Below are positions 1 to 64,000 of a stretch of DNA of 64,000 nucleotides, in pieces; within the stretch, counting starts at the first letter, position 1; each line of letters starts with the position of its first letter. Source of the stretch: Photobacterium sp. TY1-4 (GTDB lineage Bacteria; Pseudomonadota; Gammaproteobacteria; Enterobacterales; Vibrionaceae); assembly GCF_025398175.1 (NCBI RefSeq), contig NZ_CP099735.1, forward strand, positions 1,488,001 through 1,552,000. Reading direction: 5' to 3'. The translations under genes and the position numbers were made by a program. The notes beneath the pieces are model-generated. The model was not told the DNA's origin. It saw only the letters and a program-made list of their open reading frames with translations, and did not search any database.

Positions 1-1163
1 GCAGCTTCACCATTGTGACTTCTGAACTGGCACCGATCGGGTTGCTTTCCGGCATCGGCGATGATCTCGGGATATCCACCTCACAAGCGGGGCTGATCGT
101 GACGCTCTATGCCTGGATCGCGGCCGCTGCGGCATTGTTCTCGGCGATGGTGTTGTCCCGGGTGCCGCGACGACCGTTGTTGACTGCCCTGATGTTGATC
201 TTGGCGGTGTCCAGTGGTGCTGCCGCGATGGCCGGGTCTTTTCCTGTGTTGATGGGCGCACGGGTGATTGGCGCGCTTTCCCACGGTGCGTTTTGGGTCT
301 CCATTGGTATTGTGAGTACCCAGTTAGTCCCGCCTCATCGGGTTGGCTTGGCGACATCGATTATTTTCGGAGGCGTTTCGGCTGCCAGTGTGCTGGGAGT
401 GCCGCTGGCGAGTCTGATTGGTACCGACGAAGGGTGGCGCACTGCTTTTGCCGCGGTTTCCGCATTGTCTTTCGCGGTGGCGCTCATCTGTGGCATGACG
501 TTGCCGAAGCTGCCCGGGAGCCAGAGTGTCGGTTTTTCCGATATGGGCCGGGTGTTGTCGAACCCACGTTTCTTGCGCATTTTCGCTGCGGCGGTGCTGG
601 CGATCACCGCACATTTCATGGCATTCACCTATATCGAGCCTTACCTTCATGTACAAAGCGCGATCAAGCCTTCATTCATCGCGCCGTTGCTGCTCGCGTT
701 TGGTGGTGCCGGGCTGGTCGCGAATATTGTGACCGGCGGCCTTATCGATCGCAGGCTCAAACAGGTACTCATGTTCTCGCTTTCTGTCGCTTCGGGCGCG
801 CTGTGGCTGTTGTCCTCGTCGGCAAATATGCTCGGGCTTTCGGGGACGGTGCTGATGCTGATCCTGTGGGGTGGGGCAATCGCCGTTGTGATGGTGAGCT
901 TCCAGACCTGGATCCTCAAAGAAGCGGGTGTGGATGCTTTGCCGGCCTCTGCAATTTACGTGGCGATCTTTAATCTCTCGATTGGTCTGGGTGCCGTGAT
1001 CGGCGCTTTCATCCTGACGTTGGCCGAGCTCTCACAGATCTTTTTTAGCGCAGCCACGGCAACAGCGATGGGGGCGTTCCTGATTGTTCTCATTGCCGCC
1101 CCGGCGACTGCGCCGAGTGATCAACAAATGGCATCAGGTTCGGATGGGATAGCGGACACGTGA
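1..1163 (+). CDS. MFS sugar/drug exporter, SotB-like (5' end outside window)
   Basis: Major facilitator superfamily inner-membrane exporter resembling SotB/YdeA-type sugar efflux proteins. The frame is already open at the window edge and reads SFTIVTSELAPIGLL, matching the conserved end of helix 1 in this family (TTEFxPVGLL). The true start therefore lies upstream, and the GTG at 15 is internal. About ten hydrophobic helices follow, with a family-typical AHFMAFTYIEP stretch in the middle and a GGAG loop. The visible part is about 387 residues, close to the roughly 400 expected. Proton-coupled export of a sugar, sugar analogue or drug is the family role; the substrate cannot be read from sequence. 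The C-terminus is a short polar tail. The next gene is convergent and unrelated. Confidence 0.85.
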   Translation, partial: SFTIVTSELAPIGLLSGIGDDLGISTSQAGLIVTLYAWIAAAAALFSAMVLSRVPRRPLLTALMLILAVSSGAAAMAGSFPVLMGARVIGALSHGAFWVSIGIVSTQLVPPHRVGLATSIIFGGVSAASVLGVPLASLIGTDEGWRTAFAAVSALSFAVALICGMTLPKLPGSQSVGFSDMGRVLSNPRFLRIFAAAVLAITAHFMAFTYIEPYLHVQSAIKPSFIAPLLLAFGGAGLVANIVTGGLIDRRLKQVLMFSLSVASGALWLLSSSANMLGLSGTVLMLILWGGAIAVVMVSFQTWILKEAGVDALPASAIYVAIFNLSIGLGAVIGAFILTLAELSQIFFSAATATAMGAFLIVLIAAPATAPSDQQMASGSDGIADT

Positions 1164-1268
1164 CATACAAGGACGCATGAAAAGCACCTGATATTCTCAG
1201 CCTGTCAGTAGAAGGGACGCACTGATCGACCTTTGGGTCAGTGCGTCGTGAGGGGGAGCTGTGGTCTG

Positions 1269-2252
1269 TCAACGGGCGTAAAACCGGGTGGCGACGATCC
1301 GGTGCTTCTGTGGCGCGGTGGTGAGGTTGTCCTCGGTCAGCAGCCGGACAATGGCGCTGACAAACTCGTCTTTACAATAGCCGATGGTGGAGAACCGGTA
1401 GCTGCCTAGCTGGGAAAACGGTGTGTTATCAAACCCGAAGATTGCTTGTCGCTCGATCATCGCCGGGCTGGTGGTGCGGAAGAAATCCATTGCCGCCATT
1501 GCCATGGAATCTGAGGTGCAGAAGACGCCGAGTCCGTCAGTTTGCGGGATCGGGTGGGACTGCAAGTAGTCCAGCGCCGTTTCATAGGCGTAATCACAGT
1601 AGCCGAGCTGAACGAGTGTGATCCCGTGCTGGTGCATGGCCTGGCGGTAACTTTCCACCCGCTGCAACTCGACCTGAGATGTTTCACGGCCACAGAGCAA
1701 AATGGCCTGGCGGATCTGTTTGCGCTGCGCCTCGGCAATTGCCTGTTCAATGCCAAGCGATTCGTTGATGGTCACCGACAGGCCCTGCTCGTCTTTCCTG
1801 CCGTTCAGCATGATGACCTGATTGGTATAGAACAGGTTGGGGGCTTCGTCGGGTTCGATGAGGTCGGAGAAAATCAGAGCCGCGTCGACGCGGTGGACAA
1901 AGGGGTTGCGCTTGATTTCGGCAATATCCTGCTGCGATCGCAGACGGATAAACAGGGTTTGTTTGCCGAGGGCCTGAATGGCCTGGATCAGCGAGTCAAA
2001 CAGGGTCAGGTCACTGATGTCGGCAATATGGTTGACGACAATGGCGATCAGGCCGGTCGACTTGTTGCTCAGGCTCTGGGCGAACGGGTTCGCGACATAG
2101 CCTAAGGTTTCGGCGGCATCTAGCACCCGCTGTTTTTTATCCGCCGAGATCGGGCGGTTCTTTCCGGACAGCGCCCGGGACGCGACGGCTTTCGAGACGC
2201 CGGCCAATGCTGCTACATCATCTAAGGTCGGAAGAGAAGGTTTACTGGTCAT
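1269..2252 (-). CDS. LacI/GalR family transcriptional regulator
   Basis: LacI-family repressor of 327 residues. The N-terminus (residues 8-55) is the lac-type helix-turn-helix: TLDDVAALAGVSKAVASRAL followed by a hinge region NPFAQSLSNKSTGLIA. The rest is the periplasmic-binding-protein-like effector domain, ending in the FGFDNTPFSQLG region typical of the C-terminal subdomain. Length is normal for the family. It overlaps the end of cutC by 11 bases and is transcribed in the same direction, so it is the last gene of a cutC-lacI unit and may also follow the upstream amino-acid importer genes. The effector is probably a sugar or sugar derivative, which fits a neighbouring glycosylasparaginase, but this is inference. 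Confidence 0.9.
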   Translation of the reverse strand: MTSKPSLPTLDDVAALAGVSKAVASRALSGKNRPISADKKQRVLDAAETLGYVANPFAQSLSNKSTGLIAIVVNHIADISDLTLFDSLIQAIQALGKQTLFIRLRSQQDIAEIKRNPFVHRVDAALIFSDLIEPDEAPNLFYTNQVIMLNGRKDEQGLSVTINESLGIEQAIAEAQRKQIRQAILLCGRETSQVELQRVESYRQAMHQHGITLVQLGYCDYAYETALDYLQSHPIPQTDGLGVFCTSDSMAMAAMDFFRTTSPAMIERQAIFGFDNTPFSQLGSYRFSTIGYCKDEFVSAIVRLLTEDNLTTAPQKHRIVATRFYAR

Positions 2253-3000
2253 TGAGCTGTTTCACTACATGATGAATGATCTGAGCGTCCGTGACATCGA
2301 TAAAGTTATCATTCGCCGAATTGTTGCCCATGACGGCGGCGTCAGCAGGCCGGTTCATTTTGCTAGGTCTTTGTTTTTTACCTGATAAATGTATCTCAGT
2401 GGCACCGGTGATATCAATGATTTGCTTTGCATTGTCCCGGTTGATCCCACATCCCGGCATGATGGAGAGCTGGTTGCCTGCCTGTTTGACCAGATCCCGA
2501 ATGCACAAAGCCCCCTGCTCGGCGCTGGCTTGCAGTCCTGAGGTCAGAATGCGCTCGCAACCGAGATCGATCACCTGCGCCAGGGCGATGGCCGGGTCTG
2601 CGACCAGGTCAAATGCGCGGTGAAAGGTGATCCCCAATCCGGCTGCCTGAGCAACCCATTGCCTGACGGCGTGCTGGTCGATTTGCCGGTCTGCGGTCAG
2701 GGCGCCGATGACGATGCCATCCACACCGGCGTCCCGGAAATACGCAATTTCATCGCTTATCATCGCCACTTCGTCGGGCGAAAACAGGAAGTCGCCGCTG
2801 CGGGGGCGGATCATGGCATACACCGGGATCGGCGCATGCTGAACCGCATACCGGGTCAGCCCGGGCGTGGGCGTGAGGCCGCCGAGTGAGAGGGCGCTGC
2901 ACAGCTCGATTCGATCTGCGCCTGCGGCGATCGCGGTTTGAAGTGATTCGATGTTATCGACGCAGACTTCTACGTTTATGTGATGCATTTGTTTTTTCAC
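2242..3000 (-). CDS. cutC: CutC family protein
   Basis: CutC-family TIM-barrel protein, 252 residues, the usual length. Diagnostic stretches are the N-terminal VEVCVDNIESLQTA, GADRIELCSALSLGGLTPT, the MIRPRSGDF motif near residue 85, VDGIVIGALT, FHRAFD and LTSGLQASAEQG. E. coli CutC was originally linked to copper tolerance, but its biochemical role remains unsettled, so the copper label should be treated as a name only. Here it sits between a glycosylasparaginase/amino-acid ABC cluster and a LacI regulator, a context that looks metabolic rather than metal-related. The start ATG lies in a weak SD context. It is spaced 104 bases from the upstream solute-binding protein gene. Confidence 0.9.
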   Translation of the reverse strand: MKKQMHHINVEVCVDNIESLQTAIAAGADRIELCSALSLGGLTPTPGLTRYAVQHAPIPVYAMIRPRSGDFLFSPDEVAMISDEIAYFRDAGVDGIVIGALTADRQIDQHAVRQWVAQAAGLGITFHRAFDLVADPAIALAQVIDLGCERILTSGLQASAEQGALCIRDLVKQAGNQLSIMPGCGINRDNAKQIIDITGATEIHLSGKKQRPSKMNRPADAAVMGNNSANDNFIDVTDAQIIHHVVKQLNDQ

Positions 3001-3104
3001 TGCTGTTGGGTGATGATGAGCGCCCTTTCGCCTCAGTGTCGTACATGTGCCGGAACAGAGACGCTGTCAAGACGAAAGGGCCGTTTCAATCGCTGATGAC
3101 GAGT

Positions 3105-3899
3105 TTACCAGACGCCAATCAGCGCTGGTGGATTGGCATCATCTCCCCACCATTTATGGTAAGACTTCTCGTAATCGCCGGAGTTGATGTAATCAGAGAC
3201 GAACATGTCCATCCAACGCAAAAACTCCGGGTCGCCTTTGCGGATCCCGATGGCAATCGGATCATTGGAGTGTAGTCCCGGTAGCGTCGCCAGCCGCTGG
3301 TTTTGGGTGGCGAGGTAATCAATCAGCGAGCTGTCTTCAATCCCTGCATCGACCCGTCCCTGGCGCAGCAGCAAAATCCCGTCCGGCGCGAAGTTATCGG
3401 TATACACCAGCTTGGCGCCCGGCACCGCCCGCTTCAGGAAGGCTTCCCCGGTGGAGCCCCGGCCGACGACGACTTTCTTGCCGTCCAGATCGGCAAGTGA
3501 TTGGATCTTCTGATCTTTTTGGTACACCACCCGCAGACCGGCACGGGCGTACGGGAGCGTGAAGTTGACGGATTTTGCCCGGGCCAGTGTGGCCGACATG
3601 TTGCCGATCACGGCATCGAGTTGGTCCGAGAACAGCATGGAAACCCGCGCGTCACCGTGAACATCGGTAAAGCGGGGCTCAACTCCCAGTTTTTCGGCCA
3701 GGCGGTAGGCCAGATCCACGTCGTAGCCTGCCGGTTGGTTCTTGGCATCGCGAAATCCGATAGGCTCGCCGCCGAGCGAGACGCCGATTTTGATAAACCC
3801 GCGCTCGCGGATCTCTTCCATCTTGCCCGCCAGCGCGGCGGTTGAGCTCAGCGCGATCACGCCGCTCAGTAATGTTGCCATTAACGTTTTTAGTTTCAT
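3105..3899 (-). CDS. Amino-acid ABC transporter substrate-binding protein
   Basis: Periplasmic solute-binding protein of the polar amino-acid family (SBP_bac_3), 264 residues. A signal peptide is evident: MKLKTLMATLLSGVIALS then STAALA before GKMEEIRERG, with likely cleavage after ALA. The mature part carries family signatures: IKIGVSLGGEPIGFRD, QPAGYDVDLAYRLAEKLG, VDAVIGNMSATLARAKSVNFTLPY and the GRGSTGEAFLKR loop. It is the last importer component of the minus-strand cluster of two permeases, an ATPase, a glycosylasparaginase and this protein. Placement directly after a GlcNAc-Asn-cleaving enzyme suggests aspartate, asparagine or an Asn-linked sugar as ligand; this is inference from context. 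Confidence 0.93.
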   Translation of the reverse strand: MKLKTLMATLLSGVIALSSTAALAGKMEEIRERGFIKIGVSLGGEPIGFRDAKNQPAGYDVDLAYRLAEKLGVEPRFTDVHGDARVSMLFSDQLDAVIGNMSATLARAKSVNFTLPYARAGLRVVYQKDQKIQSLADLDGKKVVVGRGSTGEAFLKRAVPGAKLVYTDNFAPDGILLLRQGRVDAGIEDSSLIDYLATQNQRLATLPGLHSNDPIAIGIRKGDPEFLRWMDMFVSDYINSGDYEKSYHKWWGDDANPPALIGVW

Positions 3900-3914
3900 T
3901 GCCTTGCTCCCTCG

Positions 3915-4829
3915 TTAACATTTTTCCGCGATGAACTGCTGCGGCTTTTCCATGGCTGATGTGTAAACCCAGTACTTGATGTCTCCCTCACAACCGACAT
4001 TGACCACGCGGTAGTTGTCGTCTTTGTCGATGGCATGAATCACCACGCCGGCGAGAAATCCCCCGCGCAGTGCTTTCAAATCTTCGATGGCCATATCCAC
4101 CGCCTGATGCAGGGAATAGCCCAGTTTCATGGCCATGACGATGGCGTGGGACGTGTTGGCCCGGATGGTCATTTCGCCGGTGTGGGTACAGGCGGCGGCC
4201 CCGAACCGGCTGTCGGCGTAGAACCCCGCCCCGACAATCGGGGAGTCGCCCAGGCGGCCGGGATACTTCCAGGCCCAGCCGGAGGTGCTGGTGGCGGTAT
4301 AAATACTCTGGTTGCGATCTTTGGTGAGAAACACGGTGGTATCGCGCACTTTTTCCGGATCAGTGATCAAGGTATTGAGCTTGGCCAGCGGTCGCTTCGA
4401 CATGTCCGGGTTTGACTCGCCGGTGATCTCCTGCAGCTTTTTGAACCAGACTTCTTTTGAGTTTTCCATTAGCGGGTTGCTGCATTGAAACCCCATTTCG
4501 TCAGCAAAGCGGGTTGCGCCTTCGCCGACTAAGATCTCGTGGTTGAGCTCTTCCATCACTTTGCGGGCGACGCGGGTGACATGAAAATGGTTTTTGACCG
4601 CGCCGACGGCACCGGTGCGCAGGGTGTCCCCGTCCATCACCGCTCCGTCAAACTCCATCTCGCCGAGGAGGTTCGGCCAGCCGCCGTAGCCGACGCTGCG
4701 GACTTTCGGCTCGGCCTCGACCCGTTCAATACCACAGAGAATGGCGTCCAGGCCGTTCTCGCCGTGGTCCAGCATGTCGGCGGTTTCCTCAATGCCCGGC
4801 CAGGCTTCTGAATTCGAAAGAACAATCAT
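3915..4829 (-). CDS. Glycosylasparaginase (N4-(GlcNAc)-L-asparaginase), cytoplasmic
   Basis: Ntn-hydrolase of the glycosylasparaginase/isoaspartyl peptidase family, 304 residues. The precursor is expected to self-cleave before a catalytic threonine. The motif RDTTV places this at Asp163/Thr164, and it is followed by TSTSGWAWKYPGRLGDSPIVGAG, the substrate-binding and GDSP-GAG signature of the family. GEMTIRANTSHA further on gives the usual second-site residues. No signal peptide is visible, so it acts in the cytoplasm after uptake of its substrate. The reaction is hydrolysis of the amide bond between N-acetylglucosamine and asparagine, giving aspartate and GlcNAc. The gene overlaps the upstream ATPase gene by one base, so it is part of the importer operon and its substrate is probably what the importer brings in. 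Confidence 0.9.
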   Translation of the reverse strand: MIVLSNSEAWPGIEETADMLDHGENGLDAILCGIERVEAEPKVRSVGYGGWPNLLGEMEFDGAVMDGDTLRTGAVGAVKNHFHVTRVARKVMEELNHEILVGEGATRFADEMGFQCSNPLMENSKEVWFKKLQEITGESNPDMSKRPLAKLNTLITDPEKVRDTTVFLTKDRNQSIYTATSTSGWAWKYPGRLGDSPIVGAGFYADSRFGAAACTHTGEMTIRANTSHAIVMAMKLGYSLHQAVDMAIEDLKALRGGFLAGVVIHAIDKDDNYRVVNVGCEGDIKYWVYTSAMEKPQQFIAEKC

Positions 4830-5572
4830 TATTTGCTATCCATTTTGTCTAAGAATCGTTGAATGCGGGGATCCTGCTTGCCGCCCTGCTCGGAGAAGAA
4901 CTGATCTTTGTCCATGTCGACGCGCACCCGGCCTTCGTCCAGAAAGACGATCCGGTTGGAAATCTTGCGCGCGAAAGCAATTTCGTGGGTGACGAAAATC
5001 AGGGTGGTGCCGGTATTGCTCGCCAGATCGGCCAGCACGTCCAGCACTTCCGAGGTCATTTCCGGGTCCAGCGCGCTGGTGACTTCGTCGAGCAACAGGC
5101 ATGACGGATCCATCGCCAGCGCCCGGCAAATGCCGACCCGTTGTTTCTGGCCGCCGGAGAGCTGGGCCGGGTAGGCATCCTGTTTGTCGGCCAGCCCGAC
5201 TAAATCCAGCAGTTCCTGCGCTTTCTGCCGGGCCTGGGCTTTGGGGATCCCGAGCACTTCCACCGGGGCCAGGGTAATGTTGTCGATCACTTTCAAATGC
5301 GGATACAGGTTGAAGTGCTGGAAGACCGTTGCGACGTTTTTTCGGATTTCCGCCAGTTCATTGGCGTTGGTGACGGTGAGTCCGCCGATCCTGATGTCGC
5401 CGCCGTTGAGTTTTTCCAGGCCGTTGATACAGCGAATCAGGGTGGACTTCCCGGATCCGCTGGCCCCGAGGATCGAGACCACATCGCCTCGGCGGATGTG
5501 GAGCGAAACCCCGTTGAGAATGGTGGCGTTTCCGAAACGCTTTTCGACATTGTCTATCTGAATCATGATCAA
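4829..5572 (-). CDS. Polar amino-acid ABC transporter ATP-binding protein
   Basis: ABC ATPase of the GlnQ/HisP type, 247 residues. Walker A is GASGSGKST near residue 37, Q-loop in VFQHFNLYPHL, the signature motif is LSGGQKQRVGI, Walker B is CLLLDEVTSALDPE and the switch histidine is in FVTHEIAF. These are all intact. It would energise import with the two permeases encoded immediately upstream, from which it is separated by 3 bases. It overlaps the following glycosylasparaginase gene by a single base, indicating translational coupling. Confidence 0.95.
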   Translation of the reverse strand: MIMIQIDNVEKRFGNATILNGVSLHIRRGDVVSILGASGSGKSTLIRCINGLEKLNGGDIRIGGLTVTNANELAEIRKNVATVFQHFNLYPHLKVIDNITLAPVEVLGIPKAQARQKAQELLDLVGLADKQDAYPAQLSGGQKQRVGICRALAMDPSCLLLDEVTSALDPEMTSEVLDVLADLASNTGTTLIFVTHEIAFARKISNRIVFLDEGRVRVDMDKDQFFSEQGGKQDPRIQRFLDKMDSK

Positions 5573-5575
5573 TCC

Positions 5576-6247
5576 TTACAGGCTGGCCCAGTCCTGATGC
5601 TTCTTGAGATGGGTTTCTAACGTCCGGCCGAGCTTGGTGAGCAGCCAGGACAACATGAAATAGGTCGCGCCGATCACCGGCCAGACGATAAACGGCTGCC
5701 AGGTGCGCTGATTCAGGATCTGCCCGACTTTGGTGATGTCCATGACGCCAATCACCGAGATCAGCGAGGTGACCTGAAGCTGGTTCACCGCCAGCCCGAC
5801 CAAAGGTGCAATCGCCACTAGCAAGGCTTGCGGGGTAATGATCTTGGCGAGGACTTTCCACTCGCTCAGGCCGAATGAGCGCGCCGCTTCCACTTGCCCC
5901 TTATCGATGGAGGCCAGGGCGGAAACCACAATTACGGAGATGAAGGCCGCGGTATTGCCGGACAGGGTGATCACCGCTGCTTCCGTCGCGGTCATATCGA
6001 CCCCCAGCAAAATGGGCAGGCCGAAGTAGATCAAGAACAGCTGCACCAGCACCGGGGAGTTTTTCAGAAACTCGCTGGTAAAGGTCGCGGCATGTCCCAG
6101 CCCAGGCACCTGATAATGGCGCGTGAGCGCGAGCAGCGTTCCCAGCACCGCGCCGATCAGGCTGGAGATCAGAAACACCTGCAGGGACACGCCGATGCCG
6201 CTGAGCAAGACGATGAAATCGTAGGGTACGAATGCGTTATTCGACAC
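5576..6247 (-). CDS. Polar amino-acid ABC transporter permease
   Basis: Inner-membrane permease of the HisM/GlnP family, 223 residues with about five membrane helices. The EAA loop, which docks onto the ATPase, is visible as QVEAARSFGLSEWKVLAKIITPQAL around residues 135-160. The N-terminus FIVLLSGIGVSLQVFLISSLIGAVLG is the usual first helix pair. It lies 2 bases downstream of the second permease gene and 3 bases upstream of the ATPase gene, so the heterodimeric permease and ATPase are made together. Confidence 0.93.
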   Translation of the reverse strand: MSNNAFVPYDFIVLLSGIGVSLQVFLISSLIGAVLGTLLALTRHYQVPGLGHAATFTSEFLKNSPVLVQLFLIYFGLPILLGVDMTATEAAVITLSGNTAAFISVIVVSALASIDKGQVEAARSFGLSEWKVLAKIITPQALLVAIAPLVGLAVNQLQVTSLISVIGVMDITKVGQILNQRTWQPFIVWPVIGATYFMLSWLLTKLGRTLETHLKKHQDWASL

Positions 6248-6249
6248 GG

Positions 6250-6915
6250 TTAATCCTCCAGGACAAATTGTTTGTTCAAACGGGCGTGCAGGCGTGAAAT
6301 GGCCAGCGACAGGATGTAAGTCAGCACGCAGTAAAACAGCAGCAGCAAGAAATAGACTTCAAAGGGCCGGAAGGTTTCTGCGGCAATGATCTTGGCGGTG
6401 CCGGTGAGCTCATTCAGCGTGACCGTCGAGAGAATGGAAGTCGTCAGGATCAGGTTGATAAAAATCGACCCCAGCGGGCGAATGGCGTTGCGCAGTGCGA
6501 TGGGCAAGATCACTTTCTGGTAGATCACCCGGCGCTTGAGGCCAAACGACTGGGCGGCTTCAATCACGTCTTTGTCCACCTGCAGCACACTGGCCCGCAG
6601 CACATCGGCGCAGTAGGCCCCGACGGCGAGTGACAGGGCAATTACGCCGGTGGTGTAGGGGTCGATGAAAATCCCGAGTTCAGGCAAGCCGTAGAAAATG
6701 AAAAAGACCTGAACGATAAACGGAATATTGCGGAAACAGTTGATGTATCCGTTGCCGAATCGGCTCTGCCACGGATGGCGGCTGACACAGGCAAACATGA
6801 CGGCCAGGCCGACGCCAAAGCTGCCGAGAATCGCCAGAGAGCTGACCGTTGCGGTGATGATAAACCCGTCGGTAAAGGACCCGAAATATTGCGAGATGAT
6901 ACTGAGATCAAACAT
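6250..6915 (-). CDS. Polar amino-acid ABC transporter permease (second subunit)
   Basis: HisM/GlnP family permease, 221 residues from the chosen start. The EAA loop reads DVIEAAQSFGLKRRVIYQKVILPIALRNAIRP, followed by the last two helices. I chose the ATG at 6915 (MFDLSIISQYFGSF). It aligns with the family N-terminus and is preceded by GGATGGCGG. The frame extends upstream to a TTG at 6987 (24 more residues), but that segment is proline/lysine rich and unlike the family. It is the first gene of the minus-strand importer operon; its promoter should lie between 6916 and about 7290. Confidence 0.9.
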   Translation of the reverse strand: MFDLSIISQYFGSFTDGFIITATVSSLAILGSFGVGLAVMFACVSRHPWQSRFGNGYINCFRNIPFIVQVFFIFYGLPELGIFIDPYTTGVIALSLAVGAYCADVLRASVLQVDKDVIEAAQSFGLKRRVIYQKVILPIALRNAIRPLGSIFINLILTTSILSTVTLNELTGTAKIIAAETFRPFEVYFLLLLFYCVLTYILSLAISRLHARLNKQFVLED

Positions 6916-7114
6916 AAAACCGCCATCCAGTTGCAAAAGTGAAACCGATTTCACTTTAGGCGGTGATGGCTTATTCGCAATGTACAAAATAAGAATTTGC
7001 TATCTGGATCGGCTCAATTGAATGAAACAACGGTGTGTGTGCATAAAAAGATGTCGGGAAGGACTAACTTTTCATCATCGTGGATACTCTTGGATCGAAA
7101 TATGCTTTATGCCG

Positions 7115-7170
7115 CAAAACACAAAACACAAAACACAAAACACAAAACACAAAGCACAAGGAACAAGCAC
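7115..7170. repeat. 7-bp tandem repeat, about 8 copies
   Basis: Five exact copies of CAAAACA followed by three degenerate ones (CAAAGCA, CAAGGAA, CAAGCAC). It lies in the 375-base gap between the first importer permease and the LysR gene, where no gene is supported. A 7-bp unit is not a multiple of 3, and copy-number change would alter promoter spacing for the permease operon if the promoter spans it. No other feature was seen in the gap. Confidence 0.9.
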
Positions 7171-7291
7171 ATTTGGCGAGAAAAGTGGCGCATGAGGACG
7201 AATGGTGGCGTATCAAGGTACATGGTTTCCGTCACAGCGCCGGCTTCGCGCAAACGCTGGGGGATGTGACGGTTGAGCCGGTGCGAATTCC

Positions 7292-8209
7292 TTAGCTCTG
7301 AAGCTGCGCTTCAAAAATTTCCGGCATGGATTTGGCGGCGTTTTTGATCGACTCGGTAAAGCTGTGGAGCGATTTATGATGCCGGGTGTTGGTCGGGTAG
7401 GCGAGGTTATAGGGGTAGTAAATCGCCGGTTCAAATGGGCGGGTGACGACGCCGTTGGCGGCCCATACCCGGGCGGCGAACGGCTCCAGGACGCCGACGG
7501 CCAGCCCGGCGGCGATCATCGAATAGCCAGTGTGCGAGGTGTCGATAAACAGCTGCTTGCTGACCTTGGTTTCAACCGGCTCCAGCGCCTGGCCCAGTTT
7601 ACTCCAGTAGGTCGGGTTGGAATCGAGGACAGTGAGCACCGACTCCCCGATCAGATCTTCGGCCGTGATGACGCTTTTTCGGGTCAGCGGGTGGTCATGA
7701 CGGGCGGCGAAAACAAAACGCGCATTGCCGATAAATTCCTGCTCAATGCCGCTTAATTGCGGCAGTTGCAGCCCCACGGCCAGATCGACCGAGTTGGTTT
7801 GCAGCTTCATGACGATTTCCGCCATGCCGTCGGTGTGCACCACGATCCGCTCGTTTGGAAAATATTTCTTATGCTCGCTGAGCGCCAGCGGGAGCAGGGT
7901 GCTGGCAATTGCCGAGGTGCTGGCAATTTTGAGCTCTTTCGGCGCCCGGGTCCGGATATGGGCCGCTACTGATTGCAGCTTTTCCAACCCTAAAAAACTC
8001 TCCTCCACCGAGCGGAAAAACTCGGCTGCTTCGTGGGTCGGGTGCAGGCGTCCCTTGCGCCGTTCAAACAGCAAGAAACCGAGCGAGTGCTCCAGATCAC
8101 TGATGAGTCGGCTGACCGCGGGTTGGGTGACGTGCATTTCCGCAGCGGCGGCGGCGGTGGTCCCGCGTAACATGATGTAGCGGAAGGCTTCAATCTGTCG
8201 AAATTTCAT
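7292..8209 (-). CDS. LysR family transcriptional regulator
   Basis: LysR-type regulator, 305 residues from the chosen ATG at 8209 (MKFRQIEAFRYIMLRG). The N-terminal winged helix includes TAAAAAEMHVTQPAVSRLISDLE, a standard LTTR recognition helix. The remainder is the two-lobe effector domain. The frame extends 15 codons upstream to a GTG at 8254, but MKFRQIEAF is the family-typical N-terminus. It is divergent from the dipeptide ABC operon beginning at 8476 and stands upstream, in the same direction, of the amino-acid importer operon. It is therefore the natural regulator of one or both. A 17-bp repeat array covers its start region and probably its promoter. Confidence 0.92.
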   Translation of the reverse strand: MKFRQIEAFRYIMLRGTTAAAAAEMHVTQPAVSRLISDLEHSLGFLLFERRKGRLHPTHEAAEFFRSVEESFLGLEKLQSVAAHIRTRAPKELKIASTSAIASTLLPLALSEHKKYFPNERIVVHTDGMAEIVMKLQTNSVDLAVGLQLPQLSGIEQEFIGNARFVFAARHDHPLTRKSVITAEDLIGESVLTVLDSNPTYWSKLGQALEPVETKVSKQLFIDTSHTGYSMIAAGLAVGVLEPFAARVWAANGVVTRPFEPAIYYPYNLAYPTNTRHHKSLHSFTESIKNAAKSMPEIFEAQLQS

Positions 8210-8305
8210 GGGTTGTCCATAACAAGTGCTAAGCCGTAACAAGTGTTTATTCACAGCAAGTGCTTATCCATCCCAAATGTTCATCCATAACATTTGTTTA
8301 TCGAC
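8204..8305. repeat. 17-bp tandem array at the lysR start / divergent promoter region
   Basis: Five units begin at exactly 17-base intervals: 8221, 8238, 8255, 8272 and 8289. The consensus is AACAAGTGTTTATCCAT, with 1 to 6 mismatches per unit. A weaker sixth unit at 8204 keeps the TCCAT end and overlaps the LysR start codon. The array lies between the LysR gene and the divergent dipeptide-transport operon. Iterated operator sites or a replication-slippage array are both possible. I know of no standard LysR operator that recurs at 17 bp. Confidence 0.8.
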
Positions 8306-8475
8306 CATGCCTGAATATAAGTGGATGGTATTACATTTAGTTTACATGATGGACTTAGTTACACAATGCTCAGGAGACATCCCTCCCTGAGTTTCAGCCG
8401 TGGTTTCCTGTCATGCACGGAGGTGTGAAGGAGCCAATTTGCAGCCCAATGTACTGTCAGCACAAGGATGAACAC

Positions 8476-10380
8476 GTGACCGATCCGTCTACATCTCAAA
8501 TTCTTTCCGTCGAAAACTTATCGGTGGCTTTTGGCCCAAATCAGGTGATTGAGAACCTGAGCTTTTCCGTGGTGCCCGGTCGGACCCTGGCGATTGTCGG
8601 TGAATCCGGCTCCGGGAAATCGGTGACGTCGCAGTCGATCATGCGGCTGGCTGATATGAGCGGTGCCCGGTATGTCTCCGGTCGGATCCAGTATCGCGGG
8701 GCAGCGCAACCGGTCGATTTGTTGACGCTGACCCAGCCCCAGATGCGGCAGGTGCGGGGCAAAGAGATCGCGATGATTTTCCAGGAGCCGATGACCTCGC
8801 TCAACCCGGTGTTCACTATCGGCGATCAGCTCTGTGAAGCCTTGCTGCTGCATGAAAATCTCTCGAAATCCGAAGCGATGGCTGAAAGTCAGCACTTACT
8901 TGAAATGGTGCGCTTGCCGGATGCCAGGGAGATGCTCGGTCGCTATCCGCATCAGCTCTCGGGCGGCATGCGCCAGCGGGTGATGATTGCGATGGCGCTG
9001 GCATGTAAGCCGAAAATCCTGATCGCCGATGAGCCGACCACCGCCCTCGATGTGACCATTCAGGCGCAGATCCTGGCGATTATGGCGGATCTGCAAAAAG
9101 AGCTGAATATGGCAGTGATTTTCATCACTCACGACATGGGCGTGGTGGCTGAAATTGCCGATGATGTGGTGGTGATGTGGCAAGGCAAGAAAGTGGAGCA
9201 GGGCACGGTGCAGGACATCTTCGCCCGGCCGCAGCATCCGTATACCCAGGCGCTGCTGGCGTCGGTGCCTCGCCTCGGGAGTATGGCGGGCGAGCCTTTG
9301 CCCAAGCGTTTTCCGGTCACGGTGATGGAAGGCGGGATGCCGACCGTGGTCGGCGAAGAGCAGGTGCAGGACACCGCCGATTACAGCCAGCCGCCGCTGC
9401 TCAGTGTTCGTGATCTGGTGACCCGTTTTGATGCCCGCAAAGGTTTCTGGGGCCGGGTCACCCACCGCATTCATGCGGTCGAGCAGGTGAATTTTGATAT
9501 CTACCCCGGTGAAACCCTGGCGCTGGTCGGGGAGTCCGGCTCCGGAAAATCCACCATCGGCCGTACCATTCAGCAATTGCAGGCGGCAACCAGCGGCACC
9601 ATCAGCTTTGAAGGTCAGCCGTTAACGGCGTGCAGCAAGGCCGAGCAGCGCCGGTTGAAACAGGAAATTCAGTATATCTTTCAGGATCCGTATGCCTCAC
9701 TGGATCCGAGAAAAACCATCGGCTTCTCCATTGCCGAGCCGATCAAAACCCATCGCCTGATCCAGGGCGAGCAGAACATTCGCCGGCGGGTGGCCGAGCT
9801 GCTGGAACGGGTCGGGCTGAGTCCCGAACATGCCTCGCGCTATCCCCATGAGTTTTCCGGCGGCCAGCGCCAGCGGATCTGTATTGCCCGGGCCCTGGCC
9901 TCGAACCCGAAATTAATCATTGCCGATGAAGCACTGTCTGCGCTCGATGTCTCCATTCAGGCGCAAATCATCAACCTGTTTATGGCACTGCAGGCGGAGT
10001 ACGGCATTGCGTACCTGTTTATCAGCCACGATATGGCGGTGGTCGAAAAAATGAGTCACCGGGTCGCGGTGCTCTATCTGGGACAAATCGCCGAAATCGG
10101 CTCGCGCCGACAAATTCTGGAGACGCCGCAACACCCGTATACCCAACGCTTGCTGAGTGCGGTGCCCGTGGCGGACCCGAACCATGTCCGCACCAGCGTT
10201 CGTTTGACCGGAGACATTCCCAGCCCGATTCGGGCAGTCGGCGATGAGCCGAGCACCCTGGCTTATCTCGAAGTCGCCCCCGGCCACTTTGTCGCACAAG
10301 CCCCACAGGAAGGGGCACTCCAACCTACCTTTGACGGAGAATATTTCAATGATGAAGCACAACCCTCAACACTGGCTTAA
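8476..10380 (+). CDS. Dipeptide/oligopeptide ABC transporter, fused double ATP-binding protein (DppD-DppF type)
   Basis: Two complete ABC ATPase domains in one chain, equivalent to DppD and DppF fused. Domain 1 has [27 protein letters not shown] and [12 protein letters not shown]. Domain 2, starting around residue 305, has [27 protein letters not shown] and [12 protein letters not shown]. Each is followed by the oligopeptide-type tail containing QHPYTQ. I favour the GTG at 8476, which is preceded by AAGGA with 7-base spacing. The frame is open to an ATG at 8413 (21 more residues, Cys-rich and not family-like). The stop overlaps the following binding-protein gene by 32 bases, so the two are translationally coupled. 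Confidence 0.93.
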
Positions 10381-11878
10381 GACCCTGTCGCTCACGGCCG
10401 GACTGACCTTTTCATCCCTGGCGATGGCGGGCGGAACGCTGACCGTCGCGTCGCCGCAGGACCCGGGCAGCTGGGATCCGGTGGACACTTTTTTGGTCAA
10501 CTGGGCCTCGGTCGCCACCAATATTTATGACGGTCTGACCTATCGCGGTCCGGATCTGAAACTCCAGCCGGGTCTGGCGACCAACTGGGAGCTGCTCGAT
10601 GACGGGCGGCGGATCCGCTTTACGCTGCGTCAGAACGTGACTTTCCATAATGGCGAGGCGTTTAACGCCAACGCGGTGAAGTTTACCTTTGATCGCCTGT
10701 TGGGCGAGGAAGGGAAAAAGGGCCCGCAACGCTCGAACTATACCGCGATTGCGCGGGTGGACATCGTTGATGACTACACGGTGGATTTCTTCCTCAACAA
10801 GCCTGATCCGGTGCTGCTGACCAAGCTGGCGGGCTACGGCGCGATGATTGTGCCTCCGAAATATATTGCCGAGAAAGGCGAGCAGTATTTCAACACCCAT
10901 CCTGTCGGCACCGGGCCGTTTCAGTTTGTGAACTATGAGCCGAAAGTCGGCATTGAACTGAAAGCCTACGGTAATCACTGGGGCAGCGCGCCGAACATCT
11001 CGCAGCTGAACTATCGCTTTATTTCCGAGCCGTCGACCGCGGTTGCTGAGTTGCAGGCCGGCCGAGTGGATCTGGTGATCCCGCCGACCATTCCGATTGC
11101 GATGATCCCGACCATTGAAGCCAACCCGAAACTGTCGGTCGTGGCCACACCAAGCCCGACCGTATACGCGCTGCGCTTTAACTCAGAAAGCGGGATCACC
11201 CAAGATGAGCGGGTGCGCAAGGCGATGATTTACGGCGTGGATCGTAAGGCGATTATCGACTCGATCCTCGGCGGTCAGGCCGAGCAGATTGCCAGCTTCC
11301 AAAGCTCTATCTCATTCGGCAACGATCCGGCGATGCAGCCGCTGCCGTACGATCCGTCCAAAGCCATGCAGCTGCTGAAACAGGCTGGGGTGAAACCCGG
11401 CGCTAAGGTGCAGATTGATATTCGCGGCAACGATGCCACTTTTAACGAAGTGACGCAGGCGGTGGCCAGCTACCTGCAAATCATCGGCCTGAATGCCACC
11501 ATCAAGCCGTACGAAACCAATGTGCTGCTGAACGATATTATCCCGGCGGGGAAAACCGGGGCGATGTTCCAGCAGTCCTGGGGCGGCTGGACCTTAGATT
11601 ACGACAACACGGCGTACTTTATGTATCACACCGGCGAGAAGTGGAATCCGTATGACAGCGATCCTGAGCTTGATCAGCAGCTTGAATCGCAGCGTACCCT
11701 GCTGGATCCCGAGCAACGGGAAGCCATTCTGCAGTCGATTGCCCGTTATACCGCCAATCGCGCGCTGGAAATGCCGCTGTACAGTCTTAACGCCATTTAC
11801 GGCGTGTCGAACCGGGTGAAAAACTTTACCCCGGTGCCGGACAGCCGCTTGCGCTTTACGGACGTCACCGTCGACTAA
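10349..11878 (+). CDS. Peptide ABC transporter substrate-binding protein (DppA/OppA family)
   Basis: Periplasmic binding protein of family SBP_bac_5, 509 residues. Two consecutive ATGs (10349, 10352) follow a GGAG, and the signal peptide is [20 protein letters not shown] before GGTLTVASPQDP. Typical landmarks are TNIYDGLTYRGPDLKLQPGLATNWE, FTLRQNVTFHNGE, HPVGTGPFQF and MIYGVDRKAI. An open frame extends upstream to 10244, but it overlaps the ATPase C-terminus and lacks a signal sequence, so it is rejected as the start. The protein would deliver short peptides to the permease pair encoded next. Confidence 0.95.
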   Translation: MMKHNPQHWLKTLSLTAGLTFSSLAMAGGTLTVASPQDPGSWDPVDTFLVNWASVATNIYDGLTYRGPDLKLQPGLATNWELLDDGRRIRFTLRQNVTFHNGEAFNANAVKFTFDRLLGEEGKKGPQRSNYTAIARVDIVDDYTVDFFLNKPDPVLLTKLAGYGAMIVPPKYIAEKGEQYFNTHPVGTGPFQFVNYEPKVGIELKAYGNHWGSAPNISQLNYRFISEPSTAVAELQAGRVDLVIPPTIPIAMIPTIEANPKLSVVATPSPTVYALRFNSESGITQDERVRKAMIYGVDRKAIIDSILGGQAEQIASFQSSISFGNDPAMQPLPYDPSKAMQLLKQAGVKPGAKVQIDIRGNDATFNEVTQAVASYLQIIGLNATIKPYETNVLLNDIIPAGKTGAMFQQSWGGWTLDYDNTAYFMYHTGEKWNPYDSDPELDQQLESQRTLLDPEQREAILQSIARYTANRALEMPLYSLNAIYGVSNRVKNFTPVPDSRLRFTDVTVD

Positions 11879-11935
11879 GCAGGACGACGTGCCCTTCAGG
11901 ACGGAGGGCACGGATTGCCGTTTCAAGGAATTCTC

Positions 11936-12859
11936 ATGACTAACTTTATTTTAAAACGCTTGCTGCAGGCGGTGTTTGTGCTGTTTGCGATCACCCTGGT
12001 GGTTGCCTACGCGATCCGAATGACGGGCGATCCGGCGCTGATGCTGACGCAGGGTGCAGGCAGTATTACCGAAGCCGATCTGGCGCTGATCCGCGAGGCG
12101 CTGGGGCTTAACAAACCGTTTCTGACCCAGTATGGCGAGTTTATCACCGGGCTGTTTGTCGGTGACTTCGGCAACAGCTTTTTGGGCGGCACACCGGTGT
12201 CTCAGCTCATCGAAATGTCTCTGCCGGCCACCTTTATGCTGGCGATCTCGGTGATGCTGGTGTCGATTGCGATTTCGATCCCGCTGGGGATCAAAGCCGC
12301 AACGGCGCGTGGCAAATGGGCCGATCAGCTGATCCGGATCTGCTCGCTGATTGGCTTGTCATTTCCCAACTTCTGGCTGGCGCTGATGATGGTGCTGGTG
12401 TTTTCCATCACCCTGCAATGGCTGCCACCGAGCGGCATGGACGGCTTCGCCAGCTTTGTGATGCCGTCGCTGACCATGGCGATTATTCTCACCGCGACCA
12501 ATGTGCGGCTGGTCAGAACGGCGATGCTGGAAATCCTGCAATCTCAGTACATCATGGTGGCGCGCGCCAAGGGCGTCAGCGAAACGGCGGTGCTCTACAA
12601 GCATGCGCTGCGCAACTGTGCGATCCCGTTGATCACCTATTTCGGCCTGCAATTTGGCGGCCTGCTCGGCGGGATTGTGGTGATTGAAAAAGTCTTCAAC
12701 TGGCCGGGGCTCGGCACACTGGCCTTTGAAGCGGTCGGGTCGCGGGATTACCCGGTGTTGCAGGCGGTGATCACCGTGCTGTCGATGCTCATCGTCGGGG
12801 TAAACCTTTTGGTCGATATTGCTTACGGCCTCATTGATCCACGCATCAGAACGGAGTAA
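11936..12859 (+). CDS. Peptide ABC transporter permease (DppB type)
   Basis: Inner-membrane permease, 307 residues. The start MTNFILKRLLQAVFVLFAIT is the classic DppB N-terminus, and AAGGAA precedes the ATG at 11936. Family marks are GLNKPFLTQYGEFITGLFVGDFG and the EAA loop YIMVARAKGVSETAVLYKHALRN. An in-frame upstream codon at 11915 is not needed. The gap of 57 bases after the binding-protein gene holds a weak inverted repeat (GCCCTTCAGGACGGAGGGC, 11890-11908). This could differentially stabilise the mRNA for the binding protein, as in other binding-protein operons. Confidence 0.94.
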   Translation: MTNFILKRLLQAVFVLFAITLVVAYAIRMTGDPALMLTQGAGSITEADLALIREALGLNKPFLTQYGEFITGLFVGDFGNSFLGGTPVSQLIEMSLPATFMLAISVMLVSIAISIPLGIKAATARGKWADQLIRICSLIGLSFPNFWLALMMVLVFSITLQWLPPSGMDGFASFVMPSLTMAIILTATNVRLVRTAMLEILQSQYIMVARAKGVSETAVLYKHALRNCAIPLITYFGLQFGGLLGGIVVIEKVFNWPGLGTLAFEAVGSRDYPVLQAVITVLSMLIVGVNLLVDIAYGLIDPRIRTE

Positions 12860-12864
12860 GGCCG

Positions 12865-13719
12865 ATGTCTACTGCAATGTCTTCTACACGATTTTCCGGG
12901 CTGAAAAACCTGGAGTTTATCCTCGGCGCCACGCTGACGGGCGGCATTATTTTGCTGGTGCTGCTGTCGGATGTGATTTTTCAGGATGCCGCGAGTCAGA
13001 TTAACTTATCGGCCCGGCTGATTGCGCCCTTCACCGATGCCAGACACTTTTTCGGCACTGATCCGCTGGGCCGGGATGTGCTGGCCCGCGTTGTGGCCGG
13101 GGGTACGGTGTCGCTTCAGGTCGGCTTTTTGTCGGTGCTGGGGGCGGTGATCTTCGGCGTTATCATGGGGTTAGTGTCCGGTTACTATCGCGGGATCTGG
13201 GATGTGATCGTGATGCGCTGCGCGGACATCCAACTGGCGATGCCGTTTATTTTGCTGGCGATCACTTTCATTGCCATTGTCGGCGGCGGCCTGACCAACA
13301 TGATCATTTTGCTGATTGTCTCGCAGTGGGTGCAATATGCCCGCTTGGTGCGCGGTTCGGTGTTGTCGCTGCGGGATCGGGAGTTCATCCAGTCGGCCAA
13401 AGCGATTGGGGTCAGCCATTTCAGTATCCTGTTCCGTCATCTGCTGCCGAACCTGATTGGCCCGGTGATTGTGCTGATGACGCTCAATGTAGCGAACAAC
13501 ATTCTGCTGGAAAGTAGCCTGACGTTTCTGGGGCTGGGCGTCGATCCGCTGACTCCGAGCTGGGGCGGGATGCTCGCCGATGGCCGGACCTATATCCAGA
13601 CGGCGTGGTGGGTGAGTGTGTTCCCGGGACTGGCGATCCTGCTCACCGTGCTGGGGCTGAACCTGCTCGGGGATTGGCTCCGCGATAGCCTGGATCCGAC
13701 CGGGAGAACATCACGATGA
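12865..13719 (+). CDS. Peptide ABC transporter permease (DppC type)
   Basis: Second permease subunit, 284 residues, with an N-terminal helix, a soluble stretch containing HFFGTDPLGRDVLARVVAGG, and the EAA loop FIQSAKAIGVSHFSILFRHLLPN. The GLGVDPLTPSWGGMLADGR motif near the C-terminus is diagnostic for DppC/OppC. It starts 5 bases after the dppB-like stop and overlaps the downstream metallopeptidase start by 4 bases (ATGA), so import and hydrolysis are encoded in one coupled transcript. Confidence 0.95.
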   Translation: MSTAMSSTRFSGLKNLEFILGATLTGGIILLVLLSDVIFQDAASQINLSARLIAPFTDARHFFGTDPLGRDVLARVVAGGTVSLQVGFLSVLGAVIFGVIMGLVSGYYRGIWDVIVMRCADIQLAMPFILLAITFIAIVGGGLTNMIILLIVSQWVQYARLVRGSVLSLRDREFIQSAKAIGVSHFSILFRHLLPNLIGPVIVLMTLNVANNILLESSLTFLGLGVDPLTPSWGGMLADGRTYIQTAWWVSVFPGLAILLTVLGLNLLGDWLRDSLDPTGRTSR

Positions 13720-15524
13720 GCCAGATTTTTACCACCACTATTCCTTCCTCGCTGGTGGACCTTGTCGAGCAATTGCGGGATCCCCGTTATCACGGCTGCA
13801 CGGTCGAGGCCTGGGTGTTCAGTGATCGCGCGTCACGCCAGACGGCGGAAGCGTCATTGCGAGCGATTGGGGTTCAGGCCCGGATCCACAGCGCCTATAA
13901 GCCGCTGCTGCAATTTTTCCTCGAAGATGTGCCGCAAGACGGGTTGCTTGAACCGACAGTGCCAAGTGAATCGGCCGATTCGCTGGAAGCGATCGAGATC
14001 ACCTATCCGGTTCGCGAGCATGCCGATCCCAAACGGTTCCTGTTGGAAGCGTACCCGCTGGCGGCGCTGATCCGCTGCGACAACCTGACGTTTATCCCGG
14101 ATGACGGAGAGCCGGACCATTACACCGTGACCGCGCATTGGGTGTCGGGCGAGGTGCGTCGCTTTTCGGTGTTTGCGCCCAACCATGTTCATGTGTCCGC
14201 CTGCGAGACAACTTACCTGTCCCCGACGGGCTGGCTGCGGGTTGATGATCGCGCGGGGAATCGGGTTCGCGATGAGCGTTTCATCACCGACTATGAAAAG
14301 GCATTTGCCACGGTGATGACGCAGATTCAGAACCATGACTGGCCGGTGCAGGGGCCGTATTTCGAGCAACTGGAGATTCATGTAGCCGTTCCGGCTTGCG
14401 ATGAGCCGATGGGCTACGGGCATGAAGTGGTCAGCCTGAAAGAAGCGCTGCATGAGGATCTGTATTTTTCGGTTCAGGAGTGGTTTAAGTTTCGCGAAGG
14501 CAAAGATCTGAATGACCGGAATAGTCAGCCTGGACAAATTATTCCGCTGATTGATGCTGCGGAAGGGCCGGATTACGCCATTGAAATCCGGTTGGGGCAC
14601 CATAGTGAGGGGCTGATACGGGACGCCGAATATGACGCGCCGACGCTGGCGTTGGATACGGTCGGTGCACCTCTGCCGGTGGCACTGGTTGGTCAAGCCC
14701 TGGCGGACATTCCGGGTCAGGCCATTGAAGTCAGCGCCTACTCCGGCCGGACGGTACGGGCAAAGTATCATCCGGGTGCGGACAAGGCGGTGATGATCAG
14801 CGGTGGTCAGCATGCCAACGAAACCACCGGGGTGGTGGGCGCTTTGCGCGCGGCGACGGTATTGGCGCAGCAAGCAGAGGCGCATTTCGTGATTTCGCCG
14901 CTGGAGAATCCCGACGGTTATGCACTGCATCAGGCGCTGATCCAGGACAATCCGCACCATATGCACCACGCCGCTCGCTATACGGCGCTGGGGGATGATC
15001 TCGAATACCGTACCGGGGATGCGTTGTACGAAAAGGCCATTCGGCATCGGGCCGTTGAGCACAGTGGTGCCGGGTTGCACCTGAACCTGCATGGTTACCC
15101 GTCGCATGAATGGACGCGGCCCCTGTCCGGATATGTTCCGGCCGGTTTTGAAATGTGGACCATCCCGAAGGGCTTTTTCTTAATCGTCCGTCATCGGGAC
15201 ACCCCGGAATGGGCGGAGTATGCCGAGCGTTTTATTCACGAGCTGACACTGGCGCTGGGCCATCTGTCTGAGGTGCTGGCGCTGAATCGGGCGCAGACGA
15301 CGCTGTATCAGCAACACGCCGGAGAAACCGGATTTCAAATCATCAATGATTTTCCGTGCCTGATTTCCGCCGTTACCCAGTGCGATGTGCCGCTGCAGAT
15401 CATCACCGAATACCCGGATGAAACGATCTACGGCGCGGATTTCATTGCCGGGCATGACGTGCAGAGCGCAACCGTGCTGGCGGCCTATCAGATCCATCAG
15501 CGATTATCTCAGCCAGCGTGTTGA
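13716..15524 (+). CDS. M14-type zinc carboxypeptidase family protein
   Basis: Predicted 602-residue metallopeptidase of the M14 (carboxypeptidase A-like) superfamily. The catalytic region begins around residue 350. GGQHANETTG supplies the HxxE zinc ligands (His366, Glu369). ISPLENPDGYALH gives the NPDG motif, and HLNLHGYPSHEW (starting at His455) the third zinc ligand. The N-terminal roughly 330 residues are an uncharacterised extension with no signal peptide, so the enzyme is probably cytoplasmic. It is the final gene of the dipeptide importer operon (4-base overlap) and presumably degrades the imported peptide. Specificity cannot be read; the long N-terminal part may dictate it. A strong terminator follows. 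Confidence 0.82.
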   Translation: MSQIFTTTIPSSLVDLVEQLRDPRYHGCTVEAWVFSDRASRQTAEASLRAIGVQARIHSAYKPLLQFFLEDVPQDGLLEPTVPSESADSLEAIEITYPVREHADPKRFLLEAYPLAALIRCDNLTFIPDDGEPDHYTVTAHWVSGEVRRFSVFAPNHVHVSACETTYLSPTGWLRVDDRAGNRVRDERFITDYEKAFATVMTQIQNHDWPVQGPYFEQLEIHVAVPACDEPMGYGHEVVSLKEALHEDLYFSVQEWFKFREGKDLNDRNSQPGQIIPLIDAAEGPDYAIEIRLGHHSEGLIRDAEYDAPTLALDTVGAPLPVALVGQALADIPGQAIEVSAYSGRTVRAKYHPGADKAVMISGGQHANETTGVVGALRAATVLAQQAEAHFVISPLENPDGYALHQALIQDNPHHMHHAARYTALGDDLEYRTGDALYEKAIRHRAVEHSGAGLHLNLHGYPSHEWTRPLSGYVPAGFEMWTIPKGFFLIVRHRDTPEWAEYAERFIHELTLALGHLSEVLALNRAQTTLYQQHAGETGFQIINDFPCLISAVTQCDVPLQIITEYPDETIYGADFIAGHDVQSATVLAAYQIHQRLSQPAC

Positions 15525-15550
15525 GGTCTTCTGACGCGGTTGAATGATTG

Positions 15551-15585
15551 AACATCAGCAGCACTTCGGTGCTGCTGTTGTTTTT
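15551..15585 (+). terminator. Rho-independent terminator of the peptide-transport operon
   Basis: Perfect 9-bp stem CAGCAGCAC/GTGCTGCTG closed by a stable TTCG tetraloop, followed by TTGTTTTT. It stands 30 bases after the metallopeptidase stop. The remaining space to 15775 contains no supported gene. Confidence 0.9.
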
Positions 15586-15775
15586 GGATATAGGATGGTA
15601 GTGACGTTGTCATATATCGCGGTCACTTACCAATGATTCGTAAAACACATAAATGTGATCGGTTGCGTATCTTTTGGGGCCAGTGACAGGTAGGTTTTCT
15701 GGCGGTGCGCGGTATCGCTCTGTAACCAGCGGTGATTTATCTTTCCGCTCTGATCCCGGTTCTTTATACCAACCG

Positions 15776-17638
15776 TTACTTATGCAAGGATTCATCGGTG
15801 TTCGGTGGGTGCCCCAGTGGCTCTTTTTCTTCTCCCAAATCGCTTAAATGCTCATCAACGATTGCTTCGACCTGTTTGAGCTGCTCGGGCGCAGCGGCGG
15901 TTACTGAATCCAGTAGCCCGGTCACGCAGTGTTCAATATTGATTTTCTCCCGGTCCGGGGCTCGGAGACTGGCAACATTTTCAGCCATGGCGTCGACATA
16001 TTCCTGGCTAAACGCCTGTATTTGTTCCGGGTTGGTTTGGGCCAGGGTGTCTACAACATTGGCCTGCTGTGCTTGCGCGACGAAGGCAATGTTGGCCAGC
16101 AGGGTTAAGGCGTTTTCCGGCTCTTTGTCGAGTAACCAGGTGACCAGCGCTTCAACCTGTTCCGGAGTCCCCTGGGCCAGGCGGTTGGCAATATCAACCG
16201 CCAGCTCGGAGTTGAGCATCGTCAGCGCCCGAAACAGCAGCACAGTATCGACTTCCGGGAACTGAGCGGCTTTTTCAGTCAGCGTAGCCGCCCAGTCCGG
16301 CCGGGCGGCTGACATCGCGCGGATAAAGGCTATCGCATTATTCGGATGTTCGGCGGCTAGTCGCTCGAGTTCATCCATGGCTTGTTCTAAGTCTTCGGAT
16401 GTTTCCCGGTATGCCGTTCGCGGATCCAGCTCTTCATGGATGGTGTTGGGGTTGTGCATCACAAAGGTTTCCTGCGCTTCCACCGTGATGGGGGCTGCGA
16501 CCTTCATGCGGTACAGGGTAAAGGCAATCAGCAGTAGTTCGACGGCCAGCATGAACCCGAATACCGCCACTTCTCCCTGGTGTTGCATCACGACGGTCGC
16601 ACTATAGGGCGCAATCATCGCGCCGGTGGCATACACACTGAGTAAGCCGGCCAGTACCGGAACCAGCTGCTCTTGCCGGGCCTGGTCGAAGGCTTCTGAG
16701 ATACTGAGCGGGTAGAGGCAGGCGATGATCCCCATGGTGATGGCACTACAGAGCAACGCAGCGCCAAAAAGTCCTGCTGCGACGGTAGCCGGCAAAGCCA
16801 GGGTGGTCAGGGACAGGAGCAGACAGCAGCCCAGAATGACTTTTTTGCGCTCGAAGCGGTCAGACAAGTAGCCGATGGGCAGTTGAAGCACAATGCCGCC
16901 CACCATTGCGGCACCCATGAACAAGGACAGCCTGAGCCCGGTGATGTGTTCACTGCCCGCATACAGGGGCAGCAAGTTGACCATGGCCGAATAGAGCATG
17001 CCGCATAGAAAGCCGGTGACGACGCCCTGAGGAGACAGGGCAAACAGTTGTCGCAGCGGGAACAGGGGCGTCTGCTCGATACTCGGCTCGTAATGAGACA
17101 CAAAAACCAGCGGTGTGATCGACAAACTGAACAGGATGCCGCACAGGACAAACAGGGTACTTCCGCTTGGCGGCGAGATGAGCAGGGCAAACTGGCCCAG
17201 GGTGAGCGCTGTCAAGATAACTAACTGGTTGATCCCCAGAATCCGTCCCCGGTTTTGCTCGTTTGAGACACTGCCGAACCAGGAGTCGAGGGTGACGCAG
17301 GCGCATGCAATGCAGAACCCCATCAGGCCGCGCATGGCTGCCCAAAGGTAAACCTCATCACGCAATCCCATCAGCAGAATCGCTGTGGCCGTCAGGCTGC
17401 CACACATGGCAAACGTGCGCACCTGGCCGATCTGGTTCAGGATGCGCTTGGCAATATTGGCCCCGAGCAGGAATCCGAAGGAGTACATGGACAGAATAAA
17501 ACCGGAGACCGGCAGGCTGATATTGTCGGTCGCGAGCCGAACCGGCAGCAAAATACCACTCAGCCCATGCCCTGTCATCAGGATCAAAGAGCTGACAAAC
17601 AGGAGTATCAGCGGTTGCAATGTCGCGGTAATGGACAC
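15776..17638 (-). CDS. MFS transporter with long C-terminal soluble extension
   Basis: Residues 1 to about 385 form a twelve-helix MFS domain of the YcaD-like type (TGHGLSGILLPVRL, YSFGFLLGANIAKRI, FDQARQEQLVPVLAGLLSVYATGA). After the last helix the protein continues for about 220 residues of acidic, alanine-rich, probably helical sequence with repeated pairs of helices (QAMDELERLAAEHPNN, LAQGTPEQVEALVTWLLDKEPENAL), like a TPR or HEAT-type solenoid. Total length of 620 is far above the 380-400 of ordinary YcaD. There is no frameshift or internal start that would split it. The tail should be cytoplasmic and could bind a partner or sense cargo. Substrate unknown. Confidence 0.85.
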   Translation of the reverse strand: MSITATLQPLILLFVSSLILMTGHGLSGILLPVRLATDNISLPVSGFILSMYSFGFLLGANIAKRILNQIGQVRTFAMCGSLTATAILLMGLRDEVYLWAAMRGLMGFCIACACVTLDSWFGSVSNEQNRGRILGINQLVILTALTLGQFALLISPPSGSTLFVLCGILFSLSITPLVFVSHYEPSIEQTPLFPLRQLFALSPQGVVTGFLCGMLYSAMVNLLPLYAGSEHITGLRLSLFMGAAMVGGIVLQLPIGYLSDRFERKKVILGCCLLLSLTTLALPATVAAGLFGAALLCSAITMGIIACLYPLSISEAFDQARQEQLVPVLAGLLSVYATGAMIAPYSATVVMQHQGEVAVFGFMLAVELLLIAFTLYRMKVAAPITVEAQETFVMHNPNTIHEELDPRTAYRETSEDLEQAMDELERLAAEHPNNAIAFIRAMSAARPDWAATLTEKAAQFPEVDTVLLFRALTMLNSELAVDIANRLAQGTPEQVEALVTWLLDKEPENALTLLANIAFVAQAQQANVVDTLAQTNPEQIQAFSQEYVDAMAENVASLRAPDREKINIEHCVTGLLDSVTAAAPEQLKQVEAIVDEHLSDLGEEKEPLGHPPNTDESLHK

Positions 17639-17725
17639 GATAGTGCCTCCCCGGATCCAGTGAATGCGCGGTGATCACGCCATGATTATTTATCAGCATA
17701 TACTCGTGCTTTGCGTCGTCGCATT

Positions 17726-17946
17726 ATGAACAACTATAGAGGTCGATTAGCCGTTCAGTGGGCCAGACTGGCTCAGGAACGCTGTTGCGACCCGAGACGT
17801 GAGATCACTTTCACGCAAAAAAAACGATGGTGTATGCCATCAAGCAAATTGGCACCAGCGTGATGAGTGTCGATGGTTTCATTCGCCGATCCGGCGTTGG
17901 AAACGCGTTCACTGTGCTGTCGCAGCAACACCATCTGGATGTGTGA
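17726..17946 (+). pseudogene. Small hypothetical ORF, apparently frameshifted at an A8 run
   Basis: ATG at 17726 opens MNNYRGRLAVQWARLAQERC and reads to a run of eight A (17817-17824), after which the frame ends shortly. A second frame, with an ATG at 17827, continues MVYAIKQIGTSVMSVDGFIRR to a stop at 17944. Joining the two at the A8 tract gives about 73 residues without other stops. Neither half resembles a family I know, and there is no strong SD. The joining is inference; a sequencing error, programmed slippage or chance are all possible. Confidence 0.25.
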
Positions 17947-18009
17947 TTGTTTTTTATGCAAATAAGATAACTGTTTACTCGCGGCTGCTTCCGGGTCACA
18001 GATCGCGCA

Positions 18010-18249
18010 TCAGGATCTCAAATTCATCTTCGCCTCATGAATCAACCGGATAAGCTCTTTCGCATCTTCCCTCGAAAGTTCTATACGCCAGCAGTGCTAT
18101 TTCTGTTGGCTGTGTTTCTGGCAAAACAGGATGGTTATTTTGCCATCTTTTTGAAAGGATAAATCTTCAAAATCTCCATCCAGTCTCTTCTGCTCATCAT
18201 TGGCATCGATGTGAAGGGTCCCAGTGGGATTGATGGTGACCTGTACTTT
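18010..18249 (-). pseudogene. Degenerate small ORF with internal TAG
   Basis: The minus strand reads KVQVTINPTGTLHIDANDEQ and on to SQQK, then TAG (18097-18099), then HCWRIELSREDAKELIRLIH to a TGA at 18010. The whole 79-codon frame has protein-like composition on both sides of the stop, with the last part forming a plausible amphipathic helix. No start codon is visible: upstream the frame meets a TAA (18264-18266). It looks like a remnant of a small protein gene. Family not recognised. Confidence 0.3.
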
Positions 18250-18655
18250 CGGATGTATTTATTGGCGAGGATATAGGCGCGGCGTTTGGCAAACATGGTT
18301 CTTATCCCGTTCCGTGCGATGAGAATAAATATTCAAATTATAGTGCTGAGAAACATCGCTGCCACTCTAAATTAAGGCGGGTTGACTGATCGCAAATTCT
18401 GTTGTTTTAGGCCGGGCAGTCGCAGATGTGCAGTTGGTGACATGAAGGAAGTGCACTCGCAGCGGCGCGATTCTTGTGTACGTGTGAGGGGGCTGTTGGC
18501 TGAACGATGCAACCCCCTCATTTCGTGTTACGGTTGGTGTTTCCAGCCACTTCAGACCGGATAACCGTTGGCATTCCGGAGCACTAAGACCCGGTCTTCC
18601 TTGCGAACTTCGGCGGCAATCAGTGCTGCGTTCTGGTCTTGTAGTCGTTAATCAT
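18250..18655. other. Intergenic stretch, no supported gene
   Basis: No convincing reading frame. It contains one member of a dispersed 27-base repeat (18430-18456). It also has an 8-bp inverted repeat TGAGGGGG/CCCCCTCA (18485-18520) with a 20-base loop and no clear T-tract. Confidence 0.5.
18430..18456. repeat. Dispersed 27-base repeat, copy 1
   Basis: GCAGTTGGTGACATGAAGGA and the next 7 bases match positions 20308-20334 at 23 of 27 bases with no gaps. Both copies lie in gene-free DNA on either side of rcnR/rcnA. Copy 2 forms a hairpin, whereas copy 1 lacks the matching right arm. Confidence 0.6.
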
Positions 18656-18928
18656 CTATTTGATGTAAGAATCCAGAACTTTCAGCACCACGTCCAGATC
18701 GGCCTCGCGCTTCTTGAGATCTTCTTCGAGCACAATATGCTCAATCAAGTGGCCTTTAATCACTTCTCGCATGAGCCCATTCACGGCGCCGCGAATGGCC
18801 GCAATTTGTTGGAGTACATCCTGGCACTCGTGCTCTACTTCCAGCATATTTTTCAGACCATTCACCTGCCCTTGTATTTTACTGACACGAGCATTGAGTT
18901 TCTTTTGATCTCGGGTGGTATGAGACAT
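18656..18928 (-). CDS. rcnR: Ni(II)/Co(II)-responsive repressor RcnR
   Basis: CsoR/RcnR/FrmR family all-helical repressor, 90 residues. The four metal-binding residues of RcnR (His3, Cys35, His60, His64) are all present at those exact positions: [21 protein letters not shown]. That signature separates RcnR from FrmR and CsoR. Without nickel or cobalt it should bind two sites in the 132-base divergent region and repress rcnA. Metal binding releases the DNA. The opposite-strand neighbour is the RcnA efflux gene, confirming the assignment. Confidence 0.95.
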
Positions 18929-18986
18929 GACATCTCTCTACGTAATGAAAACACGGATTCTAGCCGATAATATATCATTGAAATGA

Positions 18987-19021
18987 TACTGGGGGGTAGT
19001 ATTGGGTACTGGGGGGGAGTA
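18987..19021. promoter_or_regulatory. Tandem RcnR operators
   Basis: Two copies of the RcnR recognition sequence TACT-G6-N-AGTA. Site 1 is at 18987-19001 (N is T) and site 2 at 19007-19021 (N is G). They are direct repeats spaced 20 bases start to start, about two helical turns. They lie between divergent rcnR and rcnA, closer to rcnA, and could cover both promoters. Confidence 0.92.
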
Positions 19022-19060
19022 TAGTTCGCACTCAATCAATCACAATAAAGAGGGTGGGCA

Positions 19061-20137
19061 ATGGACTTCGCAGCATTACTACAACAGGGAAATGGTTGGT
19101 TTTTCATCCCGAGCGCTATTCTTTTAGGGGCTTTGCATGGCTTGGAGCCCGGGCATTCCAAAACCATGATGGCAGCGTTTATTGTTGCGGTAAAAGGGAC
19201 CGTCAGACAGGCGGTAATGCTCGGCTTAGCGGCGACACTTTCTCATACGGCCATTGTTTGGTTGATCGCGGTGGGTGGTATGTATGTTAGCCAGAAATTT
19301 ACCGCCCAAGCCGTAGAGCCCTGGATGCAGCTCATCTCTGGGGTGATTATTCTCGCGACAGGGATCTGGATGTTCTGGAGAACGTGGCATGGTGAACGCG
19401 CATGGCATCGAGCCCGCGGTCATGCGCATGACTGGACAACGCAAGTTGTGGACACCGGGCATGGGCACCTGTCCCTTTCGATTGTTGAAGAGGGTTTGCA
19501 CCACCGCTTTCAGCTGAAAATGCTCAACGGCAAGCCATTGAAATCCGATGAAGTTCAGCTCTCCATTGCAACACATTCAGGTAAGCCTTCGGACACGTAT
19601 CATTTTGTTGCCCGAGATGGCTATCTGGAGTCTGCCTCCTGTATTGAAAACACGGAAAACCTCTCTGTGACCTTGGTGATTGGCCATCATGATCATACCC
19701 ATGATTTTGAGGTTCACTTTCATGACTATGTTCATGACGGGGCTGAGAATCAAGAATATCAGGATGCTCACGAGCGATCGCATGCTTTAGATATCCAAAA
19801 ACGTTTTGGGAATCGCGATGTGACGAACGGGCAAATCCTGCTCTTCGGGTTAACCGGTGGTCTGATCCCATGTCCTGCTGCTGTCACGGTGTTGTTAATC
19901 TGTCTCCAACTGAAGGCGATGACCCTGGGCGCAACCTTGGTTGTGTCATTCAGCGTAGGGTTGGCACTGACTCTCGTTGCTGTGGGGATTGTGGCAGCAG
20001 TTGGTGTGCAAAAAGCAACGTCTAAATGGAGCGGATTAAATGATGTCGCTCGCCGTGCGCCTTATCTCTCGGGTGTATTGATTAGCGCGGTAGGGCTATA
20101 CATGGGGATGCACGGATACACGGCCCTAATAAGCTAG
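19061..20137 (+). CDS. rcnA: Nickel/cobalt efflux protein RcnA
   Basis: Inner-membrane Ni/Co exporter, 358 residues. The N-terminal helices contain LGALHGLEPGHSKTMMAAF, the HxxxxH nickel motif of the NicO/RcnA family. A long cytosolic/His-rich segment between helices 3 and 4 has many His residues (HRARGHAHDW, IGHHDHTHDFEVHFHDYVHD). The last part has GLTGGLIPCPAAVTVLL, the second conserved motif. The loop is longer than in E. coli RcnA (274 residues) and includes a beta-rich section (residues about 140-220) not needed for transport in the short form. The SD is GAGGGTGGGC before the ATG. Derepression by RcnR is expected from the two operators upstream. Confidence 0.95.
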   Translation: MDFAALLQQGNGWFFIPSAILLGALHGLEPGHSKTMMAAFIVAVKGTVRQAVMLGLAATLSHTAIVWLIAVGGMYVSQKFTAQAVEPWMQLISGVIILATGIWMFWRTWHGERAWHRARGHAHDWTTQVVDTGHGHLSLSIVEEGLHHRFQLKMLNGKPLKSDEVQLSIATHSGKPSDTYHFVARDGYLESASCIENTENLSVTLVIGHHDHTHDFEVHFHDYVHDGAENQEYQDAHERSHALDIQKRFGNRDVTNGQILLFGLTGGLIPCPAAVTVLLICLQLKAMTLGATLVVSFSVGLALTLVAVGIVAAVGVQKATSKWSGLNDVARRAPYLSGVLISAVGLYMGMHGYTALIS

Positions 20138-20307
20138 AATCTACTGTACTGCTTAGATTTTTCGTTTTCAGCAAAGGGTAACGGCCGTCTGTTATGGATA
20201 ATAACCAAATACATACTCACCGCAGGGGTTGTGGTACTGATATCTGAAGTCGCGAATAGAAGTGATAAAGTCGGAGCGCTGATGCTTGATAACTGCCGTG
20301 TGACTCG

Positions 20308-20339
20308 CAGCTGGTGACATGAGGAATGTGCACCAGCTG
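20308..20339. repeat. Inverted repeat / copy 2 of the 27-base dispersed repeat
   Basis: Perfect 9-base arms CAGCTGGTG and CACCAGCTG separated by 14 bases, in the gap between rcnA and the MerR-methyltransferase gene. The left arm and loop match the sequence at 18430. No T-tract follows (AAGTTATC), so it is not an obvious terminator. The rest of the gap (20138-20397) shows nothing else. Confidence 0.55.
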
Positions 20340-20397
20340 AAGTTATCATCTTAAAGTTGATATGATGGCGAGGTATCTGAGTTCACGAAAGCTTACT

Positions 20398-21567
20398 TCA
20401 GGCTTTCATTAAGATAAACATGTGGTAGCCAAACTCCTCGGCAAACTGGGTACAGACGTTCACCTCATGCTTGATATCTTTCAGGGCCGCAGAAGAAGGC
20501 ATTGAAGGTTCAAGCTCGGCGACTCTCTCGCTTAACGGGGTGTAGTAATTGAGCCGGGCTGTTTCACTTTGCGGGAAGTGTTCAATCACTTGATATCCGG
20601 CTTTCTCCATTTGCTTGAGCCGCGTTTGCACGCATTGAATATCCGGATACGCCTGTTTCCAAAACGCAATAGGCTCGCTGCTCGGAGTCTGCGTTCGCCA
20701 AACCATATCGCTGATCACCAGGTAGCCCTGCTCACGTAGAACTGGTTTCCATTCCGCCAGCGCTTTTTCGATCCCCATGATGTAAGCACAGCCTTCGGCC
20801 CAAATCAGGTCAAAGCTTTTATTGCTGAAAGGCAAGTCCGTCATACTGGCGCAAATAGTTTCGAGTCGATCGGAGATCACCTCTGGCTTGAACCGTTGTA
20901 TCACTTGGTTCAGTGCAGACTGTTCGTTGTCGATCACGGTGATTTTGGCTTCACTCTGCTCGACCAGAACTGTTGTTGCCAGTCCTTTGCCGCAACCGAC
21001 TTCAAGAATTGTTCTCGGTGCTTTGGGTACCAGCGACAGTGCTTTTCGGGTATCTTCCTCACTGCCAGGTCCCCATCGTTCCAAGGTTTCGAAAACTTTC
21101 ATAAAGTCGGCCATATATAAATCGTGTTCGTTCATGTCTTTTGATAACCATCTCAGTCGCAAAGCTTCTTTCTCACTAAAGCCTTGTTTGATTAACCAGT
21201 CCAGATGCGCATCCGGCGCTACAGTCTCGAGACTTTGATGCCAGGCTTTCAGATCGCCCTCTCCAAGCATGGCTGTAAGAAGCAGTCGTGACTGTTGCTT
21301 TCGCGCTATCTCTTCATCAAGCGCCTTCAGGCGGTTTCGTAACAGTTGCTTATCCACTTTCGCCTCAAGGCATACCTTGCACTCTTGTAGGGTTAAGCCG
21401 CCGGCCTGCAAGCGCTGAATCAAACGGACACGTTGCAGATCGTTATCACTGTATACCCGGTAGCCATTTTCCAATCGATGACCTGAGATAAGTCCTTGCT
21501 TTTCGTAGTAAAGTATTGCCGTTCGTGATAGCCCTACTTTCGCCGCAAGTTCAGAGATCTGATACAC
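20398..21567 (-). CDS. MerR-type DNA-binding domain fused to SAM-dependent methyltransferase
   Basis: Single 389-residue chain. Residues 1-70 are a MerR winged helix (YQISELAAKVGLSRTAILYY, GYRVYSDNDLQRVRLIQRLQ), followed by a dimerising helix to about 100. From about 185 there is a class I methyltransferase: motif I ILEVGCGKG at 187-195, acidic residue in ITVIDNEQ, and LPFSNKSFDLIWAEGCAYIM resembling motif II/post I. Cysteines are sparse, so this is probably not a metal sensor. Chimeras of this type occur in gammaproteobacteria, but I know of no assigned target. It may couple detection of a small molecule to its methylation. It is divergent from the decayed genes at 21.6-22.3 kb. Confidence 0.88.
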   Translation of the reverse strand: MYQISELAAKVGLSRTAILYYEKQGLISGHRLENGYRVYSDNDLQRVRLIQRLQAGGLTLQECKVCLEAKVDKQLLRNRLKALDEEIARKQQSRLLLTAMLGEGDLKAWHQSLETVAPDAHLDWLIKQGFSEKEALRLRWLSKDMNEHDLYMADFMKVFETLERWGPGSEEDTRKALSLVPKAPRTILEVGCGKGLATTVLVEQSEAKITVIDNEQSALNQVIQRFKPEVISDRLETICASMTDLPFSNKSFDLIWAEGCAYIMGIEKALAEWKPVLREQGYLVISDMVWRTQTPSSEPIAFWKQAYPDIQCVQTRLKQMEKAGYQVIEHFPQSETARLNYYTPLSERVAELEPSMPSSAALKDIKHEVNVCTQFAEEFGYHMFILMKA

Positions 21568-21645
21568 AGTGATAAGCCCTTTGTCCGTTGATGGTTTGAG
21601 AGGATGAACTATAAAGCTATAGACAGGTCAATGAATATTTTCTAA

Positions 21646-21849
21646 TTGTCCCTGATAAATGATGGTTACCCGGCGATTGGTTTGCCTGTATTGCTTGTGC
21701 AATCGGTCACTGGCTTGCTGCTGGCGATGATCACGGGTCGGGCGAAAGGAAACCGGCAGCCGAAGCTGGAAAGCCATCGCAAAGCTGCGCTGGTATTTGT
21801 GGCCAGTTGCGGGCTTGTGCTGGCGTCGGTTGTATTACTGATGATTTGA
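21646..21849 (+). pseudogene. C-terminal remnant of a small membrane protein
   Basis: The frame opens right after an in-frame TAA with a TTG and no SD. It encodes about 67 residues with two hydrophobic helices (AIGLPVLLVQSVTGLLLAMI and ALVFVASCGLVLASVVLLMI) joined by a basic loop. The stop is 15 bases before the start of the MarR pseudogene, which suggests a former operon. It looks like the tail of a longer membrane protein that lost its 5' part. A genuine 67-residue protein cannot be excluded. Confidence 0.35.
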
Positions 21850-21864
21850 TGTTTGAGAGAAATC

Positions 21865-22335
21865 GTGGTCGAGAAAAATAAAGAGGTTCAGCTTCCCCTG
21901 CAGGCAAGTTTAGGGTGGCTCGTGGCTGTATTGGGGGGCCAAATGGCCGATTCCCTGGATCAGCGACTGAAAGCACTGGAGTTGAATATGGGGCTCTGGC
22001 CCACTCTGTTTGTGTTGTGGTGACTCAGTCGGAGCTGGCAGCACGTTGCCAGACGGCGAACTACACCACCACCCGGGTACTCGATACGCTGGAAAAACTG
22101 GCGCTGGTGGAGCGGCGAAAGCATCCGACCAGCCGACGGGCCTATCAGATTTTTCTTACCGAGCAAGGACGCGCGCTGGAAGCGGAAGCCACGGCGTTAG
22201 CCAAAGCCTGCAACCACGAATTTCTGTCCGCACTGTCGGAAGCTGAGCGCGATCTTTTGAAGTGACCTGCATGATTTGCTGATCCGGTTTAACTTTCCGG
22301 CTTTTCGGCCGATAAACAATACTGTCTGCGTATAA
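21865..22335 (+). pseudogene. MarR family regulator, disrupted by two frameshifts
   Basis: Three consecutive frames give one MarR-like protein. Part 1 (GTG 21865 to TGA 22021) reads LGWLVAVLGGQMADSLDQRL and ends LWPTLFVLW. Part 2 (about 22020 to 22265) reads TQSELAARCQTANYTTTRVL with the wing LVERRKHPTSRRAYQIFLTEQG. Part 3 (to TAA 22333) reads DLHDLLIRFNFPAF. Between parts 1 and 2 about three residues usual in the family (before LTQ) are missing, so a small deletion is likely. Between parts 2 and 3 a one-base gain at GAAGTGACC would explain the shift. The recognition helix is intact but the protein cannot be made whole. Confidence 0.75.
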
Positions 22336-22559
22336 GAAATGGGATAAACCCCACACTGAGTGGGTTGTTGCATATTTGTAACGGCTTTATGATGAGCTTT
22401 CCATCAGTTATCGGACCAGTCGTCTGACCAACTTTCTCGTAACAGATGCCGACCTGATTCCGGCTGTTTGCGTTCCCCACAATGTTTTGTGTGACTGGGA
22501 ATGGCTGAAATCAAGAAAAGAACACAACGCGTCTCAGCGTGGCTATAAGGTTATTCACA

Positions 22560-24125
22560 GTGAAAAAAATTATCTTACTTGTTGTCAGTGCGATGTTTGC
22601 GATAGCCGCAATCGCCAGTATTACTTCGACCTCCTATATCTCCCACCATGAAATCGACAGCATCATCCTCAAGCGCTCTCAGGCTCAGGCCGAATTGCTG
22701 GCTAAACATGTGGAGTATGTACTGGAGACATCCGCACAACCTCAAGCTGATCTTCAGGCGCTGGTTCAATCGCTGAAACAGCGGGGAGACATCAGTTATG
22801 CGGTGGTGATTGATAAAAATATTCAGGCAATTGCCCACAGTGATACGCAGAAGCTGAATAAAGTGTATGACGACAGCTATACCGTTGCCGGTGCCGGGAG
22901 TGGGAAAGCGCAGCACCTGAAATGGTATGCCGATGTCCAGCAGGTGTGGGTGTATGACATTATGACCCCGGTGTATGTCAACGGTGCGCTGTATGGCTCC
23001 TTTGATGTCGGGATCCCGATTACCGAAGTGAGTGATGCCGCGGAAGAGATCGTCGTAGCGCAGTTGTCGGCGATTGTCGCAATTTTCCTGTTGTGTGCCG
23101 CGGTACTGGTATGGGTACTGGGCCGGTTGTTTAAACCTTTGGTCGGCTTGCAGCATGCCCTGGTTGATATTTCCCGCGGGGACGGCGATTTGACCGTCAG
23201 GCTGCCGGTGGACGGGAAAGATGAGATTGCCCAGATCTCCGAGTCGTTCAACATCTTTGTCGCCAAGATTGACGGGATTGTCAGCCAGGTGGTGAAAACC
23301 GGTCAGGATCTCGGTCATTCGGCGGCCGAGCTGCGTCATCAGTCGGTACAGGCATTGTCGCGCGGACAAGATCAAAGCGAGCAAACCCTGCTGGTGGTGA
23401 CCTCGATGAATGAAATGATCGCCACCATTAACGAAATTTCCCAGAATGCGGCGGGCGCGGCGGAATCAGCTGGCCATGCCAATGACGAGACTCAGGCCGG
23501 TCGCACAACCTTGCAGGGCGCGACGCATACCATGACGGATCTGGCGGGAGAAATGGACCAGATGTCCGGCGTGGTGACCAATCTGGCTCAACGGACCCAG
23601 TCGATTGGCTCGATTCTGGAAGTGATCCGCGGGATTTCTGATCAGACCAACCTGCTGGCGCTGAATGCGGCCATTGAAGCGGCGCGGGCCGGAGAAGCCG
23701 GTCGTGGTTTCTCGGTAGTTGCCGATGAAGTGCGGAACCTGGCGACCAAAACAGCATCGTCGACCGATGAGATCCAAACCATGATCGATCAGCTGCAGCT
23801 GGAAGCCGGAAAAGCGGTGAATGCGATGGATAGCAGTAAGGCGCTGACCGCGGCCGGAACCGAGGCGACCGAGCAGGCGTTCGCAGCTTTGGAAGCGATT
23901 ACAGCACAGGTTCGGATGATTCTGGATATGAACACTCAGGTGGCGACGGCAACCGAGGAGCAGTCCAGCGTGGCGAATGAAATCAACCAGAATATGGATA
24001 CCGTCAACAATTCGGTCAAAGCCGGATTGGACGCCAGCCATAAACTGGAGCAAACGTCGCAGCACCTGGACGATTTAGCCAGGGCTCTGGATCGCCATGT
24101 GGGTTCTTTTAAAGTCTCACACTGA
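22560..24125 (+). CDS. Methyl-accepting chemotaxis protein, single-Cache sensor
   Basis: Membrane chemoreceptor, 521 residues from the GTG at 22560, which has a TAAGG about ten bases upstream; the frame extends seven codons to a GTG at 22539. The order is TM1 ([18 protein letters not shown]), a periplasmic sCache_3-like sensor (about 30-165; [31 protein letters not shown]), TM2 ([18 protein letters not shown]), HAMP ([21 protein letters not shown]) and a cytoplasmic signalling domain. The hairpin tip [21 protein letters not shown] is intact. No C-terminal pentapeptide for CheR/CheB docking is seen. Ligand unknown; this Cache type often binds small carboxylates. A strong terminator follows. 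Confidence 0.92.
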
Positions 24126-24159
24126 GGATTGTCCTGTAGCGGTGTGAGAGATGAATGTG

Positions 24160-24195
24160 AAAGCCCCTGACTTGAGTCAGGGGCTTTTTCTTTGA
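24160..24195 (+). terminator. Rho-independent terminator after the chemoreceptor
   Basis: Stem AAGCCCCTGAC/GTCAGGGGCTT with a short TTGA loop, followed by TTTCTTT. Confidence 0.92.
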
Positions 24196-24320
24196 ATATC
24201 AATAAACTTATCAACAATTTATTTGTGGGGCAGGCATCGCATTCTGGTTGACGAGCTGACATCAAATGCACTTGATTGCTGCTAATCTTGTCGCATCTGG
24301 TTCGGACCATGGAGCAAATG

Positions 24321-24950
24321 ATGAAAAAGTTAGGACTTACTTTCGGCGTGTTGGTGTTGAGCGGCTGTACCCAAATGACGGCACAGCAAGAATCTCAATC
24401 TGCCGCCGAAGCAACATCGACATCTACTACACCAACAACGACAGCAATATCAGGAACAACTGTAGCAGTTGCAGCGGCACAGGCATGTCAGGGAGAGATG
24501 TCATTACCCCAGGGGATCGCGGCCCATTTTGAAGCGGCCGATGATCCTGCGCTGCTCAGCAGCGCTTTGGGGGAGCCGGAGCAGGGCAAGCTCTGTCAGG
24601 GGCAGGTGTATCAGAGTAAGCCAGATGCCAAGGTGGTGCTCTTTCGGGCCTGGAACAGCACCAACCCGAACAGCCAGTTTGGCCAGTGGTGGGCGTTCCA
24701 TCAACCGTCCGGAAAGATCGCGGCCTATCGTTCGGATTATGAAATCTGCTACCAGTGGTCGCCGCTGGATAAACTCGTGAGCTGTACGCTGAAACCCGGC
24801 ACGAAAGTCGTGGTCGGGAACGGGCAAAGTGCCAAATGCTCGGCGTACCTGACTTATCCTACGTCCGAGAAGCAGCAGGTTTATCTGGTCGATGCGGCTA
24901 ATGCGGTGATGGATTGTTCGGTCTATGACGGCGTGATGAGCTGGCAGTAA
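24321..24950 (+). CDS. Hypothetical lipoprotein
   Basis: Start chosen at 24321 (MKKLGLTFGVLVLSGCTQ): GGAG lies 6 bases upstream and the protein begins with a lipoprotein signal with lipobox LSGC, predicting lipidation of Cys16 and anchoring in an envelope membrane. Earlier in-frame ATGs at 24276, 24309 and 24318 are less suitable. Residues 20-60 are a low-complexity Ser/Thr/Ala/Gln linker. The mature domain of about 150 residues has four or more cysteines (ACQGEM, KLCQGQ, EICYQW, VSCTL, AKCSAY, VMDCSV), presumably disulphide-bonded in the periplasm. Family not recognised. A stand-alone gene between two transcription units. Confidence 0.85.
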   Translation: MKKLGLTFGVLVLSGCTQMTAQQESQSAAEATSTSTTPTTTAISGTTVAVAAAQACQGEMSLPQGIAAHFEAADDPALLSSALGEPEQGKLCQGQVYQSKPDAKVVLFRAWNSTNPNSQFGQWWAFHQPSGKIAAYRSDYEICYQWSPLDKLVSCTLKPGTKVVVGNGQSAKCSAYLTYPTSEKQQVYLVDAANAVMDCSVYDGVMSWQ

Positions 24951-25016
24951 ATGGTAACGACGCCCTTCCGCTCATGCCGGCTCAATGAAACATGAGGGAA
25001 GGGCAGCCCGATTGCG

Positions 25017-25550
25017 TTAGGCCCCGTCTTTTTGGCGACTGAGTCCGTGCCAGTATATCGGCCAGTTGCCTTCTTCACCGTAATTATTGATGACCGAGGC
25101 GATCACAACCAAGGTCACACTGCCGATCAGAACCGGCGTGATCAGATAATCAAATCCAATGACCCCTTGGCCGGCCAAAATGATAGCAACCGGGTTGGCG
25201 CCCGCCGGTGGGTGGACCGCACGGAAAAATTGCATCAGCATAATGGCGACCCCGACGGCCAGAGACATCACGATGATTGAGTCGCCGAACCCGTACAGGA
25301 ACACCAGCCCGACCGCCGAGGTGAGCATATGACCCACAATGACATTGCGTGGCTGGGCCAGGGGAGAAGCCGGTGCGGCAAACAGGATCACGCATGTTGC
25401 GCCGAACGGGGCCATCAGCCAGGGCATGCCGGTTGACTGGCCGAGGTAGCTGAGGGTCAGGATCCCCAGAAATCCGCCGACAAGTCCTTTCATCATGTGA
25501 ATCATTTTAGGTTTTGGGGGCAGCGCGCCGCCGCCTTTTAGCTTCTGCAT
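25017..25550 (-). CDS. HPP family inner-membrane protein
   Basis: Four- to five-helix membrane protein of the HPP family, 177 residues. The family-defining His-Pro-Pro is in FFRAVHPPAGANPVAI, preceded by WLMAPFGATCVILFAAPASPLAQPRNVIVGH. Cyanobacterial and plant relatives are linked to nitrite transport across membranes; for this member that is only a suggestion. It is divergent from a TetR gene with a palindromic operator pair between them, so it is probably the regulator's target. Confidence 0.9.
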   Translation of the reverse strand: MQKLKGGGALPPKPKMIHMMKGLVGGFLGILTLSYLGQSTGMPWLMAPFGATCVILFAAPASPLAQPRNVIVGHMLTSAVGLVFLYGFGDSIIVMSLAVGVAIMLMQFFRAVHPPAGANPVAIILAGQGVIGFDYLITPVLIGSVTLVVIASVINNYGEEGNWPIYWHGLSRQKDGA

Positions 25551-25603
25551 TGTCGTATCTCCATATGATTAACAGGCGACTGCTTGGCCTGTGTGCGAAA
25601 GTT

Positions 25604-25652
25604 GTGTACAGGTCTGTACACTTCTGGGGTTTAATAATACAGATCTGTACAC
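25604..25652. promoter_or_regulatory. Candidate TetR-type operators (two palindromes)
   Basis: Site 1 (25604-25621) is a perfect 8-2-8 palindrome GTGTACAG-GT-CTGTACAC. Site 2 (25638-25652) keeps TACAG-AT-CTGTA plus a right-hand CAC, but the left flank is degenerate. Centres are 31 bases apart, about three helical turns. They lie between the divergent HPP and TetR genes, so autoregulation plus control of HPP is likely. Confidence 0.75.
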
Positions 25653-25702
25653 ATTGTGACAACACCTAATTTATGAAAGCATGCGGATAAGAAGGAGTGG
25701 GT

Positions 25703-26251
25703 ATGAGCAAGAAAACGCATATTCTGGATGTTGCCGAGCAACTGTTTAATGAATTGGGCTACACGGCGGTTGGGGTCGATTTGATCCGGGACCGGGCTGA
25801 GGTCTCGAAAACCTCGATGTACCGGCATTTTGGTTCCAAACATAAATTGATTGAAGCCGTATTGATGCGTCGGCATCAGCGTTTTGAGGAAGCACTGAAG
25901 GGGCAAGTGGCTGCTGCGAATGACAGCTTGGGTCGGCTGGATGCCATTCTTGACTGGCATTTCGACTGGTTTAAAGCCTCTCATTTTAAAGGCTGTATGT
26001 TCATGCATGCGCTGGCGGAATTTAAAGGCCATGATCAGACGTTGGCGGACCAGGCGCTGTCGCATAAAGCCTGGTTGAAATCCTTGGTTCTGACGGTATT
26101 CGAAGCGGGCGAAACGGAGACAGCGGTGAGAGCCGAGTCTTTGATGACATTCTTGGAAGGCATGATTGTCAGGGCTGAGTTTGGCGATATCTCCGGGCAG
26201 GAAATCGTTTATCGCCAGGGAGCCCGGGCACTGGCTTTTGGGGACCTCTGA
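25703..26251 (+). CDS. TetR/AcrR family transcriptional regulator
   Basis: TetR-type repressor, 182 residues. The ATG at 25703 has AAGGAG five bases upstream, preferred over the GTG at 25697. The DNA-binding part is residues 1-50: ILDVAEQLFNELGYTAVGVD and VSKTSMYRHFGSKHKLIEAV. The ligand domain is short and helical with a TetR_C-like end. Two palindromic sites precede it. The inducer is unknown. Confidence 0.92.
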   Translation: MSKKTHILDVAEQLFNELGYTAVGVDLIRDRAEVSKTSMYRHFGSKHKLIEAVLMRRHQRFEEALKGQVAAANDSLGRLDAILDWHFDWFKASHFKGCMFMHALAEFKGHDQTLADQALSHKAWLKSLVLTVFEAGETETAVRAESLMTFLEGMIVRAEFGDISGQEIVYRQGARALAFGDL

Positions 26252-26356
26252 GAGGAGCTCGCCCGACCATCATGTGTGCAGAAAATATCGCCTATGGATT
26301 ATCGTCTGCCGGGAATTTTGTGAATCTATTGTTGAATAACTCAGGGAGAGAAAACA

Positions 26357-26758
26357 ATGCAATCACCAGTAACGCAAGGCGTCCACCATGTGGGCTTGAC
26401 CGTCTCCAGACTTGAGGAGAGCGCGCAATTTTTTACATCCCTGCTGGGATGGAAGGAAGTAAAACGACGGGAGGATTACCCGGCCATTTTCGTCAGTGAC
26501 GGGGCGATCATGTTGACCCTTTGGGCGGCGAAAACGGAGACTCCGGTCCGCTTTGACCGCAAAGAGAATGTCGGGCTACATCATCTGGCACTGACGGTCG
26601 GCAGTAAAGACACGTTGTTCGCCATCCATGAAAAACTCGCGGCTTCCGGTGTGGACATCGAATTTGCCCCGGAGCTGATCCGGGAAGGCCCGGCAATGCA
26701 CATGATGTGTTATGAACCGAGCGGGATCCGGGTCGAATTTCACTGGCCTGGGATGTAA
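26357..26758 (+). CDS. VOC/glyoxalase-fold protein
   Basis: Vicinal-oxygen-chelate family protein, 133 residues, with two beta-alpha-beta-beta-beta modules. Putative metal ligands are His in GVHHVGLTVSRLE and LHHLALTV, and Glu in GIRVEFHWPGM. The sequence MHMMCYEPSGIRVEF is typical of small lactoylglutathione-lyase-like dioxygenases. It could be a thiol transferase, dioxygenase or isomerase; the family name does not decide. Stand-alone downstream of the TetR gene with 105 bases between. Confidence 0.85.
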   Translation: MQSPVTQGVHHVGLTVSRLEESAQFFTSLLGWKEVKRREDYPAIFVSDGAIMLTLWAAKTETPVRFDRKENVGLHHLALTVGSKDTLFAIHEKLAASGVDIEFAPELIREGPAMHMMCYEPSGIRVEFHWPGM

Positions 26759-26801
26759 TGACTTTTTCTTCGGAGAACGGTCTGCACCAAGACGATTAAC
26801 G

Positions 26802-26826
26802 AAAGGGAGGCGATGCCTCCCTTTTT
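26802..26826. terminator. Bidirectional terminator between VOC gene and adhesin gene
   Basis: Stem AAAGGGAGGC/GCCTCCCTTT with a 3-base loop, followed by TT on the plus strand and preceded by runs giving T-rich sequence on the minus strand (TTTCGTTAAT). It sits between convergent genes. Confidence 0.8.
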
Positions 26827-26879
26827 GATCTACGGGTTGATGACGCACCGAGCTTCGGTACGTTCATCATCAAAAAGAC

Positions 26880-28466
26880 TTAAAATGCCCAGTTTGCAGA
26901 AGCCCCGAAAATTGGTTTTGCCCAATTGTCGGCGTCGGAACCTGCGATTGTCGCCCGAAGCGCCACACTTTCGCTCATATTATGGGTTGTCCCAATGGCA
27001 AGCGCAGAGGAACCGTTATAGTGCCCCATGCCGACGGAGATCACAGTATCACCTTGATAGCGCGGGGTGATCATTGAGCCGACCGCCGTCGACGCAGCAA
27101 TGGCGCCATCTAAGCGTTTGACTTCACTGTAGAGGTCCTGGACCTGAAACTCAATTTTCCGGATACGCTTGGTGTTATCGCTGATACGTGCATCGTGATC
27201 GGCTGTAGTTTCGTATAACGCATTGATATCTGAGACGTTGTTGGCAATTTCAGTCGATGCCGCTGTAATCTGTTGCTCCAACTGCTGATCTGCAGTTTTA
27301 CGTTCATTGCTTTCTGATGTGATTGCAGTGTTATTTGCAGCGATTTCACTGTTTGCTGTTGCGATAGCATCGGTGTTGGCTTTGATTACAGTGTTTGCGG
27401 CCGTAATCGCATCAGCGTTGGTGCTGATTTTATCGGTGTTGGCATTGATCGCAGTGTTTGCCGTCGTGATGGCATCGGTATTCGCGCTGATTGCAGTGTT
27501 CGCCGTTGTGATGGCATCGGTATTCGCGCTGATTGCGGTGTTTGCAGCCGTAATCGCATGAGCATTGGTGCTGATTTTATTGGTGTTGGCACTGATCACA
27601 GTGTTCGCTGTCGTGATGGCATCGGTGTTGGTACTGATTGCCGTGTTTGTAGCCGTAATCGCATCAGCGTTGGTGCTGATTTTATTGGTGTTGGCACTGA
27701 TCGCAATGTTTGCCGTCGTGATGGCACCGGAGTTGGCTTTGATTGCCGTGTTGGCAGCCGTAATCGCATCAGCGTTGGTACTGATTGCGGTGTTTGCAGC
27801 CGTAATCGCATGAGCGTTGGTACTGATTTTATCGGTGTTGGCACTGATCGCCGTGTTTGCCGTCGTGATGGCATCGGTATTCGCGCTGATTGCCGTGTTC
27901 GCCGTCGTGATGGCATCAGCGTTGGTGCTGATTTTATCGGTGTTGGCACTGATCGCAATGTTTGCCGTCGTGATGGCATCGGTATTCGCGCTGATTGCAG
28001 CGTTAGCCGTTGTGATGGCATTGGTGTTGGCGTTGATTGTAGTGTTCGCCGTCGTGATGGCATTGGTATTGGCGCTGATTGTAGTGTTCGCCGTCGTGAT
28101 GGCATTGGTATTGGCGTTAATGGTGTTGGTAGCAGAATAAATGGCGTTCGTGTTCTGATTTACCGATGTTTTTGTCTGGTTAACAGTCGTGCTTAGCGAG
28201 GAAATTCTATTTTGGTTTTACTTGGCTTTTGATTGTGCCATCCCGACACCGCCGGTGAGTTTTTGGATCTGTGTTTCTGAAGAGGCATTCTTCATTTCAT
28301 CCTGCGTGTAAATAAAGTAAGTATTCGCTTCACCTTCATAGTTCCCTCCAGAGGTGTTCACCTCTCCCCATCCGCGGTTATCATCCGTAAATCCGTCGTA
28401 GTGGCCTGCCATGGCAGGGAGAGTAAATACCGAAGCGATGAGTGAAGCTACAACTGTCTTTTTCAC
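26880..28466 (-). pseudogene. Trimeric autotransporter adhesin (YadA-like), single in-frame stop
   Basis: One frame of 528 codons runs from ATG 28466 to the stop at 26880, broken only by a TAA at 28218-28220. It starts with a signal peptide (MKKTVVASLIASVFTLPAMA) and a short Tyr/Gly-rich head. After the TAA come about 19 repeats of a 14-residue unit (AISANTDAITTANT type), two heptads with Ile and Asn core positions, as in trimeric coiled-coil stalks. A stalk neck (QQLEQQITAASTEIANNVSD) follows. The C-terminal roughly 75 residues form the YadA-type membrane anchor, ending in GASANWAF with the terminal Phe expected of an outer-membrane barrel. No start codon exists between the TAA and GTG 27599. 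Without readthrough, only an 82-residue secreted fragment is made. Confidence 0.85.
27330..28135. repeat. 42-bp coding repeats of the adhesin stalk
   Basis: About 19 tandem units of 42 bp (14 codons). They differ mostly by single bases, some of them near-identical over long stretches (for example 27840-27930). The high identity makes this a recombination hotspot and an assembly risk. The repeat also produces long spurious frames on the plus strand. Confidence 0.85.
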
Positions 28467-28987
28467 AAGTGAACCTTGATACTGTTTGATATATGAGAAA
28501 GTAAAATGCCAATAAGAATTTAAAATGCGTCAATTCTTATTGCATCCAATGGCTAGGACGCCAAAATCTCTGAAGACCATTCTTAACGATGATGGTTTAG
28601 AGTAAATGCTTTATTTTTCGGGGCGGAATTTTAATTAACAAAGTAGTTAATTGCAACTATTTCAACTTTGAGTTTGTTGGCTTAATTGTTTCAAGCTTTG
28701 TAATTTGCATTAGTGACTTTGGTTGTTTTTTGGTCTGTGCATTTAGCGGATAGCTTCGTATGGTCCGAAGAGATGGAAGTTGGGGGGAATGGAGAGGAAA
28801 CAAACTGCCGGGGAAGTGAAGCCTGGCTGTATGGTCAGATCGGAATGAAAGTTATCTGAGAGGGGGATCGAAGCAGTATAGGCGGAGGATGTACTGATTC
28901 ATTATCGTTTGCTCAATTAGAGAAAGTTGCATGGGAGAGGGGCCTTCCCCCATGCATAGAACACAGCATTTGGCGTTTAGAGTAAGA
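28467..28987. other. Long intergenic region, no supported gene
   Basis: About 520 bases, more AT-rich than the surroundings. No reading frame of plausible composition on either strand. It should contain the adhesin promoter at the left side, but no clear -35/-10 pair could be selected. Confidence 0.6.
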
Positions 28988-29227
28988 TCAATCTCTGAGT
29001 GACTGTGGTGTTGTGGGGTATTTTAGAATGTTCATCGTAATACGCTGCGCCAGCGGCGAGGTGAAAAACGAAATCACGCCGGCGGCCGGCCAGGCCATGA
29101 TAAATGCCTGTCCCCACATGTTGATAAAGTGGGGGGTATTTCCCAGGTTGAGATAAGTGACCCAGAGCGTCATCAGCGATGACAGAAAAAAAGACATAAT
29201 CACGGTAAAGATAATGCGCTGCTTCAT
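28988..29227 (-). CDS. Small inner-membrane protein, DUF2798-like
   Basis: 79-residue protein from ATG 29227 (MKQRIIFTVIMSFFLSSLMT), with GAGG eight bases upstream. Two membrane helices are visible: the first is FTVIMSFFLSSLMTLWVTYL, the second AFIMAWPAAGVISFFTSPLA. The short polar tail contains ...LAQRITMNIL. The two-helix layout with the central WGQAFIMAWPxA motif fits the DUF2798 family, whose function is not known. Divergent from the LysR gene at 29337 with 109 bases between, a typical LysR-target arrangement. Confidence 0.82.
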   Translation of the reverse strand: MKQRIIFTVIMSFFLSSLMTLWVTYLNLGNTPHFINMWGQAFIMAWPAAGVISFFTSPLAQRITMNILKYPTTPQSLRD

Positions 29228-29336
29228 AGTAAGACCTCGAATAGGTTGAAGGAGTCCGCAAAAGACTATAACGTGTGCCAAATATGACATCCACGGAACT
29301 TAATGGGCTTATAAAACCCATAAATGGGATTTACAG

Positions 29337-30218
29337 GTGCTGGATAATATTTCGTTATTTGTTGCGGTCGTTCAGGCCGGCAGTCTGAAGGCGGCCAGTG
29401 AGAGCTTGCAGATCCCGTCTTCGACGGTCAGTCGGCGGATCAAGGCGCTTGAAGATGCATTGGGTTGTAAATTACTGAGTCGAAACAGCCATTATTTTGA
29501 GTTGACCCGGGAAGGGAGCCAGCTGTTTGAAAAAGCCAGCTTTCATGTCAATGCAATGGAAGCGATCACCGATGAGCTCCAGAGTGATATTTCCGGCGAT
29601 AAGGGGCATATTAAAGTGCTGGCGCCGACGAATCTGGTCGCGACTTGTCTGCAACCGTACTTCTCCCGTTATCTGAAACAATATCCGGCCATTGAGTTAG
29701 AACTTGAACTGAGTAATTCACTCAAGCATTTTTATTCTGAAAATGCCGACTTCGCGATTCGAGTTGGCAAGCAACCCGACTCTGATCTGACCCAGTTGAA
29801 ATTAGGTCAAATTGAGACATTACTCGTCGCGAGTCCGGCATACCTTGCCTCGCATGGTGTCGTGGAACAGCCCCGTCAACTGGCAGATCGGGATTTAATC
29901 ATCAGTCGCCCGCTGGCACAGTGGGAGTTATTGTTGCGCGCGGATACCCAGCATCGCGCTCTGGTGAAATCCCGACAGCGCCGGGTGCAGGTCAACGATA
30001 TTCAGGTCGCAAAGCAGTTTGTCGTCGACGGACTTGGCATTACCTTATTGCCCAAAACGGAGGTGGTGCGGGAGTTGCGGGATCAGCAGCTGGTTCAGGT
30101 GTTACCGGATTGGCGCGGGGAAAAACGGGATGTATACGCGGTGTGGTACAGGCGTCAGCTTCTGAGTACGCGAGCAGCCAGGTTGATCGATTACCTCAAA
30201 CAGCAGGTCATGTTTTAA
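29337..30218 (+). CDS. LysR family transcriptional regulator
   Basis: LysR-type regulator, 293 residues, GTG start with MLDNISLFVAVVQAGSLKAASESLQIPSSTVSRRIKALE forming the winged helix. This is the CrgA/AaeR-like subgroup, with the LxxF and SSTVSRR features. The effector domain has FAIRVGKQPDSDL and a normal C-terminus. The divergent neighbour is a two-helix membrane protein gene and is the first candidate target. Confidence 0.92.
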   Translation: MLDNISLFVAVVQAGSLKAASESLQIPSSTVSRRIKALEDALGCKLLSRNSHYFELTREGSQLFEKASFHVNAMEAITDELQSDISGDKGHIKVLAPTNLVATCLQPYFSRYLKQYPAIELELELSNSLKHFYSENADFAIRVGKQPDSDLTQLKLGQIETLLVASPAYLASHGVVEQPRQLADRDLIISRPLAQWELLLRADTQHRALVKSRQRRVQVNDIQVAKQFVVDGLGITLLPKTEVVRELRDQQLVQVLPDWRGEKRDVYAVWYRRQLLSTRAARLIDYLKQQVMF

Positions 30219-30328
30219 AGCTAAGAAGCCACCGCCCGGCGAAATTCGCCATCGGAGACAATGTTAGGGGATGGGTACCAGCTTACGCTCAGCGTCTGGA
30301 TTTGCAGGCGCTGAGCAGAACCTGTTGT

Positions 30329-31318
30329 TCAGGTGGCTGGTGCGGTGTCGTGGCAGTCTGCAAAGTGGTGGGCGCAGTTCCGTCCGTTGGCCTTGGCCTG
30401 GTATAGCGCTTTGTCTGCCTGGGCGATCAGGCATTTGGAGAGTTCGTGGATACCGCTTTTTTCCAACTCGGCAGGTGCCACAAACGTTGTCAGTCCGATA
30501 CTGACCGTGACCCGGCCGTGTTCGACACTGGCCCGGTAACGCTCGCCTGCCGCTTTACTCTCGGTTTCATCCGTTTGGTACATCAGAATAATGAACTCGT
30601 CCCCGGCCAGACGCGCGACGACATCGCTGTGCCTGGCTGTATTCGTTAAGGTTGTGCTGACGGTACACAGGGCATGATCCCCTTCCTGGTGTCCCCAGTT
30701 GTCATTGATGGCCTTAAAATTGTCAATATCGATAATTGCGATGGACAGCGGGGTTTGATAACGGGCACTTTTGGCCAGCTCTTTTTCCAGCATTTCGTGA
30801 AAAATACGGCGATTGTACAAAGACGTCAGCGGATCCCGGCAGGCCAGCTTCTCCAGCTCGCGATTCTTCTGTTTTAACTCTTCTTCGACTTGCTTATAAG
30901 CGGTGAGATCGTTGTGTGAGCCCAGCATTCGTACCGGCTTGCCGGATTGGTCACGAATGGCGACGCCCCGACAGCGCACCCAGACGGTCGAGCCGTTTTT
31001 GTGCTTGTAGCGGACAATTTGATCATACGGATGGGTTGGATCCAGGCTGTGTTTGCGGAAGTTCTCCATCGCGGCCTCGAGATCTTCAGGAAAGATCAGG
31101 TCTTGCCACTCGGCAGCCAGATGCTTCTTCTCACTGGGGTCATAACCAAGCAACGTCCAGAACCGCTCGTTCATCCACTCGTGTTCCGGATTTTCCAAAT
31201 CCCAGTACCACAAGCCATCCAGTGAACCATCCTGAAGGAACTCGAAGATCCCGGCCTCTTCATTCAGCAGTTGGTAGAGCTCAGATTTGAGATAGTTGTC
31301 TTGAATATTCATCATCAT
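30329..31318 (-). CDS. Diguanylate cyclase with N-terminal PAS domain
   Basis: Cytoplasmic c-di-GMP synthase, 329 residues. Residues about 25-150 are a PAS/PAC sensor (LDGLWYWDLENPEHEWMNER, IVRYKHKNGSTVWVRCRG, MLGSHNDLTAYKQ), joined by a coiled coil to the GGDEF domain. The active-site loop is RLAGDEF, an accepted AGDEF variant. An inhibitory site RHSD lies five residues before it, so product inhibition is likely. No membrane helices. The signal sensed by the PAS is unknown. Part of a local cluster of signalling genes. Confidence 0.93.
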   Translation of the reverse strand: MMMNIQDNYLKSELYQLLNEEAGIFEFLQDGSLDGLWYWDLENPEHEWMNERFWTLLGYDPSEKKHLAAEWQDLIFPEDLEAAMENFRKHSLDPTHPYDQIVRYKHKNGSTVWVRCRGVAIRDQSGKPVRMLGSHNDLTAYKQVEEELKQKNRELEKLACRDPLTSLYNRRIFHEMLEKELAKSARYQTPLSIAIIDIDNFKAINDNWGHQEGDHALCTVSTTLTNTARHSDVVARLAGDEFIILMYQTDETESKAAGERYRASVEHGRVTVSIGLTTFVAPAELEKSGIHELSKCLIAQADKALYQAKANGRNCAHHFADCHDTAPAT

Positions 31319-31697
31319 GCGCCCCTAGTAGGTGGAAGCAATATCACACTTTTTCTGTGTTGATATTATCAAACTTGTTGTTTAAAGGATGGAATTTATC
31401 TCTAAAACCGACTTCCGCTCTCATTTTCGCTGAAGTAAGCGGTTTGAATTGAAGCACGTCCTATCCACCTGATCTATAAAGATAAGTCGCAGTCTCTGAA
31501 GATTCGAAACTTCATTGATTTCTTCATGTCACAGGTCCGATCGTCTTGAAGACACGCTGATGATAGCTGAGCGAAAAGCGCAACTGGATACAGCTTGTTG
31601 AAAATAAAAGCTATTTTAAGGGTGATATTTAGTTGTATTTAAAATGCATGTTAAATTAAGATGTCCCCAATACAGAGCGAAACAGGTGAGATGGCAG
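31319..31697. other. Intergenic region between divergent signalling genes
   Basis: About 380 bases, AT-rich toward its right half (TAAAAGCTATTTTAAGGGTGATATTTAG). It must hold the promoters of the PAS-GGDEF gene and the soluble chemoreceptor, but no site could be assigned with confidence. Confidence 0.5.
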
Positions 31698-32810
31698 ATG
31701 GGGATCGAGGCATTATTGGGTCGCAGAGCAAGACGTCGGGCTGAGAAAATTAAACAGCTGGAGGCTGAACTGGCGCAGATCAGTTCGGCGCTGCAGCAGC
31801 AACAGGCAGTGGCTAAGCAACAACAACAGCAGCTTTCGGAGCAGGAATCCGCGTTGCAGGCAGCGATGGCTGCCCGGCAGCATTATGAAGCAGAATTGGC
31901 TGCGCTGTATCAGCGCACGGAGCGGATGCGGAAGTCGTTTGTCTGGCTGGATGAAAGTTTGCAGCAAAGCAGCATCGCCATTGGCACCTCCGTTTCGGTG
32001 TCGCATCAAGCCAAGCAACGGATTGAAAAACTAGCCCATGAACTGTCTGAGCTGACGGCATTGCAGGGGCAGCAGATGAGCTCGTTTACAGACTTATCGC
32101 AAGAGATCCAAAGCACCGCGGCCGTGATCGGTAAAATCAGCGAGATTGCCAAACAAACCAGTTTACTGTCTCTCAATGCCTCCATCGAGGCTGCCAGAGC
32201 GGGCGTACATGGGCGTGGGTTTGCTATTGTTGCCGATGAAGTGCGTTCGCTCTCCGGTACCACGGGGCAGTCTGCGCAAGCGGCCGATACGCTCTTATCC
32301 AATCTGTCCGGCTGCTCCTCACAACTTGGCGAGGTCAGTGCCAGCCTTTCAGCTCGGGTCGAGCAAATCGCGGGTGATACCGAGCAAACGCTGGATAACC
32401 TGGGGATCGAGCTGGACCGGATCGGGGCCACTCAGGGCGATTTGGAAGCGGCCAATTGGCGCTCCAAACTGGAGCTGGCGATGATCGATGAAACCTTCTT
32501 GCGCAGCGATATCATCCAGTATGTGAACCGGCCGGACCAAACGGCGCCGCCTGCGGTGATCACTTCTCAGGCGTGCGGGATCGGGAAGTGGTACAATGCG
32601 GCGCATGTGCGGGAGAAATTTCAGCATCACCATCAATTTAAAGCGCTGGAAGTACCGCATCACGGGGTACATGACCATGCCGAGCGTGCCGTAGCCCTGG
32701 CGATGCAGGGCGATCGCGAGGGAGCCCTGCAGGCGATCGGACACATGGAGGCCCAGTATCAGCGGGTTGAATCCATTCTGCTGGCCTTGATCGGAGAAAC
32801 CGATCGCTAG
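31698..32810 (+). CDS. Soluble chemoreceptor with C-terminal CZB-like domain
   Basis: Chemotaxis-type signalling protein, 370 residues, without membrane helices. The ATG at 31698 ([20 protein letters not shown]) fits; the frame is open to 31644. Residues 15-90 are a Gln-rich coiled coil. A chemoreceptor signalling domain follows, with tip [29 protein letters not shown], where the usual NLLALNA is SLLSLNA. The last 120 residues are CZB-like: [11 protein letters not shown] and [12 protein letters not shown]. Compared with the neighbouring CZB receptor at 32940, the first zinc-ligand His (KLDHV there) is replaced here by Asp/Glu (AMIDETF), so zinc binding may be altered. Convergent with the next chemoreceptor gene. 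Confidence 0.88.
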
Positions 32811-32891
32811 CGCAACGCATTTCCGGGGTATTGCAGTCAAGGTGAGTACGTCTAAGTCGGTGAGGGCACTCAATCTGAACGCAGCGCAAAA

Positions 32892-32924
32892 GAAACAGAG
32901 CAGCCCCTGGGGCTGCTCTGTTTC
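32892..32924. terminator. Bidirectional terminator between two chemoreceptor genes
   Basis: Perfect 16-bp arms GAAACAGAGCAGCCCC/GGGGCTGCTCTGTTTC with a single T at the centre. It is followed by GGTTT on the plus strand and TTTTGC on the minus strand. Confidence 0.88.
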
Positions 32925-32939
32925 GGTTTGCACTTGGAT

Positions 32940-34421
32940 TTAACCGGCTTTACTGTGCTTCTCGTGCACCATCTCCGAGATGCTGTCGATGACCCCGTTG
33001 CTGGACGCTTCGGCTTGCTCAATCGTCTCGATGAGGTGCTCAAGAATATTGTCGTCATTGAGCCAGTCTTGCTGGACGATATCCATCGCGGTGTGGATCT
33101 TCTGGTGAACCGCTTCATGATGGCCTTCTAAGCGGCGGTAAGAAGGCAGTTGACGGAAACCGGTATAGCCTTCTCCTTCGTAATACCATTTACCCAGGCG
33201 ACAATGGAAGTGATCGACCTGGACGGCTTCTGCTTCGGCGCCTTTCCCGCATTTCTCAAGCCCGATGTAACCATTTTGCATGTAGATGACATGATCCAGT
33301 TTGACCAGGGAGGCGAAGGAAAGGTCTTTGGCCTGGTTCATCAGCTGAATGGTGGCCTGGGATGAGTTGGCGACTTTGTCGAAGTTGGCATGGAAGTTAT
33401 TCACCTCGCCGCTGACATTCTTCGATTGCTCGCCCACGGTCATGGTCTGGGACACCATGTCTTCAATCTGGGTGGTCAGTGAACTGATGATGCTGCTGAT
33501 TTCCGAAGTGGATGAGCGGGTACGATCCGCCAGCTGGCGGACTTCATCGGCCACCACGGCAAACCCGCGCCCGACATCGCCGGCTCGCGCGGCTTCGATC
33601 GCTGCATTCAGCGCCAGTAAATTGGTTTGCTCGGCAATATCCGTAATAATTTTGATGGTATCGGCGATACGGACACTTTCCTGTCCGAGGACCTGCGCGG
33701 TGCTTTCCATCGTCGCCATCCGGGCGTTCATGTCATCCAGGGCGTTGCGAATATCGCCGACGACTTCCCGGCTGTGTTCTGCGCCGTCACGGCTCTCACT
33801 GGCAATCGACAGCACATCATCCATCTTGTTGGACAAGGTCACCAGTTCCTGCTGATTATTTTTCAAATTGATCAGTAGATTCGAGGTATTAATTTGGTGC
33901 AATTCACTTTTTAATCGATTCTGCCGGGAATAAATGTGGGCTTCATGGATGGCATGAATCGAGGTATTGACATTGCTCATGGCTTTGGAAAATTCATTCG
34001 GCAACCCGGCTGTAAGTCCTTTGCGGTGGAACTCTTTTTTACCGGCACGGTTGAAACTGTTGGCCAATTCCTTGAAATTGGTTTCCATGATATCGAGAAA
34101 ATCATTGAGCGCCCAGGCCACATGCCCCACTTCCCCCAGCCCTTTGGTGCGGGTAATGCGCACATGCAGGTTCCCGTCCTTGGCGGAATCCAGGGCTTCG
34201 CGAATCCGATCAAGCACCATGATTGGCCGGCGTTGATCCCGGTAGGCATAGACGGCAAAAAATACCGCAAAGATTGGAGAGACGATATTTAAAGTATTCA
34301 AACCGTGCTGGTACATATTGACGACAGACAGCGCGAAGGTGACCGTAATAAATACCACGCATAAGACGAGGAACTTTTGTTGCAACAGCAAAATATTCTT
34401 ACTGACTTGGCTGGTTTTCAT
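32940..34421 (-). CDS. Membrane chemoreceptor lacking a periplasmic sensor, with CZB domain (CetA-like)
   Basis: 493-residue methyl-accepting protein. Two N-terminal helices ([19 protein letters not shown] and [17 protein letters not shown]) are separated by only about ten residues, so there is no periplasmic domain. A HAMP-like region and coiled coil follow, then a signalling domain with intact tip ([22 protein letters not shown]). A C-terminal CZB domain carries all expected ligands ([28 protein letters not shown]). It starts 12 bases after the stop of the PAS gene at 34434-34952, so the two are co-transcribed. The layout matches the CetA half of the Campylobacter CetA/CetB energy-taxis receptor, with CZB as an addition. 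Confidence 0.9.
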
Positions 34422-34433
34422 GTGATGTCCCCC

Positions 34434-34952
34434 TTATTGATGCTTGTGATAAAGGCTGAGCACATATTCCTCATACCCCATCTGATGTTCACGCTGAATC
34501 TGATCAGCCAGCCATTGCCAGGAGGTTTCACCGGCTTGCTTATGTCCGGCGGATTGCTCGATTTCTCTCATCTTCTGGTAGATCGTTTCGATTTCGTGAA
34601 CCGCAGCTTTGGGCGCAAATCGGCGCACTGAATAATAGCCAATCGTTTGATCTCTGAGATTGTCGGATGTGATATTGGCGAAGACCCAGTAGTAATTTCC
34701 GTCTGATGTGTAATTCTTGACAAACCCGAAAAACTCCTCGCCGGACTTCAGGGTTTTCCACAAGCCGAAAAACACGCCTTTGGGCATATCCGGATGCCGG
34801 ATAAGATTGTGGTTTTTACCAAGCAACTCGAGCTCTGAGTAATTGGCAATCCGCATAAAGGTGCGGTTTGCATAGGTGATTTTCCCTTCCAGGTTTGTTT
34901 TACTCACAATGAGCTCGTTGGGCTCAAACGATATTTCTTTTTCTTGCAGCAT
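34434..34952 (-). CDS. Aer-type PAS domain protein (CetB-like)
   Basis: 172-residue soluble protein with one PAS domain and a C-terminal helical tail. KNHNLIRHPDMPKGVFFGLW contains the N-x-x-R-H-P-D-M-P and Trp residues used by Aer-family PAS domains to bind FAD. NYYWVFANITSDN and YYSVRRFAPK are also typical. There are no membrane helices, HAMP or signalling domain. It therefore probably senses redox state and signals through the membrane chemoreceptor encoded 12 bases downstream. First gene of the two-gene unit. Confidence 0.9.
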   Translation of the reverse strand: MLQEKEISFEPNELIVSKTNLEGKITYANRTFMRIANYSELELLGKNHNLIRHPDMPKGVFFGLWKTLKSGEEFFGFVKNYTSDGNYYWVFANITSDNLRDQTIGYYSVRRFAPKAAVHEIETIYQKMREIEQSAGHKQAGETSWQWLADQIQREHQMGYEEYVLSLYHKHQ

Positions 34953-35240
34953 TATTCCACCCTGAACAATTACTCAGATTATTTATGATCAACTACATAC
35001 GTTTGTATCCGGCTATCAATTGTATGCTTTGTAATTTTGCATGGGTATGATGGCTGCTGTGATCTTCTTCGAATTCGCTCTAGGTATATGACTTTTATCA
35101 CCCATATCACAGTTTTTGTGTAATCAAAGAAATAATAAACGTAAAAGTTAGAGGATGGGTCATCAATAAGAATACTGGCTTTTCAGGCGGCCATGATTTA
35201 TTTTAATTGTGTTTTTTGTCATTAAGTGGGTGTTGGATTT

Positions 35241-35738
35241 GTGAGTATAGCGGTGAAAGCAGTGTTGATTCATTATCTGGATCAGCTGGAGAATCTGGTA
35301 GCAAAAGTTAGTGATGATGTCTTTGAGCAAGCGCTCACCGAAGATATGTTTCCCTTTGCAATGCAGGTAAAAATCGCCGCAAATTTTGCCTTGCGTGGCT
35401 ATTGTCCGTTGCTGGGTAATCCGGTGGTTTCCTTTCAGGCACAGGAGAACACCCGACACGCGGTGTCGCAGCAAATTGTGCAGACCCGGGATTATTTGCG
35501 CGGGCAACCTGAAGTGACGGCATTGGATCCGGATGTGATGTTGTCCGACAAAGCCGGTTTTACCGAAGTGAGCCTGCCGCAACCGCAGTTTATCCATCAT
35601 TACATCCTGCCGAATTTCTTTTTCCATATCAGCATGGCGTACGCTATCGCCAAAGTGCAGGGCGAGCCGGTCAGCAAAGCAGATTTTGATGGCTATCATG
35701 CTTACCCGCCGGGCTTTAGTTTTATCCAGCCTTCTTAA
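35241..35738 (+). CDS. DUF1993 family protein
   Basis: 165-residue soluble protein of the DUF1993 (DinB-like four-helix) family, as suggested by the N-terminus VSIAVKAVLIHYLDQLENLV, the middle LTEDMFPFAMQVKIAANFALRG and the C-terminal PNFFFHISMAYAIAKVQG. Chosen start is GTG 35241, which matches the usual MSI beginning; the frame is open to a GTG at 35226. Neither has a good SD. Function not established; the two conserved histidine regions suggest a possible metal site. Confidence 0.8.
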   Translation: MSIAVKAVLIHYLDQLENLVAKVSDDVFEQALTEDMFPFAMQVKIAANFALRGYCPLLGNPVVSFQAQENTRHAVSQQIVQTRDYLRGQPEVTALDPDVMLSDKAGFTEVSLPQPQFIHHYILPNFFFHISMAYAIAKVQGEPVSKADFDGYHAYPPGFSFIQPS

Positions 35739-35800
35739 CTGCGCCTGGACGATCGCGTTGGCGCTTAGGCCTGTCGGTGGCAGTCACCGGATTCATCGGA

Positions 35801-36577
35801 TTAGCGCGCAGCCATATATTGTTTCGGTGGTCGTCCTAGGCTCTTTTTGAAAAAAGTGATAAAGGCGCTGACGGACTCATATCCCAATTGCTCGGAAACC
35901 TGCTGGACCGGATTGCCGGAAGTCAGCTGCTGGAGCGCCACCACAATGTGTAGCTGTTTACGCCAGTTGCCGAAGGTCAGCCCGGTTTGTTGTTTCACCA
36001 ACCGCGAAAGGGTCTTTTCGCTCATTGCATACGCGTTGGCCCACTGGGCCATGGTGCGGCGATCGGCCGGGTCAGCCAGTAAGGCGGTGGCGATTTGGTT
36101 GAGCCGTGGCTCCTGCGGGATCGGGAAATCGAATTGCTCACGTGGCATGGTTGGTAGTTCATCGAGCAATACCTGTACTAGCCTCGCGGTCGGGCTGTCT
36201 GCCGGATAATCCTGCGGGCGGGCGGCGAGGGTGATCAGGATTTCGCGGATCAACGGGCTGACGGACAAGGTACAAACCTGATCCGGCATGTCGGCGGCAT
36301 CAGGCTCAATAAACAACATGTAGCCTTCCCCCTCCGGTGTGAGCTGGTTGCTGTGGGGAACATCGCCCGGGATCCAGACCGCAGAGTACGGCGGGACAAT
36401 CCAGATGGCATCTTTGATCCGGCTGGTGACAGAGCCGCAGGTCGGCATCACCAGTTGTCCTTTGCGGTGTTGGTGGTAGGGCGACTCTGCGACCCGTTCA
36501 TTGGCCTGGGTATACAGGATGTCGACAGCGTGCGTTGTGTTGTCGACATCCGAGAATAGGGGCGTTTGGGCGGTCAT
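35801..36577 (-). CDS. AraC family transcriptional regulator (cupin sensor)
   Basis: 258 residues from ATG 36577, preferred over a TTG at 36595. N-terminal cupin-like sensor: YHQHRKGQLVMPTCGSVTSR and IVPPYSAVWIPGDVPHS. C-terminal double helix-turn-helix: TMAQWANAYAMSEKTLSRLV and NPVQQVSEQLGYESVSAFITFFKKSLGRPPKQY. This AraC type commonly controls an adjacent exporter. It is divergent from the CynX-type MFS gene, with 98 bases between. Confidence 0.92.
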   Translation of the reverse strand: MTAQTPLFSDVDNTTHAVDILYTQANERVAESPYHQHRKGQLVMPTCGSVTSRIKDAIWIVPPYSAVWIPGDVPHSNQLTPEGEGYMLFIEPDAADMPDQVCTLSVSPLIREILITLAARPQDYPADSPTARLVQVLLDELPTMPREQFDFPIPQEPRLNQIATALLADPADRRTMAQWANAYAMSEKTLSRLVKQQTGLTFGNWRKQLHIVVALQQLTSGNPVQQVSEQLGYESVSAFITFFKKSLGRPPKQYMAAR

Positions 36578-36675
36578 CTTGTCCGAATTTAGCAATAAAA
36601 TGTCTATTTATCTTAATTCAGCAATCCGTAAACCGTCTATAGTGCCGGGCATGGATTCTTCATTTGGTCATTGTT

Positions 36676-37899
36676 ATGCGAAATAAATCGCTTACGCCCA
36701 TCTCGTGCTGGTTTTTACTGGCATTACTGTTTATCGCCCTCAATATGCGGGCGCCGTTTACCAGCTTGTCCCCCTTGCTGGATGAGATCAGCCTGTCGCT
36801 GTCTCTGAGTGCGACTCAGGCTGGCTTGTTGACAACCTTGCCGTTGATTGCATTTGCGTTCTTCTCGCCGTTTGCTTCGGTGCTGGCCCGGCGACTGGGG
36901 CTGGAGGTAACGATCATGCTGGGGTTGGTGTCGATTGCGGTCGGCGTGATGGTGCGCTCGCTGCATGCGATTCCGGCGCTGTTTTCCGGCACCCTGCTGC
37001 TGGGGATCGGGATTGCGATTGCGAATGTATTACTGCCGGGATTGCTCAAACGCGATCATGCCCGTCATGCGGCCTCGCTGACCGCCTTGTATGTGCTGAT
37101 CATGAGTGTCGGAGCCGCCCTGGGCTCGAGCCTTGTGATCCCGCTCGCCCGGCTGGCAACGACGGTGACCGAGGCGAGTGTGCCGGGTTGGTCTGTCGCG
37201 CTGCTCTGGTGCTTGCCTCTCTCATTGTGTGCGGTTCTGGCCTGGTTGCCCCGACTGCGGGTCAGCCGTCAGGTTGCGCCGCAGCCGAATTCCGGTCAGG
37301 GGATCGGGGATCTGCTGCGCTCAAAGGTGGCCTGGCAGATCACCCTGTTTCTCGGACTGAACTCCTTTATCAACTATGTCTTTGTCAGCTGGTTTGCCGT
37401 GATGGCACTGGATCTGGGGTTCAGTGCTGAAAAAGCCGGGGTCTACCACGGGTTGATGCAACTGGCAGGGGCTGCCCCTGCGTTGGTGATGGTGCCCTTG
37501 ATGGCCAAAGTGAAGAACGTTCGGTTGATTGCGGCGGTAATGATTATGGCGACGTTGGTCGGTGTGGCTGGCCTGATGATGATGCCGTCACTGGCGTTGT
37601 TCTGGGCACTATTGCTCGGCGTCGGGCAGGGTGGCGCCTTCATTCTCGGCCTGTCGATGATCAGTCTGCGCAGTGATAGTCCGGAGCAAGCCACCGCGTT
37701 ATCCGGCATGGCGCAGTGCCTTGGTTATCTGCTGGCAGCGACCGGACCTGTGGTGATCGGCTATCTGTACGAAATCAGCCAGAACTGGGATTCGGCGCTA
37801 ACCTTGATGCTGGGCGTCACGCTGGTGTGGGGATACTGCGGGCTGATGGCTTGTCAACCTGAACCGGAACCGACGGAAAGTGTTTCAGCTACGGCTTAA
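36676..37899 (+). CDS. MFS transporter, CynX/NimT family
   Basis: Twelve-helix exporter/importer of 407 residues. The start ATG 36676 gives MRNKSLTPISCWFLLALLFI. Family features are ALNMRAPFTSLSPLLDEI in helix 1-2, and the VFVSWFAVMALDLGFSAEKAGVYHGLMQLAGAAP and GVGQGGAFILGLSMISLRSD regions. CynX/NimT proteins are linked to cyanate or nitroimidazole transport, but the substrate is generally unknown. Probably regulated by the divergent AraC protein. Confidence 0.92.
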   Translation: MRNKSLTPISCWFLLALLFIALNMRAPFTSLSPLLDEISLSLSLSATQAGLLTTLPLIAFAFFSPFASVLARRLGLEVTIMLGLVSIAVGVMVRSLHAIPALFSGTLLLGIGIAIANVLLPGLLKRDHARHAASLTALYVLIMSVGAALGSSLVIPLARLATTVTEASVPGWSVALLWCLPLSLCAVLAWLPRLRVSRQVAPQPNSGQGIGDLLRSKVAWQITLFLGLNSFINYVFVSWFAVMALDLGFSAEKAGVYHGLMQLAGAAPALVMVPLMAKVKNVRLIAAVMIMATLVGVAGLMMMPSLALFWALLLGVGQGGAFILGLSMISLRSDSPEQATALSGMAQCLGYLLAATGPVVIGYLYEISQNWDSALTLMLGVTLVWGYCGLMACQPEPEPTESVSATA

Positions 37900-37924
37900 G
37901 CGTGAGTTGTCCGTTGCGTCAGTG

Positions 37925-38013
37925 CTATCTGCATCGAAGACACTATCTGCATCGAAAACACTATCTGCAGCGAAGATATATCTGTTGCGAAAACGCTATC
38001 TGCTGTGAAATCA
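37925..38013. repeat. 18-bp tandem repeat, five copies
   Basis: Units start at 37925, 37943, 37961, 37978 and 37996. The first two are nearly identical (CTATCTGCATCGAAGACA, CTATCTGCATCGAAAACA) and the last two degenerate. It begins 25 bases after the MFS stop. No T-tract or palindrome within the unit. Confidence 0.85.
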
Positions 38014-38220
38014 GCTTTCTCCCGCCGCTGACGATCTTTCTTTGAGTGACAGCACGTATTGGCCCGGCATCATTGCCGGGCCGATTGGTTTGTTGTTCTC
38101 CTGAACATGAAATGACAAGTGATGCATAAACGCTGAGTGAGTCAGTGTGTCCGCTACGCAACTGTGACTGTCCCGAATGCGTAAGACGGTCAGATCGCCG
38201 CGCCATAGACTGAGGATCAC
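38011..38220 (-). CDS. Doubtful small hypothetical ORF
   Basis: GTG-initiated 69-codon frame (VILSLWRGDLTVLRIRDSHS ... GQYVLSLKERSSAAGES). No recognised family and no clear SD. It lies opposite the leader region of leuA and over a strong hairpin (GGCCCGGCA/TGCCGGGCC, 38061-38082). Composition is protein-like, but this could be chance. Confidence 0.2.
   Translation of the reverse strand: MILSLWRGDLTVLRIRDSHSCVADTLTHSAFMHHLSFHVQENNKPIGPAMMPGQYVLSLKERSSAAGES
38061..38082 (+). terminator. Hairpin upstream of leuA (terminator or leader structure)
   Basis: Perfect 9-bp stem GGCCCGGCA/TGCCGGGCC with TCAT loop, followed by GATTGGTTTGTTGTT. It may end the MFS transcript or act in the leuA 5' leader. 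The T-run is broken, so terminator strength is uncertain. Confidence 0.5.
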
Positions 38221-38266
38221 AACTGAACCAAAGCGATATCAAGCGCATATCACAGGAGCATGAGCG

Positions 38267-39976
38267 ATGACTTACCCCGCAGGAAAATATACCCCGACCC
38301 CGGTGATCGATTTGGCCGAACGGACCTGGCCCGGCAAACAGCTCACCACCGCGCCTCGCTGGTGCTCGACGGATTTACGTGACGGCAACCAGGCCCTGGC
38401 CAACCCGATGGATCAGGACAAGAAGGTGCTGTTGTTTGACCATCTGATCCGCTGTGGGTTTCAGGAAATTGAAGTGGCGTTCCCGTCCGCGTCCCAGACT
38501 GATTTTGACTTTGTCCGCGCTTTGATTAAGCAGGACAAAATCCCTGATGCGGTCTGGATTCAGGTGATCACCCAGTCGCGGCCCGATTTAATCGAGCGGA
38601 CTATCGCTTCCCTGGCCGGTGCTCCCCGAGCGATTGTGCATTTGTACAACGCTACCGCGCCGGTGTTTCGTGAGTTGGTGTTTAACAAGAGCAAAGCCGA
38701 GACGATTGCACTGGCGGTGGCCGGGTTGAAGCAAATGCGCACCCTGTGCGAGCAACAGCCGGAAACCGACTGGGTGCTGGAGTATTCCCCGGAAACCTTT
38801 TGTTTCACCGAGTTGGACTTTGCCCTGGCGGTGTGCGAAGCGGTGAAAGCGGCTTGGCAGCCGAGCGCAGAGCGGCCGATGATCCTCAACTTACCGGCCA
38901 CGGTTGAGGTCAATACGCCCAATGTTTATGCCGATCAGATTGAATCTTTCATCCGCCAGTTTTCGGATCTCAGCCATATAACGATCAGCATTCACCCGCA
39001 CAATGATCGCGGCACCGGGGTGGCTTCGGCCGAGCTGGCGATGCTGGCCGGAGCGCAGCGAATCGAAGGTTGTTTGTTCGGCAATGGTGAGCGGACCGGC
39101 AACGTCGATTTGGTGACCCTGGCGATGAATCTCTATACCCAGGGGATCGATCCGCAGCTCGATTATTCGGATATCCGCCAAACCGTCGAGCTGATCGAGT
39201 ATTGCAATCAGATCCCGGTGCATCCCCGCCATCCGTATGCCGGTGAGCTGGTGTTTACCGCTTTTTCTGGCTCGCATCAGGATGCGATCAAAAAAGGGTT
39301 CGCTATAAAGTCAGCCAGTTCAAATGCGCCGTGGTTGATCCCTTATTTGCCGCTTGACCCCCAGGATGTCGGTTGCAGTTATGAAGCCGTGATCCGCGTC
39401 AACAGCCAGTCCGGCAAAAGCGGCGTGGCTTGGCTGATAGAGCAAAATCACGGCCTGAAGTTGCCCAGAGCCTTGCAAATTGACTTCAGTCAGCGGGTCA
39501 AACTGCAGGCAGATATCAGTGGACAGGAGATGGGCCTGTCGCCGATTTGGTCGCTGTTCCGCCGGTCCTACGGTTTGGTACCGACGCCGGACCTGGCCCT
39601 GCTGGATTATCGCTGCGAGCCGGGAAAAACTGGGCAGCAGCTTAGCGCCAAAGTCGCGTTTCGCGGCAAGACGGTCAGCATCCGGGCTGAAGGGAACGGC
39701 TTGCTGTCGGCCCTGCTCGATGGCTTGCGGCAAAAATGGGGGATTGAAGTCAATATCTTAGATTATGCCGAGCATACGCTGGGGCAGAAAACCCAAAGTA
39801 AAGCGGTGGCCTATGTTGCGTGTGAAACTGCCGATCAGCAACGCTTCTTCGGCGTTGCGATTGAAGCCGACTCGAGTCGGGCTTCATTGCAGGCGGCGCT
39901 CAATGCGATTGGAAATGCCCTGAAGGGATCCGCTTCTGCCGCGCAGCTGAACGTTGATCTGGAACAGCTCAGCTAG
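38267..39976 (+). CDS. leuA: 2-isopropylmalate synthase (long form)
   Basis: First committed enzyme of leucine synthesis: acetyl-CoA plus 2-oxoisovalerate gives 2-isopropylmalate. 569 residues, the length of the long LeuA type found in actinobacteria and some proteobacteria. Catalytic TIM barrel: STDLRDGNQALANPMDQDKK near residue 38, metal ligands in SIHPHNDRGTG (about 243-248), and FGNGERTGNVDL. A C-terminal LeuA dimer/regulatory domain from about 430 (VAFRGKTVSIRAEGNGLLSA) should bind leucine for feedback inhibition. It is not followed by leuBCD here, so it is a solitary copy, perhaps an addition to a regular leu operon elsewhere. It ends 8 bases inside the convergent AraC gene. Confidence 0.93.
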   Translation: MTYPAGKYTPTPVIDLAERTWPGKQLTTAPRWCSTDLRDGNQALANPMDQDKKVLLFDHLIRCGFQEIEVAFPSASQTDFDFVRALIKQDKIPDAVWIQVITQSRPDLIERTIASLAGAPRAIVHLYNATAPVFRELVFNKSKAETIALAVAGLKQMRTLCEQQPETDWVLEYSPETFCFTELDFALAVCEAVKAAWQPSAERPMILNLPATVEVNTPNVYADQIESFIRQFSDLSHITISIHPHNDRGTGVASAELAMLAGAQRIEGCLFGNGERTGNVDLVTLAMNLYTQGIDPQLDYSDIRQTVELIEYCNQIPVHPRHPYAGELVFTAFSGSHQDAIKKGFAIKSASSNAPWLIPYLPLDPQDVGCSYEAVIRVNSQSGKSGVAWLIEQNHGLKLPRALQIDFSQRVKLQADISGQEMGLSPIWSLFRRSYGLVPTPDLALLDYRCEPGKTGQQLSAKVAFRGKTVSIRAEGNGLLSALLDGLRQKWGIEVNILDYAEHTLGQKTQSKAVAYVACETADQQRFFGVAIEADSSRASLQAALNAIGNALKGSASAAQLNVDLEQLS

Positions 39977-40769
39977 CGGGCGCCGGGGTGCCAAGGTCGA
40001 CATCTGACGCCGGAGTTTGCAGGTATTCGGTCGGCGACAGGCCAACCCGGCTTTTGAAGACCTGGCTGAAAGCGCCGGGGCTCTCGTAGCCCACCGCCAG
40101 GGCCGCTTCAATGACACTGTGTCCGGCGGCCAGCAACTCCATACTGCGGAGCAGCCGCTGGCGGCGCAACCATTCACCGAAGTTTAATCCCAGTTGCTGG
40201 TGGAATTTACGCGAAACGGTCCGTTCACTTACATTTAATAGCTGCGCGGCATCGCTGATCGACCAGGGATGATCAATACGCTGGGTGATGGTGTCACACA
40301 GTTGATGGAGTGATTTGTCCCGGGCGACCGGCACATGGAACCCCAGCAGCGGTAAACTGCGCAGCTCATCTAAAATCAACTCCACTAGACGCTCATCCCG
40401 GCTACCGGGTTTGACCTGATTCGGAATATCGACTGCTGCAACAATGAGTTCGCGCAATAACGGGCTGACCGAAAAAACGCCGCACTCGCCGGGTAAATCG
40501 GCACGGGCCAACGGATCGAGAAACAGGGTTCGCACTTCCACACTGCCGGTCGCCTGCAGGCTGTGCTCGATCCCGGCCGGGATCCATAAACCGCGACCCG
40601 GTGGGACCACCCAACTGCCGGACGGGGTATCAATTCGGAGCACCCCACTGATGGTATGCAGGAGCTGGGTAGTGGTATGCGTATGCAGCGGCTCGCAGTC
40701 GCCATGGTCATAGTGATGGGCCAGTGCGACTAAGTTTTGCGTTAGGTTATCGGTCTGAAAATGCATCAT
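39969..40769 (-). CDS. AraC family transcriptional regulator (cupin sensor)
   Basis: 266 residues from tandem ATGs at 40769/40766, with AGGGGTG just upstream. The frame extends to 40898, but that part is not family-like. Cupin sensor: CEPLHTHTTTQLLHTISGVL, GSWVVPPGRGLWIPAGIEHS. DNA-binding part: SISDAAQLLNVSERTVSRKFHQQLGLNFGEW and HSVIEAALAVGYESPGAFSQVFKSRVGLSPTEY. It belongs to the same subgroup as the AraC gene at 35.8 kb and may be a paralogue. Convergent with leuA, overlapping by 8 bases at the stops. Confidence 0.92.
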   Translation of the reverse strand: MMHFQTDNLTQNLVALAHHYDHGDCEPLHTHTTTQLLHTISGVLRIDTPSGSWVVPPGRGLWIPAGIEHSLQATGSVEVRTLFLDPLARADLPGECGVFSVSPLLRELIVAAVDIPNQVKPGSRDERLVELILDELRSLPLLGFHVPVARDKSLHQLCDTITQRIDHPWSISDAAQLLNVSERTVSRKFHQQLGLNFGEWLRRQRLLRSMELLAAGHSVIEAALAVGYESPGAFSQVFKSRVGLSPTEYLQTPASDVDLGTPAPAS

Positions 40770-41368
40770 ATCACCCCTAGATTTCCGTAGCTTGAGCCCT
40801 AAGTTACTGGAACTGAAAGTTGAATGCGAACATATCTTTTGGTATGGCGCCAGAGAATGGATTGAAGCGACACTGCAATCATGAGTCGTTAAATTCAAAA
40901 AAAATTGAAGAATGTATATAAATTTTAAACTTGTGGTTATTGAACCATGAGCGTGTGATTTGCCCTTCAGGCGAGAAATAGGCTTACAGCTGAGTTTTGG
41001 TTGTTTTTTATATTAATGATTTTTAAGGTTTTATTGATTTTCCATTGCTGGATGTTCAACATAGTGTATCCGGCTGCCTTTCGGTAGGCTTCACTATCGG
41101 CTTAGAGCTGAACTTAGGTGTACGAAATAGCGCTTAAATTTCGCACCATGATCAAAAATATCTTTATTTATTCAAAATTATTTGATCTTATCAAAATGTG
41201 TGATAAATTAGCCCCAGATTTGAGCAACTCGAATCCCCGAACATTGCAATGGCCAGGTAACGGAGGCGGTTGCATTCCTGGCGATGCACTTCATGGTTAT
41301 TACAGTGCAGCGTCAGCGCGCTGGCGAGCCAGCAACCCTGCTTGGAACACAGGGTTTAAACGGAACGG
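40770..41368. other. Long intergenic region with possible small RNA
   Basis: The left half is AT-rich and without a gene. The right part (about 41215-41368) is GC-richer, has several small inverted repeats, and leads straight into a strong terminator with no gene upstream to account for it. An open frame on the plus strand (41118-41453) runs through that terminator and is not credible. Confidence 0.4.
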
Positions 41369-41404
41369 AAAACGGCCCAGGGCATCTGCTCTGGGCCGTT
41401 TTTT
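41369..41404. terminator. Strong bidirectional terminator
   Basis: Stem AACGGCCCAGGGCA/TGCTCTGGGCCGTT (one mismatch pair near the loop), flanked by TTTTTT on the plus strand and TTTTCC on the minus strand. It could serve the GNAT gene on the minus strand and an unrecognised plus-strand transcript. Confidence 0.88.
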
Positions 41405-41410
41405 CATGGC

Positions 41411-41480
41411 TTGCTTTCGGGAGGCCCGAGTTGCTTTTGGGAGACCGGAGTAGCTTTGGGAGACCTGAGTAACTTTACTG
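41411..41480. repeat. 19-20 bp tandem repeat at the GNAT gene 3' end
   Basis: Units TTGCTTTCGGGAGGCCCGAG, TTGCTTTTGGGAGACCGGAG, TAGCTTTGGGAGACCTGAG and a partial TAACTTTACTGG start at 41411, 41431, 41451 and 41470. The last unit supplies the GNAT stop codon region. Confidence 0.8.
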
Positions 41481-41966
41481 GCTGGTTTCCAGCACGTAGT
41501 AATCAATTTCAGCTTGCGTGTGGTCATAGCCAAACCCGAGCTTCTCCAGCACCTTTTGAGACGCTGCGTTGACCGGATCAATCCCGGCAATGAATCGGGT
41601 CGTCTTATTTGATCCAGCCAGATGGTTGATCAGCCCCTGCATTGCTTCGGTGGCCAGTCCTTTCCCCCAGTAGGATTCGGCAATCACATAACCGATCCGG
41701 TATTGCGCCGCTTCTTCCGGAAATACGAACAAGTAACCTGCCACCTGATCGGTCGAACTTAATCGGACAATTGTGCCGATGCTGAGCCGGCTATCGAGCC
41801 ACTGCGCTACATCATCCTGCGTTTCCAGTTGGCTGCAGTCCGGCGGCAAATAGCGGCTGACCTTGTCGGTAAACAGGGTTCTGATTTCCAGGCCGAGTCC
41901 CGGTTGGGCTCTGTCCAGCGTTGCGGCTTGCAAGCGCTCAGTCTCAAAAACAATGGGTTCAAGCAT
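41475..41966 (-). CDS. GNAT family N-acetyltransferase (RimJ/RimL-like)
   Basis: 163-residue acetyltransferase. IGYVIAESYWGKGLATEAMQ is the acetyl-CoA binding motif A (the usual Q/R-x-x-G-x-G/A is here YWGKGLA). NAASQKVLEKLGFGY is the motif B region. The N-terminus ETERLQAATLD resembles RimJ-like enzymes that modify proteins or amino groups of small molecules. Substrate unknown. A tandem repeat abuts its 3' end. Confidence 0.88.
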   Translation of the reverse strand: MLEPIVFETERLQAATLDRAQPGLGLEIRTLFTDKVSRYLPPDCSQLETQDDVAQWLDSRLSIGTIVRLSSTDQVAGYLFVFPEEAAQYRIGYVIAESYWGKGLATEAMQGLINHLAGSNKTTRFIAGIDPVNAASQKVLEKLGFGYDHTQAEIDYYVLETSQ

Positions 41967-42054
41967 CTGTGGGGTTTCTCATTGGGGATCGAATTGGGGG
42001 AGTTTACCATTAATCCCGAATTGACCGAATAAGCTGCCTGCTTGTCCCGAGATC

Positions 42055-43350
42055 TTAATCCAACGCGCTGCAAACCCGGTTCCGGCCGGACGCTTTGGCG
42101 ACATACAGATACTTATCGGCTTCGGCCAGCGCGCGATCGATACTGCCGTCGAGTTTGGCGATGCCCATCGATACGGTGACCTGCGGGTCCAGCGGGGCTG
42201 ATTCGATACACTGGCGGATCCGGTTAAAAATTCTGTCGGCTTCGATCAGGGAATCCGCATTCAGGACCATCAGAAATTCTTCGCCGCCGTAGCGGAATAC
42301 AATGTCCTTCTTGCGGGCATTATCTTTTAGCAATTGGGAAATTTGTTTAATGATTTTATCGCCGGTGATATGGCCGAAGGTGTCATTGACGCTTTTGAAG
42401 TGGTCGATATCCAACAGGGCAACAAACTGATCAGGCTGGGCTTCGATCTTGCGCTTGTTGCGGTGCAGGTGTTTGCGGTTAAACAGTTGCGACAGTTCAT
42501 CAATCGAAGACTGGTAATGGGCCTGTTTTCGTTTGTTATTGATCTGATAAACGCTGAGCAGCAGCACCATCGCAAGAAATCCAATGATAATCATCAGAAA
42601 ATAGATCCGATCCACCAGACGGAAGCGATCGATAAACAGCATGTATAGGGTCTGGCCACCGGAAGTCATGATGCGGTATGAGATATTTTCGTTGCGGTAG
42701 AGATAGTAACCAGCCGACGCCTCGCTGGTTTTGAGCGTGTGCAGCAGCAACTTGTCGAGTTTGCCCTGATTTTCACGGTGGGAAAACAGCACGTTGCCCT
42801 GGCTGTCGGTGTTGACCACCATGACGTTGTTGTTCGGCACCGTCCAGAACTGCTCGCTGTTCACGGTGGCTACATAGTACAGCGGAATTTGGCGATCGGC
42901 TGACGTACGGATGAAATAACTGTTGCCGTTATCCGCGAGGGCGATATTGAACGGCTCTTCGCTGGCGTAGTGATCCCAGGCACCGATATTGAGCTTCATG
43001 TCGGCAACGAATGTGCGGTAGTGGGACGGGTCCAACACTTCAATACGGGTGATATTGCTCGACAGCGATTTGGGTAACGCGGCTGCGGCCTCGTTGGCAT
43101 CAAAGGTGGTGGCGGCTTGCTGCGCGATGAGCGCCAGCGCGGCTTCGATGGTCTGAATCCGTTGCAGATAAACCAACTCCACCAGTTCCAAATCTTCTGC
43201 CTGAGCGCGCAGCTTGTAATTGTCGATAAAATTTTTCGGGGTGGTGACCAGCAGGATAAACAACATGATCAGCAACGTGGCGGTCAGCTCTCCTTTGACC
43301 GGGGAGAAAAAAGCGAACAATCTCAAAACAATCCCTTTTTGATAATCCAT
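42055..43350 (-). CDS. Membrane diguanylate cyclase
   Basis: 431 residues from ATG 43350; the frame is open to a GTG at 43380. TM1 is LTATLLIMLFILLVTTPKN. An extracytoplasmic sensor of about 200 residues follows, with a Cache-like YYVATVNSEQFWTV...NVMVVNTDSQGNVLFSHREN. TM2 is IYFLMIIIGFLAMVLLLSV. The GGDEF domain has the active-site loop RYGGEEF and an inhibitory RKKD five residues before it. The protein should make c-di-GMP in response to a periplasmic ligand. The gap after the start (43351-43656) has no supported gene. Confidence 0.92.
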   Translation of the reverse strand: MDYQKGIVLRLFAFFSPVKGELTATLLIMLFILLVTTPKNFIDNYKLRAQAEDLELVELVYLQRIQTIEAALALIAQQAATTFDANEAAAALPKSLSSNITRIEVLDPSHYRTFVADMKLNIGAWDHYASEEPFNIALADNGNSYFIRTSADRQIPLYYVATVNSEQFWTVPNNNVMVVNTDSQGNVLFSHRENQGKLDKLLLHTLKTSEASAGYYLYRNENISYRIMTSGGQTLYMLFIDRFRLVDRIYFLMIIIGFLAMVLLLSVYQINNKRKQAHYQSSIDELSQLFNRKHLHRNKRKIEAQPDQFVALLDIDHFKSVNDTFGHITGDKIIKQISQLLKDNARKKDIVFRYGGEEFLMVLNADSLIEADRIFNRIRQCIESAPLDPQVTVSMGIAKLDGSIDRALAEADKYLYVAKASGRNRVCSALD

Positions 43351-43656
43351 GAGCACATCTCTTCGCAGGGGTAATGTCACGGTAATTCGGGATGTCGTTG
43401 CTAGGTGACGCGGTTAGCAGTTCTCCCTTTCCCCAGGTACATCGGCTTGAACGCATTTTCATGCCGAAGGTCACGCTTCAGCAGGCCGGTGTCGTCGAAA
43501 CGACGACCATTCAAATGCAGCGCGAGCACACTCTAACTGATGATTGTGACAAAATAATGATGAGTATTTTCAGATAATTACCGGAGAAGTCATGATGAGT
43601 TGAGCGCGTCGTCTGCGCGCTCAACATCGGATTGGGAGTGTGGTGGACAATGCCGG

Positions 43657-44649
43657 CTAAGTCGAGTGCGGATGATGCCGCCGGGCCTGCGGCCAGTAAA
43701 ATCCGATATATTTCCAGCTGACCCAAAAGACCAGTGTGGTCGCGACCATCAATTCGATCAGGGCCAGGGATTTGAGCCAGGTCCAGTGCGGATAGTCGAT
43801 CATCAGCCAGTCGGTCAGGCGTTCAATCGCCACGGCGCTGATAACCGACGGGAATGTCACGGCAGCCAGCGGCGGCTGGAACCTTTGGTTGAGCAGGTTG
43901 ATGTAGAACAGGTAGACCAGAATCGTCATGGTGATGGCCACCCCGGCCAGCGCCCCGGTCAGAACCGGATCAGGCTGCGTCACATTACTCAGATAGGCGG
44001 CCAGCGACAAATTGACCGGCGCGGCCATAATCGCCAGCGTCGGTCGGGCTGGTCGCGGCAGACGACCGGCAAAACAGAGCCGGTAAAGCACCACAGGCAA
44101 CATCATAAAGTAGATCGCGACACAGACATGGGTCATCAGCAAAGCGAATTCAGTGTGTCCGAGTTGCGGACCGGCGAGCGTGCCGCTGATGGCACCCACC
44201 GGGTACAGGAACCAGCTGGGATACAGATTGATCAATCGAAAGTTTTTGATTTGATGGAAAAAGAAGTACACCAGCATGAAGAAATGCAGGGCCATGGCCG
44301 GATACCAGAGTACACGCGCCACATGAAGGTGAATCGAGGAAAGATAGTCGGCCAGCACCAGCATGGTCATGGTCATCGGTGCCATCAGACTGCCGTACAG
44401 CGGGTGGCGCAGATCCAGCAGGAAATTGCGCGGAAACAGCAGATACTTGAGAATGACCGGCATCAGGAGGGCGGCCCCCAACACGGCGCAGACCCCCCGG
44501 ATCACATCGCCGCTGCCGGGCATAAACAGCGCCCACGCCAGGCCGATCCCTGTGGTCGACAGGGCCAGTGCCGCTTGCGCCGTGGGTACTTGTCTCAGCG
44601 TCCCTCTAAATCCCGCCATGAGTGTCTGATCGCTCCATATGTCATTCAA
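43657..44649 (-). CDS. TDT family transporter (TehA/SLAC1-like)
   Basis: 330-residue inner-membrane protein with about ten helices. The TDT family comprises TehA-type tellurite-resistance and C4-dicarboxylate carriers and SLAC1-type anion channels. Recognisable stretches are TTGIGLAWALFMPG, HPLYGSLMAPMTMTMLVLADYL, PSWFLYPVGAISGT and PRPARPTLAIMAAPVNLSLAAYL. The start ATG 44649 is possible, with a second at 44619. Anion or dicarboxylate/sulphite transport is the family range; the substrate is not readable. Confidence 0.87.
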   Translation of the reverse strand: MNDIWSDQTLMAGFRGTLRQVPTAQAALALSTTGIGLAWALFMPGSGDVIRGVCAVLGAALLMPVILKYLLFPRNFLLDLRHPLYGSLMAPMTMTMLVLADYLSSIHLHVARVLWYPAMALHFFMLVYFFFHQIKNFRLINLYPSWFLYPVGAISGTLAGPQLGHTEFALLMTHVCVAIYFMMLPVVLYRLCFAGRLPRPARPTLAIMAAPVNLSLAAYLSNVTQPDPVLTGALAGVAITMTILVYLFYINLLNQRFQPPLAAVTFPSVISAVAIERLTDWLMIDYPHWTWLKSLALIELMVATTLVFWVSWKYIGFYWPQARRHHPHST

Positions 44650-45280
44650 ATGTTAATGTAGCGTTGGATTCTACACCAAAGCGGTGGGGCCGTGCGCAGT
44701 TTTGCGAGTGAGATAACAGTGCGGGCGGTCACGTTTTGCGGAGCTTTTCATCAAAAATGGATTTGCCAAACGCAGCAATGCATACCATATTTATAAGGAA
44801 GCTTGTAATGAGCCGTTCTTGCTTAGCTCCTGGAGGATTCAGCTGATTTCAAAGGGCTCAAGGGTGCAAGTTTCCTGTTGGTGGTGGCGTGAGCCAACGC
44901 TGGCAGAGCGGAAAGCTAAGTCGTGAGACTTGGTGACTTACAATTTGGTTAAGTGACAAAAAGTGAAATTACTTCTTCGTCAAATGACACTAAAGTCCGA
45001 TTTAAAGAAGTGACTGCATCGGACTCGGCATACTCAACGTAATGAGTGGCGAAGCCTCAAGTAACAACGGCCTCGGATGTGCCCAAACGGTCAACTGAGG
45101 TGTTCATAAAACTTAATCCAAGCCGCACTGCAACGGTGCGGCTTTTTATGTGTGTCAGTGTATGTTTTTCTGTATTTTCCAAGCCTGTCAGAACCAGTGG
45201 ATTAAGGATCTTCTGTTTATTCTGAATCTATCAGATTTGCATCTCGGTATGGTCTCCCAGAACGCAGCCTTTAAAGCTGA
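44650..45280. other. Gene-free region with a terminator and possible non-coding transcript
   Basis: No plausible protein frame in 630 bases. Positions 44870-45110 hold several short inverted repeats (for example AAGTCCGA/TCGGACT around 44994-45033) and lead into a terminator at 45119. I compared it by eye with tmRNA, 6S, RNase P, c-di-GMP-I, glycine and cobalamin riboswitch signatures and found no match. It borders the phage-like islet. Confidence 0.4.
45119..45148 (+). terminator. Rho-independent terminator without an obvious gene
   Basis: Stem AAGCCGCAC/GTGCGGCTT with loop TGCAACG or smaller, followed by TTTATG. The preceding 450 bases hold no gene. Confidence 0.8.
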
Positions 45281-45418
45281 ATTCGTTGCGCACCTAATTT
45301 AAACCTAAACTCAGCCCAACCTCTATGGCCTGCGCACCCCAACACCCTGAGTTTCGAGCAGGTGGCGTTTGTGGATGAAGTGATAGAGGATGACCGCGCC
45401 GGGCAAGCTAGGAGCTAA
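45281..45418 (+). pseudogene. C-terminal fragment of an unidentified protein
   Basis: After an in-frame TGA (45278) the frame reads ...AQPLWPAHPNTLSFEQVAFV then DEVIEDDRAGQARS and a TAA at 45416. The composition is that of a real protein tail, and it stands five bases before the start of the zinc-finger gene, as if in a former operon. No start codon and no family recognised. A phage gene is suspected from the neighbour. Confidence 0.4.
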
Positions 45419-45422
45419 GGAT

Positions 45423-45629
45423 ATGAATACCGCAGAGAAAATGCCTGAGCGCTACGGTATGAAAGCCAGCGCGGCCAACGAGTTGCCCGTGAAAGAAGTG
45501 GTTTGCCAGTGTGGTCACCGGATCTGTGATAACGAAGGGGTGATCCGTTCCCGCTGTGTGAAGATTGTGGAAGGGGGGGCGCTGTGTCGCTGTAAGCGAT
45601 GGGTGGAAGTGCCGGTGGCTGGTTCGTAG
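45423..45629 (+). CDS. Small cysteine-rich (zinc-finger) protein, phage Com-like
   Basis: 68 residues from ATG 45423, with AAGG four bases upstream. Cysteines form a probable zinc site: VVCQCGHRIC, SRC, LCRCKRW. The size and Cys pattern recall phage Com-type (Mom translational activator) zinc fingers and small proteins of P2-like prophages. This is a resemblance only. It marks the left edge of an AT-rich accessory islet. Confidence 0.6.
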   Translation: MNTAEKMPERYGMKASAANELPVKEVVCQCGHRICDNEGVIRSRCVKIVEGGALCRCKRWVEVPVAGS

Positions 45630-45773
45630 CCGATAAAGTACGAACGGTAAACAGGGCATACTGTCAATAGATAGTGTGCCTTTTTTGTGAGATCTGTTGA
45701 CTATCGTTGGCTAAGTATGAATTAATACTAAAACTATTTTCGGAGCTGTTGATAATAATAATTAGGTGGTTTA

Positions 45774-46769
45774 GTGAATGTTGAAAAACTGAAAGATTAC
45801 TTTTACGTAAATATAGCATCTCTCTTTTGGACTTCTTTTTTGTTGGTTGGTGGTGGGGTTTTTATTTGGTATTTCTCTTATATTGAATATATGCCCGATT
45901 TTGATTTAAAGTCTTCTCTTACTATATTGTCTGCTGCATCAATAACGTCGATTATTATAATTGTGTTTTTTATTGCGGTTTTGATCTTTCCTGGTTCTTT
46001 TTGGTCTGATGTGTGGGCTAATAATTCATCGTTGAAAGAAAACTGGGAGGATGATAACGGTGAAAATGATTTATCTAAAACAGTACTTTGGTTCGGCCTT
46101 CCTGTTTTATATTGTTTCGGGCTCTGGGTTCTTATTATTTATGTCGGATTGGTGGCGTTTTTCTATGCTGCTGTAGGGGTGATATTGGCATTTTTAATAG
46201 TTCGACATAATTCAGAACTGTCAGGGTGGGAACTACGAAAACAGGTTGTTGGCTTTGTGTTGGTCTCTTTATTTTGTTCCTTTATGTCACTTTATCCGGC
46301 ATATTTAGTATTATCATTTGTTCATTCAGGTCTTCCCAAAACCAAGGAAGAAGGAGAGTTAATTTGGGTAGGAGTTGCTATATTTATTGCCTTTGCAAAT
46401 GTTGTTTTAACGGCAAAACCGAAGAATAGATATAGGGCAATATATTATTTATGGATAGGAGGTATAACTTTATTTGTTGTCTTCGACTCCTATAGCAAAA
46501 TGTATCGAATTCCTGAGCGTGTGATGGAAATATTTAAGTTTGGGGCTATCGATGCGAAGTCGTTGGTTGTGACGAAAGATTCATATGAGTTTTTAAAAAT
46601 CCAGGGGTTTGTAACTGGAGATAATTGTGAACAAGAAATATGCTTAATTTCAAATGTAAAAATATTATCTCGACTAGGAAAGGAAATGTATCTAGAGTCT
46701 GGTAAATTAAGATTCTCGATTAAGAATTCAGACGTGTTATCATGGTCAGTAGAAAAACCATCTAAATAA
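45774..46769 (+). CDS. Unrecognised seven-helix membrane protein with C-terminal soluble domain
   Basis: 331 residues, GTG start with AGGTGG 4-5 bases upstream. Hydrophobic segments: about 14-38, 50-75, 103-122, 124-143, 156-180, 193-212 and 222-240. The last 90 residues are soluble (KSLVVTKDSYEFLKIQGFVT, two Cys in GDNCEQEICL, then beta-type ILSRLGKEMYLESGKLRFSI). No family recognised. Codon use is AT-rich (many TTA, ATA, TAT), unlike the window average, which suggests recent acquisition. The next small gene starts 9 bases after the stop, so they form an operon. The layout (membrane part plus C-terminal domain, small partner) is compatible with a membrane-acting defence or addiction module, but there is no direct evidence. 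Confidence 0.75.
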   Translation: MNVEKLKDYFYVNIASLFWTSFLLVGGGVFIWYFSYIEYMPDFDLKSSLTILSAASITSIIIIVFFIAVLIFPGSFWSDVWANNSSLKENWEDDNGENDLSKTVLWFGLPVLYCFGLWVLIIYVGLVAFFYAAVGVILAFLIVRHNSELSGWELRKQVVGFVLVSLFCSFMSLYPAYLVLSFVHSGLPKTKEEGELIWVGVAIFIAFANVVLTAKPKNRYRAIYYLWIGGITLFVVFDSYSKMYRIPERVMEIFKFGAIDAKSLVVTKDSYEFLKIQGFVTGDNCEQEICLISNVKILSRLGKEMYLESGKLRFSIKNSDVLSWSVEKPSK

Positions 46770-46778
46770 GGTTCGTTT

Positions 46779-46940
46779 ATGGGAATATGCTCAAATCCTT
46801 TTGGTGCGATAAAGTTGAGCGGAGATGATGCCGCTCGCTTCGTGGAGCTGGTTAGAAAAAAGAAACTGAACCCACGTGCTGCGAGGACTTTACGGCGTGG
46901 CCGAGATGTATTGGCCAAGATGAGAGCAAAGCCTGAGTGA
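46779..46940 (+). CDS. Unrecognised 53-residue basic protein
   Basis: ATG 46779 to TGA 46938, 9 bases after the membrane-protein stop. The sequence begins MGICSNPFGAIKLSGDDAAR and continues FVELVRKKKLNPRAARTLRR, then GRDVLAKMRAKPE. It is strongly basic and probably two helices, compatible with nucleic-acid or protein binding. Its stop overlaps the stem of a terminator, so translation ends exactly at the transcript end. Codon use is less AT-rich than the preceding gene. No family recognised. Confidence 0.6.
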   Translation: MGICSNPFGAIKLSGDDAARFVELVRKKKLNPRAARTLRRGRDVLAKMRAKPE

Positions 46941-46956
46941 GAACTCAGGTTTTTTT
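46932..46956 (+). terminator. Terminator overlapping the small basic gene
   Basis: Stem CCTGAGT/ACTCAGG with GAGA loop, followed by seven T. The stop codon TGA lies in the stem/loop. Confidence 0.9.
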
Positions 46957-47000
46957 GCTCTAAATCCTCATACGACTTTAGTTGTATCTTGTTGTGAGTA

Positions 47001-47043
47001 TTGTTGCATTGTGCTAGCTTGATTATAAACTGTTCAGTAGGAG
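47001..47043 (+). promoter_or_regulatory. Candidate sigma-70 promoter and SD of the 197-residue gene
   Basis: -35 TTGTTG (47001-47006), 17-base spacer, -10 TATAAA (47024-47029), and SD AGGAG (47039-47043) five bases before the ATG. This would give a very short leader. It suggests that the gene has its own promoter separate from the membrane-protein operon. Confidence 0.45.
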
Positions 47044-47048
47044 CTGTT

Positions 47049-47642
47049 ATGCCAAGCATTTTCGTAAAAGAGTTTTCAGCCATTGCAACCCAAGGCGGGA
47101 CTAAGAAGCTAACTCTGATCAAAAGGCAAAAGAATAAAGGGCCATATCATCCAAGTTCCGATTATTACAAAAGCTTTCGAGAAAAAATCGTTGATATCAT
47201 TAAGAATCAAAAGCAGTTGAGTGAGCTGACAAAGTTACCGAAAACGTTAAATGATAAGAGAAAAACAAGTAATTATAGCCTTTTAGCTAAGAAATTTGTT
47301 GCTTGGGCTAAAGGTAAAAACATTCGTTGGCATGACCCGGTTAGGAATTCTTACCACTCAAATGTAACAGAGATTGTTTGTAACCCGGAGCTTAATGTTG
47401 TTATCGACGGGGTAGAACATATTATCAAGCTGTACTTTAGTGTTAATGAACCAATGACTAAAGAGCGAGCAAACTATATTTGCTACCTTATGCAATCTTG
47501 TATTGATATCAATACAGCAGTTTATGCTGTGTTGGATATCAATACGAGAAAGATGTACACATTTAGTGGTGATCCGACTGTTTTCTCGATTGCTGTTGAG
47601 TCAGAAATAGCTGCGTTTGAAAGAGCTTGGCAACAATTATAG
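47049..47642 (+). CDS. Unrecognised 197-residue soluble protein of the AT-rich islet
   Basis: ATG 47049 with AGGAG five bases upstream; an in-frame extension to 47001 is not needed. The N-terminal half is basic (TKKLTLIKRQKNKGPYHPSS, YYKSFREKIVDIIKNQKQ) and the C-terminal half mixed alpha/beta (VVIDGVEHIIKLYFSVNEPM, INTAVYAVLDINTRKMYTFS). No signal peptide or membrane helix. No family recognised. AT-rich codon use like the membrane protein at 45.8 kb. The basic N-terminus is compatible with nucleic-acid contact. A promoter candidate lies directly upstream. Confidence 0.75.
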   Translation: MPSIFVKEFSAIATQGGTKKLTLIKRQKNKGPYHPSSDYYKSFREKIVDIIKNQKQLSELTKLPKTLNDKRKTSNYSLLAKKFVAWAKGKNIRWHDPVRNSYHSNVTEIVCNPELNVVIDGVEHIIKLYFSVNEPMTKERANYICYLMQSCIDINTAVYAVLDINTRKMYTFSGDPTVFSIAVESEIAAFERAWQQL

Positions 47643-47851
47643 GAAATGATTTCTTGCCGGTGTAGCTGCGCCGGTATTTCTTATAAATCCAATCTAGACT
47701 CCTTGACATCCCCCAAATGGAACATTTAATTCTATCTACTGAATTGGTAGTTATTCAGGTTTCATTTGTGATTCCTCACTTGGCCCCCATCTCATTTGCT
47801 GTTTAAATTACCGAATCATATCGTTCATATTTTTTAGACCTGTAGGTGAGT

Positions 47852-48343
47852 ATGTTCCGCGTTGTTGATCAAGCCCTATTGGATGAGTTGTTGGCTCAGG
47901 CCCATCAAAGTCCCCGCAAACGGAGTCATTTGGCGTTTCATGCTGATTTTGAAGCGCCGGTGCAGCGGATGGTAATTGGTCTGGCGGCGGGCACTTATGT
48001 CAGGCCGCACATGCACCCGCAGACGAATAAATGGGAAATGCTGTTTCTGGTTCGGGGGAGCGTGCTGCTGCTGATGTTTGACCCGCAAGGTGTCGTGACG
48101 GAGCGAATTATATTCTCTGCAAACAATCAAACCTGTGGGATTGAGATGGCGCCCGGCACTTGGCATACCATTTTGCCGTTAGAAGGGGATGCGGCGATTC
48201 TGGAAGTCAAACAGGGGCCGTATGATCCTGCGGATGTCACCGCGTTCGCGGACTGGGCCCCGGCAGAGCAGGATGCTGAGTCTGATGACTTTCTTCGCTG
48301 GGCAGAGCTGGCGCAAGTCGGGGATAAATACAGCGCATCTTAG
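47852..48343 (+). CDS. WbuC-type cupin metalloprotein
   Basis: 163 residues from ATG 47852, where AGGTGAG gives a suitable SD; a GTG at 47846 is in frame. The cupin motif TYVRPHMHPQTNKWEMLFLVRGSVLLLMF carries the metal ligands (HxH, E), and the second motif is GIEMAPGTWHTILPL. Matches the WbuC family, often found in O-antigen gene clusters, with uncharacterised activity. Here it is isolated and borders the AT-rich islet. Convergent with the MBL hydrolase gene. Confidence 0.88.
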   Translation: MFRVVDQALLDELLAQAHQSPRKRSHLAFHADFEAPVQRMVIGLAAGTYVRPHMHPQTNKWEMLFLVRGSVLLLMFDPQGVVTERIIFSANNQTCGIEMAPGTWHTILPLEGDAAILEVKQGPYDPADVTAFADWAPAEQDAESDDFLRWAELAQVGDKYSAS

Positions 48344-48371
48344 TTTTTCTCAGATGTGCAGACTCTGTTCT

Positions 48372-48402
48372 GAACCCACCGGATATGGCTGCCGGTGGGT
48401 TC
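48372..48402. terminator. Hairpin between convergent genes
   Basis: Stem GAACCCACCGG/CCGGTGGGTTC with a 9-base loop. There is no T-tract on either side, so it is a weak terminator at best, or an mRNA-end structure. Confidence 0.5.
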
Positions 48403-48428
48403 CCGGACATGCTGCTTAGCTACATGGC

Positions 48429-49295
48429 CTAAGTCGCTAACCCAACCACCTGTGCCGCTGTTTCGCTCAAGGTGAATTTCCCTTTTGCATCTTTGGTAAC
48501 TCGGCCCAGCGCGATATCCGGATCGTGGGTCAGGACGATGCGTCCGTTGCGGCTGAGTAAATCGTTCAGCAAGGCTTCTTTTTCTTCAATGAGTCCTTCA
48601 GGGAAGCGGTCGTAGCCCATGGTGATCGGCAAATGGACCCAGGGCGCGCCGGGGATCAGATCGCCGGTGAACACCACCGGGCCGTCGGGCATGGCGATCT
48701 CCGGCAGCATTTGTCCCGGCGTGTGGCCGTCGCTGAAATGGAAACTCCAGTCTGGCCCCAGCAACGGCAGCTTGCCGTCATCGTCGACCAGGATCACGCG
48801 TCCGCTGAGAGCCAGCGGTTCGAGAATATCGGCCAGGTATGAGGCTCTGTCGCGTGGGTGCGGATTCATCGCGCGTGCCCATTGGCGCTTGCCGGTGATA
48901 AATTGTGCGTTGGGAAACAGCAACTCGGGCGGGCTGTCGGGTTGCCAGGTCGAGAGCAGGCCGCCAGCATGGTCAAAATGCAGGTGCGTTAAGATCACCA
49001 GATCGATGTCTTCGTGGCTCAGGCCGTGTTCGGCCAGGCTGTCGAGCAGGACATGCTGCGCTTCCTGAACGCCGAAGCGGGTTTTCATCTCAGGCGAGAA
49101 GAAAGCGCCGATCCCGGCTTCAATCAGGATGTTGCGGTTTGGCTCCTGAACGAGCAGGGCGCGACAACCCAAGCGGATGCGGTTGTGCTCGTCCGCTTCC
49201 ATCCAGCGGGTCCACAGGGCTTTCGGGGCGTTGCCGAACATGGCGCCGCCATCGAGTTTCTGGCTGTTGCCGGTTAAGGTAGTCAGGGTACGCAT
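48429..49295 (-). CDS. MBL-fold metallo-hydrolase
   Basis: 288 residues from ATG 49295, with AAGGAAGAG upstream; an in-frame extension to 49382 lacks an SD. Zinc motif THLHFDHAGG (about residue 106) and later SDGHTPGQM, TGDLIPGAP and THDPDIALG complete the metallo-beta-lactamase-fold site. No signal peptide. Close to quorum-quenching lactonase-like and esterase-like MBL proteins, but the substrate cannot be assigned. It lies 99 bases downstream of the transporter gene and could be in its operon with the acyl-CoA synthetase. Confidence 0.9.
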   Translation of the reverse strand: MRTLTTLTGNSQKLDGGAMFGNAPKALWTRWMEADEHNRIRLGCRALLVQEPNRNILIEAGIGAFFSPEMKTRFGVQEAQHVLLDSLAEHGLSHEDIDLVILTHLHFDHAGGLLSTWQPDSPPELLFPNAQFITGKRQWARAMNPHPRDRASYLADILEPLALSGRVILVDDDGKLPLLGPDWSFHFSDGHTPGQMLPEIAMPDGPVVFTGDLIPGAPWVHLPITMGYDRFPEGLIEEKEALLNDLLSRNGRIVLTHDPDIALGRVTKDAKGKFTLSETAAQVVGLAT

Positions 49296-49394
49296 ATTCT
49301 CTTCCTTGATCGTGATTATCAGTCGGGTCGAAGCAAAATTGCACCGGGACAGGTGGATCCGTCCCGGTGCGGCTTGACGCAAATTGGGTGATCG

Positions 49395-50765
49395 TTAGCT
49401 GTTGTTCAGGGCTTTTTCGTCTTTCTCTTTGACCCGGAAGCGCAGAATATGGGTGCGCTCAATCAGGATATAGAGGATCACTCCGGTGGCCAGTCCCCAG
49501 CTCGCGCCATACACCGCCAGCACAACGCCCATGGTGCCGGCAATCCCGCGCTCGGTATTGGTGGTGAGTTGCTCCAATCCTACCATCAGGCAGATATAGC
49601 CGGTCAACAGTAGGGTCAGCGAAAGCGCAATCGGCAACACCGGCTGGAAGAAGCTGACCAGCGGTAGCGCGAACAGCGCAATGAAACCGGTGATCCAGAA
49701 GGTGCCTGCACCGCTGTAAATCGAATCCATCGCTTCGCGGCCGTGCTTGTAGCGCTCGGCCATGGTGGCGGCAACGGCGGTCCAGAGCGGACCGGCGAGG
49801 CCGGGATACGGCGCGAAGAACGCATGCAGGGCATTGCGAAGCGCCGTGACCAGATGCACCCGGTCGATGTTGTTTTCGATCACTTCGTCGGTACGCAATT
49901 CATCGGCGCGCTGCATCAGCGACTGGCCGACAATGATGTCACCAAAGGCAATGATATAAGCGATCACCGCGGTTGGAATCGCCATCAGGAATACATCGAG
50001 TCCCGGGAAACCGACGCTGAACGGCAGGTATTGCCACATGCCGGCAAAGTCCGGTGCGGTGATGCCCCAACGGACATCCGGCATCGGGTATTCACCCACG
50101 GCGATCCCGACCCCAATCGCAATGACCATCCCCGGCACCATGCCGTAGTTGACGATTTTCCTTGCCATCGGCACCCGCTCCAGCAGTCCTTTGAACGAGA
50201 CCGAGAACATCAGGTAGAGACAGATCAGGCTACCGATCACCAGCGAGATCGGGGTTGCAGCTAAGCGGCCACCGCTGGAGATTTCCCCCATCAGGGCGGC
50301 GATCCCGGCGCCGATGATGATCCCGCCTTTGAGCGAGTTCGGCACCAGCTTAACCATGGTGGAGCCAAGGCGGGTCACGCCCAGGATCAGGAAGATGATA
50401 AACACCAGCAATTGCAGGGCAAACAGCGCCTGAATCGCCGCCGGGCCCGGTTCAAAATCACCGAGGAACAGCAGCACCACCGGAATGCCGGGGGTGATCC
50501 AGCCGGGGACGAACGGGACCCCCAGCAGCGCGGGCAACATAAAGCCGACGCCGCACACCACGACATAGGCCAGCGCAATGTCGTAGGGGAGGCCGAGGTA
50601 TTTTTCCAGCAGCGGGATCATGGCCAGGCTGACCACAAACATGATCAGGGCTTGGAGCATTTCCGCAAACTCCCAGCGGTAATGGATAAAGGGGATACGG
50701 ACTTGAAAAGGACCCAGCGGCCAGTACGGCTGCTCGGACCCCTGCTGTCGTTGATAAACCTGCAT
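49395..50765 (-). CDS. NCS2-like membrane transporter
   Basis: 456 residues from ATG 50765, with AGGAAG upstream; the frame is open to a GTG at 50792. About 12-14 helices. KLVPNSLKGGIIIGAGIAALMGE resembles the substrate-binding motif of xanthine/uracil permeases (PNSLKxGIxxGIG). PGLDVFLMAIPTAVIAYIIAFGDIIV has the expected helix with a charged residue. The overall match is remote, so a purine or another anion is uncertain. Given the acyl-CoA synthetase 137 bases upstream on the same strand, carboxylate uptake is possible. Confidence 0.75.
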   Translation of the reverse strand: MQVYQRQQGSEQPYWPLGPFQVRIPFIHYRWEFAEMLQALIMFVVSLAMIPLLEKYLGLPYDIALAYVVVCGVGFMLPALLGVPFVPGWITPGIPVVLLFLGDFEPGPAAIQALFALQLLVFIIFLILGVTRLGSTMVKLVPNSLKGGIIIGAGIAALMGEISSGGRLAATPISLVIGSLICLYLMFSVSFKGLLERVPMARKIVNYGMVPGMVIAIGVGIAVGEYPMPDVRWGITAPDFAGMWQYLPFSVGFPGLDVFLMAIPTAVIAYIIAFGDIIVGQSLMQRADELRTDEVIENNIDRVHLVTALRNALHAFFAPYPGLAGPLWTAVAATMAERYKHGREAMDSIYSGAGTFWITGFIALFALPLVSFFQPVLPIALSLTLLLTGYICLMVGLEQLTTNTERGIAGTMGVVLAVYGASWGLATGVILYILIERTHILRFRVKEKDEKALNNS

Positions 50766-50902
50766 GAGATCTTCCTTGTTCTGTGTGTTCACGTATTGGA
50801 TAGGTTGAAAAGCGTTTGCGACGGATCGCTGTGTTGTTGTATTGCGAATCCGGTGGTGCGTTTGCTCAGGCAGCGCAGGCGGTTACCTGCGCTGCCCGGG
50901 GT

Positions 50903-52522
50903 TCAGGCTTTCTTCGCCCAGTCGCGCAGGACGTATTTCTGCACTTTGCCGGTCGAGGTTTTCGGGAGATTGGTGAAGATGATGGTCTTCGGAATTTTGA
51001 AGCCCGCCAGATGCTGGCGGCAGAAATCAATGATTTCCTGCTCGGTGGCGTATTCGCTCTGCTTGAGCGTGACGAAAGCACAAGGCGATTCGCCCCACTT
51101 CTCATCCGGCTTGGCCACCACGGACACCTCCATAATGGCCGGGTGCTTATACAGCACATCTTCCAGCTCGATGGTGGAAATATTTTCGCCACCGGAGATG
51201 ATGATATCTTTCAGCCGATCTTTGATTTCGATATAGCCGTTGGGATGGCATACGCCGAGATCGCCGGTATGGAACCAGCCGCCCTCAAAGGCTTCCGCGG
51301 TCGCAGTCGGGTTTTTCAGGTAGCCTTTCATCACGGTGTTGCCGCGCATGAAGATTTCACCGATGGTTTTGCCGTCTTGGGCGACCGGCTTGAGGGTCTG
51401 GATATCGGCGACCATCACCCCTTCCAACGTTGGGTAGCGTACGCCCTGGCGGGATTTGAGCGTTGCGCGCTCTTCCAGGCTGAGCTCGTCCCATTCTTCA
51501 TGCCAGGCACACACGGTCACCGGGCCGTAAACTTCGGTCAGGCCGTAGACATGGGTGACTTTGATCCCCATTTTCTCGACATCGCCGATCACCTGAGCCG
51601 GTGGCGCGGCACCGGCCACCATGGCCTCGACCGGGTGATCAATCGCGGCCTTGGCGGTTTCCGGCATGTTGATCAGCGCGTTGAGAACAATCGGCGCACC
51701 ACACAAATGGCTGACCCGGTGCTCGCGGATCAGGGTCAGGATTTTCTGCGGATCGACCCGGCGCAGGAATACATGCACCCCGGCCAGCGCGGTGACGGTC
51801 CACGGGTAGCACCAGCCGTTACAGTGGAACATCGGCAGGGTCCACAAATAGACCGGATGCTGGCCCATCGACCAGGTCATCTGGTTGCCCAGTGAGTTCA
51901 GGTAAGCGCCGCGATGGTGATACACCACGCCTTTCGGGTTGCCCGTGGTGCCGGAGGTGTAGTTGAGGGAGATGGCCTGCCATTCATCACTCGGCCATTG
52001 CCAGGCGTAGTCGGGATTGCCTTCGGCCAGGAAAGCCTCGTAGTCGAGTTCGCTGGTGGCTTCGCCTTCGCCGTATTCCGGATCATCGACATCGACGACC
52101 AGCGGCGGGTTATCCAGCATCGCAATCGCATCGCGGATCACGTCATGGAATTCGCGATCGCAGATCAGCACCTTGGCTTCTCCGTGGCCCAGCATGAAGG
52201 CAATGGCTTCGGCATCGAGGCGGACGTTCAGGGTATTGAGGACTGCGCCGATCATCGGCACGCCGAAGTGGGCTTCCAGCATCGCCGGAATATTGGGCAG
52301 CATGACCGCGACGGTATCGCCTTTGCCGATCCCGCGTCCGGCCAGCGCAGACGCCAGTTGGCGGCAGCGCTGATAAGTTTCCGACCAGTTGCGGCGAATG
52401 GCACCGTGAATCACCGCCGGGTAGTCCGGGTAGACTGCCGCTGTGCGCTCAAGAAAGCTCAGTGGCGTGAGTGCGATGTGGTTGACGTCACAAGGTGTCA
52501 GACCCGTCTCATACATAGACAT
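50903..52522 (-). CDS. Acyl-CoA synthetase (AMP-forming), DmdB/medium-chain type
   Basis: Adenylate-forming ligase of 539 residues: acid plus ATP plus CoA gives acyl-CoA plus AMP and PPi. P-loop TSGTTGNPKGVVYHHRG (about 187-203), adenine-binding VYGLTEVYGP, ATP motif GWFHTGDLG, hinge RLKDIIISGGEN and the catalytic lysine in PKTSTGKVQK near the C-terminus. All are intact. Size and motif spelling resemble the 3-methylmercaptopropionyl-CoA ligase (DmdB) and medium-chain acid ligases of marine bacteria; which acid is used is inference. It is divergent from the two-component system at 52.9-55.9 kb. Confidence 0.9.
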   Translation of the reverse strand: MSMYETGLTPCDVNHIALTPLSFLERTAAVYPDYPAVIHGAIRRNWSETYQRCRQLASALAGRGIGKGDTVAVMLPNIPAMLEAHFGVPMIGAVLNTLNVRLDAEAIAFMLGHGEAKVLICDREFHDVIRDAIAMLDNPPLVVDVDDPEYGEGEATSELDYEAFLAEGNPDYAWQWPSDEWQAISLNYTSGTTGNPKGVVYHHRGAYLNSLGNQMTWSMGQHPVYLWTLPMFHCNGWCYPWTVTALAGVHVFLRRVDPQKILTLIREHRVSHLCGAPIVLNALINMPETAKAAIDHPVEAMVAGAAPPAQVIGDVEKMGIKVTHVYGLTEVYGPVTVCAWHEEWDELSLEERATLKSRQGVRYPTLEGVMVADIQTLKPVAQDGKTIGEIFMRGNTVMKGYLKNPTATAEAFEGGWFHTGDLGVCHPNGYIEIKDRLKDIIISGGENISTIELEDVLYKHPAIMEVSVVAKPDEKWGESPCAFVTLKQSEYATEQEIIDFCRQHLAGFKIPKTIIFTNLPKTSTGKVQKYVLRDWAKKA

Positions 52523-52622
52523 GCAGTTTCCCTCTTTCTGTCTGTTATTCCGTGATCAGATATGTATCGTAAATTTAATGTTTTCTTAACATGTGGTAAT
52601 TTATAGCAAGTCAGAACGAATT

Positions 52623-52808
52623 ATGGAAATAGCCTATAGTCTTATAGTGTTTTTACTATATGCCTTTAATTGTGGTTGCAACGATGGTTGCAATGATGCC
52701 AGTGCCAGTGCCAGTGCCAGTGCCAGTGCCAGTGCCAGTGCCAGTGCCAGTGCCAGGCGAGTTGAGTCGGGGTTTTTCAAGGGATCTCAGGATGCTCAAG
52801 GCGCTTGA
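52623..52808 (+). CDS. Doubtful small ORF containing a 6-bp repeat
   Basis: ATG 52623 encodes MEIAYSLIVFLLYAFNCGCN, a hydrophobic start with cysteines, then a (Ala-Ser)n run from a 6-bp repeat, then a basic end; 61 residues. No SD. It lies in the divergent gap between the acyl-CoA synthetase and sensor kinase. It may be chance coding through the repeat. Confidence 0.25.
   Translation: MEIAYSLIVFLLYAFNCGCNDGCNDASASASASASASASASASARRVESGFFKGSQDAQGA
52698..52757. repeat. 6-bp tandem repeat (GCCAGT)9
   Basis: Nine perfect GCCAGT copies plus a partial tenth. Immediately before it a 12-base near-duplication, GGTTGCAACGAT GGTTGCAATGAT. It is situated 115-175 bases upstream of the sensor-kinase start, so copy number could change promoter geometry. 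Confidence 0.92.
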
Positions 52809-52871
52809 AGGCATGACAGGACCTCGCAGGCACGGCTAAGAATTACGAAACATGGTGAGGGATCACACAGC

Positions 52872-55208
52872 ATGACAAGTCATCAGGGACAGCTCTACCT
52901 CGATCTGTGGTTGCGGTTGCTCCAGCAGGGATCGGCGGCCGATCAGGCGGCGGCCTTGTGTCGTTACGCGCAGTCCTGGCCCGGGGTGAGCCAGGCCTAC
53001 TGGCTCAGCTGGCAACCGCATGAGCAAATCTATGCCCATGACGGCGGCGGTCCGGCACTGCCGCCGGGTCAGGGCGACCCGCTCAAAGCCAGTGATGCGC
53101 TGTTGTTTGAACAACTCAGCCGTGAATGGTGCTTGCCGCTCGCTCAGGTGCGCCAGGGGCAAACATGGCTGTCGGGGCGGTTGCGCCGGGCCGGGTTGGC
53201 CGAGGGATCTTTGATTGCCCTGACGCCGAAGACCCCCGGTGTGCTGGTGGTTGCGATCGAAACAGCGCAGCACGCCGCAGCCTTACCGGCGATGGCCACG
53301 CTGTTGCAAACCCTGCTCGCCAATCGGCCGGAGCAACCGGCGGATGTGATGCTGCTGCAATGCGATCCCCTGCCCGGACTTCGCATGAATTCGCTGGCCA
53401 CTCCTGTCGCGATGAATGCAGCGATGCAGCAATTGTTGGCGCACCATCCTGGCTCGGTGATATCCGATCTGTTGCCGGTGAATTACGCCCAGTTGGTTAC
53501 GGCTTGTTTGAATCAGAGCCGGGCGATTGGTGAAGTAGAATCTACCTGGGCCGGCAAGTTCCTGCTGTGGCAGTTTATCCCGGAACCGTCGCTGGATGCA
53601 GTGATGGTGCGCTGCCGGGATGCGACCACGGAAATTCGCCGTAAGCGGGAAGCGGCGGTGGCCTCGCGCCTGTATCGGTTGATCACTGAAAATACGACGG
53701 ATTTGATCTCCCGCCATACCCCGGACGGTCGGTTTCTCGATGCTTCGCCTGCGTCCTGGACCCTGCTCGGCTACTGGCCGGAGGCGCTGCGGGGGCGGTC
53801 GGCGCAGTCGCTGCTTCATCCTCGCGATCGGGGCCGCTCCCTGTTTCAGGCGGCGGAAGCGCTGGCACGGGATGGCTACCTGACGTTGACTTACCGGATC
53901 CGCCATCGCGACGGGCACTATTTATGGTTTGAAACCGCTTGTCGTGGGATCCGGGAAACCTATACCGGCGATGTGGTCGAGATTGTCTGTATCTCGCGGG
54001 ACATTACCGCCCGGGTGCGGGCAGAAGAAGAAAACAGGCGGCTGGCGGAAGTGGTCCGGGCCAATACCGATCTGGTACTGTTTCTTGATTCACAAGGGCA
54101 GCTGACCATGGTGAATCCTTCTGCCCGCCGGGCGCTGGGGATCCGTGGGGAGCAGGACTTACCTTCGCTGGCTGAACTGCTTAATCCGGAAGATTTTCAC
54201 CGGTTGCGTCAGCAAGGCTGGTCCGGCGCGATCCAGCGGGGGGCCTGGGCAACGGAAGCCCGGCTGATGCCACTGGGCGCAGAGACCGGCTTTGTGGTGT
54301 CTTTGGTGTTGCTGGCTCACCGAGGGGCGGGCGGCCAGTATTATTTTTCGTTGGTGGCCCGGGACATGACCGAGCGTGAACTCCGTGAAACGGAGCAGCG
54401 CCGTCATCAGGATGAACTGGCGCATACTGCCCGGCTCATTACCATGGGAGAGTTGGCTTCCGGTATTGCCCATGAGATCAATCAACCGCTGGCGGCGGTG
54501 ATGAATTATGCTGGTGCCAGTCAACGTTATCTGAAGACCCTCCATGAACAGCCGGAAAATGCTGCCCGGGTGGCCGAAGGATTGCGGTTGATTGCCGATC
54601 AGGCCCGTCATGCGGCCGCGGTGATCAGCCGGTTGCGGGGTTTTTTACGCAAAGGCTCACGCAATATTCAGCGGCTGGATATTGAAACTGTGGTGCGCGA
54701 AGCGATGGATTTGTGTGCCTGGGAAGCCAGCCGTCACCAGGTCACGATTTATTTTGAAAACAGTCATTTTGAAAACAGTCATTTTGAAAAAAATCGCTCT
54801 GAAAATGATGATGCCGGGTTTGAGGAGCCGCAGACTCATAGCCTATCGGCACTTCCGCCGGTATACGGTGATGCGGTCTTGCTGGAACAAGTGCTGGTGA
54901 ACTTGCTGCGCAATGCCATTGAAGCCAACTGGGAGCAGGCGCCGCAGCAGGCTTCGCGGATTGTGCTTCGGGTAGATGTTGAAGGGGACCGCTTGTGTCT
55001 GCGGGTGGTCGATCAAGGGCCGGGATTGCCGGACGAGGCGCGGGAAAAACTGTTCACTCCGTTTTATACCAGTAAGCACGATGGCCTGGGGCTGGGATTG
55101 TCGATGAGCCGGACCATTGCCGAAGGGTTCGGCGGCGGGCTGGATATCGAAGCATCCGATCAGCGGGGTGCCACCTTTTGCTGCTGGCTTCCGCTGCGCC
55201 GGGAGTGA
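52872..55208 (+). CDS. PAS sensor histidine kinase (FixL-like)
   Basis: 778-residue cytoplasmic sensor kinase. Residues 1 to about 265 are an unrecognised helical input domain. PAS1 is at about 270-385 (LISRHTPDGRFLDASPASWTLLGYWPE, IVCISRDITARV) and PAS2 at about 390-505. The HisKA motif ASGIAHEINQPLAAVMNYAG has phosphoacceptor His534. ATPase boxes are NLLRNAIEAN, DQGPGLPD, FTPFYTSK and GLGLGLSMSR. Between dimerisation and ATPase domains is a 15-bp in-frame repeat (ENSHF units). There are no membrane helices, so it senses an internal signal. Followed 67 bases later by its response regulator. Confidence 0.93.
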   Translation: MTSHQGQLYLDLWLRLLQQGSAADQAAALCRYAQSWPGVSQAYWLSWQPHEQIYAHDGGGPALPPGQGDPLKASDALLFEQLSREWCLPLAQVRQGQTWLSGRLRRAGLAEGSLIALTPKTPGVLVVAIETAQHAAALPAMATLLQTLLANRPEQPADVMLLQCDPLPGLRMNSLATPVAMNAAMQQLLAHHPGSVISDLLPVNYAQLVTACLNQSRAIGEVESTWAGKFLLWQFIPEPSLDAVMVRCRDATTEIRRKREAAVASRLYRLITENTTDLISRHTPDGRFLDASPASWTLLGYWPEALRGRSAQSLLHPRDRGRSLFQAAEALARDGYLTLTYRIRHRDGHYLWFETACRGIRETYTGDVVEIVCISRDITARVRAEEENRRLAEVVRANTDLVLFLDSQGQLTMVNPSARRALGIRGEQDLPSLAELLNPEDFHRLRQQGWSGAIQRGAWATEARLMPLGAETGFVVSLVLLAHRGAGGQYYFSLVARDMTERELRETEQRRHQDELAHTARLITMGELASGIAHEINQPLAAVMNYAGASQRYLKTLHEQPENAARVAEGLRLIADQARHAAAVISRLRGFLRKGSRNIQRLDIETVVREAMDLCAWEASRHQVTIYFENSHFENSHFEKNRSENDDAGFEEPQTHSLSALPPVYGDAVLLEQVLVNLLRNAIEANWEQAPQQASRIVLRVDVEGDRLCLRVVDQGPGLPDEAREKLFTPFYTSKHDGLGLGLSMSRTIAEGFGGGLDIEASDQRGATFCCWLPLRRE
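54751..54810. repeat. 15-bp in-frame repeat inside the histidine kinase gene
   Basis: ATTTTGAAAACAGTC at 54751, 54766 and (degenerate) 54781, with a weaker fourth unit at 54796. It encodes FENSH pentapeptides in the linker between the HisKA and ATPase domains. A 15-bp unit preserves frame, so copy change would only lengthen or shorten the linker. Confidence 0.85.
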
Positions 55209-55275
55209 GGGGTGTTGGTGGGCATGATGAGGGAAATGGTTGTGAATACAGGATGGGATGAGGAGAGGGAAATTC

Positions 55276-55908
55276 ATGCCGGATGAGCAAATTGTATATG
55301 TCGTGGATGATGATCAGGGCATGCGGGACTCGACCTTGTGGCTGTTTGAGTCGGTCGGGCTGAAAGCCGTACCGTTCAGCAGCGGTCAGGCGTTCCTTGA
55401 AGCCTGCGATCCCAAAGCCAATGCCTGCGTGTTACTGGATATCCGGATGCCCGGAATGGGCGGATTGCATGTGCAGGAAGAAATGCAGCGTCGCGAGATT
55501 CACCTGCCGGTGATTTTTGTCAGTGGTCATGCCGATGTGCCGATTGTGGTGCGGGCATTTAAAGCTGGCGCTATAGATTTCATTGAAAAACCCTATAACG
55601 AGCAGTTGCTGCTCGACAGCGTTCAGCAGGCGCTCAACCGCCAGCCGGTGATGATGGCGGGTCAGCATCAATCGGCGTTGCAGGAGCGGCTGGCCAGTTT
55701 GACGCCGCGGGAGCAGGATGTTTTTTTGCCGCTGGTGAAGGGCTATACCAACCGGGAAATTGCCGAACAACTGGGGATCAGCGTTAAAACTGTTGATCTG
55801 TATCGGTCCCGGGTGATGAAGCGCCTGGCAGCGGATCACCTGCCCGCCTTGGTCGGCATGGCGATTGCTGCGGGGATGGTCGACCCCTTGGATCTCAGGG
55901 CAACATAG
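55276..55908 (+). CDS. FixJ/NarL-type response regulator
   Basis: 210 residues from ATG 55276, with GGAGAGGGA upstream. Receiver domain with acidic pocket VVDDDQ, phosphoacceptor Asp55 in LLDIRMPG, Thr/Ser switch in FVSGHAD and Lys in FIEKPY. C-terminal LuxR helix-turn-helix: LTPREQDVFLPLVKGYTNREIAEQLGISVKTVDLYRSRVMKR. It acts with the adjacent PAS kinase. Divergent acyl-CoA synthetase/transporter/MBL genes and the downstream oxidoreductase are natural targets (inference). Confidence 0.94.
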   Translation: MPDEQIVYVVDDDQGMRDSTLWLFESVGLKAVPFSSGQAFLEACDPKANACVLLDIRMPGMGGLHVQEEMQRREIHLPVIFVSGHADVPIVVRAFKAGAIDFIEKPYNEQLLLDSVQQALNRQPVMMAGQHQSALQERLASLTPREQDVFLPLVKGYTNREIAEQLGISVKTVDLYRSRVMKRLAADHLPALVGMAIAAGMVDPLDLRAT

Positions 55909-55936
55909 GGTTCGAATCGCCTGACATGTCATAAAG

Positions 55937-55964
55937 CCGCTGCGTGATCTCAGCGGTTTTTTTT
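55937..55964 (+). terminator. Rho-independent terminator after the response regulator
   Basis: Stem CCGCTG/CAGCGG with an 8-base loop and eight T afterwards. Confidence 0.88.
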
Positions 55965-56146
55965 ATCCCTTTTGGTTGCTGTGATTATCGCATTTTTCGT
56001 CCGTCCGGTTGATTGTCTCAAGATGGGACAGCCGGCGCCGCGGGGATACGTTTTACTTAGGAAGAAAGTTGTCCAGGGTCTCGGCAGTGGCTGAGCGCCC
56101 GGATAAAGCGATCCTATGAGGCTCGACAACGACTCAGGAGGCAGGT

Positions 56147-57532
56147 ATGAGCCAGCTAGAAGCGGCAACGATCGAGAAGTTTAAAGCGCATTTTCAGGGG
56201 ACCATTTGTCTCCCCAAAGATGATAAATATGACGAACTGCGAGCGATCTGGAATGCGATGATCGACCGGAAACCGGCGGTGATTGCACAGTGTATCTCCG
56301 CCGAGTGCGTGGTGCAGGCGGTGAATTTTGCCCGGGAGCATGATCTGCTGGTGTCCATTCGCGGCGGCGGCCATAACATTGCCGGGAATGCGGTGTGTGA
56401 CGGCGGGATCATGATTGATCTTTCACTGATGAACAATGTGGTGGTCAATCCCAACACCCGGCGGGCCATTGTTGAGCCCGGTTGTACCCTGGGAGATTTT
56501 GATGCAGCCGCGCAGGCACACGGGCTGGCCACACCTCTGGGGATTAACTCAACCACCGGGGTGGCTGGCCTGACGCTCGGCGGCGGGTTTGGCTGGCTGA
56601 GCCGGAAATACGGTATGACCGTGGATAACCTGCTGGCGGTGAATATGGTCACGGCAGATGGCCATCAGGTTCGGGCCAGCGCGACCGAGAATGAAGATTT
56701 GTTTTGGGGCGTCCGGGGCGGTGGCGGTAATTTCGGTGTGGTCACCAGCTTTGAGTTTGCACTGCACCCGGTTGGCCCGGAGGTGTTGAGTGGGTTGATC
56801 GTGTTCCCGTTTGCACAGGCGAAGCAGATCCTGACGCAGTTTGCCCGCTTTACTGAAACCATGCCGGACGAGTTGAATGTCTGGATGGTGACCCGCAAGG
56901 CACCACCACTGCCGTTCTTGCCGGAAGTGGTTCACGGCACTGAAATTATCGCGTTAGCTGTTTTTTATGCCGGTGATCCGGCCGAAGGCGAAGCTTTGAT
57001 TGCACCGCTGCGCGGATTCGGGACGCCGCTGGGGGAACATGTCGGTGTGCAGCCCTTTGTCGACTGGCAGCAGGCGTTCGATCCCTTACTCACCCCTGGG
57101 GCCCGGAATTATTGGAAGTCTCATAACTTTGCCACCCTAACGGACGAAGCGCTGGATGTGCTGATTGAATACGCCGGTCAGTTGCCCTCCGATCAATGTG
57201 AGATTTTTATCGGGACCATTGGAGCGCAAACTGGACGCGTTGCAGCGGATGCAATGGCCTATTCCAGTAGGGATGCCAACTATGTCATGAACGTACATGC
57301 CCGCTGGGAGACGGCCGCGGAGGATGAAGCCTGTATCGGCTGGTCGCGGGCGTTCTTTGCCAAATCCCAGCCGTTTGCCAGCGGCGGGGCCTATATCAAT
57401 TTCCTGACTCAGGACGAAGGCGATCGGATCGCATTTGCCTACGGCAGCACCTATGAACGGCTGGTGGCGATCAAGAAAAAATATGATCCGGCCAATCTGT
57501 TCCGGATGAACCAGAATATCAAGCCGGACTGA
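56147..57532 (+). CDS. FAD-linked oxidoreductase (berberine-bridge/6-HDNO type)
   Basis: 461-residue flavoprotein with FAD-binding type-4 and BBE domains. IRGGGHNIAG contains His76, the usual site of covalent 8-alpha-histidyl FAD. The second covalent Cys of bicovalent members is replaced (GINSTTGVAGLTLGGGFGWLSRKYGMTVDN has Ser/Thr). So a single covalent link is expected, like 6-hydroxy-D-nicotine oxidase. The C-terminus YDPANLFRMNQNIKP is the BBE signature. No signal peptide. Substrate unknown; sugars, alkaloids and polyketides are known in the family. Has its own leader after the terminator at 55.94 kb. Confidence 0.92.
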   Translation: MSQLEAATIEKFKAHFQGTICLPKDDKYDELRAIWNAMIDRKPAVIAQCISAECVVQAVNFAREHDLLVSIRGGGHNIAGNAVCDGGIMIDLSLMNNVVVNPNTRRAIVEPGCTLGDFDAAAQAHGLATPLGINSTTGVAGLTLGGGFGWLSRKYGMTVDNLLAVNMVTADGHQVRASATENEDLFWGVRGGGGNFGVVTSFEFALHPVGPEVLSGLIVFPFAQAKQILTQFARFTETMPDELNVWMVTRKAPPLPFLPEVVHGTEIIALAVFYAGDPAEGEALIAPLRGFGTPLGEHVGVQPFVDWQQAFDPLLTPGARNYWKSHNFATLTDEALDVLIEYAGQLPSDQCEIFIGTIGAQTGRVAADAMAYSSRDANYVMNVHARWETAAEDEACIGWSRAFFAKSQPFASGGAYINFLTQDEGDRIAFAYGSTYERLVAIKKKYDPANLFRMNQNIKPD

Positions 57533-57620
57533 CTTTCGGTTTGGGTGTACACCTGCGGCGGCCTCTGCAGAGCCGCCGCGGGCGCACGATTGCTGTCTCA
57601 GGAATTGATATAACAACCAG

Positions 57621-58535
57621 CTAGATCGAATGCGGTTTGTCGTAGAGCGGACGGGCTGTGCCTTTGAGATCCTGAAACAGCAGGACCATTTTCGGGTTGA
57701 AGCCGGTCGTTCTTAAGGCAACTGCGGTTTCGGTAAAGGAACGTCCGACCGTCAACTCACCCTGGAAAGGGGCCACCAGACCGTTTTCTCCCTGGGTACT
57801 CAGGGTACCGGAGAGTTGCGCCAGTTTGCCATCCGGTGTCCAGGGTGAACTCGGTAAAATATTATCACCGGTAGACTCCAGCGGCATCGCGACAGCTTCC
57901 CGTAAATCGAACCAAACCTGAAGGACCATTTCCTTGTGATGCAGTCGGCCTGATTGTCTCACCGGCTCCCAGACTTGCAGCGCCCGCATGGCCTGTTTTG
58001 CGGGGGCTTTGTAGCTCAGTAAAGCCTGTTGTTTCGGGTAACCCCACTGCGTTTTACCGGCTTGGATCGCATCCGGGTTATCCAGCAGCAGATGATGATT
58101 ATAAAAACCGTACTGATGGGGAAGTCCGGCAACCTGATCCGGATAAGTGGCGACGCCCAAGGTGTACAGAGCTGCTTGCAGATAGTCCATGGCCTGGACG
58201 GGATCTGTCAGATCTCCCGGTGTTTTGAGCGGCAACGGCGGCGCGTCCTTTCGTTTTACCAGGAATGTATTGACGGTCTCGGTATAGCGGCCGACCGAGC
58301 TGTCTTTGACCTGCTGAATATACAAAATACAGACGGTTTGGGTGGTGTTCGGAATAGTGACGGTTTCCCAATCCGGGTTTCGGACAAATTGCTGTGCCTT
58401 CTCAGCTTGGCAGAGGCCGACCAGGGCTGTGGTTTCACCATAGATCACAAAGTCCTTGTCAGTGGCAGCAGCACCAGCGCTAAAGCATAAGATTAAAACC
58501 AGCATCATGGGGTGGAGCAAAGTGCGTTTTTTCAT
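57621..58535 (-). CDS. Secreted protein resembling acetoacetate decarboxylase fold
   Basis: 304 residues from ATG 58535, with GGAGGAG upstream. Signal peptide: MKKRTLLHPMMLVLILCFSAG before AAATDKDF. The mature part has VKDSSVGRYTETVNTFLV, TQWGYPKQQALLSYKAP and a later LVAPFQGEL. This is reminiscent of the ADC superfamily (YxxxxGxYxE and GxPK motifs; the Lys in GYPKQQ could be the Schiff-base lysine). A periplasmic ADC-like protein is unusual, so the assignment is tentative. Convergent with the oxidoreductase gene. Confidence 0.6.
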   Translation of the reverse strand: MKKRTLLHPMMLVLILCFSAGAAATDKDFVIYGETTALVGLCQAEKAQQFVRNPDWETVTIPNTTQTVCILYIQQVKDSSVGRYTETVNTFLVKRKDAPPLPLKTPGDLTDPVQAMDYLQAALYTLGVATYPDQVAGLPHQYGFYNHHLLLDNPDAIQAGKTQWGYPKQQALLSYKAPAKQAMRALQVWEPVRQSGRLHHKEMVLQVWFDLREAVAMPLESTGDNILPSSPWTPDGKLAQLSGTLSTQGENGLVAPFQGELTVGRSFTETAVALRTTGFNPKMVLLFQDLKGTARPLYDKPHSI

Positions 58536-59193
58536 GTGTTTCTCCTCCGGGGGGTGAGATGTGAAGCCGGAAGACTGCAGGCGCCGGATAGTAATCACAT
58601 GGCTCTTGGCGTCTCTTCGTGAACTCAGTCAGCTCAGTTATCGAATTCAGGCATAGCGCCCGAGTATTGTTCGCTACCTTTCATACCAGCTCGGGATACG
58701 GACGGGTACAGTATGCATTAAAGTGAATAACTATAGAGATAGAGCGACGGGGATTGCCAAATGATAGAAATAAATTTTGGAACCGAAGTATGATTTTGGG
58801 AGCTTATATTTTAGCCATAAATAAACAGCTCAATTAAACATGTAAAAAATAGGATGTAATAGTAAAAATACGCATTGAGATGTAATCGAATACATTTCAT
58901 CTTATATTTTGTGTGGGAATTAGCGAGGGCTGTATTCGCATGTTCTATTTATGATGGTTTTATTATGTGTTGAAACAAAATGAAATTGATAAATTTATAT
59001 ATAAGTGGGTTATCCCATGCAATTTTTTACGAAGAAATCATGCGTAACTGAATAAATTTTCTTTATTTTGACATTCGTCCCATGATCACGTGACATTATT
59101 TTTATTTGCACTGCAACTATGGATAATGCGCGTCGAACATTAGTGCATGGTTGCATATGTTGATAAATCTATTATCACCGTGGGGGAGGCCAC
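58536..59193. other. Long AT-rich intergenic region, no supported gene
   Basis: About 650 bases, AT-rich from 58720 on with many stops in all frames. GTGGGGGAGGC at the right edge is the SD of the next small gene. No hairpin with T-tract seen. Confidence 0.6.
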
Positions 59194-59370
59194 ATGGCGG
59201 CACTACACATGAATTGCCCAAAATGCAAGCAGCAACGGACGTTTATGCGCTCTAAAAGAACGGTCATCGAGCGGGTTTTGAAGAAAAACACCATGAAAGT
59301 CACCTGCCAGGTCTGTGAATCTCAGTACTGGCACAAGCCATTTGACGATCACAAGCTGAAAGAAATCTAG
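59194..59370 (+). CDS. Zinc-ribbon mini-protein
   Basis: 58 residues: ATG 59194 after a GGGGGAGG SD, stop TAG 59368. Two CxxC pairs (MNCPKCKQQRTF near residue 8 and VTCQVCESQYWH near 40) form a probable zinc ribbon; the intervening part is basic (MRSKRTVIERVLKKNTMKV). Nucleic-acid or ribosome/RNA-polymerase contact would fit such a protein, but it is not recognised. It is 97 bases upstream of rfaH in the same direction. Confidence 0.75.
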   Translation: MAALHMNCPKCKQQRTFMRSKRTVIERVLKKNTMKVTCQVCESQYWHKPFDDHKLKEI

Positions 59371-59467
59371 CGGTGAGTTTGTTTTGATCCCTGCCTGGAT
59401 CACGAGCGCATGACCTGATTGCGAACAGGGTCGATATAATCTATGGACAATAAAAGAGCACGGAATC

Positions 59468-59953
59468 ATGAAAAAGTGGTATTTACTCTACTGCAAAAAT
59501 AATGAAATTGAGCGAGCGATTATTAATTTGGAACGGGTGGGCGTGGCTTGTTATACCCCCTTCGTCAATAAGGACGTCATTCGGCGAGGTAAGAAAGTCT
59601 CGGTCAAAACAGCGTTGTTTCCATCTTATTTATTTATTCATTTTGATTATGAACGCGGGCCGAGTTTTACCACGATTCGTTCGACAAGAGGCGTTGCGGA
59701 TTTTATTCGATTTGGTCAGATGCCCAAAGAAATACCGGCTGAGCTGATCACCCAGATCCAGCTTCGCAATGTACACGCTGATGTGGCGTTTATCGCCGGT
59801 GATAAAGTGAGTATTAATGAAGGCGCATTACAGGAAATTCAGGCGATTTTCCTCGAGCCGGATGGCGAGAAACGCTCCATGCTGCTCATCCAGATGATTA
59901 ACCGGGATGTGAAAGTGAGCGTGGAAAATAGAAATATCCGTAAAGTTGTATAA
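59468..59953 (+). CDS. rfaH: Transcription antitermination factor RfaH
   Basis: NusG paralogue, 161 residues. Residues 1 to about 100 are the NGN domain that binds RNA polymerase ([44 protein letters not shown]). The KOW-containing C-terminal part reads [40 protein letters not shown]. Length and sequence match E. coli RfaH (162), and FRKL-like ending NIRKVV is retained. It would promote transcription of ops-containing long operons such as LPS or capsule genes. No ops element was noticed nearby. Confidence 0.95.
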
Positions 59954-60032
59954 CGGGCTGTGAAGCCTGTACAACACATAGGACTGGCTATGTGTTGTCC
60001 ATATTGACGTCCGTCAGTCAATCGGCGGACGG

Positions 60033-60446
60033 TTAACGGCTGTAGTCACCGCTACGCTCAGGTTGGTAGACAATCTCCTCGATCTGCACATGCAAGATGC
60101 CGCCCCCCGGTTTTGGCCACTCAATGGTATCACCGACCGAGAGTCCCAGCAGGGCACTGCCGACCGGGGCCAGGATTGAAATGCGGTCCGCTTTACCTTC
60201 TGTTTCATTCGGATACACCAACGTCAGGCAAAAGGTTTTCTCCGAGGATTCCACCGCGAAACGGACCGTGGAGTTCATGGTCACGACGGTCGACGGGATG
60301 TCCTGTGGCGCCGCAATCTCGGCGCGATCCAGTTCCGCTTCCAGCGCAGCTTTACCGGGAAATGCCGCATCCGGCAGGGTTTCCAGCAGGTTATCCAGCC
60401 TTTCGGCATCCAGTGAAGAGATGATGATACGGGGTTGTTGGGTCAT
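60033..60446 (-). CDS. rnk: Nucleoside diphosphate kinase regulator
   Basis: Rnk, 137 residues from ATG 60446 (MTQQPRIIISSLDAERLDNL). The frame continues upstream to 60593, but that is not family-like. GreA/GreB-like C-terminal domain: ISILAPVGSALLGLSVGDTIEWPKPGGG. It has a short N-terminal coiled coil without the acidic tip of Gre factors. Binds RNA polymerase and affects nucleotide pools in the known members. Convergent with rfaH. Confidence 0.94.
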   Translation of the reverse strand: MTQQPRIIISSLDAERLDNLLETLPDAAFPGKAALEAELDRAEIAAPQDIPSTVVTMNSTVRFAVESSEKTFCLTLVYPNETEGKADRISILAPVGSALLGLSVGDTIEWPKPGGGILHVQIEEIVYQPERSGDYSR

Positions 60447-61062
60447 GGTTTCACCGTCATTAAAGTTTGTCAGATTGAACAAATCAACCAGTGCCCGGCA
60501 GCGCTTGTCAGAGCAGCTCCGGGGAGTCCTTATTGCGTTACGGAAATGGTTACGATGAGGTCTGCAGACACTGGGATCGGTGCAGGAATGCACCGGAAGA
60601 TATTATCCCAATCGCCAACACATGACAAACGAATTGCATACCATTTCCAGCATTGACCCGACAGCCCTCCTGCCAGTGCTGCGAGGAGCAGAATACACGG
60701 GTGATTGGAACGTTGCGGCGCTATTCATTAAATTGCAAAAAATCGCACTTATAAGATTGCAATTGATAACATCATGTTTTTAAAGAGGTAAAAAACTTTA
60801 TCCACAAAAACAGTGGGTAACTTTTTGAAACGACGAGGTGCAGCTGATGCTTTTTTGAACAGGGCTTGCGTGTGCTGATACTCAGTCTCGTTTCGAGGTT
60901 CAGCCCGGTGACGGGGTTGCCGAATCTGTATCATCTCCGATGGGTTGTTGCGGTGCCAGTTTGAGCTGGTTCATAGTTTAATGAAATATGCCTCATAAGT
61001 ATTCAGGTGCATTGCTGGCCTTTGCTATCTTGGGGCTAGAGATCCATTGTTGAGGGTGATGT
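60447..61062. other. Intergenic region, no supported gene
   Basis: A plus-strand frame (60580-60783) exists, but without SD and with unremarkable composition. No clear terminator or known RNA. Promoters of rnk and the NIT-domain chemoreceptor should lie here. Confidence 0.5.
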
Positions 61063-63096
61063 ATGCTGAATCTGGGCCGTGCTATGAATTTGCGTAAAAC
61101 AATTTTTACCGTATTTATTATTCCTACTATTTTATTGCTCGGTGTGATCGGCTATCAAATCAAACAGGCCAATCAGCAGGTGGCGGAGACGGGGCTGTCA
61201 CTGGAAACCGTGACTCTGTTTGAGCTGTATGATGACGTTGCGCATCAGTTTGCGGTTGAGCGCGGTCTGACCGCTGGGGTGATTGCCGCGAAGGGGCAAA
61301 GCCAACAGCAGGGTGCCCTGCTGGCGCAAAGGAAAAAGGCAGATGCGGCTTATCAGCACCTGCTGGCTTTCTCACCGCAATATTTGGATCCTGCTTTAGT
61401 GACGACCTTATTGGGGGATGTGAAATCTGAGCTGGATCGGCGTGAGGCGATTCGTCGCCAGGTTGATAGCTTATCCCTGAAGGAATCCCCGTTTGCGTTT
61501 TATTCAAACATCAACAAGCTGGCGCTGGATAATCTGGCGGTGGTGATGACTCAGATCAGTGATCCGGATTTGAAGCAGGACATGCAGGGACTGTGGGCAC
61601 TGCTGGTGATTAAAGAGCAGGCCGGTATGGCCCGGGGGGCCCTGAATGGCGTCTTTGCCGGAAAGCAGTCGACACCGGAGCGTTACACGCAGATCACTAA
61701 TTATCTTAGTGCCGAGCGATATGCCTTGCGTCAGGCCAGAGTTTTGCTGGATGGCAAGAGTCTGCAACAGTTGCAGTCGATCCTCAATGAGTCGGTCTGG
61801 CAGCAGGTGATATCGATTCAGCAACAGTTTTTGGCGCAGAAAGACAACCTCTCTGTCATTGAAGGGCCGGAAGCATCGGTCTGGTTCCCGCTGGCCACCC
61901 AACGGATTGGTTTGGTGAAAGCGCTGCGGGATGACGTGGCCGGATCGATTCGGGAGCATGCGTTGCATCACCAGGCGGAAGCAACGTTGATCCGCAACGG
62001 GATGATTGGGGTGATCCTGTTTCTGGTGTTGCCGTTGGTCCTGCTGACGGTGAAAATTGTCAACAACGTGCGCGAGCGGGTTGAGCAGTTTACCGCGCAG
62101 TTGGATCGCATGGCGTCGAATAACGACTTGAGTATCCGTCTGGATGACGGTCGGCGGGATGAATTTGGCCGGATCGCCAGTCATGTCGATCACCTGGCGA
62201 GTAGTTTGAGTGAGACGTTAGACAAGACATTGCGCTTCGCCAGCCAGACGGAGAAAGAGATGGCGGCAATGGTTGATTTGGTGGCTAAAGCGAAAGACTC
62301 CAGCCAACAGACTCACCTGCGCTGCGATAATATCGCCACGGCGATGACGGAAATGGCCCAGACCAGTGAGGAGGTGGCCGGGATCACCGTGGATGCGCAG
62401 CACAGTACGGATCAGGTGAAAGAAAACGCCGAAGCCTGTTTTGAACACAGTGATCGTTCATTCCAGTCAGCCACGGAGCTGCTCGAAAATGTCGACCAGA
62501 CGTTCGCCTGTATTGAGGCGCTGGAGAAGCAGATGGGCAGCGTGACGGAAATCCTGGATACGATTAATGCGATCTCGGAACAGACCAACCTGTTGGCACT
62601 GAACGCTGCCATTGAAGCAGCCCGTGCGGGTGAGCAGGGACGGGGCTTTGCTGTGGTGGCGGATGAGGTCCGGACGTTGGCACAACGCAGCAAGCAATCG
62701 ACGGAAGACATCCGCCAGCTGCTGGAGGGGATTGGCCAGAATGCCAAAGACTCCTTTGACAATATGCAGCAAAGCCGTGAAGCCAGTTACGAAGCCCAGG
62801 AAGTGGTGTCGGATACCAAGTCTTTGGTGGAAAAACTAATCTTGGCGGTGAATGAAATTGCCCAGTTCAACGTTAGCATTGCCACGGCTTCCACCCAGCA
62901 ATCGCAAACGGCGAAAAGTGTCGATACGGATGTGGATGAATTGTTGGATCTGGCGGATCATACCAAAAAGACCATTGCCGATATTCATCAGGAAATGGAA
63001 CTGGTGCAAGGCCGGATGGCTGAGTTGATGGAAGAAGTCAGTCACTTTACGATTGCGCAGTCCGGCGAAGCGCCGATGCGAATGACGGCCCGATAG
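61063..63096 (+). CDS. Chemoreceptor with NIT (nitrate/nitrite-sensing type) domain
   Basis: 677-residue methyl-accepting protein. TM1 is [21 protein letters not shown]. The periplasmic NIT-like all-helical domain spans about 40-320 ([44 protein letters not shown]), TM2 is [20 protein letters not shown], then HAMP and a signalling domain with intact tip ([26 protein letters not shown]). The AVERGLTAG motif is the NIT signature. Nitrate/nitrite is the known ligand in some members; here only inferred. ATG 61063 has AGGGTGATG upstream; a second in-frame ATG is at 61084. Confidence 0.9.
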
Positions 63097-63124
63097 CGGG
63101 GCTGCAATCGAGATCATCAAATGA

Positions 63125-63153
63125 AAATACCGGGCTCAGTGCCCGGTATTTTT
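63125..63153. terminator. Bidirectional terminator
   Basis: Stem AAATACCGGGC/GCCCGGTATTT with TCAGT loop, followed by TT on plus and CAT after A-run on minus. Between convergent chemoreceptor and lyase genes. Confidence 0.88.
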
Positions 63154-63191
63154 ATGCCAGTTGCGGCAGCGCTCTGATATCCGGCAGAGGC

Positions 63192-64000
63192 TCAGTCATA
63201 CATTTTCCAGTTCTGCTCGCGGATCTGACTGATAAAGAGGCGCAGCTCGCCTTCGAGCGGCCGATCTTCACGCACCATTTCAAAATCTTTCTGAACGGAA
63301 GCCAGCATGGCTTGCAGTGCCGGGCTGAGGTGGCTGGTTTGCAACTCGCCCTGGGCTTCGCGAAGCAGCAGGGCCTGCGTTGAGGCGAGCAGCGAGGCGG
63401 AAGCAACTTGTTCCGTCAGCTCAAGCACTCGGAGGCAGTCACGGGAGGCGATGGTCCCCATGCTGACTTTGTCCTGGTTATGACACTCGGTTGAGCGTGA
63501 GAAGACACTGGCCGGCATGGTGTGCTTGAGTGCTTCCGCAGTCCAGGCTGAGATCCCGATCTGCACGGCTTTGAAGCCATGGTTGATGGGTTTGCGCGCA
63601 CCAGTCGCGCCGGTCAGGTTAAACGGCAGGCCGTTGTTGAACTTGTAATCCATCAACTGGGCCATCTGACGGTCCAGCAGATCGGCCAGGTTGGCAACCG
63701 CCACTTTCAGGGTGTCCATCGCCATCGCAATATGACCGCCGTAGAAATGACCGCCATGCAGGACGCGTTCATTGTCACCGTCAATAATTGGGTTGTCGTT
63801 GGCACTGTTGAGTTCATTTTCAATCAGCTGGCGCAACCAGGGCAGGCTGTCCTGCAGCACGCCGATCACATGCGGTGCACAACGCAGAGAGTAGCGATCC
63901 TGCAAGCGGTCGCTGTTCCGTGGCGGCAGGGAAGATTGTAGGTCGCTGCGCAACCAGCCGGCGATTTGCTGTTGTCCTTGATGCGGCTTCACGGCAAATA
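63192..64000 (-). CDS. Aromatic amino-acid lyase (HAL/PAL/TAL family), C-terminal part
   Basis: About 269 visible residues of an ammonia-lyase; the start lies beyond the right edge (the frame is open through position 64000, reading FAVKPHQGQQQ). RLQDRYSLRCAPHVIG is the conserved QDxYSLRC motif, and ELNSANDNPIIDGDNERVLHGGHFYGG and HNQDKVSMGT follow. The MIO-forming Ala-Ser-Gly is in the missing N-terminal half. The spellings differ from histidine utilisation HutH (SANQEDHVSMG), so it may belong to the tyrosine/phenylalanine-type lyases of pigment or aryl-polyene clusters. This is inference. Confidence 0.88.
   Translation of the reverse strand, partial: FAVKPHQGQQQIAGWLRSDLQSSLPPRNSDRLQDRYSLRCAPHVIGVLQDSLPWLRQLIENELNSANDNPIIDGDNERVLHGGHFYGGHIAMAMDTLKVAVANLADLLDRQMAQLMDYKFNNGLPFNLTGATGARKPINHGFKAVQIGISAWTAEALKHTMPASVFSRSTECHNQDKVSMGTIASRDCLRVLELTEQVASASLLASTQALLLREAQGELQTSHLSPALQAMLASVQKDFEMVREDRPLEGELRLFISQIREQNWKMYD

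Follow-up and report, generated by a model that had tools for sequence, protein, structure and literature searches.

A prophage remnant in Photobacterium sp. TY1-4 that retains two cargo genes with candidate anti-phage functions

Three genes without a recognised domain lie beside phage debris in a 64,000-nucleotide stretch of the Photobacterium sp. TY1-4 genome (the window), and the question this locus poses is where such genes came from and whether they are likely to serve in defence. We compared the locus with related genomes and prophages, and the features discussed below are collected in Table 1.

Table 1 Features of the islet and its surroundings (window coordinates)
Feature	Position	Strand	Remarks
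Conserved structured non-coding RNA and terminator (core 44940-45060)	44740..45150	+	3' end is the prophage attachment site
attL-equivalent (terminator 3' half)	45127..45153	+	G142 similarity ends at 45153 = L054 8459
Decayed minor-head gene tail	45258..45406	+	blastn pieces to L012 head gene, internal loss
Com-like CxC...CxC zinc-finger gene (Com1), 68 aa	45423..45629	+	91% aa identity to L054 18462-18665
Terminator-like hairpin, Com1/membrane gene interval	45653..45682	+	
331-aa seven-helix membrane protein	45774..46769	+	inserted between Com1 and 53-aa gene
53-aa basic phage gene	46779..46940	+	75% over 53 aa at L054 18675-18833
Terminator-like hairpin at the 3' end of the 53-aa gene	46928..46953	+	close likenesses follow L012 cargo units
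197-aa soluble cargo protein	47049..47642	+	98% aa identity to prophage copy L012 8001-8591
Terminator-like hairpin 3' of 197-aa gene	47655..47676	+	
DUF6016 (PF19480) gene	47846..48343	+	in G139-absent block; host-like codon use; not phage-like

Origin of the islet and its integration site

The islet at 45.15-47.72 kb is a prophage remnant. The closest relative with the locus, G142, carries an intact prophage of ~45 kb at this position; it sits within the terminator of a structured RNA that is conserved, between the two copies of a 27-bp direct repeat (attL/attR; L054 8433-8459 and L059 16439-16465), of which the L054 copy has 8459 as its final base. A second relative, G139, has neither prophage nor islet at the corresponding spot and so provides one empty site, in keeping with the phage-derived accessory block, absent as a unit, that a preliminary description had anticipated. 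The limits proposed there (45.2-47.8 kb) were right as to the absence but not as to the right end, as the block missing from G139 extends to ~48.45 kb; similarity to the related prophage L012 stops at 47719. Both prophage arms are gone from the window and only the left side of a cargo slot survives. It holds two AT-rich cargo genes, both intact, together with a minor-head stub, the Com-like gene and the 53-aa gene of the phage. No second copy of the head gene was found in the source genome.

The core of the RNA was present in 25/25 genus sequences tried, its model matches 50 of 52 genus genomes and compensatory pairs back the structure. Rfam holds no family for it at the gathering score, and the sub-threshold matches were set aside as chance (SNOR75 on the opposite strand, the best of them, at 22.4 bits vs 50, and RAGATH-28 at 12.0 vs 45.3). 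A pseudoknot considered for the core fails, by eye, on the distant sequences of the alignment. An unclassified structured RNA found nearly genus-wide serves here as a prophage landing site.

What had been described as a protein tail without a start could be traced by tblastn to L012 (74% over 27 aa) and is the last part of a minor-head gene from a phage, which we take to be Mu-F-like. The label P2-like is partly apt: it suits the contractile-tail families of the intact relative (phrog_23, 973, 4226, 48 and 52; sheath, tape measure, baseplate), but the intact head gene falls in PHROGs head-morphogenesis families that we would call Mu-F-like, the portal and head genes matching phrog_19480/104 and phrog_1657/4728/115. 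Com1 (dN/dS 0.20) has a host-like codon score of 0.23. Its name stands as a resemblance, presumably to Mu Com, but no Com family was matched in Pfam (three proteins, one from the window and two from L012), NCBIfam (the window protein) or PHROGs.

The gene layout and spacing were as first described, with the 53-aa ORF beginning 9 bases after the 331-aa ORF and the 197-aa gene following, and the sharply different codon use was borne out for all three genes, which score -0.48, -0.46 and -0.34 vs a range of -0.11 to 0.45 in a set of 26 window genes, chosen by hand, from which the scale itself was built. With GC of 0.34 and 0.37 in the two long genes, 0.50 in the 53-aa gene and 0.54 in the window, the term AT-rich applies to the two long genes only. 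Terminator-like sites number 7 in 2.75 kb vs 2.0 +/- 1.6 in shuffles, and one of these hairpins supplies the terminator claimed after the 53-aa gene. The separate promoter claimed for the 197-aa gene found no counterpart, as promoter-like sites (9 vs 6.9 +/- 2.4 expected) included none on the plus strand just upstream of it.

A variable cargo slot in related prophages

In related prophages the slot is flanked by the minor-head gene (gpF) on one side and a protease on the other, and its cargo across 18 related slots is variable and AT-rich. Com1 follows gpF in all 18 non-redundant slots and the protease closes 16 of them, L083 and L089 stopping at contig ends; in half of the slots an additional small gene, or a pair of genes, divides the slot. 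Duplicates were left out of this count (L084 = L014 = L012; L107 = L082; L108 = L083; overlap identity verified for L012/L014, L082/L107 and L083/L108), as was L061, where G064 has another slot that is degenerate and contains a relative of putAbiC. No slot could be taken from L106, whose sequence stops shortly after gpF, and L115 and L116 were retained despite incomplete head genes.

Slot ORFs of at least 50 aa were listed, PADLOC was applied to 26 chosen cargo proteins and to ten proteins from cargo and the L015 neighbourhood, and Pfam to ten plus ten proteins. At least one recognised defence or toxin-antitoxin family was present in 11/18 slots, or in 7/18 if the ParE-like pair is excluded, counts that cover slot genes only; seven slots showed no recognised family of either kind among the proteins scanned. 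The occupants include PD-lambda-1/SNIPE in three slots (PADLOC E 6.7e-179), putAbiC in two (E 1.9e-28, the second copy 68% identical), SocA_Panacea (SocA-Panacea) and DUF2971 in one each and ParE-like toxins in seven (E 1.7e-33), together with non-defence occupants (Rha) and proteins of no known family. Within the stretches fetched, 8/8 ParE and 3/3 PD-lambda-1 matches lay between head gene and protease (duplicate L084 counted); matches to PDC-S31, PDC-S05 and GajB were left uncounted, as the slot they belong to could not be established. The slot thus has the marks of a prophage defence hotspot, namely a fixed position and differing occupants that include known defence genes, and the suggestion that defence cargo is carried at such sites is upheld.

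What was an anonymous AT-rich patch becomes a defined, minable cargo slot that begins where the Com-like gene ends and stops where the protease starts. As this coordinate rule, applied to relatives, recovers PD-lambda-1/SNIPE, putAbiC and modules of the toxin-antitoxin kind, its unassigned occupants can be treated as ranked immune-protein candidates. The two intact window genes, of unrecognised families and in a slot where intact relatives carry anti-phage genes, are therefore good candidates for new bacterial immune proteins.

The two cargo families

The product of the 331-aa ORF has seven hydrophobic segments followed by a soluble tail of 91 residues, which is predicted to be a small periplasmic beta domain. 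Loop charges fit an N-in/C-out topology in 13/13 members when the helix limits of the window protein are applied to all of them. The C-terminal domain carries Cys at aligned positions 271 (12/13) and 290 (13/13), the window protein being without the first. The gene occurs in 1/150 sampled genomes in the family, the source genome itself, in none of the 18 other slot copies and in no viral contig, and neither cargo protein had a match on plasmids. A genome contig search gave seven other loci (L005-L011) for the membrane family, which is found beside topoisomerase-like genes in Aeromonas (L006) and also in a deltaproteobacterial MAG. The C-terminal tails of P0013 and P0021, which we presume to resemble attC read-through, as does the L005 3' flank, were considered as proof of integron cassettes in this family and dropped.

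The 197-aa gene occurs in 1/18 slots, its relatives start at the same Met (47049) and its leader is conserved in L012, with an imperfect inverted repeat upstream in both. Comparison of the window with the prophage copy gives a dN/dS of 0.066 (11 synonymous, 3 nonsynonymous), so the gene is under purifying constraint, part of which may have acted in other lineages. With low confidence the protein may adopt a PD-(D/E)XK-like fold (core alpha-beta-beta-beta-alpha-beta), the structure model being poor (pLDDT 52). E114 and K127 are invariant in 16 sequences, and the D/E two residues before the catalytic Lys is replaced by I, V or L in 16/16.

Relatives of this protein in a second genus lie between ~123-bp direct repeats at L016 (71%) and L018 (89%), two of five tested, with none found at L017, L019 or L020; these repeats are putatively attC-like. 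An integron integrase above cut-off lies 29 kb from the relative on the same contig in G196 (L016), and on a different contig in G214. Both cargo families have members beside integrases or in integron-like repeats or arrays. Neither gave anything above cut-off in Pfam or NCBIfam, and the best PADLOC E value was 0.41.

Possible functions and comparison with known systems

The comparisons above establish the prophage origin of the islet, its integration site, the slot position, one empty site and the intact frames. After integrating in the RNA terminator the prophage lost nearly everything but the slot, which the Com-like gene opens between minor-head gene and protease. We lean slightly towards the view that the two cargo genes are single-gene anti-phage functions, the cargo being retained, we infer, for protection against other phages. 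The 331-aa protein would probably work without a partner, by membrane exclusion at the inner membrane, a plausible membrane-acting defence role, and its periplasmic beta domain could disturb the DNA entry of superinfecting phages much as P22 SieA acts at the inner membrane. The 197-aa protein is probably cytosolic and may be a nuclease-like effector with an incomplete motif or a nucleic-acid-binding protein. A bolder version, which we regard as unlikely, would make both genes new single-gene anti-phage systems shared among integron-like arrays, conjugative elements and prophages, one a seven-helix exclusion protein with a periplasmic small barrel and the other an effector that is PD-(D/E)XK-like but has its active site rearranged, with paired Com-like genes as homologous anchors for swapping cargo.

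The same relic and slot might instead carry ordinary lysogenic-conversion cargo (stress, transport or bacteriocin immunity) with no anti-phage role, as neither gene matches a defence family, slots also hold Rha and proteins of no known family, and the membrane family occurs in the unrelated Aeromonas and deltaproteobacterial settings. The recognised families in 11/18 slots and the members of both families by integrases or in integron-like repeats argue against this and leave it not very likely. A further possibility, that both genes no longer have a function and are simply carried along in a decaying relic, would fit the broken head gene, the loss of both arms and the lack of a second head-gene copy; it is distinctly improbable given that Com1 and the 53-aa, membrane and 197-aa genes have each kept an intact frame where the head gene has not, and given the low dN/dS of the 197-aa gene, with the reservation about other lineages made above. 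For the 197-aa protein alone, the acid missing from all 16 sequences and the upstream inverted repeat accord with a regulator that binds nucleic acid and is no nuclease, in place of an effector, a reading that we consider doubtful.

The preliminary description had also paired the membrane protein with the 53-aa protein in a two-gene addiction or defence unit, for which their common strand and close spacing speak. This pairing was rejected, because in G142 the 53-aa gene directly follows Com1 with no membrane gene present; L012 likewise has a shortened copy after Com1 without the membrane gene. Moreover, none of the seven other membrane-family loci has a 53-aa relative or a common downstream ORF of at least 25 aa, short downstream frames being common only to the closely related L010 and L011. 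Since each gene occurs alone they are not the inherited pair expected of a type II toxin-antitoxin system, the addiction role found no support, and a two-gene unit of any kind is extremely improbable. A protein search with the 53-aa ORF gave no match and among viral contigs it was found in that of L012 alone; a presumed likeness of the protein to the tails of DUF1778 antitoxins was considered and dropped. The 53-aa protein is a phage product and not the partner of the membrane protein.

Several published systems come close to the locus. Among Vibrio integron cassettes, tested anti-phage genes are given as at least 16/179 and 9/57 (PMC12409362, on Darracq et al. 2025 and Getz et al.), and the 197-aa relatives between attC-like repeats in 2/5 genomes of a second genus are comparable, whereas the window genes themselves have no attC-like site in their flanks by eye. 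P22 SieA, as described (PMC10883804), is likewise a prophage-encoded inner-membrane protein needing no partner and provides the working model for the 331-aa protein; it differs in its length of 162-164 aa and in having three helices by prediction. PD-lambda-1, or SNIPE, is described as a membrane nuclease that cuts incoming phage DNA (PMC13190303), and is a membrane-anchored anti-phage protein that itself occupies related slots; it combines one helix with DUF4041 and GIY-YIG domains, whereas no nuclease domain is recognised in the seven-helix protein of the window. The Vibrionaceae hotspot reported in 2022 between cI and integrase of a K139-like phage (PMC9122126) shares with our slot, as far as that account goes, a fixed place in a prophage, interchangeable cargo and known anti-phage systems, while the slot described here lies between minor-head gene and protease, belongs to another prophage family and is adjoined by one or two Com-like genes.

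The islet, its attachment site and an empty counterpart

Re-examination of the ORFs bore out the genes that the preliminary description had called in the AT-rich islet (about 45.15-47.72 kb of the window), which we read as a prophage relic. Codon use was scored on a scale built from 26 window genes, the same 26 that give the comparison span of -0.11 to 0.45, and the scores of the 331-aa, 53-aa and 197-aa genes were -0.48, -0.46 and -0.34 respectively. The label AT-rich held for the 331-aa (GC 0.34) and 197-aa (GC 0.37) genes but not for the 53-aa gene (GC 0.50). No second copy of the head gene was found elsewhere in the genome. Elsewhere in the window an ORF of A-N-T-D type repeats (26880-27599, minus strand) resembles a coiled-coil or fibre protein.

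Features of the islet and its flanks (window coordinates)
Feature	Position	Strand	Remark
Structured RNA + terminator	about 44740-45150	+	core 44940-45060
Phage minor-head gene, broken end	45258-45406		
Com-like gene, 68 aa	45423-45629		
Hairpin	45653-45682		between Com-like and membrane genes
Membrane protein gene, 331 aa	45774-46769		
Basic protein gene, 53 aa	46779-46940		hairpin spans its stop
197-aa protein gene	47049-47642		hairpin after gene
DUF6016 gene	47846-48343		part of block missing in G139

The closest relative having this locus is the genome G142, whose upstream transporter-like gene is 93% identical to that of the window. Window 41152-45153 is collinear with the G142 stretch L054 up to base 8459, where an intact prophage starts. 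An exact 27-bp repeat (L054 8433-8459 and, in a second G142 stretch, L059 16439-16465) flanks about 45 kb in G142; it is the 3' half of the terminator of the structured RNA, a 387-aa integrase adjoins its right copy, and the similarity between window and G142 breaks off exactly at its final base. The structured RNA doubles as the prophage attachment site. Similarity reappears inside the phage at 45391-45616 (95%) and 46799-46953 (84.5%). As the 53-aa gene of G142 begins three bases after the Com-like gene, these two genes are separated in the window by an inserted piece of about 1.1 kb, the membrane gene.

Absence as a block from a relative, raised in the preliminary description, was observed in G139, which is without 45.15-48.45 kb, the DUF6016 gene included. 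There (stretch L072) the RNA terminator is followed by about 0.2 kb and then by the genes that begin at 48454 in the window (79.9% over 4.3 kb). Within the stretches fetched, this right flank is common to the window and G139 alone among 24 loci compared; six others pick up window similarity again only near 61-63 kb, and the right side is therefore itself variable.

The RNA core, a three-way-junction of 121 nt, was present in 25/25 genus sequences tried, and its covariance model gave one match each in 50 of 52 genus genomes, the remaining two being 74% and 85% complete. Compensatory changes were seen at three base pairs, one of these in a single sequence, and no Rfam family scored above gathering. 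Eight genomes of other genera match the model weakly. Three of these, G274, G324 and G325 from another genus, have 5, 10 and 8 such matches respectively (~33 bits, about 90 nt), which suggests that they contain a repeat element akin to a portion of the RNA.

Cargo of the slot in related prophages

With the G142 head protein as query we hit 9 viral contigs and 13 of the 329 genomes of the family; once duplicates were removed, 18 slots were readable between the minor-head gene (gpF) and the protease gene. A Com-like gene directly after the head gene opens all 18; a second small ORF lies within nine, seven of which have a second Com-like gene there. Slot GC is 0.36-0.44 versus 0.56 for the terminase-to-head-gene stretch of G142. 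Recognised cargo comprised PD-lambda-1 (SNIPE, a membrane-anchored anti-phage nuclease) in three slots (two by PADLOC, E 6.7e-179 for L058, and a third copy by 64% identity), putAbiC in two (the second assigned by 68% identity), SocA_Panacea and DUF2971 in one each and ParE-like proteins in seven, so that 11/18 slots hold at least one of these and 7/18 do when ParE is excluded. In the stretches fetched, every ParE and PD-lambda-1 match falls within the slot. Other slots hold unrecognised or non-defence proteins, e.g. Rha; one of the 18 contains the 197-aa gene, none the membrane gene.

The genome G064 also carries a degenerate second slot copy (L061 12669-15315) with a Com-like gene, a protease fragment and a putAbiC relative 58-63% identical to those of L082 and L083. 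In the second half of the slot, L012 9415-11827 (G064) and L082 9445-11003 (G052) have in common a pair of unrecognised 206-aa and 334-aa proteins (86-97% identity), and the 237-aa membrane protein beside this pair in G064 had no PADLOC match.

Viral contig L012 and G064 share one prophage sequence, in which the order is head gene, first Com-like gene, shortened 53-aa gene, hairpin, toxin-antitoxin pair, hairpin and 197-aa gene. Window 46929-47719 matches it at 95.6%, with 11 synonymous and 3 nonsynonymous differences in the 197-aa gene. An imperfect 18-bp inverted repeat 5' of this gene (window 46970-46987; identical in L012 7922-7939) is a possible operator. Among named organisms, Vibrio diabolicus and V. 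vulnificus carry relatives of the gene. In G125, genes about 1.2 kb from such a relative (L015 5996-8454) resemble an ABC-three-component system (PF20275, PDC-M68B).

Prophage defence hotspots are already known, among them a Vibrionaceae one between cI and the integrase of K139-like phage (PMC9122126). The titles and abstract openings listed by our literature searches contained no account of the present slot, which we file as a further prophage defence hotspot with two unclassified occupants.

The membrane protein family

The 331-aa family is rare, with 15 proteins, itself included, among 5.8 billion in a search that detects only relatives sharing short words, and seven loci in genome_contigs. 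By sequence reading, the family gene lies immediately 3' of an integrase-like gene in three Halomonas/Vreelandella loci (L008-L010), and mobilisation and transfer-type genes lie downstream of it in L008, L010 and L011. In Aeromonas (L006) it is flanked by a transposase-like gene and topoisomerase-like genes. An attC-like inverted sequence was noted by eye directly 3' of the family gene in a deltaproteobacterial MAG (L005 8980-9060).

AlphaFold models the protein (pLDDT 74) as seven long helices plus a beta domain at the C-terminus. Loop charges point to an inside N-terminus and an outside C-terminal domain in 13/13 members. A cysteine at aligned position 271 is found in 12/13 members, the window protein being the one without it, and one at position 290 in 13/13; these cysteines fit a periplasmic domain. 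By analogy we infer that the membrane protein may act by exclusion at the inner membrane while phage DNA enters, the analogues chosen for this model being SieA (PMC10883804) and the SNIPE of the slot (PMC13190303).
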